From Bacteroidota bacterium (GTDB lineage Bacteria; Bacteroidota; Bacteroidia; B-17B0; Aurantibacillaceae): 34,066 nucleotides of DNA. The DNA lies in contig JAOQAF010000160.1 in the NCBI GenBank assembly GCA_025963735.1, positions 1 to 34,066 of the forward strand, given 5' to 3'. The translations under genes and the position numbers were made by a program. The notes beneath the pieces were generated by a model, which was given only the letters and a program-made list of their open reading frames with translations, had not been told where the DNA came from and searched no databases. The stretch's first letter is position 1, and every line of letters starts with the position of its first letter. Shown here in pieces: positions 1-34,066 of this stretch.

Positions 1-1185
1 AAGAATTTTCAGGAGAAAATTGCCGAAGCCAATGTTATTGTTGGCGAAAGCTTAACCGGTATTACCAACGTAAAAACATTCACCAATGAGGCTCACGAGA
101 TCGCACGGTTTACCAATAAAACAAACGACATTAAAAAATTCGGAATCAAATATGGGATTTTCAGAGGTGCTTTTTTTGCTTTTGTAGTTTCCTTTGTTTT
201 CGGCGCCATGTTTTTTATTTTATATCTGATGGTGAAAGCCGTTATAAGCAATGATATTTCAGGCGCAGAGTTCGGGAAATTTTTAATGCTTTCTTTATTC
301 GTAGCCGGGTCGCTTGGCGGTTTGCCTGAACAGATTGCTTCGCTGCAACGCGCATTGGGAGCAACGGACAGAGTGTTTGAATTAATCGATGGTGATATTG
401 AAAACATTGAATTGATTGCCGGAAATATTCCCGCCAAACATTCGAATGGCGAAATAGAATTTAAAGATGTATCTTTTAATTATCCGTCACGTTCAGATTT
501 TGAAGTATTAAAATCGGTTTCTTTTAAAGTTGAGCCCGGCGAAACAGTTGCCCTCGTTGGAAGCAGTGGCTCCGGTAAATCTACCATAGCAAGTTTAATA
601 CTTCGTTTTTACGACCCGCAGAAAGGAAGCATACTCATTGACGGGGTTAACAGTAAAGATATTTCATTAACAGAATTGCGAAAACAAATTGCGCTTGTTC
701 CTCAGGATGTTATTTTATTTGCCGGAAGTATTAAGGATAATATCGCTTATGGAAAACCGAATGCAAGCGATTCGGAAATAGAAGAGGCAGCTCAAAAAGC
801 CAACGCGCTTGATTTTATAAATTCTTTTCCCGAAAAATTTTCAACGTTGGTTGGCGAAAGAGGAATACAACTGTCGGGCGGTCAACGTCAGCGCATAGCT
901 ATTGCACGGGCGGTTTTAAAAAATCCAAGTATTCTTATACTCGATGAAGCAACAAGCAGCTTAGACAGCGAAAGTGAACATCTGGTACAGGAAGCTCTTG
1001 ACAAATTAATGGTGGGAAGAACAAGTATTGTTATCGCGCACCGCTTAGCCACTATAAGAAACGCGGATAAAATTGTTGTGCTGCAAAAAGGAGTTATTCA
1101 GGAGAGCGGAACGCATCAGCAATTAATGCTAAATAAAGAAGGCTTGTATCAAAAATTAAGCCGGATGCAGTTTGAATTGAGTTAG
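1..1185 (+). CDS. ABC exporter, MsbA-like (transmembrane + ATPase), 5' end outside window
   Basis: This is the 3' portion of a half-size ABC exporter that fuses membrane helices to a nucleotide-binding domain. The frame is open from base 1, so the start lies upstream and the ATG at 208 is internal. The visible membrane part covers about 90 residues with two hydrophobic stretches. The ATPase part is complete: Walker A GSSGSGKST (near 556-582), Q-loop PQDVILFAGSIKDN, signature LSGGQRQRIAIARA, Walker B ILILDEATSSLD, and the H-loop IAHR. Proteins of this type flip lipids, lipid A precursors or drugs across the inner membrane using ATP. The substrate cannot be read from the sequence. The stop codon directly abuts the stop of the convergent phosphatase gene, with no terminator between them. 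Confidence 0.93.
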   Translation, partial: KNFQEKIAEANVIVGESLTGITNVKTFTNEAHEIARFTNKTNDIKKFGIKYGIFRGAFFAFVVSFVFGAMFFILYLMVKAVISNDISGAEFGKFLMLSLFVAGSLGGLPEQIASLQRALGATDRVFELIDGDIENIELIAGNIPAKHSNGEIEFKDVSFNYPSRSDFEVLKSVSFKVEPGETVALVGSSGSGKSTIASLILRFYDPQKGSILIDGVNSKDISLTELRKQIALVPQDVILFAGSIKDNIAYGKPNASDSEIEEAAQKANALDFINSFPEKFSTLVGERGIQLSGGQRQRIAIARAVLKNPSILILDEATSSLDSESEHLVQEALDKLMVGRTSIVIAHRLATIRNADKIVVLQKGVIQESGTHQQLMLNKEGLYQKLSRMQFELS

Positions 1186-1890
1186 TTAAAATTCCGCCTT
1201 TTCCATTTTACCATCCAGTAAACTAAAAAACTCCGTGCTTATCGATTTTCTTTTTTCAAGATAGGTTTTATATTCCGCGGAAACATTTTTCCTTCCCTGC
1301 ATTACCTCATCGTAATTATCATTCAGTGCTACAAGTAATTCTGTAGATTCCCTTACGGCGAAGCTTCCACCCGCCGAAGACGTTATATAATCAGCGAGTT
1401 TATTTCTTACGCAATATTCTGCAAAGAGCGGATTTGCTTTTTGATTCACAAATATTCTTACCCCGCAAACCTCCGCCATTGAAAGATCCAGGACATCGTC
1501 AAAAAAATAAGCAACTTCGTGCTGTTGAATTTTATGAGTATTGCAAATATAATTTAAGGCGTCAATTTTATTATTCGCGGCCTTAAAAAAAGAGTAATGA
1601 AAACATTCTCTTTTGCAAAAATAAAAAGCCGTGTCATTTTTTTCACCGCTGATAACCGCGCTTACAGGAAGTCCTCTTTTTAAATAAGTTGAAAATCTCA
1701 GAAGATTTGTACCCATGCTGTCAACCTCACTAAAATTACTACTGCTATCCGCGGTTTTATTTCCATTATTAAAAACGCCGTCCCAATCGTAAATAATTGC
1801 TTTCACTTTCTGCATTCTTGCTTTTAGTTCTTCGAACGGGATAACGAATTTACCTCCAAGGGCAAGATATGTTCTTTCAATTTCGGTCAT
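1186..1890 (-). CDS. KdsC-like HAD-superfamily phosphatase (divergent)
   Basis: A predicted cytosolic HAD phosphohydrolase of 234 residues resembling KdsC (3-deoxy-D-manno-octulosonate 8-phosphate phosphatase). Visible motifs are the nucleophile loop IYDWDGVFNNG (D35 and D37), motif II VISGEKN, a motif III lysine in AANNKIDAL, and motif IV FFDDVLDLSM. A late AGGSFAVRE segment matches the GAVRE region of KdsC. It is longer than typical KdsC (about 170-190 residues), with extra residues at both ends, and DWD replaces the usual DVD. It lies 30 nt downstream of the transaldolase-CBS gene on the same strand, which suggests it removes the phosphate from that enzyme's product; this is inference. The start codon touches the T-run of a terminator-like hairpin. 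An internal start at M26 is possible, but the preceding residues look like genuine coding sequence. True Kdo-8-P phosphatase activity is uncertain because no kdsA or kdsB is nearby. Confidence 0.8.
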   Translation of the reverse strand: MTEIERTYLALGGKFVIPFEELKARMQKVKAIIYDWDGVFNNGNKTADSSSNFSEVDSMGTNLLRFSTYLKRGLPVSAVISGEKNDTAFYFCKRECFHYSFFKAANNKIDALNYICNTHKIQQHEVAYFFDDVLDLSMAEVCGVRIFVNQKANPLFAEYCVRNKLADYITSSAGGSFAVRESTELLVALNDNYDEVMQGRKNVSAEYKTYLEKRKSISTEFFSLLDGKMEKAEF

Positions 1891-1913
1891 AAAAAAAGCC
1901 CTTCTTCAGGGCT
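1891..1913 (-). terminator. Terminator-like hairpin between aldolase-CBS and phosphatase genes
   Basis: On the minus strand a 6-bp stem AGCCCT/AGGGCT (1913-1908 with 1902-1897) closes a 5-nt loop and runs into seven T's that end at the ATG of the phosphatase. It looks like an intrinsic terminator or attenuator. A ribosome at the aldolase stop codon (1923-1921) would cover the first stem arm, so it may allow translation-dependent readthrough. Confidence 0.65.
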
Positions 1914-1920
1914 CGTTTAA

Positions 1921-2934
1921 TTAGTTATGATTAAGGTCCTGAATATCCAGCATACCAACAGGTTTGCCTTCATTAGTAACCACAATGGTATCTACCTGTG
2001 TTTTTTTGAACAATGCATTCGCTTCGTTTAATAAAACATTACCGTCAATTGTAATAGGCTCGCGGTATTCAAGATCGCTTAGTTTTTTATTCAATACATC
2101 GCGTCCTTTTTCCATTAATAATTTACGAAGAGATCCGTCAGTAAACACACCTTTAATGCTTCCGTCTTTTTTGGTAACCGTTATGGCGCCAAAATTGAAT
2201 TCGGTCATTTTAATAATTGCATCTGTAATGGATGTGTCTTCATTTACAATAGGATTAACCCCATTGATTGCCTCTCTTACTTTCACCATCATCAAACGGG
2301 TATCCATGTAAAACTGATCGGTTCCAAGCGTAGTGAAATTATTTTCGGTGAGTTGCTTTAATATTTTGAGAGGAACGGTAATCGTGTGAACCCCAATATT
2401 GATGGCATTTCTAACATGTTCGGCTGTTCGCACTGAAGAGAACATGATTTTAGTGTCGTAACCATAAATGTCAACGGCATCTACACATTGCTGAACAAGA
2501 GCAAGCGCATCGTGACCCTGATCCTGTAAACGTCCAACCAAAGGACAAACGTAAGTAGCGCCAGCCTGCATGGCCATGTAGGCTTGCTGCAGGGTATAAA
2601 CCAAGTGAACATTAACAAGATATCCTTTATCACGTAACATTTTGCAGGCACGAACGCCTTCAAGCGAAACCGGAATTTTAAACACAGTCTTTGTAACGTC
2701 AAGGCCTAATTTTATCTGGCGTTCTGCTTCTGCCAATACTTCTTCAGCGGTGTTACCTAAAGCTTCAATTTGAAGTACAGGAACAATTTTACTCAACTTT
2801 ACAATTGTAGCATCAATATCAGTAATGCCTTCCTTTTGCATAAAAGTAGGCGTTGTTGTTAACCCATTCAAAAAGCCCAACTTAAAACCTTCTTCAATTT
2901 CCTTTAAGTTTGCCGAGTCTAAATATAATTCCAT
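1921..2934 (-). CDS. Transaldolase/fructose-6-phosphate aldolase-like enzyme fused to a CBS-domain pair
   Basis: 337 residues in two parts. Residues 1 to about 218 are a TalC/FSA-type class I aldolase barrel. It opens with MELYLDSANLKEIE, then GLTTTPTF, and has the likely Schiff-base lysine K86 in VFKIPVSLEG, followed by YVCPLVGRLQDQG. Residues about 222-335 form two CBS repeats (VNEDTSITDAIIKM, GAITVTKKDGSIKGVFTDGSLRKLL, then PITIDGNVLLNEA and PVGMLDIQDL). The wording is close to the CBS pair at the end of KdsD/KpsF arabinose-5-phosphate isomerases. Ordinary TalC proteins are about 215-220 residues and lack CBS domains. The predicted reaction is aldol transfer or cleavage on a phosphosugar, with ligand control through the CBS pair. 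The KdsC-like phosphatase follows on the same strand. Substrate and effector are unknown. Confidence 0.88.
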   Translation of the reverse strand: MELYLDSANLKEIEEGFKLGFLNGLTTTPTFMQKEGITDIDATIVKLSKIVPVLQIEALGNTAEEVLAEAERQIKLGLDVTKTVFKIPVSLEGVRACKMLRDKGYLVNVHLVYTLQQAYMAMQAGATYVCPLVGRLQDQGHDALALVQQCVDAVDIYGYDTKIMFSSVRTAEHVRNAINIGVHTITVPLKILKQLTENNFTTLGTDQFYMDTRLMMVKVREAINGVNPIVNEDTSITDAIIKMTEFNFGAITVTKKDGSIKGVFTDGSLRKLLMEKGRDVLNKKLSDLEYREPITIDGNVLLNEANALFKKTQVDTIVVTNEGKPVGMLDIQDLNHN

Positions 2935-2996
2935 AGTTAATTTTAAAAGTGTAAAGAAACGTAAAAAAACTGAATAATTACTATGCTGGCAGCCAC

Positions 2997-3021
2997 AAAA
3001 AAACCCGGCGCAGGTCCGGGT
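2997..3021 (-). terminator. Intrinsic terminator after the thioredoxin-like T9SS gene
   Basis: On the minus strand ACCCGG/CCGGGT (3021-3016 with 3008-3003) forms a 6-bp GC-rich stem with a 7-nt loop, followed by a run of T's. It sits about 30 nt past the stop of the gene at 3050-3826 and before the aldolase gene, so it separates the two transcription units. Confidence 0.75.
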
Positions 3022-3049
3022 AATTTTTCAAAAAAATATTATTGACAAA

Positions 3050-3826
3050 TTAATTTTGCTTAATTATTTTTTGCTCTTCTTTTTTTCCTGATTTATATTT
3101 TAAACGAAGATTATATTCTCCGGCACTAAAGCCTGCCAGGCTGAATGAAGTTTCCGCACAGCCAACTCCTGAAATTTCTTTTACCAATCTTCCCTTAACA
3201 TCAAAAAGAGCTATTGAATTTATTTCTTCGCCACCACTTTGAATTGTTATTTTATCGTGTGAAGGATTGGGGTAAACAGATGCGCGACGTTCTGTGGCAC
3301 TTCGTTCATTTAAACCAACGGAATTGAAAAAGTTATTGATAGAAGTTTTAATGTTTACCGAATCCGAATAATCAAAAATGTATTTTTTTATTGAGTAGAT
3401 TATGGAATGTGAGCTTCCGCCAACAATAACCACATAGGTCATAGGGGAAGCGCTGGTGTAGGCACCTAACTCACTAGCGCAGCTATCAAATCCGGCATCC
3501 AAAGAAGTTCCGATAATTGGGGTAACATTATTAGCACAGGTGTTACCGCTGAAAAAATCCAGGTAGAACGCTTTAAACCTTCCGGGGTGACTAATCATAT
3601 ACTGACTGCGTAAAGACGCGAAAAAACCCGCTGCGTCGGAACATGAAGAACAGCCCATACCAAAGATCATGACCACCACTTTGTTACTATCAAGATAATT
3701 ATAAAGGGTATGAGAATTTCCGCTGCAATCAGTTTTAGTCCAGTTAGGGCATGAACTTACCTGAGCCTTAAAACCAATGAAGCTAAATAAAAACAAGGTA
3801 AAAAAAATATTTTTAAATAGGTTCAT
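3050..3826 (-). CDS. Secreted thioredoxin-like protein with T9SS sorting domain
   Basis: 258 residues from the chosen ATG at 3826, which gives a clean signal peptide (MNLFKNIFFTLFLFSFIGF then KA). An upstream in-frame ATG at 3862 would add 12 residues that spoil the signal. The mature protein contains VVVMIFGMGCSSCSDAAGFF, a CxxC motif after a beta strand, as in thioredoxin/AhpC folds. The last 75 or so residues are a type A T9SS sorting domain (SVYPNPSHDKITI, then FDVKGRLVKEI, ending in FSAGEYNLRLKYKSGKKEEQK). It is predicted to cross the inner membrane by Sec and the outer membrane by T9SS. The substrate of the CxxC site is unknown. It follows two other T9SS cargo genes on the same strand, 48 nt after the nearest, and is closed by a terminator at 2997-3021. 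Confidence 0.82.
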   Translation of the reverse strand: MNLFKNIFFTLFLFSFIGFKAQVSSCPNWTKTDCSGNSHTLYNYLDSNKVVVMIFGMGCSSCSDAAGFFASLRSQYMISHPGRFKAFYLDFFSGNTCANNVTPIIGTSLDAGFDSCASELGAYTSASPMTYVVIVGGSSHSIIYSIKKYIFDYSDSVNIKTSINNFFNSVGLNERSATERRASVYPNPSHDKITIQSGGEEINSIALFDVKGRLVKEISGVGCAETSFSLAGFSAGEYNLRLKYKSGKKEEQKIIKQN

Positions 3827-3874
3827 TAGTAAATTTAAGAGTTTAATAATCCCCTCCCGCAAACTTTAAACTAA

Positions 3875-4690
3875 TTATTTAGACACGGTTAATTTTTTTA
3901 TAAGTGAGCCTTGTTCGGTTGTTAAAATCAGGTTGTAAACCCCTGCGCTTAAATCAGAACAACTAAATTTTAAATCGTTAGTCCCTGCTACTAAATTGAA
4001 TTTATTAGTTTTTACCAATTCGCCCAATGAATTATAAATAAAAAGACCGGCTTGTTGATTTATTGAAGAATGAGCATTGAGGGTAGATTCGCCTGATGCA
4101 GGATTAGGAAAAACAGAGGATATGAAATCAGATGAATTTGTATTTTTTTTAATTCCAACCCCCTGATTATACACGACCGTAAAAGCTAAAGTATCGTTGG
4201 GATTATTAACATTGCTGATTTTATATCTGATAACATAGTTTCCAATGGTTGCAGCTTCATCCAGATAAATAGAAAAAGGCTGACCGTTAGTGGCTGTATT
4301 ATCTGAAGTTGGCGCGTTAACATTAGTTTGCCCTGCCGCTGCAAGGATAGTGTAATTTGCAGGATCTGCTGCATTTATATTACTTGGGAAACATGTATTA
4401 CCAAAACAAAAGTAGGTGCTCGGTGTTGAAGAACTTCCATCAAGAATTAATGCAGGGCTATTATACAATACCGATCTTTTCACCGTAAAAGTTTGAGTAT
4501 TGGCGGCATTGTTTTTAATTTTAATTTTTGTGTATAACAGACTGCTCGCACTTGTTGTTTCGTTTAAAGTGCCGCCATTTGTAATGGTTGCAGTGTTAAT
4601 TCCGGTATTGTTTGTTTTATATACCGAAAAACTTTGCGATACTAACGCGGAAGTAAGACAGGCAAAAGCAAATGTAAATAGTGTTTTCAT
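3875..4690 (-). CDS. Secreted beta-sandwich-like protein with T9SS sorting domain
   Basis: 271 residues with a signal peptide (MKTLFTFAFACLTSALVSQS) and a Thr/Asn/Ser-rich body that looks like a beta-sandwich. A conserved-looking cysteine pair sits in YFCFGNTCFPS. The C-terminus is a T9SS type A sorting domain (SVFPNPASGESTLNA, IYNSLGELVKTN, ending AGVYNLILTTEQGSLIKKLTVSK). No enzymatic motif is seen. Proteins of this shape in Bacteroidota are secreted or surface-attached and often sit beside thioredoxin-like or Omp28-like cargo, as here. The start is the only ATG giving a full signal peptide. The function beyond secretion is unknown. Confidence 0.8.
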   Translation of the reverse strand: MKTLFTFAFACLTSALVSQSFSVYKTNNTGINTATITNGGTLNETTSASSLLYTKIKIKNNAANTQTFTVKRSVLYNSPALILDGSSSTPSTYFCFGNTCFPSNINAADPANYTILAAAGQTNVNAPTSDNTATNGQPFSIYLDEAATIGNYVIRYKISNVNNPNDTLAFTVVYNQGVGIKKNTNSSDFISSVFPNPASGESTLNAHSSINQQAGLFIYNSLGELVKTNKFNLVAGTNDLKFSCSDLSAGVYNLILTTEQGSLIKKLTVSK

Positions 4691-4722
4691 GTTATTGGGT
4701 TAAATAGATTGTTTAAGTCTTT

Positions 4723-4756
4723 AAAAAAGAAGAGCCGGCAATGAGAGCCAGCTCTT
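4723..4756 (-). terminator. Intrinsic terminator after the Omp28-like gene
   Basis: On the minus strand a 10-bp stem with one G-U pair (4756-4747 with 4739-4730, AAGAGCTGGC/GCCGGCTCTT) closes a 7-nt loop and leads into CTTTTTT. It lies 22 nt after the stop at 4778 and separates the Omp28-like gene from the next cargo gene. Confidence 0.85.
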
Positions 4757-4777
4757 CCTGTTTTAAAACAGTTATTT

Positions 4778-6616
4778 TTATTTTGTAACGGTTAATTTTT
4801 GTTTTACCGAACCATTTGAAGAACCAACATTAATAAAGTAAACGCCGGCAGCCCAATTTTCAGTATTGATAGAAACATTATTTAAACCTGAATTATATTC
4901 TACATTTTTTGCTGAATATACTACCTGACCAATACTGTTAAGAATAACAACATTTAAAGTTTCATTTTGACGAAGATCAATTGAAAGGTTAGTAATTCCT
5001 GCAGTTGGATTTGGATAAAGGTTTACCGAGTTAATATTTAAACTCTTTGCTGAAATACCGCTATTAGCAACCGCAGATTTAAACAAACGTGTTTCGCCAG
5101 TTCCATATTGTCCGTTAGAAGTTATAATAGCAACTCCGCCTGATTTTAAAGAGTAACCTCCCACGCCTGTTCCCGCGTTTACCCCATCTCCATAAGCATC
5201 GCTAACAACTAATCTGTAACAATTTGCCGGATTTACGGTAAATGTTTGAGTATGTAGTAACGTTCCTGAGGCAGGTAAATCCGCAAAAGGTCCGTCCTGA
5301 GAAATAATGGCATTAGTTACATCATCATATAATACCCATGAATCTTCTGTTCCGTACTGGTCTTGCGTGAAGTCCATCTGCATACTTAATGTATTTGCAA
5401 CCACTGTTGTAAGATTTATTGTTTTTACACCGGTATTATTTGCCGCATTTTGATCTGCTGCACCGTTAACAGAAACCACGCTTACATTCATTGAATTAGT
5501 TGCAACCGGACTAAAGCTGAAAAGAGGAACGGTAACGGTTTGTGAAGATGTCATTGGATTAACATTACCTGTCCAGGTTAAAGTATTAATTGCGTTTCCG
5601 TTCATGGAATAAGAGAACACAGCGTTAGTTATTGGAGTACTTCCGGTATTTGTAAATTTAAAGAATGATGAAAAGTTATTACCTGAACACACTGAAGCAT
5701 CACTTTTCAAATTTGTAGTTGCAACGTCAAGAGTATTTGAAAAGCCGGTAAGTGTTATTGGTCCGTTAGCCCCTGAAATTGCCGGTCTGTCTGTTTGGGT
5801 TACAAAAGCAGCAAGTTCAAGGTTACCAAGCAAACATGGGTTTGTTTTACCAGCTGCACCATAAGTTGCAGGTATTGTATAAGTTAAAGTGGTGGTATAA
5901 GTAGTTCCCATTGTAGTAGGAGTAATTGACTGACCAAAAGTTGGTGTTAATGCTTTACGCAAAACGTGATTGTGATTATAAGTTCCATCAGCGTTATAAT
6001 TAGCGGCATTATAGTAAGGACTTCCATAATTATGCTGAGGTCCAACAACTTTATCTTCCAGTAAAAAAATTGTAAGTGAATTTGTGTTTACAGGACTGTT
6101 GGCAGTATAATAAACCTCCGCCACTACCGTTAAAACACGGGTATTAACATCCACCGTGCCTTGCAACGCTACATTACAATAAGACGTTTGCGTTAAAATA
6201 GCGTTAACTGAACTTGACCATGAATTTCTGTTCTGAGCCATTCCGTAAGGAGAAGCAGTTTGTTGTGAGGCTGAAGGAACAACAACACGGCTTACATCAC
6301 CTGCAGGATAACCAACTATACTCATTCCTGACATGTTATTGATAGCAGTACCTTCAGGAGTTTTTAAATCAGGTTCACCCGCCGCTACTGTAGCGTATCC
6401 TCCAGCATGAATATTTACCAAAACTACTTTTGATGGATTAGCGGCTTTAATTGAGTTTGCAATCTGATGCCCGTCCGGACAGTATCCGCAGTAAATCCCT
6501 GTAAACTCTTCTAGTACAGCCGTTTTATTTTGTGGCGTTGTACTAACAGGTAATTGTGCCATAACGCTGCCAGTTAAGGAAGTTAAAGCAAAAATAGTAA
6601 GTAAATTTTTTTTCAT
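4778..6616 (-). CDS. Omp28-related secreted protein, thioredoxin-like, with T9SS sorting domain
   Basis: 612 residues from the ATG at 6616, which begins a typical signal peptide (MKKNLLTIFALTSLTGSVMA). The frame is open to a further ATG at 6739, but those 41 extra residues bury the signal and look non-coding. After the signal comes AVLEEFTGIYCGYCPDGH, the CxxC-bearing thioredoxin-like start of the Omp28 family (named for Porphyromonas gingivalis Omp28). The middle is Thr/Asn-rich beta domains, including a DGVNAGTGVGGYSL segment. The end is a T9SS type A sorting domain (NLYPNPTAGITNLSI, VVILNSIGQVVYSAKNV, ending AAGVYFINVGSSNG and KQKLTVTK). It is predicted to be exported to the cell surface or released. 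Its own terminator follows at 4723-4756. Confidence 0.85.
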   Translation of the reverse strand: MKKNLLTIFALTSLTGSVMAQLPVSTTPQNKTAVLEEFTGIYCGYCPDGHQIANSIKAANPSKVVLVNIHAGGYATVAAGEPDLKTPEGTAINNMSGMSIVGYPAGDVSRVVVPSASQQTASPYGMAQNRNSWSSSVNAILTQTSYCNVALQGTVDVNTRVLTVVAEVYYTANSPVNTNSLTIFLLEDKVVGPQHNYGSPYYNAANYNADGTYNHNHVLRKALTPTFGQSITPTTMGTTYTTTLTYTIPATYGAAGKTNPCLLGNLELAAFVTQTDRPAISGANGPITLTGFSNTLDVATTNLKSDASVCSGNNFSSFFKFTNTGSTPITNAVFSYSMNGNAINTLTWTGNVNPMTSSQTVTVPLFSFSPVATNSMNVSVVSVNGAADQNAANNTGVKTINLTTVVANTLSMQMDFTQDQYGTEDSWVLYDDVTNAIISQDGPFADLPASGTLLHTQTFTVNPANCYRLVVSDAYGDGVNAGTGVGGYSLKSGGVAIITSNGQYGTGETRLFKSAVANSGISAKSLNINSVNLYPNPTAGITNLSIDLRQNETLNVVILNSIGQVVYSAKNVEYNSGLNNVSINTENWAAGVYFINVGSSNGSVKQKLTVTK

Positions 6617-6844
6617 GCTTAAGGTATTAAATGGATTTAAATTATTATTGTTACAAACAAATATATCCATCATTTTTACATCAATCAACTGACGAAGTGT
6701 TAAAAATGAAGGAATTATTGTAAGGCTGATTCTAACCACGAATCAATGTTCTTTATTTCAAATCTTCCCAAATGCCTGCTTTTATTCCAAACCTCTATTC
6801 AATAAAAATACCCTTTGTTGTTAATTCTTCATTTTTTAAAATTA

Positions 6845-6877
6845 ATTGAATCCACTAAAGGTAATTGGTTAATTTTG
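6845..6877 (+). promoter_or_regulatory. Bacteroidota-type promoter of mfd
   Basis: ATTG (6845-6848), 21 nt, then TAATTTTG (6870-6877) matches the -33 TTTG / -7 TAnnTTTG consensus. Only 7 nt separate the -7 box from the mfd ATG, so the mRNA would have almost no 5' leader. Confidence 0.65.
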
Positions 6878-6884
6878 CAGACCA

Positions 6885-9800
6885 ATGTCTCTGATTAAGA
6901 AGCTGGAGGGGATTTTTGATTTCCGGATTAATGAATTGAACCTTAACCAAAACCACCGGTTACAAGGTTTGAACGGATCCGCTATTTCTTTTTTTATACA
7001 ATCTCTTTATAACACCTCGAAAAAGAACATCATCATCATTGCATCCGAACAGGAAAAAGCGGCCTATTTATTAAACGATGTCGAGTCTCTTCTTAAAGAT
7101 CAAAAAGTTCTCTTTTTTCCGGAAACATACAGGCAGCCCTACCAGATTGAGAAAACCACAAACGCCAACATTCAGGAAAGAACAGAAGTTTTAAATAAAG
7201 TTTCCAAAGAACATTTTCATGGAATAATTATTACCTATCCCAGCGCGCTTTGCGAAAAGGTTGCCGCAAAACAAAAGTTAACCCAAAACACTTTACAAAT
7301 TAAAAAAGGAGAAAAACTATCCATCGATTTTATCTCTGAATTTTTATTATCCTATAATTTTGAAAATGTTGATTTTGTTTTTGAGGCGGGTCAGTATAGT
7401 GTAAGAGGTGGAATTATTGATATTTATTCTTTTGCCAACGAATATCCATACAGGATTGAACTTTTTGGCAACGAAGTAGAAGACATCAAAACCTTTGACC
7501 CCGTGAGTCAACTGTCTAATGCTTCTTTTGGTTTTATTACCATTATACCCAACATTAACTCCACGGTTTTTAATGAAGAAAAATCCATCTTCCTTAATTA
7601 TTTTAACCCTTTAGACACACTGCTTTTTTTTGAAGATCTTAATTATAGTCATGATCTGTTTGACAAAAAATTTGATAAAGCGCAAAATGCATTTACGTCT
7701 CATCACGGAGAAATAAAACAAGTACCGCCTGAAAAATTATACGCCACCTCTGATGAATTAAAAAATTTCATTTCTTCTTTTACCTGTTTTGAATACGGTA
7801 TCACCTCTTCACTTAACGGCACGGCAATTACCTTTAATCAACAGCCGCAGCCTTCTTTTAATAAGAATTTTGATCTTCTGATTAAAAACCTGAAAGAAAA
7901 TAATTCCAAAGGATACACCAACTTTTTTTTAACGGATAATAATAAACAGGCCGACAGGCTCATAACTATTTTTAATGACCTTCTTGCCAAAGAGCACCGC
8001 ACTTATGAAAGTCTGATTACTTATGAATCATTAAATATTCACGAGGGTTTTATTGATCACGATCTTAAAATTGCAGTATATACCGATCATCAGATTTTTG
8101 AACGTTATCACCGCTTTAAACTTAAAGAAGCAAAACATAAAAACGCCGCGGCATTTACCATTAAGGAAGTTCTAATGCTCAACCCCGGAGATTTTGTTAC
8201 CCACATCGATCATGGGATCGGGCGTTTCGCGGGCCTTCAAAAATTAAATATTAACGGAAAAGAACAGGAAAGCGTAAAGTTATTATTTAAAGATAATGAT
8301 GCGTTATACGTTAGCATACACAGTCTTCACCGCATAAGTAAATTTAGCGGTAAGGAAGGACATATTCCACGAATCGACAAACTTGGAAGCACCTCATGGG
8401 CCACTTTAAAAAGTAAAACCAAACGAAACGTTAAAGCACTGGCTTATGATCTTATTAAATTATACGCTGAAAGAAAATCAAAACCGGGCCATGCTTTCCC
8501 ACAGGATAATTATCTTCAATACGAACTTGAGGCTTCGTTTATTTATGAAGACACCCCTGATCAGGTAAAAGTTACCGCCGATGTTAAAAAAGACATGGAG
8601 CGTCCCCACCCTATGGACCGGCTGGTGTGTGGCGATGTTGGTTTCGGAAAAACAGAGATTGCCATCAGGGCCGCCTTTAAAGCAGTATGCGATAGCAAGC
8701 AGGTAGCCATCCTTGTACCAACAACCATTCTGGCTTATCAGCATTATAAAACCTTCAGTGACCGCTTAAAAAATCTTCCCGCAAATGTGGATTACATTAA
8801 CCGTTTTAAAAGCGCCAAAGAACAAAAGGAAATTGTAAAAAGGCTGGAAGAAGGAAAGCTTGATATCCTTATCGGTACACATAAATTAGTGGGCAAGGAA
8901 GTTAAGTTTAAAGATCTTGGATTGCTTATAATTGACGAAGAACAAAAATTTGGTGTTGGTGTTAAGGATAAATTAAAAACCTTTAAAGCCAACATTGATA
9001 CCTTAACATTAACGGCCACCCCTATTCCACGCACACTTCAGTTTAGCTTAATGGGCGCAAGAGACCTTTCCGTAATTTCTACCCCGCCTCCAAACCGTTA
9101 TCCCGTTCAAACAGAACTTCACAGTTTTAGTGAAGAATTAATTCGTGATGCGGTAAGCTTTGAACTAAATCGCGGCGGACAGGTTTTTTTTGTTAACAAC
9201 AAGGTAAGTAACATTACAGAAATTGCAGGAATAATTCAGCGCCTTGTGCCAAATGCCAGAGTTGCAATCGGACATGGACAAATGGATGGTGACAAGCTGG
9301 AAGACGTTATGCTTGGTTTTATGGAAGGTGACTTTGATGTGTTGGTTGCAACCACCATTATTGAAAGCGGGCTCGATATCAGCAATGCGAATACTATCAT
9401 AATTAATGACGCTCAGAATTTCGGCTTAAGTGATCTTCATCAGATGCGTGGCCGCGTGGGCCGGAGCAATAAAAAAGCGTTTTGTTATCTGCTTGCCCCT
9501 TCGCAAATAAGTTTAACCAACGAAGCAAGAAAACGTTTAAGAGCGATTGTTGATTTCAGCGATCTGGGCAGCGGCTTTCAGATAGCCATGCGCGATCTTG
9601 ATATCCGCGGAGCCGGAAATCTTTTAGGTGGCGAACAAAGTGGTTTTATTAACGACATGGGTTTTGATACCTACATGAAAATTTTAAACGAAGCGGTTGA
9701 TGAATTAAAAGAAGAAAAATGGTATAAAGAAATTCATGGAGATGATGAACAGGATATTGATAAATCGGTATTCTCGCGCCAGTTTGTTAAGGAAACTGTT

Positions 9801-10256
9801 ATTGATACCGATCTGCAGTTATTGATTCCGGATGCCTATGTAAGCAGTTTAACAGAAAGGCTTCTGCTTTACCGCGAACTTGATAATATTACAAAAGAAT
9901 ATGACCTTATTGATTTTGAGAAAAACCTGAGGGATAGATTTGGCCCGGTACCCGTTGAGGTTACTGAACTCATTAATGTTTTACGGGTGCGCTGGCACGC
10001 CATGAAAATGGGCTTTGAAAAACTCACTTTAAAAAACGGCAAAATGATTGCGTATTTTATCAGCAAGAAAAACAGTGAATTCTTTGAAACGGCTATTTTC
10101 AGAGCCTCCCTGGCATTCGCTCAAAAATACCCAAATCTGTGCCAACTTAAGGAACAAAATAATAAGTTACTGTTAACCATTGAAGACGTGGGCTCGGTGA
10201 AAAGAGCGTCTGAAGTGTTTGACCGTATTGAAGCCATGATTCAAAACCAAACTTAG
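6885..10256 (+). CDS. mfd: Transcription-repair coupling factor Mfd
   Basis: 1123 residues, normal length for Mfd. It recognises RNA polymerase stalled at DNA damage, pushes it off using ATP-driven translocation and recruits UvrA. The domains are in the expected order: a UvrB-like N-terminal region (residues 1 to about 330), the CarD/RID polymerase-interaction domain (from about 430, LNPGDFVTHIDHGIGRFAG), and superfamily 2 translocase motifs with Walker A GDVGFGKTEIA near 582, motif II IIDEEQKFGV near 684 and TLTATPIPRTLQFSLMGAR. Next come motif VI QMRGRVGRSNKKAFCYL and the C-terminal TRCF domain with DLDIRGAGNLLGGEQSG before it. The start is supported by the promoter 7 nt upstream. A histidine kinase gene follows after about 20 nt, possibly from its own promoter. 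Confidence 0.97.
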   Translation: MSLIKKLEGIFDFRINELNLNQNHRLQGLNGSAISFFIQSLYNTSKKNIIIIASEQEKAAYLLNDVESLLKDQKVLFFPETYRQPYQIEKTTNANIQERTEVLNKVSKEHFHGIIITYPSALCEKVAAKQKLTQNTLQIKKGEKLSIDFISEFLLSYNFENVDFVFEAGQYSVRGGIIDIYSFANEYPYRIELFGNEVEDIKTFDPVSQLSNASFGFITIIPNINSTVFNEEKSIFLNYFNPLDTLLFFEDLNYSHDLFDKKFDKAQNAFTSHHGEIKQVPPEKLYATSDELKNFISSFTCFEYGITSSLNGTAITFNQQPQPSFNKNFDLLIKNLKENNSKGYTNFFLTDNNKQADRLITIFNDLLAKEHRTYESLITYESLNIHEGFIDHDLKIAVYTDHQIFERYHRFKLKEAKHKNAAAFTIKEVLMLNPGDFVTHIDHGIGRFAGLQKLNINGKEQESVKLLFKDNDALYVSIHSLHRISKFSGKEGHIPRIDKLGSTSWATLKSKTKRNVKALAYDLIKLYAERKSKPGHAFPQDNYLQYELEASFIYEDTPDQVKVTADVKKDMERPHPMDRLVCGDVGFGKTEIAIRAAFKAVCDSKQVAILVPTTILAYQHYKTFSDRLKNLPANVDYINRFKSAKEQKEIVKRLEEGKLDILIGTHKLVGKEVKFKDLGLLIIDEEQKFGVGVKDKLKTFKANIDTLTLTATPIPRTLQFSLMGARDLSVISTPPPNRYPVQTELHSFSEELIRDAVSFELNRGGQVFFVNNKVSNITEIAGIIQRLVPNARVAIGHGQMDGDKLEDVMLGFMEGDFDVLVATTIIESGLDISNANTIIINDAQNFGLSDLHQMRGRVGRSNKKAFCYLLAPSQISLTNEARKRLRAIVDFSDLGSGFQIAMRDLDIRGAGNLLGGEQSGFINDMGFDTYMKILNEAVDELKEEKWYKEIHGDDEQDIDKSVFSRQFVKETVIDTDLQLLIPDAYVSSLTERLLLYRELDNITKEYDLIDFEKNLRDRFGPVPVEVTELINVLRVRWHAMKMGFEKLTLKNGKMIAYFISKKNSEFFETAIFRASLAFAQKYPNLCQLKEQNNKLLLTIEDVGSVKRASEVFDRIEAMIQNQT

Positions 10257-10265
10257 AATAAATTT

Positions 10266-10273
10266 TAATTTTA
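10266..10273 (+). promoter_or_regulatory. -7 box TAATTTTA before the histidine kinase gene
   Basis: TAATTTTA starts 9 nt after the mfd stop codon and matches TAnnTTTG except for the last base. No clear -33 box is seen inside the mfd coding end. It lies 6 nt before an in-frame ATT, the same spacing found between -7 boxes and starts elsewhere in the window. Confidence 0.4.
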
Positions 10274-10279
10274 CTAAAT

Positions 10280-11251
10280 ATTAAAAAGTCGCGTTCCATA
10301 TTTATTTTATTTGTACTCTTCGGATACATTATTTTACAGTTTTTATGGTGGGAAATTCTTTTGGTTAAACAAACAGGTCAGATTATAGATGGTAAACAAA
10401 AACTGATCGAACTCTCTACTCTAAATCCCGCATCACTTCAAGGCCAAATATCGGCGCTGCATCATAAAAAGAAAATGCAGGTAATGATGGTTGTTGGCGA
10501 AGGAACCGTTTTTTTACTTTTACTACTGTTCGGCATTTACAAAGTAAAACAAGCGCATCAGAAAGAAATGGAACTTACCAATCAACAAAAAAATTTCTTT
10601 TTAAGCATCACGCACGAATTAAAAACCCCCATTGCCGCAACCAAACTTCAGTTACAGACCTTGCAAAAACATAAACTCAGTGAAGAAATTCAACAGCAAC
10701 TTCTTGCGAATGCCTTGCAGGAAACCGAACGGTTAAACTCCCTTATAGACAATGTGCTTTTTGCAAGCAGACTTGAATCAGGAGAGTTAGTATTTAAAAA
10801 AGAAAAAGAAAACCTAAGCAAATTCGCGCAGGACATTTTATTCAGGTATTACAAAAATAATATGGATAAAAATGAAATTACTTTAGAGATTGAAGAAGGC
10901 TTATTTATTTATATGGATAAAACTGCTTTCCCCTCAATTATAACTAATCTCATTGATAACGCTCTCAAATATTCGTTTAACGAAAAACAAATTCTGTTTA
11001 AACTTCGCAGACAAGGCGATCAGATACTTTTATCAGTCAGTGATACCGGATGCGGCATAACTACGGATGAAAAAAAGAAAATTTTTAACCGCTTTTACAG
11101 GTCGGGAAGTGAAGACACACGAACAGCAAAGGGCACAGGTTTGGGATTATACATTGTTAAAGACCTTGTTAGTAATCACCATGCTGATATAACGGTTACA
11201 AACAATGTACCACAAGGCAGTATATTTTCAATCCTATTTAATGCAGCCTGA
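10280..11251 (+). CDS. Sensor histidine kinase (two-TM, HisKA/HATPase), probable non-canonical start
   Basis: An inner-membrane sensor kinase. From an ATT at 10280 the protein has 323 residues. A first membrane helix (SRSIFILFVLFGYIILQFLW) precedes a periplasmic loop of about 45 residues, followed by a second helix (MMVVGEGTVFLLLLLFGIY). The H-box FFLSITHELKTPIAA carries the phospho-acceptor His; then come N-box NLIDNALKYSF, G1 VSDTGCGI and G2 GTGLGLYIVKDL. The frame has no ATG, GTG, TTG or CTG between the stop at 10259 and a TTG at 10361. Starting at that TTG would delete the first helix, so the ATT start, or a base change from ATG, is inferred. No response regulator is adjacent. The 3' end overlaps the substrate-binding lipoprotein gene by 11 nt, suggesting co-expression with the importer. 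Confidence 0.8.
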   Translation: MKKSRSIFILFVLFGYIILQFLWWEILLVKQTGQIIDGKQKLIELSTLNPASLQGQISALHHKKKMQVMMVVGEGTVFLLLLLFGIYKVKQAHQKEMELTNQQKNFFLSITHELKTPIAATKLQLQTLQKHKLSEEIQQQLLANALQETERLNSLIDNVLFASRLESGELVFKKEKENLSKFAQDILFRYYKNNMDKNEITLEIEEGLFIYMDKTAFPSIITNLIDNALKYSFNEKQILFKLRRQGDQILLSVSDTGCGITTDEKKKIFNRFYRSGSEDTRTAKGTGLGLYIVKDLVSNHHADITVTNNVPQGSIFSILFNAA

Positions 11252-12413
11252 CTACCAAAAATATTTTTGTATTCTTATCGTTGCGCTTCTATGCAGTTGT
11301 AATCAACCTGAAAAAAAGACGGAAAGCAAAAATGAAAACATTTATTTGCTGAGTCTTAAAAAAGACAGCACTTTGAAATACGCTAAAAGGTTTTCGATCT
11401 CTGAAAATAAATATTGTAAATTAATATACCTTTTCGGAAACTCTAATATTACCGATACTACGGCCATTTACATTATTTTAAAAGACAGTACACTTCAAAT
11501 ACAGCCATCACATAAAACGTTTATTTTTAAATCAGGATGTAAAAAAATTGCCTCCTTAAGCAGCATTTACACCACAATGCTTTGTGACTTAAATGAAATT
11601 GAACACATCTCAGCTATTGAAAATATTGATTACTACAATAATAAAAGTGTTCTTTATAAATTTCAAAAAGGTCTCCTGCAGGAATTAGTTAAATCTCCCG
11701 AGCTCAATGTAGAAAAAACAATTATTCTGAAACCTGATATTATTTTTTCATTTGGAATGGGCAATCCCTCAAAAGACATGAATGAAAAAATCAGCCAGGC
11801 TCAGATCCCGTATGTTATTGCCGTTGATCATCTTGAACAAAGCCCTCTGGCGCGAAGTGAGTGGATAAAATTTTTTGGTGCCTTTGTGAATAAATCCATT
11901 CTGGCAGATTCTTTATTTAATGAAATTGAACAAAATTATCTGGAGTTGAAACTTCTCGCCTCCTCGGCAAAAAGCCTTCCATCGGTATTTAGTGAAATTA
12001 AATTTGGTGAAATATGGTACGTGCCAGGCGGGAAAAGCTTCGCGGCCACTTTTTATAATGATGCACACGCAAATTATATATGGAAAGACAATACCCAAAC
12101 CGGGAGTCTTCATCTTAGTTTTGAAGAGGTTTACAATAAAGCCAAAGACGCCGACTTCTGGCTTAACATGGCCCTTGTAAAAACTAAAAAAGAACTTTTG
12201 TCACTGGAGACCAGGTATTCTGAATTTAAATCATTTCAAACAGGAAATCTTTACAACAATATTAAAACATCAAATGCGAATGGTTACAGTGATTATTGGG
12301 AAACCGGCATTCTATACCCAAACAGGGTATTACGCGATTTAATAGTTATTTTTCATCCTGAATTAAAATCAAGGTTATCAAACGAGTTGTATTATTACAA
12401 AAAATTAGAATAA
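11241..12413 (+). CDS. Substrate-binding lipoprotein of a B12/heme/siderophore-type ABC importer
   Basis: 390 residues from the ATG at 11241, chosen because it gives a lipoprotein signal (MQPDYQKYFCILIVALLCSC) with lipobox LCSC. The longer frame to 11205 adds residues inside the kinase gene. The body matches the BtuF/FepB-type periplasmic-binding fold: KIASLSSIYTTMLCDL, then a central helix, KPDIIFSFG, and IPYVIAVDHLEQSPLARSEWIKFFGA. The lipid anchor would hold it to a membrane in the periplasm. It overlaps the kinase gene by 11 nt, and its stop codon abuts the GTG start of the FecCD permease, so the three importer genes form one unit. The ligand (cobalamin, heme or Fe-siderophore) cannot be decided. 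Confidence 0.87.
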   Translation: MQPDYQKYFCILIVALLCSCNQPEKKTESKNENIYLLSLKKDSTLKYAKRFSISENKYCKLIYLFGNSNITDTTAIYIILKDSTLQIQPSHKTFIFKSGCKKIASLSSIYTTMLCDLNEIEHISAIENIDYYNNKSVLYKFQKGLLQELVKSPELNVEKTIILKPDIIFSFGMGNPSKDMNEKISQAQIPYVIAVDHLEQSPLARSEWIKFFGAFVNKSILADSLFNEIEQNYLELKLLASSAKSLPSVFSEIKFGEIWYVPGGKSFAATFYNDAHANYIWKDNTQTGSLHLSFEEVYNKAKDADFWLNMALVKTKKELLSLETRYSEFKSFQTGNLYNNIKTSNANGYSDYWETGILYPNRVLRDLIVIFHPELKSRLSNELYYYKKLE

Positions 12414-13400
12414 GTGAATTTTAATTCCAATATAAAATTTATACTACTCATCTTTCTATTTATTACAGGAACACTCTGTAGTTTGTTATTCGGAGGAAGC
12501 GAATTGTCGCATATATCCAACGTTGATTCGGGTAACTTTATTTTATGGCAAATACGTTTTCCAAAAACCATAACAGCTATTCTCGCGGGTGGCACGCTTT
12601 CCGTATCGGGTTTAATACTTCAGGTTCTGTTCCGAAACCCTCTTGCCGGTCCATACGTGCTGGGTATAAGTTCCGGGGCATCTTTATTGGTGGCTATAAC
12701 TATTTTATCGGGCAGCGGTATAGGGTTATTCAGTAATTATATTTTAGGAAAAAGTATAGTTGTCTTTTCTTCGGTGTGTGGCAGCTTTCTTGTGACATTT
12801 TTAATTTTATATCTTTCAAAACGAATCAGCAGCAATGTGATTTTATTGTTGATCGGATTAATGTTATCACAGGTGTGTGGAGCGTTGCAAGGCGCACTGG
12901 AATATTTCGCTAATCCTGCCGATCTTAAATCATTTGTTATGTGGGGCATGGGCTCCCTTTCAGCCACTACCAACGCCGACCTTTATATTTATATGACCGT
13001 TTCGGCGCTTTGTTTATTATCGCTTATTTTTTTCATCAAACCTTTAAATGCTTTTTTATTGGGACAAAATTACTCTACTAACATTGGCATTAATTATTCT
13101 TCAAACCGCTTTTATCTTATCTTAATTTCATCTGTTTTAACGGGTATTACCACGGCTTTTTGTGGCCCCATTGCCTTTGTTGGAATTGCAGTGCCTTTAC
13201 TTTCAAGAATGATTTTTAAAACATCGCGGCAGCAAACACACCTGCTTTCATGCATGTTAATAGGAAGTATCATACTTTTATTTTCGGATGTTTTGTGTCA
13301 TAGTTTTTCACAAAGCTCAATATTGCCAATAAACATGATTACAACGTTTTTAGGGGCTCCACTTGTTATTTATTTACTTTTTAAAAACAAACAATGGTAA
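12414..13400 (+). CDS. FecCD/BtuC-family ABC importer permease
   Basis: 328 residues, the normal size for this family, with about ten hydrophobic helices. It starts with GTG immediately after the TAA of the binding-protein gene. Family hallmarks visible are the early FILWQIRFPKTITAILAGG, the LSVSGLILQVLFRNPLAGPYVLGISSGASL block and, late, GPIAFVGIAVPLLSRMIF, which contacts the ATPase. It forms a dimeric inner-membrane channel for cobalamin, heme or iron-siderophore uptake. The ATPase gene begins at the next base after its stop. Substrate is not determinable from sequence. Confidence 0.93.
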   Translation: MNFNSNIKFILLIFLFITGTLCSLLFGGSELSHISNVDSGNFILWQIRFPKTITAILAGGTLSVSGLILQVLFRNPLAGPYVLGISSGASLLVAITILSGSGIGLFSNYILGKSIVVFSSVCGSFLVTFLILYLSKRISSNVILLLIGLMLSQVCGALQGALEYFANPADLKSFVMWGMGSLSATTNADLYIYMTVSALCLLSLIFFIKPLNAFLLGQNYSTNIGINYSSNRFYLILISSVLTGITTAFCGPIAFVGIAVPLLSRMIFKTSRQQTHLLSCMLIGSIILLFSDVLCHSFSQSSILPINMITTFLGAPLVIYLLFKNKQW

Positions 13401-14144
13401 ATGACTAAGAGCAGCTGTATAGAAATTATAAACGGAACCTTTGGTTTTAAAAAAAATAACAACCAGATAGAAGTATTAAAAAAAATTTATCTTGAATGTG
13501 AGCCGGGAGATTATATTGGTGTGGTTGGTGTTAATGGAAGTGGTAAATCCACTCTTTTACGTTCTATCTGCGGCCTTTTACCAGTATTAAGCGGTACAGT
13601 GAATATCAGTTCACGATCCCTGGAAGATCTTTCGAACCTTGAATTATCGAAAAAGATTTCTATTGTTTTGACTGAAAAAATTCAGGGCTTTAATTTAACT
13701 GCCTTTGATGCAGTTTCCGCGGGGCAGTTTCCCCACACTAATTTGTTTAATAAACTAATGCCTCAGCAACTTAAGATTATTGAGGAAGCCATAAACGCGT
13801 GCGGCTTAAAACTTCACCGTCATAAATTATTATCCGAACTTAGCGATGGCCTTTTTCAAAAAACAATGATCGCAAAATCCATTGCACAACAAACCCCTCT
13901 AATGTTGCTGGACGAACCAACAGCATTTCTGGATTATGCAAGTAAGCACGAACTTTTTTTGTTATTAAAGAATGTATGTGCCGAACAAAATAAATGTGTA
14001 ATAGTAAGTTCACATGATCTTGATTTAATCTTAAAATATTGTAATAAAGTACTTATGGTAAAAGATGCGTCAACAACGCTTATTCCCAGTGAACTGGCGA
14101 CACGGCACGAAATTTTCAAAGAACTGTCAGGTGGTTATTTATAA
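13401..14144 (+). CDS. ABC importer ATPase (BtuD/FecE type)
   Basis: 247 residues. It powers uptake through the preceding permease. Walker A is GVNGSGKST, the Q-loop region is IVLTEKIQGFNLTAFDAVSAGQ, Walker B is LMLLDEPTAFLD and the H-loop is VSSHD. The signature reads ELSDGLFQKTMIAKSIA, so the usual LSGG is LSDG and the usual QR is QK. Family members with altered signatures exist, and all other catalytic motifs are intact. The ATG follows the permease stop with no gap. No terminator is visible before the SET gene, which has its own promoter. Confidence 0.93.
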   Translation: MTKSSCIEIINGTFGFKKNNNQIEVLKKIYLECEPGDYIGVVGVNGSGKSTLLRSICGLLPVLSGTVNISSRSLEDLSNLELSKKISIVLTEKIQGFNLTAFDAVSAGQFPHTNLFNKLMPQQLKIIEEAINACGLKLHRHKLLSELSDGLFQKTMIAKSIAQQTPLMLLDEPTAFLDYASKHELFLLLKNVCAEQNKCVIVSSHDLDLILKYCNKVLMVKDASTTLIPSELATRHEIFKELSGGYL

Positions 14145-14191
14145 ACTTACCAACATTTTTAAAAAGCGCTCGTTTATTACCAATTTAAATT

Positions 14192-14199
14192 TATTTTTG
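14192..14199 (+). promoter_or_regulatory. -7 box TATTTTTG before the SET-domain gene
   Basis: TATTTTTG matches TAnnTTTG exactly and ends 8 nt before the ATG. The -33 box is weak (GTTT near 14172 at a short spacing). Confidence 0.5.
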
Positions 14200-14207
14200 C
14201 GGCTCAT

Positions 14208-14624
14208 ATGGCACTAATAGTAAAAAAATCACAATTACCCAACGCGGGCAAAGGGCTATATACCACCACACCTATTAAAAAAGGTGAAGAGGTAATTGAA
14301 TATCTTGGCGAACTTATTAACTGGAAAGAATATGAAAAACGTGTTCTGGAAAATAAAGACGGTTATCTTTTTTTCATCAACAATAAACTTTGTATTGATG
14401 CATATCCCACCCCGCAACATAAGGCACGTTACGCTAACGATGCGTTAGGATTAACAAGGGTGCCAGGCTTAAAGAATAATTGCGAATATGAAATCAGAGG
14501 TAAAAGATGTTTTATTGTTGCAAAAAAGAACATTGAAGCCGGCGAAGAGATTTTTGTAAGTTACACCAAAGAGTATTGGGATTGTGTTCGTTATAATATT
14601 AAACACGGTTTTAATAAAAAATAG
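14208..14624 (+). CDS. Small SET-domain protein (putative protein lysine methyltransferase)
   Basis: 138 residues made almost entirely of a SET domain. Visible features are AGKGLYTTTPIKKGEEVIEYLGELI (the GxG SAM-binding turn at residues 14-16 and the YxG strand), ARYANDALG in the place of the RxxNHSC motif of eukaryotic enzymes, and the closing EEIFVSYTKEYW. Bacterial stand-alone SET proteins often have ND where eukaryotic ones have NH. SET enzymes transfer a methyl group from S-adenosylmethionine to lysine side chains. The substrate here is unknown. The start is supported by a -7 box 8 nt upstream. The pth gene follows 36 nt later, with no functional link obvious. Confidence 0.85.
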   Translation: MALIVKKSQLPNAGKGLYTTTPIKKGEEVIEYLGELINWKEYEKRVLENKDGYLFFINNKLCIDAYPTPQHKARYANDALGLTRVPGLKNNCEYEIRGKRCFIVAKKNIEAGEEIFVSYTKEYWDCVRYNIKHGFNKK

Positions 14625-14660
14625 TTTTCTTTTTTATACCTTCAAGTCTCATAAACACAA

Positions 14661-15227
14661 GTGAGCAAATTTTTAATAGTTGGACTGGGTAATATTGGTG
14701 AAGAATACGCCGAAACGCGGCACAATATTGGCTTTAAAATCGTTGATCACTTAGCATCAGAAGGCGGAGTAAAATTTTCAAGTGACCGTCTCGCTGATGT
14801 TGCCTATTTAAAACACAAAGGTAAACAACTTGTTTTAATTAAACCCAGCACTTATATGAACCTTAGCGGAAAGGCAGTAAACTATTGGCTTCAAAACGAA
14901 AAAGTTGATCTCTCTAATCTTATGGTACTTGTAGATGAGTTAGCCTTGCCCTTCGGTAAAATACGCATAGGCCCTAAAGGCAGCGACGGTGGTCATAACG
15001 GGTTAAAAAGCATTCAGGAAGTTTTAGGACACAGTAATTATAATCGTTTGCGTTTTGGAATTAGCAACGAATTCAACAAGGGTTCACAGGTAAACTATGT
15101 ACTTGGAAAATGGAATGAAGAAGAACTGAAAACACTTAACGAGCGGATAAAAATTTCGGGCGACGCTGTTAAAGCTTTCGCTTTTATAGGTTTACAGCGA
15201 TGCATGAATGAATACAACAATAAATAA
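14661..15227 (+). CDS. pth: Peptidyl-tRNA hydrolase
   Basis: 188 residues, standard length. It cleaves the ester bond of peptidyl-tRNA released from stalled ribosomes, recycling tRNA in the cytosol. The conserved residues are present: N11 in GLGNIGEEY, the catalytic H21 in TRHNIGF, the KPSTYMNLSG block, the aspartate in LVDELALPFGKIR, and GSDGGHNGLKSI. The start is GTG at 14661; it gives the expected SKFLIVGLGN N-terminus and no upstream ATG fits. The next gene (DNA polymerase III delta-prime) begins 14 nt after its stop, so the two are probably co-transcribed. Confidence 0.96.
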   Translation: MSKFLIVGLGNIGEEYAETRHNIGFKIVDHLASEGGVKFSSDRLADVAYLKHKGKQLVLIKPSTYMNLSGKAVNYWLQNEKVDLSNLMVLVDELALPFGKIRIGPKGSDGGHNGLKSIQEVLGHSNYNRLRFGISNEFNKGSQVNYVLGKWNEEELKTLNERIKISGDAVKAFAFIGLQRCMNEYNNK

Positions 15228-15241
15228 ATTACATTTTCCTA

Positions 15242-16363
15242 ATGCTCTATGAACAAATAGTCGGACAAACAGAAGCGAAAGGGCGTTTATTAAAAATGGT
15301 AAACGAATCGCGTGTACCCCATGCTTTGCTCTTTAGTGGAAAAGAAGGAAGCGGAAATTTACCCGCGGCTATTGCTTTTGCTCAACACCTGTACTGTAAA
15401 AACCCCACGCCGCAAGGCGCATGTGGTTCCTGCATTTCATGTAACAAAGTATCCAAACTCATTCATCCCGATTTACATTTTGTTTTTCCCATCGCAAAAA
15501 GCAAAGATGTAAAAAGCAGCAATGATCTGATAAAAGAATTTCGTGAGGCGTTTCTCCAGCACCCTTATTTAAGTTTAAATGACTGGTTCAATGAGCTTAG
15601 CGCTGAAAACAAGCAACCCATTATTCCTGTTGAAGAATCCAATGATGTACTAAGGAAGTTAAGTTATACCAGTTATGAAGGATCCTATAAGATCATGATC
15701 ATCTGGCAGCCCGAAAAAATGAATGCTGAGGCCGCTAACAAGCTTTTAAAAATTCTTGAAGAGCCTCCTGAACAAACCATTTTTATTTTAGTAAGTACCC
15801 AACCCGATCAGTTATTACCTACCATATTTTCACGAGTTCAGCAAATTCCGTTTTACAGTTGCACCGAAAAAGAAATTTCTGAAGCTTTAATAACTAATTA
15901 TAAAGTTAATAGTGAAGTGGCACGCCAAACCGAGATGCTCGCAAACGGTAATTACGGTGAAGCCGTTTCACTTTTAACTCATAACGATGACAGCGTATCT
16001 TTTTTAAATAATTTTCAGAGTTTTATGCGGCTTGCTTTAAAGTTTGATTGTAATAAGGCTTTGCAGTGGATTGATGAAAACGCGGTAATTGGAAGAGAAA
16101 AACAAAAACAATTCTTTCAGTATGGCCTTGAAGTGTTCAGAGATAGTTTAATGTATAATTATGGCGATAAAAATTTAGTACGGTTAAGCGGTCAGGAAAA
16201 ATTATTTCTTGAAAAATTCGCTCCTTTTATCACGCGAAAAAACTACGAAATATTAGTGGAGGAATTTAACAACAACTATTACTACATTGAAAGAAACGCA
16301 AATCCTAAAATTTTATTTATGAATCTGATTCTTAAAACAAATGAACTGATTAACTTAAAATAA
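15242..16363 (+). CDS. holB: DNA polymerase III delta-prime subunit
   Basis: 373 residues. It is a clamp-loader subunit that helps open the sliding clamp at primer ends. The N-terminus reads YEQIVGQTEAKGRLLKMV, followed by HALLFSGKEGSGNLPAAIAFAQ. This P-loop position lacks the GKT/S needed for ATP binding, as expected for delta-prime rather than the gamma/tau subunit. Four cysteines in LYCKNPTPQGACGSCISC form the zinc site. Later motifs are MNAEAANKLLKILEEPPE and LLPTIFSRVQQIPF. DnaX was considered and rejected because of the degenerate P-loop and the short C-terminus. It lies 14 nt after pth. Confidence 0.92.
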   Translation: MLYEQIVGQTEAKGRLLKMVNESRVPHALLFSGKEGSGNLPAAIAFAQHLYCKNPTPQGACGSCISCNKVSKLIHPDLHFVFPIAKSKDVKSSNDLIKEFREAFLQHPYLSLNDWFNELSAENKQPIIPVEESNDVLRKLSYTSYEGSYKIMIIWQPEKMNAEAANKLLKILEEPPEQTIFILVSTQPDQLLPTIFSRVQQIPFYSCTEKEISEALITNYKVNSEVARQTEMLANGNYGEAVSLLTHNDDSVSFLNNFQSFMRLALKFDCNKALQWIDENAVIGREKQKQFFQYGLEVFRDSLMYNYGDKNLVRLSGQEKLFLEKFAPFITRKNYEILVEEFNNNYYYIERNANPKILFMNLILKTNELINLK

Positions 16364-16412
16364 TGTTTATTGGCACTTAAAACCGGCCTTGCTTTATTTT
16401 AACACAAGAAAT

Positions 16413-16444
16413 TTTGTTTCTCAATTATATTCCACTTAAATTTG
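16413..16444 (+). promoter_or_regulatory. Promoter of the trp leader and trpFBA
   Basis: TTTG (16413-16416), exactly 20 nt, then TAAATTTG (16437-16444) is a perfect match to the Bacteroidota -33/-7 consensus. The leader-peptide ATG follows 8 nt after the -7 box, so the leader ORF would begin within a few bases of the transcript 5' end. Confidence 0.8.
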
Positions 16445-16452
16445 CCATAGAA

Positions 16453-16524
16453 ATGAAAACACATTTGAATACTAATTTATTTTGGTGGCCTGCTGATAGT
16501 TATAACCGTGAACACTGGCATTGA
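16453..16524 (+). CDS. trpL: trp operon leader peptide (23 aa, Trp-rich)
   Basis: A 23-codon ORF begins with ATG at 16453 and ends with TGA at 16522. It encodes MKTHLNTNLFWWPADSY followed by six more residues. Trp codons sit at 16483-16488 (two in a row) and at 16516. Three Trp in 23 residues, directly between a consensus promoter and a terminator hairpin ahead of trpFBA, is the hallmark of ribosome-mediated attenuation. Ribosomes stalled on the paired Trp codons would leave GTGAACACTGG (16508-16518) free; ribosomes finishing the ORF would cover it. No function beyond regulation is expected for the peptide itself. Confidence 0.85.
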   Translation: MKTHLNTNLFWWPADSYNREHWH

Positions 16525-16580
16525 TTTAATTCAATTTAAGATAAACTTTTAAAACCCACTGTTCACAGTGGGTTTTTTTA
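16508..16580 (+). promoter_or_regulatory. trp attenuator: alternative antiterminator and terminator
   Basis: Two exclusive structures can be drawn. The terminator is an 11-bp stem (16551-16561 with 16566-16576) with a TTCA loop and a further T-run to 16579. The antiterminator pairs GTGAACA (16508-16514) with TGTTCAC (16560-16566); after one C-C mismatch, TGG (16516-16518) pairs with CCA (16556-16558), which destroys the terminator's 5' arm. The antiterminator strand lies inside the leader ORF, 19 nt after the paired Trp codons. Low Trp should therefore favour transcription of trpFBA and high Trp should favour termination. The pairing is read from sequence; the regulatory outcome is inference from classical trp attenuation. 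Confidence 0.8.
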
Positions 16581-16604
16581 TTTTATAAACAGACAAAATT
16601 CAAA

Positions 16605-17228
16605 ATGACAATTAAAATATGTGGTATAAAAAACAAATGCAATCTTGATGAAATAGCAAGTTGTAGCCCCGATCTTTTAGGATTTATCTTTTATAAGAAA
16701 TCCCAAAGATACATGGCTGATAATCTTATTCCGTCTGACCTTCAGAATTTACCTGCTAAAAAAATCGGCGTCTTTGTTGATTCGTCGTTTGAAGAAATAG
16801 AAAAAATAACCTCTGAATATAAGTTAGACGGTATTCAGTTTCACGGAAATGAAAGTGTAGCCTTATGCAAAAACTTTTTAAAGCAAAATCTTATTCTTAT
16901 AAAAGCATTTTCTATTGACGATCAATTTGATTTTACAAAAACTAAAGATTATTCATTCTGTGATTATTTTTTGTTTGATACCAAAGGAGAAAATAGAGGC
17001 GGAAATGGGAAAACGTTTAATTGGGGAATATTAAAAAAATATGATCAAAAAGTTCCATTCTTTTTAAGCGGAGGAATAGGGCCCGAAAATATTTCTGAAA
17101 CTTTTCAATTAGAAGGCCTCAACCTTGTGGGAGTTGACCTTAACAGCCGACTTGAAGTCAGTCCCGGTATAAAAGATATTAATAAAGTAAAAAATATAAT
17201 TTCATTAATCAGACAACATACATTATGA
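16605..17228 (+). CDS. trpF: Phosphoribosylanthranilate isomerase
   Basis: 207 residues, usual length. It converts N-(5-phosphoribosyl)anthranilate to CdRP, a middle step of tryptophan synthesis. The general base Cys6 (KICGIKN) and general acid D125 ([18 protein letters not shown]) are present, as are the phosphate-binding [11 protein letters not shown] and [15 protein letters not shown]. It is the first structural gene after the attenuator, starting 25 nt past the terminator T-run. Its stop overlaps the trpB start as ATGA (17225-17228), indicating translational coupling. No trpE, trpG, trpD or trpC is present in the window. Confidence 0.95.
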
Positions 17229-18406
17229 ATCATACTGCAAATTCAAAAGGATTTTACGGCAATTTCGGAGGAGCTTTTATTCCTGAAATGTTATTTCCAA
17301 ATATTGATGAACTAAAACGTGTTTATCTTCAAACCATTAACGAGCCTTCTTTTCAGAAAGAGTTAAAAGTTTTATTAAACGATTTTGTGGGCCGTCCCTC
17401 TCCACTCTATTATTCAAGAAACCTTTCAGAAAAACACAGCGCCAACATTTACTTAAAGCGCGAAGACCTTAATCATACAGGCGCTCATAAGATCAATAAT
17501 ACATTAGGACAGATTTTACTTGCCAAACGTTTGGGTAAAAAGCGCATTATAGCCGAAACCGGCGCGGGTCAACATGGTGTAGCCACAGCTACCGTATGCG
17601 CTTTAATGAACATGGAATGTATAGTATACATGGGTAAGGTAGATACCGAAAGACAAATGCCCAATGTAGAAAGAATGAAGCTCTTAGGCGCAACGGTTGT
17701 TCCTGTTACTTCAGGAAGCCAAACGCTGAAAGACGCGACCAATGAAGCTATCCGCGACTGGATCAACAATCCTGAGAACACCCATTATATTATCGGGTCA
17801 GTTGTAGGTCCGCATCCATATCCCGAAATTGTAACCTTATTTCAGGCTGTGATCAGTAAAGAAATAAAAGAACAGGTGAAAGAAAAAACCGGTAAGGAAT
17901 ATCCGGATTATGTAATTGCCTGTGTTGGAGGAGGAAGCAACGCAGCAGGCGCTTTTTACCACTTCATTGATACGGATGTAAAATTAATCGCGGTAGAAGC
18001 CGCCGGCCTTGGCCTCCAATCGGGTAAGTCGGCCGCTACTACAGCGCTTGGACAACCCGGCATTTTGCATGGCAGTAAAACACTTTTAATGCAAACTGAA
18101 GACGGACAGGTTGTAGAGCCACATTCCATTTCGGCAGGATTAGATTATCCGGGTATTGGGCCCCTCCACGCGCATTTATTTGAAACGGGTAAAGCTAAAT
18201 TTTTGTATGTTACCGATGAAGAAGCGATAAATGCCGGTTTGGAACTTACCCGAACTGAAGGAATTATCCCTGCCCTGGAGTCGGCTCACGCACTTTCAGC
18301 GCTCAACCAGTTAACCTTTAAGAAAGACGATATTGTTGTTATTAATCTTTCGGGAAGAGGAGACAAAGACATGTTGACATATTTAGAACATTATAAAAAT
18401 ATTTAA
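17225..18406 (+). CDS. trpB: Tryptophan synthase beta chain
   Basis: 393 residues, canonical length for TrpB1. It joins indole and serine to give tryptophan using PLP. The PLP lysine is K89 in [14 protein letters not shown], the phosphate-binding glycine loop is [15 protein letters not shown], and [13 protein letters not shown] carries the catalytic glutamate. The C-terminal [15 protein letters not shown] contacts the cofactor region. The start is fixed by the 4-nt overlap with trpF, and trpA follows after 1 nt, so the alpha and beta subunits are made from adjacent positions on one mRNA. Confidence 0.98.
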
Positions 18407-18407
18407 G

Positions 18408-19196
18408 ATGAAAAACACAAATCGCATTCATAATTTATTTCAGACAAAGAAAAAAAATATTCTTTCTATTTTCTTTACGGCAGGTTTTCCTGAAATTTCT
18501 AATACCGTTGCTATCCTTAAAGAATTACAAAATTCTGGCGTGGATATAGTAGAAATTGGCATACCGTTTTCTGATCCTATTGCCGATGGCCCTGTGATTC
18601 AGCAAAGCAATCAGCGTGCTTTAGAAAATGGAATGACACTTAACCTTTTGTTTGAACAATTAAAAGACATTCGAAAAGAAATAAAAATTCCTATTTTATT
18701 AATGGGATACATTAACCCCGTTTATCAAATGGGAATTGAGAACTTTTTAAAAAAATGCAGCGACATCGGTATCGATGGTGTGATTATTCCTGATCTTCCT
18801 CCTGAAATTTATGAGGAACAATACAAGACTTTTTTTAAACAAGCCAATATTGCGAATGTTTTTTTAATTACACCAAAAACTTCTTCGGAAAGAATTACAT
18901 ACCTTGATTCACTTTCCGAAGGTTTTATATATCTTGTTTCCTCATCAGGAACGACGGGCAAGGACGCTCAGTTTCATGAAAAAGAATACCTGAGAATCCG
19001 TTCAATGAATTTACGTAATTCACTTCTGATAGGCTTCGGTATTTCCAATTATGCTTCATTTCAAAAAGCTTGCCATTCTGCCGATGGCGCCATTGTTGGA
19101 AGCGCTTTTATTAAGGCATTACAAAAAGAACGCCCAATTGAACAGATTACGCCATTTATCAATTCTTTATTAAAACCTCAAACCGTTACCGGTTAA
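18408..19196 (+). CDS. trpA: Tryptophan synthase alpha chain
   Basis: 262 residues. It cleaves indole-3-glycerol phosphate to indole, which passes through a tunnel to TrpB. The catalytic E49 and D60 are at their canonical positions in VEIGIPFSDPIADGPVIQQSN, after the FFTAGFP strand; LVSSSGTTG and GFGISN bind phosphate. Last gene of the trpFBA unit. Its stop codon overlaps the stop of the convergent metZ gene by 4 nt, and no terminator hairpin is visible there. Confidence 0.97.
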   Translation: MKNTNRIHNLFQTKKKNILSIFFTAGFPEISNTVAILKELQNSGVDIVEIGIPFSDPIADGPVIQQSNQRALENGMTLNLLFEQLKDIRKEIKIPILLMGYINPVYQMGIENFLKKCSDIGIDGVIIPDLPPEIYEEQYKTFFKQANIANVFLITPKTSSERITYLDSLSEGFIYLVSSSGTTGKDAQFHEKEYLRIRSMNLRNSLLIGFGISNYASFQKACHSADGAIVGSAFIKALQKERPIEQITPFINSLLKPQTVTG

Positions 19197-20359
19197 TTTA
19201 AAGCCTGGAAAATATCCTTTAATATATCTTCTTTATTTTCCAGGCCAATTGAAATTCGTATTAGTCCATCGGTAATTCCCACACCATTCCGTTCTTCTAT
19301 ACTTAATTTACAATGAGTGGACGATGCAGGGTGTGTGGCAATGGTTCTGGTATCTCCAAGGTTAGGTGAAATTTTGATCATTTGTAATTTATCCATAAAT
19401 AATTTGCCTGATTCATATCCACCTTTTAAGGAAAACGTAAGAATGCCCCCGCCGCCTTTCATTTGTTTTTTGGCTACATCATAATTTGGATGAGACTTTA
19501 AAAAAGGGTATTTCACAAATTCAAGAGCTGTATGACCTTCAAGTTTTTCTGCAATATATAACGCGTTTTCACAATGCCTCTCCATGCGTAGCGACAATGT
19601 CTCAAGGCTCTTGCTAAGAACCCATGCATTAAACGGAGATAAAGAAGGCCCGGTAATTCTTCCGAATAAATAAATTTCTTTAACTAATTCTTTCTTTCCA
19701 ACGACTACTCCTCCTAACACGCGGCCTTGTCCATCAATGTATTTGGTAGCGGAATGAATAACTATATCGGCCCCGTATTTTACTGGTTGCTGAAGGTAAG
19801 GCGTAGCGAAACAATTATCTACCACCAACAATAAATTATTTTCTTTTGCAATTTTCGAAACCAATTCGAGATCAATAACTTCAATTGCAGGGTTAGTAGG
19901 TGTCTCAAGATATAAAATCTTTGTTTGTGGCGTGATAAGACTTGTTATGGATTCAGGTTCACTTGCATTAAAATAACTATGATTAATATTCCATTTGGGA
20001 AAGTATTTAGTAAAAATAGTATGCGTTGCTCCAAAAACCGAAGAGCAGGAAATCACATGATCACCGGAGCTTAATAATGCAGCCAGAGTTGTGTAAATAG
20101 CCGCCATTCCCGATGCACTGGAAACGCCAGCCTCCGCGCCTTCCAGCAAACACATTTTATTTACAAATTCATCGGTATTAGGATTGGTATACCTTGAATA
20201 AATGAAAGCTTCACTTTCATCCGCGAAAGCAGCCCGCATTTCTTCAGCAGTATCAAAAATAAAGCTCGAGGTTAAATACAAGGGCACCGAATGTTCATTA
20301 TTATGACTCCTTTCTGCTTGTGCACGGATAGCCTGCGACTCAAAACTTTTATCTTTCAT
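19193..20359 (-). CDS. metZ: O-succinylhomoserine sulfhydrylase-like PLP enzyme (MetZ type)
   Basis: 388 residues of the Cys/Met-metabolism PLP family (cystathionine gamma-synthase superfamily). The PLP lysine is K206 in IHSATKYIDGQG; other hallmarks are YSRYTNPNTDEF and SSASGMAAIYTTLAALL. The GPSLSPFNAWVLSKSLETL segment and FLKSHPNYDVAKKQMKGGGGI resemble MetZ more than MetB or MetC. MetZ makes homocysteine from O-succinylhomoserine and sulfide in methionine synthesis. Gamma-synthase or gamma-lyase activity cannot be excluded. It is the last gene of a minus-strand run of four, 13 nt after the OsmC-like gene, and its end overlaps trpA by 4 nt. Confidence 0.85.
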   Translation of the reverse strand: MKDKSFESQAIRAQAERSHNNEHSVPLYLTSSFIFDTAEEMRAAFADESEAFIYSRYTNPNTDEFVNKMCLLEGAEAGVSSASGMAAIYTTLAALLSSGDHVISCSSVFGATHTIFTKYFPKWNINHSYFNASEPESITSLITPQTKILYLETPTNPAIEVIDLELVSKIAKENNLLLVVDNCFATPYLQQPVKYGADIVIHSATKYIDGQGRVLGGVVVGKKELVKEIYLFGRITGPSLSPFNAWVLSKSLETLSLRMERHCENALYIAEKLEGHTALEFVKYPFLKSHPNYDVAKKQMKGGGGILTFSLKGGYESGKLFMDKLQMIKISPNLGDTRTIATHPASSTHCKLSIEERNGVGITDGLIRISIGLENKEDILKDIFQALN

Positions 20360-20372
20360 AAGTTTAAAAAAA

Positions 20373-20786
20373 TTAATTAATGGTTAACTTAAAAGTAATT
20401 TCAGATGTAGGTTCAAGAGTTTTAGAAACAGAACAATATTTCTCAAGTGATAATTTAATTGCCCGTTCCGCCTTTTCTTTATTCACCTTTCCTGTTATCT
20501 TAAAATGTAAACAGATCTGACGAAACAAGGAATACTCCTCTTTCTTTTCACGTTCACCTTCAACTTCAACTTCGAAGGATTCGATTTCCTGTTTTTGTTT
20601 TTTCAAAATAATAATCACATCAATGGCGCTGCAACCGCCAACAGCCGCCAACAACAATTGCATTGGCCTGAAGCCTGAATTATGTCCGCCAATAGCCGCG
20701 GCGCCATCCATAATAATTTTATTCCCGTCTTCGTTCACAGCCTCCATCTGAAAATCGCTGTCTGTTCGGTTTATTGATATTTTCAT
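20373..20786 (-). CDS. OsmC/Ohr-family protein
   Basis: 137 residues of the OsmC fold. The two expected cysteines are present: C52 in AVGGCSAIDVI and C118 in LEKYCSVSKTL. In OsmC and Ohr proteins this pair reduces organic hydroperoxides. GFRPMQLLLAAVGGCSA at the helix start is typical of the YhfA-like branch. It is probably cytosolic. It sits between the TRIC-family membrane gene (14 nt) and metZ (13 nt) on the same strand. Whether it detoxifies peroxides or acts in sulfur metabolism is open; the metZ neighbour is suggestive only. Confidence 0.88.
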   Translation of the reverse strand: MKISINRTDSDFQMEAVNEDGNKIIMDGAAAIGGHNSGFRPMQLLLAAVGGCSAIDVIIILKKQKQEIESFEVEVEGEREKKEEYSLFRQICLHFKITGKVNKEKAERAIKLSLEKYCSVSKTLEPTSEITFKLTIN

Positions 20787-20800
20787 TTTTAGTAAATATA

Positions 20801-21436
20801 TTATTTATTGACTGGTTCTTCCTGATCTTCTGTTCTGAATTTAGGCAGACTCAGATTGTATTTGATGGAAATAATCCTGATGATAAAAATTAAAAACATT
20901 GAAATAATAATGTTTAGATTTCTGTTTTCAGAAACCGAATCAAGAAAAATGTAAAAGAGTGCCCCAACAAGGCATGCGGTTGCATATACTTCCTTTTTAA
21001 ATATTACGGGAATTTCATTGGTTAATACATCACGCAAAACTCCTCCCATTACTGCAGAAAACATTCCCATAATGGCAGCAACCAAAGGATGAATATTAAA
21101 TGAAAGTGCTTTTTCAGTGCCAAGAATAGTAAACATGGCAATACCTAAGGTATCAAATAAAAAAAACGTGCGCCTTAACTTGATAAGAACTTTAAAAAAT
21201 AAACTTGCAATAACAATGCCGGTTATAATAGAATAAATAAAATTTACATCTCTTACCCACCCTAATGGATAACTGCCCAATAAAATATCCCGCACACTAC
21301 CTCCTCCTATTGAAGTAATAAATCCAATAAAAGTTACACCAAACCAATCAGGCTTCGATTTGTCGGTAGCTGCCAGTGCCCCGGATATTGAAAAAAAACC
21401 TGTTCCAATTATTTCCAGAATATATTGAACTGTCAT
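20801..21436 (-). CDS. TRIC-family membrane protein (YadS/UPF0126)
   Basis: 211 residues with about seven hydrophobic helices and an internal duplication. Each half has a glycine-rich loop followed by VRD or LRD (IGGGSVRDILLG in the first half, MGGVLRDVLTNEIP in the second). This is the pattern of the UPF0126 family, whose prokaryotic members form trimeric potassium-selective TRIC channels. A role as a monovalent cation channel is inferred from the family. It starts 4 nt after the photolyase stop and precedes the OsmC-like gene by 14 nt, so it is probably co-transcribed with both. Confidence 0.88.
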   Translation of the reverse strand: MTVQYILEIIGTGFFSISGALAATDKSKPDWFGVTFIGFITSIGGGSVRDILLGSYPLGWVRDVNFIYSIITGIVIASLFFKVLIKLRRTFFLFDTLGIAMFTILGTEKALSFNIHPLVAAIMGMFSAVMGGVLRDVLTNEIPVIFKKEVYATACLVGALFYIFLDSVSENRNLNIIISMFLIFIIRIISIKYNLSLPKFRTEDQEEPVNK

Positions 21437-21440
21437 ATGA

Positions 21441-22769
21441 TTAAAATAGTTTCATTTGTTTATGTTCGTTTAAACATTCTTTATAAACTTTTAAAGCGCG
21501 CAACCTTGAAGAGGCATGATCAACCATCGGTTCAGGATAATTCTTCGTCCCAAATTCAGCTACCCACTGTTTTATGTATTTAAATTCGGGATCAAATTTC
21601 TTTTGTTGTTCAGTTGGATTAAAAACTCTGAAATAGGGCGCAGCATCGCAACCACTTCCTGCGGCCCATTGCCAGCCGCCATTATTAGCGCTTAAATCAT
21701 AATCGTTTAATTTGTGTGCAAAGTAGGCTTCGCCCCAGCGCCAGTCAATTAAAAGATCTTTAATTAAAAAACTGCTCACGATCATTCGAACACGATTGTG
21801 CATAAAGCCGGTGGAATTAAGTTCTCTCATTCCGGCATCAACTATCGGAAAACCCGTTATGCCTTCGCACCATTTTTTAAACTCATCTTCCTTGTTTCTC
21901 CACGATATATGATCGTATTCTTTTTTAAAGGCGCCTTTTGCAACATGAGGAAAATTACTGAGAATCATCATGTAAAAATCGCGCCAGATTAATTCGTTCA
22001 AAAATGTTTCGCTGTTGGCTAATGCCTGCGCAGCCAGTTGACGCACACTTATGGTGCCAAACCTTAAATGTATACTTAACCGGGAGGTGCCAGTAACAGA
22101 AGGAAAGTCGCGGTTGTTTTTATAATCGCGTAATAAAAAACCATTCACAATTATTTCGTTTTGAAGGACTACATCCGTTTTTTTAAATTTTAATTCTTCC
22201 AGTGTGACCAATGAGAATGGTCCTGTTTTTAAAAAATTGGTAAAATATTTTTTGTTTGGATAAGCTTTAAGATAATAAGAACTGAGCTTGCTTTTCCATT
22301 TACGGCTATAGGGTGTAAAAACGGTGTAGGGCTTTCCGTCATTCTTAGTGATTTCCTTTTTTTCAAAAATACATTGGTCTTTAAATGTAAAAAAAGAAAT
22401 ATTTAACTGCGATAAAAATAATTTTATCTCTTCATCGCGCTCTAGGGCGTAAGGTTCATAATCATGATTTAAATACACGTTTTTAATTTTATACTCATCT
22501 GTAAGTTCCTTAAATGCTTCAAGTGGCGTAGAACACACCACTTTCACCGATGTCCGGAAATTACTTAATTCAATATTAATTTTCTGAATTGCCTGATGTA
22601 TGAAATCAATCCGCCGATCATATGCATCCTGTAGTTCAGATAAAATAACGGCGTCAAAAATAAAAAGAAGAAGTACATTTTTATTATTCCTGAGGGCATG
22701 ATATAAACCCGCGTTGTCATGTAGCCGAAGATCTCTCCTCAACCAAAAAACAGTAATTGAATCCTTCAT
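21441..22769 (-). CDS. phr: Deoxyribodipyrimidine photolyase / cryptochrome family
   Basis: 442 residues from the ATG at 22769. It repairs UV-induced pyrimidine dimers using FAD and light. The N-terminal antenna domain opens with VFWLRRDLRLHDNAGL. The FAD domain has TGTSRLSIHLRFGTIS, LIWRDFYMML-like sequence (LIWRDFYMMIL), GFPIVDAGMRELNSTGFMHN and the long WRWGEAYFAHKLNDYDLSAN then NGGWQWAAGSGCDAAPYFR stretch typical of class I CPD photolyases. A longer frame to 22823 exists, but a -7 box TAGGTTTA 9 nt before 22769 and the family N-terminus favour the shorter form. First gene of the minus-strand run phr, TRIC, OsmC, metZ. A 6-4 or cryptochrome role cannot be fully excluded. Confidence 0.92.
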   Translation of the reverse strand: MKDSITVFWLRRDLRLHDNAGLYHALRNNKNVLLLFIFDAVILSELQDAYDRRIDFIHQAIQKINIELSNFRTSVKVVCSTPLEAFKELTDEYKIKNVYLNHDYEPYALERDEEIKLFLSQLNISFFTFKDQCIFEKKEITKNDGKPYTVFTPYSRKWKSKLSSYYLKAYPNKKYFTNFLKTGPFSLVTLEELKFKKTDVVLQNEIIVNGFLLRDYKNNRDFPSVTGTSRLSIHLRFGTISVRQLAAQALANSETFLNELIWRDFYMMILSNFPHVAKGAFKKEYDHISWRNKEDEFKKWCEGITGFPIVDAGMRELNSTGFMHNRVRMIVSSFLIKDLLIDWRWGEAYFAHKLNDYDLSANNGGWQWAAGSGCDAAPYFRVFNPTEQQKKFDPEFKYIKQWVAEFGTKNYPEPMVDHASSRLRALKVYKECLNEHKQMKLF

Positions 22770-22778
22770 TTTCTTTGG

Positions 22779-22786
22779 TAAACCTA
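22779..22786 (-). promoter_or_regulatory. -7 box TAGGTTTA of the photolyase gene
   Basis: On the minus strand TAGGTTTA (22786-22779) fits TAnnTTTG with a last-base change and ends 9 nt before the chosen ATG. It lies inside the longer reading frame, which argues that the longer start is not used. The -33 box is not clear. Confidence 0.45.
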
Positions 22787-22853
22787 CTCTTATTTGTGTT
22801 AAAAAAGTTTGACTATTTTTCAACTTATGCTAACATGCTGGGGTATTAAACCG

Positions 22854-22861
22854 TAATTTTG
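22854..22861 (+). promoter_or_regulatory. -7 box TAATTTTG before lysS
   Basis: TAATTTTG matches TAnnTTTG exactly, 20 nt before the lysS ATG, which would give a short leader of about 17 nt. No convincing -33 TTTG is found at the usual spacing. Confidence 0.45.
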
Positions 22862-22881
22862 AACTTTAAATTTTAATATAC

Positions 22882-24417
22882 ATGTCAACTCATTTCAGCG
22901 AACAAGAACTTCTAAGAAGACAAAAGTTAACCGAGCTTAAAGCTCTTGGAATAGACCCGTACCCGGCAGATGAATTTAAGGTGAATGCCAATGCCGCCGA
23001 CATAAAAGAAAACTATGAGCGTGATAAATTAAACTACAAAGACATTACCATTGCCGGCCGCTTAATGAGCATCCGCGATATGGGCAAGGCCTGTTTTGCC
23101 GTTATACAGGACGCAACAGGAAGGTTGCAGATTTATGTACGTAAGGATGATATTTGCCCCGGAGAAGACAAAACTTTATACGATACGGTTTGGAAAAAAT
23201 TAATTGACATTGGTGATATTATTGGCGTTGAAGGATATGTTTTTACTACCAAAACGGGAGAAATATCTCTTCATGTTACTTCTTTAAAAATTCTAAGCAA
23301 AGCTTTAAAGCCATTGCCAATAGTTAAAACCGATGACAGCGGGAATTCTTTTGATGAAGTCAGCGACCCTGAGTTTCGGTATCGTCAGCGTTATGTAGAT
23401 TTAATTATTAATCCGCAGGTGCGCGATACTTTTAAAAAACGCACTCAGATAATTAATTCGATAAGAACCACTTTAAACAACGCCGGGTTGCTGGAAGTTG
23501 AAACGCCTATTTTGCAAAGCATTCCGGGAGGCGCCACGGCAAGACCTTTTATTACCCATCACAATGCGCTGAACATGCCGTTGTATTTGCGCGTTGCTAA
23601 TGAGCTCTATCTTAAAAGGCTTATTGTTGGCGGATTTGAGGGTGTATATGAGTTCGCGAAAGATTTCAGAAATGAAGGAATGGACCGCACACATAATCCT
23701 GAATTTACTGTTCTTGAATTTTATGTGGCTTACAAGGATTATAACTGGATGATGACCTTTAGCGAGCAATTATTGGAAAAAGTAGCTTTAGACCTTTACG
23801 GCACTACCGTAGTAACACTTGGCGATAAACAAATTGACTTTAAAACTCCGTTTAAACGTGTTACCATGTTTGAATCTATTAAAGAACACACCGGAATTGA
23901 CATAGGTAAAATGAATGAAGAGGAGCTGCGTAATGTTTGCAAACAATTAAACATTCACGTAGAAGCAAGCATGGGTAAAGGGAAATTAATTGATGAGATC
24001 TTCGGAGCAAAGTGCGAGGGCAACTACATTCAACCTACTTTTATTACAGACTACCCGGTTGAGATGAGCCCTTTAACAAAAAAACACCGTACAGTTGAAG
24101 GATTGGTTGAACGATTTGAATTAATGATTAACGGAAAAGAAATTGCCAACGCCTATTCTGAACTTAACGATCCTATCGATCAGCGCGAGAGGTTTGAAGA
24201 GCAATTAAAATTACAGGAACGTGGCGATGATGAAGCTATGTTTATTGATCACGACTTTTTACGTGCGCTTGAATATGGAATGCCGCCAACCGCAGGGATT
24301 GGAATTGGTATTGACCGCCTCACCATGCTTCTTACCAATAATGCGGCTATTCAGGAAGTATTGTTTTTTCCTCAGATGAGGCCAGAGTTAAAGCCTGAAG
24401 CGCAGGAAGCCAATTAA
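22882..24417 (+). CDS. lysS: Lysyl-tRNA synthetase, class II
   Basis: 511 residues, normal length. It charges tRNA-Lys with lysine in the cytosol. The N-terminal OB-fold binds the anticodon (ITIAGRLMSIRDMGKACFAVIQD). The class II core follows, with FRYRQRYVDLI, motif 2 KDFRNEGMDRTHNPEFTVLEFY and motif 3 GIGIGIDRLTMLLT. ELMINGKEIANAYSELNDP is the usual LysRS lysine-site segment. It is transcribed divergently from the photolyase gene, 112 nt from that gene's chosen start. Confidence 0.98.
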   Translation: MSTHFSEQELLRRQKLTELKALGIDPYPADEFKVNANAADIKENYERDKLNYKDITIAGRLMSIRDMGKACFAVIQDATGRLQIYVRKDDICPGEDKTLYDTVWKKLIDIGDIIGVEGYVFTTKTGEISLHVTSLKILSKALKPLPIVKTDDSGNSFDEVSDPEFRYRQRYVDLIINPQVRDTFKKRTQIINSIRTTLNNAGLLEVETPILQSIPGGATARPFITHHNALNMPLYLRVANELYLKRLIVGGFEGVYEFAKDFRNEGMDRTHNPEFTVLEFYVAYKDYNWMMTFSEQLLEKVALDLYGTTVVTLGDKQIDFKTPFKRVTMFESIKEHTGIDIGKMNEEELRNVCKQLNIHVEASMGKGKLIDEIFGAKCEGNYIQPTFITDYPVEMSPLTKKHRTVEGLVERFELMINGKEIANAYSELNDPIDQRERFEEQLKLQERGDDEAMFIDHDFLRALEYGMPPTAGIGIGIDRLTMLLTNNAAIQEVLFFPQMRPELKPEAQEAN

Positions 24418-24544
24418 TTACTATTAGAAGATATTGGCAGGGGCAGTCAATTTTTTCGGGCAAAGCCTATTCCTTCCTGAATCAAATCACAATGAGCTGT
24501 TAGTTTAAAAAAGTATTTTTTTATTTCCGGCTTGATTAATTATG

Positions 24545-24552
24545 TAATTTTA
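24545..24552 (+). promoter_or_regulatory. -7 box TAATTTTA before the 24559 lipoprotein gene
   Basis: TAATTTTA ends 6 nt before a TTG that begins a clean lipoprotein signal. The spacing matches other -7 boxes in the window and supports the TTG as start. The rest of the 24418-24544 gap shows no gene or hairpin that I can support. Confidence 0.4.
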
Positions 24553-24558
24553 CATAGC

Positions 24559-25101
24559 TTGAAAATCATTTTAAAAATATTTGCTTTTGTTTTAAGTGTT
24601 TCTATAGTTATGGTGGCCTGTAAACCTCAGGCTATAAAAGAAACAAAGGGAAAACAACGGGTTTTTGAAGGGTTTCATCCCTTGCTTGACGAAATTATTA
24701 AAACAAAAAAGGGTGTTTTTCGCGGGCTGAATCTTAACAGCAGGGCTGATACCATTAAACTGATAGAAACCGCGCCGCCCGTTGAAACTTCGCCCGGACA
24801 TTTATACTTCGAATACAAAATTGACAGCCTTACCAATTATTCCATCGATTATACCCTGAATAATGACAGTCTTGAAGAAATTAATCTGCAAATAAACAGT
24901 AACGATTTAGAACTTACTTCTTATTTGTTTTGTGATTTTAAAGACTACTACGCAAACAAACTGCCTAATCCCACCGAAGATAAAGGTTATGTGATCTATA
25001 ACTGTTTTCAGGGTAAACGAAAGCCCTTTGTGGTTTCTTTAAGTGATAACTCCACCCCTTCAAAAGGTAAAGTTAACATGGTAATTTACAAAGATAAATA
25101 A
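24559..25101 (+). CDS. Small hypothetical lipoprotein
   Basis: 180 residues if started at the TTG at 24559. This gives a lipoprotein signal peptide with Lys near the start, a hydrophobic core (IILKIFAFVLSVSIVM) and the lipobox VAC. An earlier in-frame TTG at 24532 would place the -7 box within the coding region. The mature part is unrecognised: it is polar, begins CKPQAIKETKG, and has alternating short hydrophobic strands that suggest a small beta domain. It is predicted to be lipid-anchored in the periplasm or outer membrane. Its stop codon directly abuts the stop of the convergent response regulator gene. Confidence 0.7.
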   Translation: MKIILKIFAFVLSVSIVMVACKPQAIKETKGKQRVFEGFHPLLDEIIKTKKGVFRGLNLNSRADTIKLIETAPPVETSPGHLYFEYKIDSLTNYSIDYTLNNDSLEEINLQINSNDLELTSYLFCDFKDYYANKLPNPTEDKGYVIYNCFQGKRKPFVVSLSDNSTPSKGKVNMVIYKDK

Positions 25102-25455
25102 TCAAACTTTTCCGAGTAAGGTTTTTAGTTCTTCCATGCTCATGGGTTTTACGCAAAAACCCACAATGTTAGTCATCGCCGCTCTCTTTCTTAGCAGCTC
25201 ATCTGAATTGCCTGTTACATAAATTACTTTCGCATCGCTGAATTTAGAAATTTCTACCATGGTCTCTATTCCGTCGATTTCACCTTTAATTTTTATATCC
25301 ATCAGAATAATATCAGGCTTATGTTTAAGGGCAAGTTCAATCGCTTCCCGCCCGGACTTAGCATTTCCGGAAACTTCATAGCCGAATTTTTTTACATACA
25401 TGGTGTTAACCATATTAATAATCATATCATCTTCAACTATTAATATTTTTTTCAT
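25102..25455 (-). CDS. Single-domain response regulator (receiver only)
   Basis: 117 residues, a CheY-like receiver domain with no output domain. The acidic pocket is E8/D9/D10 (LIVEDDMII), the phospho-acceptor is D53 in IILMDIKIKG, the switch Thr is in VIYVTGN, and the conserved Lys is in FCVKPMSMEEL. The gene's start overlaps the end of the upstream sensor kinase gene by 4 nt (ATGA type), so the two are translationally coupled and almost certainly partners. The output must come through protein contacts or a phosphorelay to another protein. Confidence 0.92.
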   Translation of the reverse strand: MKKILIVEDDMIINMVNTMYVKKFGYEVSGNAKSGREAIELALKHKPDIILMDIKIKGEIDGIETMVEISKFSDAKVIYVTGNSDELLRKRAAMTNIVGFCVKPMSMEELKTLLGKV

Positions 25456-26648
25456 GTGCTTTTTTCGGTTATAAATTCAAGGTTATAATAAGTTCCGGAA
25501 CTGCCTGAAATTAAAGAAGGCTTGTTTCCCAATTGTTCAGAGAGAGAATGAATAAGATGAATGCCAAGAGAATTTTTTAGAGCTTCCTCATTCAGGTTAA
25601 AACCACAACCATTATCACTCACTTTTACTTTAACACGGCCTTTACGTTCTTCAACATTAATTTTTACAACACCTTGAGGCGTGGCATTAAAAGCGTGTTT
25701 TAAAGCATTAATGATCAATTCATTTAAAATCAGCGAAAGTGGTAACGCTTCCTGAATACTTAATTCTACCGGATTAATAGACAATTCAAACGATATGTTT
25801 TTTGATTGCATTGGAAAAATTGTTTTGATATGTTCCACCAAATCGAAAATATATTCAGCAATCTGAACCTTTTCAAAATTTTGGCTGTTGTATAGTTTTT
25901 CATGAAGCAGACCTATAGCTTTTATTCGTCTGATAGAATCCTGAAGAACGTTAATGGCAGATTCATCCTTGATATGTAAACTCTGCAGTTCAATTAATGA
26001 AGAAATCACGGCCAGGTTATTCTTTACCCGGTGATGTATTTCAGACAATAGAATGTCCTTGTCTTTGCCAGACCGTATGAGACTTTCAAAATAACCATGA
26101 TTGTTATTCGAAAAATAAATAATTAAACAAAAACACAATAAGAATGTAAAAACAAAATTTATGGTATATATTATATCAATTACAGGCAACCCAAAGTTGC
26201 TCAAGTCAATTGGGGCGATGATTTTAAAATGATGTATGTAGGAAATAACTAAAAAATTAATAACATAAATAACAAGGTTAATGTAAATGGCTTTCTTTTG
26301 GGTGAAATCAAATATCAAATAAATGAGCATTGGCGCCGCAAACAGGTATAGGTAAACACCCGAGTTAAATCCAAGTACGCACGAAAAAGCCAGTACTCCA
26401 ACATTCGTAGTTAATATGATTGCGTTTTTCGAAATGTCATGTTTTGATCGGGTATTTAAAAAAATAAAATACCGGAAAGCCAGGCTGATGAACGTAAGCA
26501 TTGCAACGAGCATGTACAGTTTAAAAACCAAAAACAATACTGAATAAAAAATCCCAAGAGAAAAAATGAACCAGCAAAACCTGTTTATGGCCTTTGTGCG
26601 TGACTCCTCACTTTGAATGTAATCAATAGATTTTACTTGAGTCGGCAT
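25452..26648 (-). CDS. Sensor histidine kinase, HisKA_2 type, multi-pass membrane N-terminus
   Basis: 398 residues from the ATG at 26648; a GTG two codons upstream is also possible. The N-terminal half has about six hydrophobic helices between residues 25 and 190 with no recognised sensor domain. The kinase core has the HisKA_2 phospho-acceptor block LLSEIHHRVKNNLAVISSLI, then an HATPase with N-box LILNELIINALKHAF and G1 VSDNGCGFN. It ends with SLGIHLIHSLSEQLG, typical of the HisKA_2/HWE-like families. The input signal is unknown. Its 3' end overlaps the receiver-only regulator by 4 nt, so this is a compact two-component pair. comF lies 55 nt upstream on the same strand. Confidence 0.88.
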   Translation of the reverse strand: MPTQVKSIDYIQSEESRTKAINRFCWFIFSLGIFYSVLFLVFKLYMLVAMLTFISLAFRYFIFLNTRSKHDISKNAIILTTNVGVLAFSCVLGFNSGVYLYLFAAPMLIYLIFDFTQKKAIYINLVIYVINFLVISYIHHFKIIAPIDLSNFGLPVIDIIYTINFVFTFLLCFCLIIYFSNNNHGYFESLIRSGKDKDILLSEIHHRVKNNLAVISSLIELQSLHIKDESAINVLQDSIRRIKAIGLLHEKLYNSQNFEKVQIAEYIFDLVEHIKTIFPMQSKNISFELSINPVELSIQEALPLSLILNELIINALKHAFNATPQGVVKINVEERKGRVKVKVSDNGCGFNLNEEALKNSLGIHLIHSLSEQLGNKPSLISGSSGTYYNLEFITEKST

Positions 26649-26703
26649 GATCACTTAATAGAATATAATAATACACAAAAAACTTAAGTATGTACACCTC
26701 CAC

Positions 26704-27399
26704 CTAAAACCTTCTTGCTGCAAAAGCAATGGCGGCCACAGATATTTTGATATCTTCCACCTTTTTAAAAACCTGCCAGGCCGCTTCAATAGTGGCGCCC
26801 GTGGTTATCACATCATCAACAAGAAGAATATGCTTTCCCTTTAATTTTTCAACCAAATTTAATGCAAAGATACCATCGACGTTTTCCCATCGTTCATATT
26901 TTTTCTTACGGGTTTGCGTTTGAGTTTCAGAAACCCTTGTGAGTGAAGTAATATCAAGCAAAGCACCTGTGGCTTCTGCTATTCCTTTTGCGAACCATTC
27001 ACTCTGATTATATCCCCTTTGCTTTAATTTTTTTGGATGAAGAGGAATAGGAATAATAATATCTACCCCAAAATTAAAACCGTCTTTTAACAATTCTTTT
27101 GCATACTGTTCGCCAAGGTAACAGGCCAGTTCTTTCTGATTCTGGTACTTAATGTTATGGAGCAATTTCTGAACCTTTCCGCTTTTTTCAAACACGTAAA
27201 AACTCATTACTTCGGTAAACGGAATCCTCCCTGCAAACACTTGCTGTAATTCATTTTCAGGCTTTTTATGGTAGTCGCTTTTTGGAAGGTTAAGCGCGCA
27301 GAAGTTGCATATAAAAACTTCATGTTGAAACAACATGTTGCTACAGGCCTCACAACGACGCGGATAAATTAATGACATGAAATCGTTAATAAGTGTCAT
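26704..27399 (-). CDS. comF: ComF-family phosphoribosyltransferase-like protein
   Basis: 231 residues. The N-terminus has a zinc-finger pattern RRCEACSNMLF with FICNFCALNLP. The C-terminal half is a type I phosphoribosyltransferase fold with the PRPP loop ILLVDDVITTGATIEA and the family segment IIIPIPLHPKKLKQRGYNQSEW. ComF homologues act in DNA uptake during transformation, probably with the primosome in the cytosol. In Bacteroidota the role is mostly inferred. The start lies 11 nt after a minus-strand -7 box, TATTTTTA (27418-27411). Confidence 0.93.
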   Translation of the reverse strand: MTLINDFMSLIYPRRCEACSNMLFQHEVFICNFCALNLPKSDYHKKPENELQQVFAGRIPFTEVMSFYVFEKSGKVQKLLHNIKYQNQKELACYLGEQYAKELLKDGFNFGVDIIIPIPLHPKKLKQRGYNQSEWFAKGIAEATGALLDITSLTRVSETQTQTRKKKYERWENVDGIFALNLVEKLKGKHILLVDDVITTGATIEAAWQVFKKVEDIKISVAAIAFAARRF

Positions 27400-27410
27400 G
27401 GCCAGATGGT

Positions 27411-27440
27411 TAAAAATACAGATTTTACATGTTATTTTTA
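27411..27440. promoter_or_regulatory. Back-to-back -7 boxes for comF and the coiled-coil gene
   Basis: Only 45 nt separate the two divergent start codons. The minus strand has TATTTTTA (27418-27411), 11 nt before the comF ATG. The plus strand has TATTTTTA (27433-27440), 4 nt before the coiled-coil gene's ATG at 27445. The two polymerase footprints would overlap, so the promoters may compete. Confidence 0.5.
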
Positions 27441-27444
27441 CATT

Positions 27445-28362
27445 ATGAATGAACAGGAAGAAAAAAATAAAAAACGGGGTATAATTTTATGGATCGTTAT
27501 TGCATTATTAATGGGCACAAACGGTGTTACCCTATGGCTTCTCTCTAAAGAAAAATCAAGAGTGGTTGAACAAAAAACCGTTACCGAAACTATAATTGTT
27601 GAACGTGATAATGTGAAGCTTGACCTTGTTAACCTGAAGAAAGAATTTGAAGGTCTTGAAGCAAAGGATGCCATCATGCAAAAAGATATTGATGAAAAAA
27701 AGGCGCGCATTGAAGAGTTGATTAAGGAAGCTGAAAAACATAAGGGCGATGCTTACATAATTGCTAAACTGAGAAAGGAGACCGAAAGCCTGCGCGATAT
27801 TATGAAAGGATATGTGAGAACTATTGATTCTTTAAATACTATGAACATAAATCTGGTGGCAGAAAAGAAAAGTGTTTTAAAACAACTGGATAAGGAAAAA
27901 GAAAAACAGGATGTTCTTGTAAAAGAAAAAGAAGAACTTAAAACAACCATTGCCAAAGGAAGCATTCTTACCTGCTTTAACATAAACGCGAAAGCTGTGT
28001 TTTTCAGACGCGGAGGAAAAAAAGAAGTGGAAACAAGCAAGGCCAGGAAAATGCAGAAAATAAAAGTAACATTTAGTCTCGGAGAAAATAAGATAGCAAA
28101 GCCGGGCGAGAAAACAGTTTTCATAAGGGTTTTAACTCCCGATGGTAAAGAAATGGCAAAGAGTTACGACGATAGCTACAAGTTTACGTTTAATAAAAGC
28201 AATGGTTATTTTGCCGGAAAGGAAACGTTGAATTATGCCAATGTTGAAATAACCGGAGTAACTTATTGTGAGGGGCAGGGCGATTATGTACCCGGTAATT
28301 ATCAGGTTGAAATAACCTGCGACGGGGCCGTGATAGGAAGCAGCAATTTAAAACTTGATTAA
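27445..28362 (+). CDS. Membrane-anchored coiled-coil protein of unknown function
   Basis: 305 residues from the ATG at 27445. An in-frame ATG at 27406 would add 13 residues that include the promoter box, so it is rejected. A short charged N-terminus (MNEQEEKNKKRG) precedes one membrane helix (IILWIVIALLMGTNGVTLWLL). Residues of about 35-180 are a highly charged Lys/Glu heptad-like region predicted to form a long coiled coil. A C-terminal domain of about 120 residues looks beta-rich, with KAVFFRRGGKKEVETSKA, IRVLTPDGKEMAKS and ITGVTYCEGQGDYVPGNYQV. I do not recognise an enzymatic motif. The topology suggests a periplasmic rod carrying a terminal domain. It ends at a strong bidirectional terminator. 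Confidence 0.75.
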   Translation: MNEQEEKNKKRGIILWIVIALLMGTNGVTLWLLSKEKSRVVEQKTVTETIIVERDNVKLDLVNLKKEFEGLEAKDAIMQKDIDEKKARIEELIKEAEKHKGDAYIIAKLRKETESLRDIMKGYVRTIDSLNTMNINLVAEKKSVLKQLDKEKEKQDVLVKEKEELKTTIAKGSILTCFNINAKAVFFRRGGKKEVETSKARKMQKIKVTFSLGENKIAKPGEKTVFIRVLTPDGKEMAKSYDDSYKFTFNKSNGYFAGKETLNYANVEITGVTYCEGQGDYVPGNYQVEITCDGAVIGSSNLKLD

Positions 28363-28375
28363 AAAAATAAAATAA

Positions 28376-28408
28376 AAAAAAGCCTCTTCAAAACGAAGAG
28401 GCTTTTTT
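28376..28408. terminator. Strong bidirectional terminator
   Basis: A 14-bp perfect stem (28376-28389 with 28395-28408; AAAAAAGCCTCTTC and its complement) closes a 5-nt loop AAAAC. A-runs on one side and T-runs on the other let it work on both strands. It serves the coiled-coil gene (plus) and queA (minus), which converge here. Confidence 0.92.
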
Positions 28409-28410
28409 AT

Positions 28411-29460
28411 TTAGATGATTAACATCGCATCTCCATAAGAGTAGAAACGGTATTTTTCTTTTATAGCTTCTTTATAGGCTTTCATTACCAGATCGTATCC
28501 GCCAAAAGCGCTTACCATCATTAGCAAAGTACTTTCAGGCATGTGAAAATTAGTGATCATGCAATTGGCAACGCTAAAATCATAAGGAGGAAAAACAAAT
28601 TTATTTGTCCAGCCCACATACGGGTTTAACTGCCCGGTTGTAGAAACTGAAGATTCAACGGCGCGCATAACAGTTGTACCCACTGCGCAAACACGTTTCT
28701 TTTTTTCTTTGGCCGCATTTACAATCTTACATGTATCGCTTGAAATCAAAACTTCTTCGCTTTCCATTTTATGCTTGGTAAGATCTTCGACCTCTACCGT
28801 TCTGAAAGTTCCTAAACCTACGTGTAAGGTTAAAGGAGCAAATTGAACGCCTTTAATTTCAAGACGCTTGAGTAATTCTCTGCTGAAGTGTAAACCCGCG
28901 GTAGGTGCGGCAACAGCGCCTTCATTCTTGGCAAATACCGTTTGATATCTTTCAATATCTTCAGCTTCAGCGGCACGCTTGATGTATTTTGGCAAAGGAG
29001 TTTCTCCAAGGTCATATAAAACCTTTCTGAATTCTTCATATGTGCCATCATATAAAAAACGCAGGGTGCGTCCTCGAGATGTAGTATTATCAATCACTTC
29101 AGCAACAAGGCTGTCATTCTCTCCAAAATATAATTTATTACCAATACGTATTTTACGTGCAGGATCAACCAAAACATCCCAAAGGCGGCTTTCAGCGTTA
29201 AGTTCGCGAAGCAAAAACACTTCTATTTTTGCGCCGGTTTTTTCCTTATTGCCATACATACGTGCAGGAAATACTTTGGTATCATTAAGCATCATCACAT
29301 CACCATCATCAAAATAATTGATAATGTCTTTGAATTTTTTGTGAATAATTTTTCCGGTGGAGCGCTCAAGCACCATTAAACGCGAGTCTTCGCGGTTCTT
29401 TGCAGGATGTTCTGCCAATAGTTCTTTGGGCAGATTAAATTTAAACGAGGATAACTTCAT
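28411..29460 (-). CDS. queA: S-adenosylmethionine:tRNA ribosyltransferase-isomerase (queuosine synthesis)
   Basis: 349 residues, standard length. It transfers the ribosyl part of SAM to preQ1 in the anticodon wobble position of tRNA, giving epoxyqueuosine. Family hallmarks are [52 protein letters not shown] with [19 protein letters not shown], and [23 protein letters not shown] near the end. No other queuosine gene is in the window. A minus-strand TATTTTTG (29592-29585) could be a promoter giving a leader of about 115-120 nt. TACCTTTT about 10 nt before the ATG is an alternative. Confidence 0.97.
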
Positions 29461-29584
29461 ATTTCTAATAAAAGGTAAGAATACGAGATGTATTTTTTGT
29501 GGAGTGAAGTCTTTTCCGGAGAATTGGAACGCGACTTAAACAATCTAAAAATAGATGTCATAATCTTACGGGATTAATGGGCTG

Positions 29585-29592
29585 CAAAAATA
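29585..29592 (-). promoter_or_regulatory. Candidate -7 box TATTTTTG for queA
   Basis: Minus-strand TATTTTTG (29592-29585) matches TAnnTTTG exactly, but no TTTG is seen at the -33 position. The 240-nt gap between queA and the protease gene (29461-29700) otherwise shows no RNA gene or hairpin. TAATTTTA at 29677-29684 could be the -7 box of the protease gene. Confidence 0.35.
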
Positions 29593-29700
29593 GTGAAATT
29601 TCTCCGGTTTTTATAGAGAAAAAGCCTAAAATTCCATAAAACATTGGATCTCAACCATTAATTTCAGTTTTTTATTTAATTTTATACGACAATCTCAATT

Positions 29701-31437
29701 ATGTTATCTATTCATACCATTAAAAAATGGCTCATTGTAGCTTTTTTGCCGGTCACCATTTTTGCTCAAAATAAAGATTCCTTAAGAGCCTCAGCGCTTA
29801 ATTTAAAAGGAAATACCACACCTGATTATTTCGAAATAAGTAAAAACCTTGATATTTTTAACGCTGTTTACCGCGAATTAAACGTATCGTATGTTGATGG
29901 CACAAAACCCGGACAATTAATGAAAACAGGCATCGACGCCATGCTACTTTCTTTAGATCCCTACACAAATTATTACACCGAAAACGACATTGAAGATTTC
30001 CGTTACATGACAACGGGCGAATACGGTGGTATCGGCGCCTCGGTAAATGATATTAATGGAAAAATAATGATCGCCGATCCTGCAGAAGGTTTTGCCGCAT
30101 ACAAGGCGGGTATTCGTGCAGGAGATCAGATTGTGGGAATTAACGGCGTAAACGTTGAAGGTAAACGCACCGATGAAATTGGTCCGCTTTTAAAAGGGCA
30201 GGCCGGCACCCCTATTAAACTAAAAATAATTAAGGCCGGTGAATCGGTGGCCACTGAATATAATCTTACGCGGGAAGAAATCAGGTCGAAAGCGGTGCCT
30301 TACTCAGGAGTTTTACCCAACGGAGAAACAGGCTATATTAAACTAGTTTCATTTACTGATAATTGCAGCAACGAAGTGAAGGATGCATTACTCAGTTTAA
30401 AAGGAAAAGGATGCAAAAATATTGTACTCGATCTTCGCGGTAACCTTGGCGGCCTGCTTCACGAAGCGGTTAACATTGTAAACTTTTTTATTGAGAAAGG
30501 ACAGGAAGTGGTTTTCACAAAAGGTAAAGTAACTGACTGGGATAAAACATACATTGCCATGAATAATCCGATTGACACACAAATTCCTTTAGTGGTTTTA
30601 GTTGACGAGAATTCTGCCTCAGCCTCAGAGATTGTGAGCGGAGCTTTGCAGGATCTTGACAGGGCGGTTATCATTGGAAAAAGAACTTACGGCAAAGGTT
30701 TGGTACAACAAACAAAAGATCTTGCCTACAATTCTAAAATTAAAATTACTGTAGCTAAATATTATATTCCCAGCGGAAGATGCGTTCAGGCACTCGATTA
30801 TTCGAATAAAGATGAAGAAGGCCGCGTTGAAAAAGTGCCGGATAGCCTCATCACCGCTTTTAAAACCAAAGGAGGCCGTGTGGTATACGATGGCGCGGGC
30901 GTTATGCCCGATGTAAAAACTTCGGATGAAAACTACAGCAATGTTTTAATTTCGCTGATCTCGAAGTTTCACATTTTTAATTACGCCACCCAATATTATT
31001 TAAGTCATCCTCAAATTCCTTCTGTTCAGGAATTTTCATTAAGCCAGGCCGATTATGATAACTTCGCCACCTGGCTAAAAGATAAGGATTACAGCTATAA
31101 GACCAGGAGCGAATTAGAGCTTTTGGATTTAAAAAATAATGCCGAGAAAGAAAAGTTTTACGCTGATATAAAAGCTGAATATGAGGCGCTGGTTGCTAAA
31201 ATTAATTCAAATAAAAAGGATGATTTAATTAATCACAAAGCCGAGATTAAAAAATATCTTGAAGAAGAGATTGCTTCGCGCTATTATTTTCAAAAAGGAC
31301 GAATAGAATTTTCATTAAAGAACGACATGGATTTGAAAGAGGCTGTAAGACTGGTCACCGATAATAACAAGATTAAGATAATACTTACCACCAGCGATAA
31401 GGCCATCAAACCCTTTAATATTAAAAAAAGATTCTGA
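29701..31437 (+). CDS. C-terminal processing peptidase, S41 family (CtpA-like)
   Basis: 578 residues. An N-terminal signal or anchor (LIVAFLPVTIFA) sends it to the periplasm. It has a PDZ domain at about residues 105-185 (YGGIGASVND, AGIRAGDQIVGINGVNVEG) and an S41 protease core. The predicted catalytic pair is S307 in NSASASEI and K332 in RTYGKGLVQ, with the same 25-residue spacing as E. coli Prc. GYIKLVSFTDNCSNEVKDAL and LDLRGNLGGLL are also typical of the family. C-terminal processing proteases trim periplasmic or envelope proteins. The C-terminal 150 residues are helical and charged. Targets are unknown. The ferritin gene follows after 36 nt. Confidence 0.94.
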   Translation: MLSIHTIKKWLIVAFLPVTIFAQNKDSLRASALNLKGNTTPDYFEISKNLDIFNAVYRELNVSYVDGTKPGQLMKTGIDAMLLSLDPYTNYYTENDIEDFRYMTTGEYGGIGASVNDINGKIMIADPAEGFAAYKAGIRAGDQIVGINGVNVEGKRTDEIGPLLKGQAGTPIKLKIIKAGESVATEYNLTREEIRSKAVPYSGVLPNGETGYIKLVSFTDNCSNEVKDALLSLKGKGCKNIVLDLRGNLGGLLHEAVNIVNFFIEKGQEVVFTKGKVTDWDKTYIAMNNPIDTQIPLVVLVDENSASASEIVSGALQDLDRAVIIGKRTYGKGLVQQTKDLAYNSKIKITVAKYYIPSGRCVQALDYSNKDEEGRVEKVPDSLITAFKTKGGRVVYDGAGVMPDVKTSDENYSNVLISLISKFHIFNYATQYYLSHPQIPSVQEFSLSQADYDNFATWLKDKDYSYKTRSELELLDLKNNAEKEKFYADIKAEYEALVAKINSNKKDDLINHKAEIKKYLEEEIASRYYFQKGRIEFSLKNDMDLKEAVRLVTDNNKIKIILTTSDKAIKPFNIKKRF

Positions 31438-31473
31438 TCTTTTAAAAACCCTATCTTTATACAAATCCAATTT

Positions 31474-32004
31474 ATGTTATCAGCTAAAGTAAGTGCCGCA
31501 CTAAACAAACAAATTGAGCTGGAAGCAGCTTCTTCTCAGTATTATTTATCAATGGCAAGCTGGGGCGAAACCCAGGGCTTAAATGGTGTCTCCACGTTTT
31601 TATATGAGCATGCGGATGAAGAGCGCATGCACATGCTTAAACTCATCAAATTCGTAAATGAACGCGGCGGTCATGGTATTGTTCCTTCTTTAAAACAACC
31701 TCCTGTAACTTTTAAATCTGTTAAGGCAGTTTTTGAAGAAATACTGAAACATGAAATTATGGTTACCAACGAAATAAATAATTTAGTTGAAACCACGCTT
31801 AAAGAAAAAGATTACACTACACATAATTTCCTTCAGTGGTATGTTAGCGAGCAGATAGAAGAGGAAGCCTTAGCACGACAAATTGTTGACAAACTAAAAC
31901 TGATTGGCGATGATAAAAGCGGCTTGTACTTTTTTGACAGGGATCTTGAATCAATGGCCGCTAAAACGAAAGGCCAGATGGACAAAGCGAAAGGTCAGAG
32001 ATAA
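31474..32004 (+). CDS. ftnA: Ferritin (FtnA-type iron storage)
   Basis: 176 residues forming a four-helix bundle. It stores iron by oxidising Fe2+ in a 24-subunit cytosolic shell. The ferroxidase ligands are at canonical positions: E17 (ELEAASSQYY), E50 and H53 (EHADEERMHML). Later, E residues in NEINNLVET and SEQIEEEALARQIVDKL complete the site. No heme-binding Met of bacterioferritin is apparent. It ends 4 nt from the stop of the convergent DivIC-like gene. Confidence 0.95.
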   Translation: MLSAKVSAALNKQIELEAASSQYYLSMASWGETQGLNGVSTFLYEHADEERMHMLKLIKFVNERGGHGIVPSLKQPPVTFKSVKAVFEEILKHEIMVTNEINNLVETTLKEKDYTTHNFLQWYVSEQIEEEALARQIVDKLKLIGDDKSGLYFFDRDLESMAAKTKGQMDKAKGQR

Positions 32005-32008
32005 AAAC

Positions 32009-32293
32009 TTATTTGGTTACAAAAACAAAAACATCCTCGTTGTCTTTTTTCATCAGGTATTTTTCTCTTGCAAAAATCTCGAGGCTCTTTTTATTGGTTT
32101 GCAGTTCCTGAAGTTCAAGCTTATTGTTCTCAATTTCTGAAATATAATAACCGCGCTCCTTTTCCAGTTTTTTACATTTTTTGATTAAATCCCATTGCGT
32201 AAAAACATCGTTCTTGTCAAAAAACAATAACCACGCTATAATTGCGAGGGTAGTTAAAAAATACTTATTCTTTAAAATTTTCAGTAAAAACAT
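32009..32293 (-). CDS. FtsB/DivIC-family septum formation protein
   Basis: 94 residues. A short cytosolic tail is followed by one membrane helix (YFLTTLAIIAWLLFF) and a periplasmic coiled coil (LIKKCKKLEKERGYYISEIENNKLELQELQTN). It ends with the family tail ARE-KYLMKKDNEDVFVF, where the RE-xYxM pattern is a DivIC/FtsB hallmark. These proteins work with FtsL and FtsQ in the divisome. It is convergent with ferritin and starts 31 nt from the divergent transpeptidase gene. Its length is normal for the family. Confidence 0.85.
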   Translation of the reverse strand: MFLLKILKNKYFLTTLAIIAWLLFFDKNDVFTQWDLIKKCKKLEKERGYYISEIENNKLELQELQTNKKSLEIFAREKYLMKKDNEDVFVFVTK

Positions 32294-32324
32294 TTTACCT
32301 TAGTTGGTATAACAAATGTAATTC

Positions 32325-33101
32325 ATGACCTCAAAAAAACCGCTCTCTTTAAAAAAGGTTATTAAAGCCTCGCTGTTAGTTTCTTTGGCAGCCTTGCTTT
32401 CGTTTAACATTCAACCCCCAAATTTTAAAGCCGAACAGGTAACATATCCAAGGGTAAAAGCAGCCTATACCAATAAATGGGAAAATCTTAAAAAAGAGCT
32501 TGCCGGTAAAAAAATTTCCGATTCAAATTTTGAACTGCATTTGAGGAATTTTAAATCTGAAAAGCTACTGGAAATGTGGGCAAGAAATAAAGGCGACAAA
32601 CAATTTCAGTTAATTAAAACCTTTAAGGTATGCGCTTTGAGCGGTGATCTTGGCCCGAAACGCAAAGAAGGTGACGGACAAGTGCCGGAAGGATTTTACG
32701 AAGTATCCCGGTTTAACCCAATGAGCGATTACCATTTAGGCCTTAAAATAAATTATCCTAATCAAAGCGACCGCATAAAAGCCAAAGGCAACAGGCCCGG
32801 CGGCGACATTATGATTCATGGAAATTGCGTAACCATTGGCTGTATTCCCATTGAAAACGATCCCATTGAAGAGTTATACATTGCATGCGTGGAAGCCAAA
32901 AGCAATAATAATCCTGTTTCTATTGAAATGTACCCGTGTCGTTTTACTGATGAAAACTGGAAAAATTTAATTAAACAAAGTGATCCGGAAAATATCAGAT
33001 TCTGGACAACCTTAAAAGCTGCAAGCGATGCTTTCGAAACAACTCGAACCATGCCTGTTATCAAAGTAAATAAAGATGGGAATTATGATATTCAAAAATA
33101 G
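32325..33101 (+). CDS. YafK-like L,D-transpeptidase (YkuD domain)
   Basis: 258 residues with an N-terminal signal or anchor (VIKASLLVSLAALLSF). The YkuD catalytic domain covers roughly residues 70-200. GDIMIHGNCVTIGCIPI has H165 and the likely nucleophile C173, in the YafK-type arrangement HGxCVxIGC rather than the HGxxx of ErfK. PEGFYEVSRFNPMSDYHLGLKINYPN is also YafK-like. Such enzymes form or cleave links at diaminopimelate in peptidoglycan or anchored lipoproteins in the periplasm; E. coli YafK detaches Braun lipoprotein. The substrate here is unknown. The next gene starts inside its 3' end. Confidence 0.87.
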   Translation: MTSKKPLSLKKVIKASLLVSLAALLSFNIQPPNFKAEQVTYPRVKAAYTNKWENLKKELAGKKISDSNFELHLRNFKSEKLLEMWARNKGDKQFQLIKTFKVCALSGDLGPKRKEGDGQVPEGFYEVSRFNPMSDYHLGLKINYPNQSDRIKAKGNRPGGDIMIHGNCVTIGCIPIENDPIEELYIACVEAKSNNNPVSIEMYPCRFTDENWKNLIKQSDPENIRFWTTLKAASDAFETTRTMPVIKVNKDGNYDIQK

Positions 33102-33471
33102 ATTGTTAAAACCATTGTTGTTAACGCTTTTAGTTGCTGGTATGTTTTCCTGCAGCAACGAAGAAGAAATTAAAATTCCTGAAAACATTTTAAGTAAAGA
33201 ACAATATACACGTGTGTTAACGGACCTGGCTCTTGCCGAAAGTGCCGCTAACCTCAATATCAAAAATGTAAGGATTGAGAAAACAGATTCTACATATGCC
33301 TTTGACCCGTTAAAAGAAAACAATATTTCAAAAGCCAGGTATGATTCAAGTGCATTATATTATGCCGAGCATCCTGAACTTTATAAAGAGGTTTATGACG
33401 AGGTTCTTAAACGGTTAAGCGAAATGCAATCAAAAAGAAAAGGTGTGCTTACTGATTCTTTAAAGAAATAA
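33076..33471 (+). CDS. DUF4296 lipoprotein
   Basis: 131 residues from 33076, or 128 from an equally possible ATG at 33085. The signal peptide (LLKPLLLTLLVAGMFSC) ends in a lipobox FSC. The mature part (PENILSKEQYTRVLTDLALAESAANLN) matches DUF4296, a small Bacteroidota lipoprotein family of unknown role; it is mostly helical and charged. It overlaps the transpeptidase gene by 26 nt (or 17 nt from the second ATG), so translational coupling is likely. Its 3' end overlaps the convergent last gene by 23 nt. Confidence 0.82.
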   Translation: MGIMIFKNRLLKPLLLTLLVAGMFSCSNEEEIKIPENILSKEQYTRVLTDLALAESAANLNIKNVRIEKTDSTYAFDPLKENNISKARYDSSALYYAEHPELYKEVYDEVLKRLSEMQSKRKGVLTDSLKK

Positions 33472-34066
33472 ACCCGAATTTTTCGTAATTACCTTCGTTA
33501 AAATAAAAAACCTCATCGTCTTCCGTCATACTGCTGTAAGGCATTGGAACCAGGTCAAAGTTTCTGTTCGCGTAGATGAGATTTTTTGTTGTTTCTTTTT
33601 TAACTGAAGAGCTGTAGCGTACAATATTGCCGCCCCAAAGATTAGTTTGTTTTTCAAAATCATGAAACTTAAAAAGTTTTGGAGTAATCAAATTATTTTT
33701 AGGGTCTTCCAAAACATATACCCGTAAAGAATCATTCTTGTAAGTTATCATCCCTTCAGCTATTTTTTTAAAACGGGTACGGTCTTTAAAATAAAATATT
33801 TTACGCGGTATAACTTCCATTTTTTCAAGCTGTCCGGTTTGAATATTTAATTGCCACATAAGAAGTTCTTTATAATAGCTTTCATCTTTTCTTTCAGAAA
33901 TATAACAAAGCTTGTCTTTAATAACCAGACACCGGTTTAAATTATATTTTTTGTAGGCCGGTTCTTTAAAGTTATTGCCATCGTAGAAGGTGAGTTGATC
34001 ATAAGCTCCCGGAGGATACTCATATTTATGACGGTAAATTTGTTTTAATTCCTCGTTCAATTTCTC
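33449..34066 (-). CDS. Unrecognised protein, 5' part outside window
   Basis: At least 205 residues; the frame is still open at the window edge, so the start lies beyond 34066. The TTG at 34060 is not a convincing start. The visible sequence is polar and aromatic, with many Tyr, Phe and Lys residues and short alternating strands (LTFYDGNNF, RCLVIKDKLCYISER, RKIFYFKDRTRFKKIAEG, LWGGNIVRYSS). I see no membrane helix or catalytic motif in this part. The repeating strand-turn pattern could be a beta-propeller or other beta protein, but that is a guess. Its 3' end overlaps the DUF4296 gene by 23 nt in a convergent arrangement. Confidence 0.6.
   Translation of the reverse strand, partial: EKLNEELKQIYRHKYEYPPGAYDQLTFYDGNNFKEPAYKKYNLNRCLVIKDKLCYISERKDESYYKELLMWQLNIQTGQLEKMEVIPRKIFYFKDRTRFKKIAEGMITYKNDSLRVYVLEDPKNNLITPKLFKFHDFEKQTNLWGGNIVRYSSSVKKETTKNLIYANRNFDLVPMPYSSMTEDDEVFYFNEGNYEKFGFISLKNQ

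Follow-up and report, generated by a model that had tools for sequence, protein, structure and literature searches.

We propose, at a probability of roughly 85%, that the leader preceding trpFBA in the window (the whole 34,066-nt stretch analysed here, contig C227 of a 3.47-Mb genome) acts as a ribosome-mediated transcription attenuator, controls trpFBA in response to charged tRNA-Trp and would antiterminate by default when no ribosome is present. According to this model, transcription would begin some 4 nt upstream of the leader ORF. When Trp is short, the ribosome would stall at the adjacent Trp codons W11 and W12 (16483-16488); with the first of them in the A site and an assumed footprint, its edge would lie near 16496, so that the antiterminator strand (segment 2, 16508-16518) would stay free to pair with the emerging segment 3 (16556-16566), the terminator would not form and trpFBA would be transcribed. 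With enough Trp, the ribosome would arrive at the TGA codon (16522-16524), cover approximately 16507-16535 and hide the antiterminator strand, and the terminator, whose efficiency is presumed, would form. Without a ribosome, the predicted outcome is antitermination because the protector hairpin (1:2) is missing in this leader. The model was built by sequence comparison and folding on the ORF, its Trp codons, the antiterminator (2:3) and terminator (3:4) pairings with their covariation, and the lack of a strong 1:2 hairpin.

Leader, promoter and the trpFBA locus

The features of the locus are collected in Table 1. A short ORF with Trp codons lies between the promoter and the operon, and an intrinsic terminator precedes the first structural gene. 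The preliminary description, made from the letters of the window, had placed here a 23-codon ORF with two adjacent Trp codons and a third later, which proved exact to the base, together with a promoter, an ORF start 8 nt after the -7 box and an 11-bp terminator with a T-run, all of which were found where it had put them.

Table 1. Coordinates of the leader elements and of the trp genes in the window
Feature	Position	Strand	Evidence or remark
Bacteroidota promoter: -33 TTTG 16413-16416, -7 TAAATTTG 16437-16444	16413..16444	+	
Leader ORF, 23 codons + TGA, MKTHLNTNLFWWPADSYNREHWH	16453..16524	+	homologue MNSQFSLNLFWWPKVVKNTRGQWH in G011
Adjacent Trp codons TGG TGG (W11, W12), putative sensing codons	16483..16488	+	invariant, 30/30 leaders
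Segment 2, putative antiterminator strand inside the ORF	16508..16518	+	covarying 2:3 in 30 leaders; ribosome-mask folds
Small hairpin ATTGA-TTTAAT-TCAAT across the stop codon	16520..16535	+	-2.4 kcal/mol; in block identical in G011
Intrinsic terminator 3:4: arms 16551-16561/16566-16576, loop TTCA 16562-16565, T-run 16573-16579	16551..16579	+	
trpF (phosphoribosylanthranilate isomerase)	16605..17228	+	PF00697, 4.3e-41
trpB (tryptophan synthase beta)	17225..18406	+	TIGR00263, 5e-178
trpA (tryptophan synthase alpha)	18408..19196	+	TIGR00262, 2.1e-69

The genes downstream of the attenuator, named by family models, follow in the order trpF, trpB, trpA. In a genus sample of 40 genomes, own genome included, only one congener, G011 (JACDDR010000032.1), carries trpFBA after holB, the same place as in the window; its trpFBA is preceded by the homologous leader MNSQFSLNLFWWPKVVKNTRGQWH* with a terminator of its own. 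In both genomes trpEGDC lies elsewhere, each time behind another Trp leader, which in the own genome (contig C234) encodes MNTNTVNKFWWCATNR*. This trpE leader (L111:961-1079) shows a one-base shift relative to all its relatives, with the stop inside the antiterminator strand and the peptide shortened to 16 residues. In nine other congeners trpD and trpF share a cluster, preceded by one leader of the type MKxxxVNNxWWWFxxxVVNS*. Family-wide, no more than 29 of 87 genomes have trpF, as do 25 of the 62 genomes of high quality, and many members of the Aurantibacillaceae may be Trp auxotrophs.

The -33 TTTG and the -7 TAAATTTG are separated by 20 nt. This consensus occurs once in the window, where 2.5 matches are expected by chance, so that the promoter match is not significant alone. 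Among the related leaders, 28 of 30 have TAnnTTTG 5-11 nt upstream of the ATG (mode 8-9). Because the -7 box of Flavobacterium psychrophilum covers positions -12 to -5 relative to the transcription start (PMC9723704), the window leader is expected to start near 16449, which would leave about 4 nt of 5′-UTR. Leaderless mRNAs are rare in that species (5.5%; PMC9723704). Judging from the aligned upstream regions, the near-leaderless start is a trait of the whole family and not a peculiarity of the window copy.

The TGG TGG pair was kept in all 30 aligned leaders. The third TGG codon (16516-16518) falls within the antiterminator strand; it is probably retained for pairing with CCA 16556-16558 and not for sensing, because a ribosome stalled there would hide the very strand that contains it. 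The window and G011 share a GCC after the Trp codons, a GGC near the stop, the peptide end WH* and an identical 18-nt block, GGCATTGATTTAATTCAA, spanning the stop codon. Conservation of the block and of the peptide end would also suit a terminated leader RNA or peptide that acts in trans beyond attenuation, in the manner of peTrpL of Sinorhizobium meliloti, for which the cited source speaks of trans action (PMC7298713); since the conserved bases are largely accounted for by 2:3 pairing, we regard such a role as improbable.

Pairing and covariation among related leaders

A covariance model built only from trpE leaders (R1) found 28 leaders across the family (L130-L157), mostly before trpE, all with TGG TGG and a terminator. 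They have a common layout: a near-leaderless ORF, adjacent Trp codons, last codons that form the antiterminator strand and a T-run terminator. The best R1 match in the window was the trpF leader (41.7 bits; the next scored 19.0), while in other genomes matches that lack a Trp leader reach 44 bits, and the weak matches L161-L171 carried none. The reciprocal model of the two trpF-type leaders (R2), run over 87 genomes, recovered the true pair; its other hits were trpE leaders, with E near 1e-8, and, at an equal level, ordinary gene ends that carry terminators. Because such gene ends score alike, the covariance models are no proof of homology genome-wide, and on this measure the homology of trpF and trpE leaders is not clear-cut.

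A nucleotide pattern for further WWP..WH leaders gave, besides the window and G011, four other hits, none with the layout; the match in L096/L122 was rejected as a leader since it lies inside coding sequence. A leader scan of L094, L097 and L098 found none. Across 79 other Bacteroidota trp loci no trpF-type leader was found, and only the trpD-led leader of L075 matched. One genome, G067, has a trpF without adjoining trpB or trpA (L160:3976-4715) behind its own Trp leader, MFNQLVNKFWWLSCNHMDS, with a strong 1:2 hairpin. Two further Trp leaders precede trpE, MNFSNVQNWWWFLKSSWDAQMA* (G047, L201, minus strand, 3293) and MKLFSLLNAWWWRKFYATAGALYLVKQ* (G059, L203, minus strand, 3089); their terminators are different, and long hairpins extend across the ORF.

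The terminator of the window is an 11-bp hairpin of -15.5 kcal/mol. As had been proposed, 16508-16518 can pair with 16556-16566; 10 of the 11 positions match, the exception being C16515 opposite C16559. Taken alone, this 2:3 helix has -13.5 kcal/mol, with p 0.005 against shuffled and 0.16 against synonymous sequence. The complementarity of the window copy is thus modest by itself, and it is the comparison across leaders that decides. In the alignment of 30 leaders (the window, G011 and the 28 family leaders), 93% of the cells of the 2:3 helix are paired, compared with 26-50% after a shift of the partner by 1-3 columns, and the covariation score is 0.196, compared with 0.03-0.09 after such shifts. 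The window copy itself carries a compensatory change, T16516-A16558 (U-A), where most leaders have C-G and G011 has U-G. Among the 21 leaders of the main type, pairing of the terminator 3:4 reaches 98%, and two-sided changes occur in it. The preliminary description had named relatives without the Trp codons, or without covariation, as outcomes that would speak against it; the relatives retain the Trp codons and both helices covary there, and on this comparative half of the test its proposal held. In nearly all leaders the antiterminator strand consists of the last ORF codons, directly 5′ of the stop, so that its location inside the ORF is, as far as the alignment tells, the norm of the family and not a peculiarity of the window.

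These data bear on two alternative explanations. The hairpin could be a plain constitutive terminator, for instance of the upstream holB, next to an ORF that is Trp-rich by chance: it has the form of an ordinary strong terminator, and the promoter match carries little weight on its own. Yet the combination of ORF, WW pair, end-of-ORF segment and terminator is seen again ahead of trpFBA in G011 and in the 28 family leaders, and 2:3 covaries, which makes this explanation very improbable. We consider equally improbable that another sensor (a T-box, a TRAP-like protein or a riboswitch) governs the terminator. A terminator in a trp context would suit any of them, but no Rfam family reaches its gathering score within the window, the leader is short, and nothing in it is conserved beyond what marks a translated attenuator.

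Protector hairpin and ribosome position

The 28 relatives have a 1:2 hairpin of -9 to -15 kcal/mol (z -1.8 to -3.5 versus synonymous controls), and in the 21 leaders of the main type it is 96% paired with two-sided changes. In contrast, a strong 1:2 was found neither in the window leader (-3.4 kcal/mol, z +1.6 versus synonymous controls) nor in that of G011 (-4.5 kcal/mol, z +1.3), the two trpF-type leaders from which a loss of the hairpin is deduced. The earlier remark that no separate 1:2 pairing could be seen therefore holds.

The leaders were also folded with a mock ribosome footprint placed on the RNA. With the ribosome at either Trp codon, the window leader had 9.9 expected 2:3 pairs, and with the ribosome at the stop 0.2; nearly all 30 leaders behaved likewise, with about 5-10 expected pairs on a Trp stall and essentially none at the stop, the exception to stop-codon masking being L147, which retains 3.7. 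Folding and covariation thus both indicate that the antiterminator excludes the terminator and is gated by ribosome position, and these folds support the earlier suggestion that ribosome masking alone may be the switch. Without a ribosome, 1:2 holds the strand in most relatives and 2:3 pairs are therefore near 0, versus 9.9 in the window and 9.0 in G011. Three trpE leaders likewise form 2:3 in the ribosome-free model folds: L139, L149 and, in part, L142. An untranslated window leader is thus predicted by folding to read through, the opposite of most relatives and of E. coli, where losing trpL translation raises termination. Of the phrase "classical ribosome-controlled trp attenuator" used in the preliminary description, ribosome control is supported by comparison and folding, whereas "classical" is a loose term, as the E. 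coli type includes 1:2.

In several trpE leaders (L130-L155), codons 3-9 can pair with bases just past the stop, with up to -13.9 kcal/mol, enclosing 1:2; this outer helix is out of register between sequences.

The alternative with most to say for it is a full four-segment attenuator in which 1:2 is merely weak or involves different bases, either GCCTG with CACTGGC or codons 4-9 with the stretch past the stop. A weak 1:2 of this kind, GCCTG/CACTGGC, is indeed present in the free fold of the window leader and accounts for its -3.4 kcal/mol, about 0.6 of segment 2 is occupied in the model before segment 3 emerges, and the GCC after the Trp codons and the GGC near the stop are retained in both copies. 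However, 1:2 is weaker in both than in random synonymous sequence, the G011 fold pairs different bases, the outer helix of the relatives is absent from the window and G011 (z -0.2 and +0.4), and in the model, which leaves out kinetics and factors such as NusA, any pairing of this sort gives way to 2:3. On balance we hold a four-segment attenuator to be unlikely, though it deserves more credit than the other alternatives. Our reading stays that of a leader switched by ribosome masking, with antiterminator and terminator as its competing structures.

Origin of the block and comparison with known systems

Between the attenuator and trpF of G011 lies a 42-codon ORF (L013:2267-2395) that overlaps the trpF start. 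Its first part is TrpD-like (against the first 20 residues of a TrpD in L027, identity is 60%) and its last part looks like the C-terminus of TrpD proteins, so it is probably a trpD relic with the middle deleted. If so, the attenuator would once have stood before trpD..FBA, an arrangement in which leaders are still found in L075 and in Pedobacter L090. In a quick TrpB tree, with SH-aLRT as its only support measure, the window and G011 form a pair (99) that falls among other Bacteroidota and is separated (97) from most congeners. The position of TrpB outside most of the genus and the trpD relic behind the G011 attenuator suggest that the trpFBA block was acquired laterally. We also considered an origin by simple duplication of the trpE attenuator of the genus and set it aside, as the relic and the tree favour import with a trpD..FBA operon. 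After trpA, and overlapping it, G011 carries a gene (L013:4963-6288) that we take from its sequence to be kynureninase-like and that is absent from the window; kynurenine recycling under Trp attenuation is possible in G011.

The fullest version of our reading is a three-segment near-leaderless attenuator that is on by default and terminates only upon completion of the leader peptide; it would stem from a trpD..FBA operon gained by lateral transfer and would work in the same cell as a trpE attenuator with a protector. This version is tentative, and we put it at a little under even odds. If it were true, the two halves of the Trp pathway would respond in opposite ways when translation initiation is blocked. 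The own genome would offer a natural pair of attenuators for Trp, with and without the protector hairpin, and what 1:2 contributes to protection, to pausing and to the behaviour of an untranslated leader could therefore be tested through nature's own deletion. The analysis also documents a near-leaderless Trp attenuator family in Bacteroidota, where attenuators are little characterised and leaderless mRNAs rare, and provides an alignment of 30 members, nearly all seemingly below Rfam thresholds (1 of 13 tested leader loci passed).

Ribosome-mediated Trp attenuation is a textbook mechanism, and the window leader shares with E. coli trpL (RF00513, Trp_leader) adjacent Trp codons, mutually exclusive antiterminator and T-run terminator, and ribosome position as the switch. 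It differs from trpL in having no clear 1:2 protector/pause hairpin, an antiterminator strand that lies within the ORF, a 5′-UTR that we estimate at about 4 nt, and trpFBA only under its control. Its score against RF00513 was 25.4 bits, under the gathering score of 41. Compared with the family trpE leaders (L130-L157), it has the same near-leaderless ORF, WW(W), antiterminator strand at the end of the ORF and terminator loop TGTTCA, but these have the strong 1:2 hairpin described above and end in (V/M)NS, whereas the window leader has none and ends in WH.

Within the phylum, the Bacteroid-trp RNA (RF01692) was predicted in 2010 as a cis-regulatory motif in Bacteroidetes (PMC2864571); it has been described ahead of the F. 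psychrophilum trp operon and likened to the E. coli leader (PMC6414381), and leader-peptide attenuation was also inferred in this species from transcriptome data (PMC9723704). RF01692 (gathering score 49 bits) gave no match at the window leader with E up to 10 and scored 26.4 bits on the trpE leader of the own genome; Rfam searches at gathering and relaxed thresholds placed nothing reliable over the window leader. Outside the phylum, trp leaders of Corynebacterium and Streptomyces have been described by antiterminator and terminator strands only, and an attenuator is predicted on each half of the split trp pathway of C. diphtheriae (PMC1262725). The ilvBNC leader of C. glutamicum starts 1 nt past the transcription start and is a near-leaderless attenuator (PMC11857589). 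The sequences of these actinobacterial attenuators are unrelated to that of the window, and the C. glutamicum ilvBNC model includes an anti-antiterminator hairpin (PMC11857589). The mechanism and the existence of predicted Bacteroidota Trp leaders are thus known already; the window leader would be a variant that keeps antiterminator and terminator but seems to have lost the protector hairpin.
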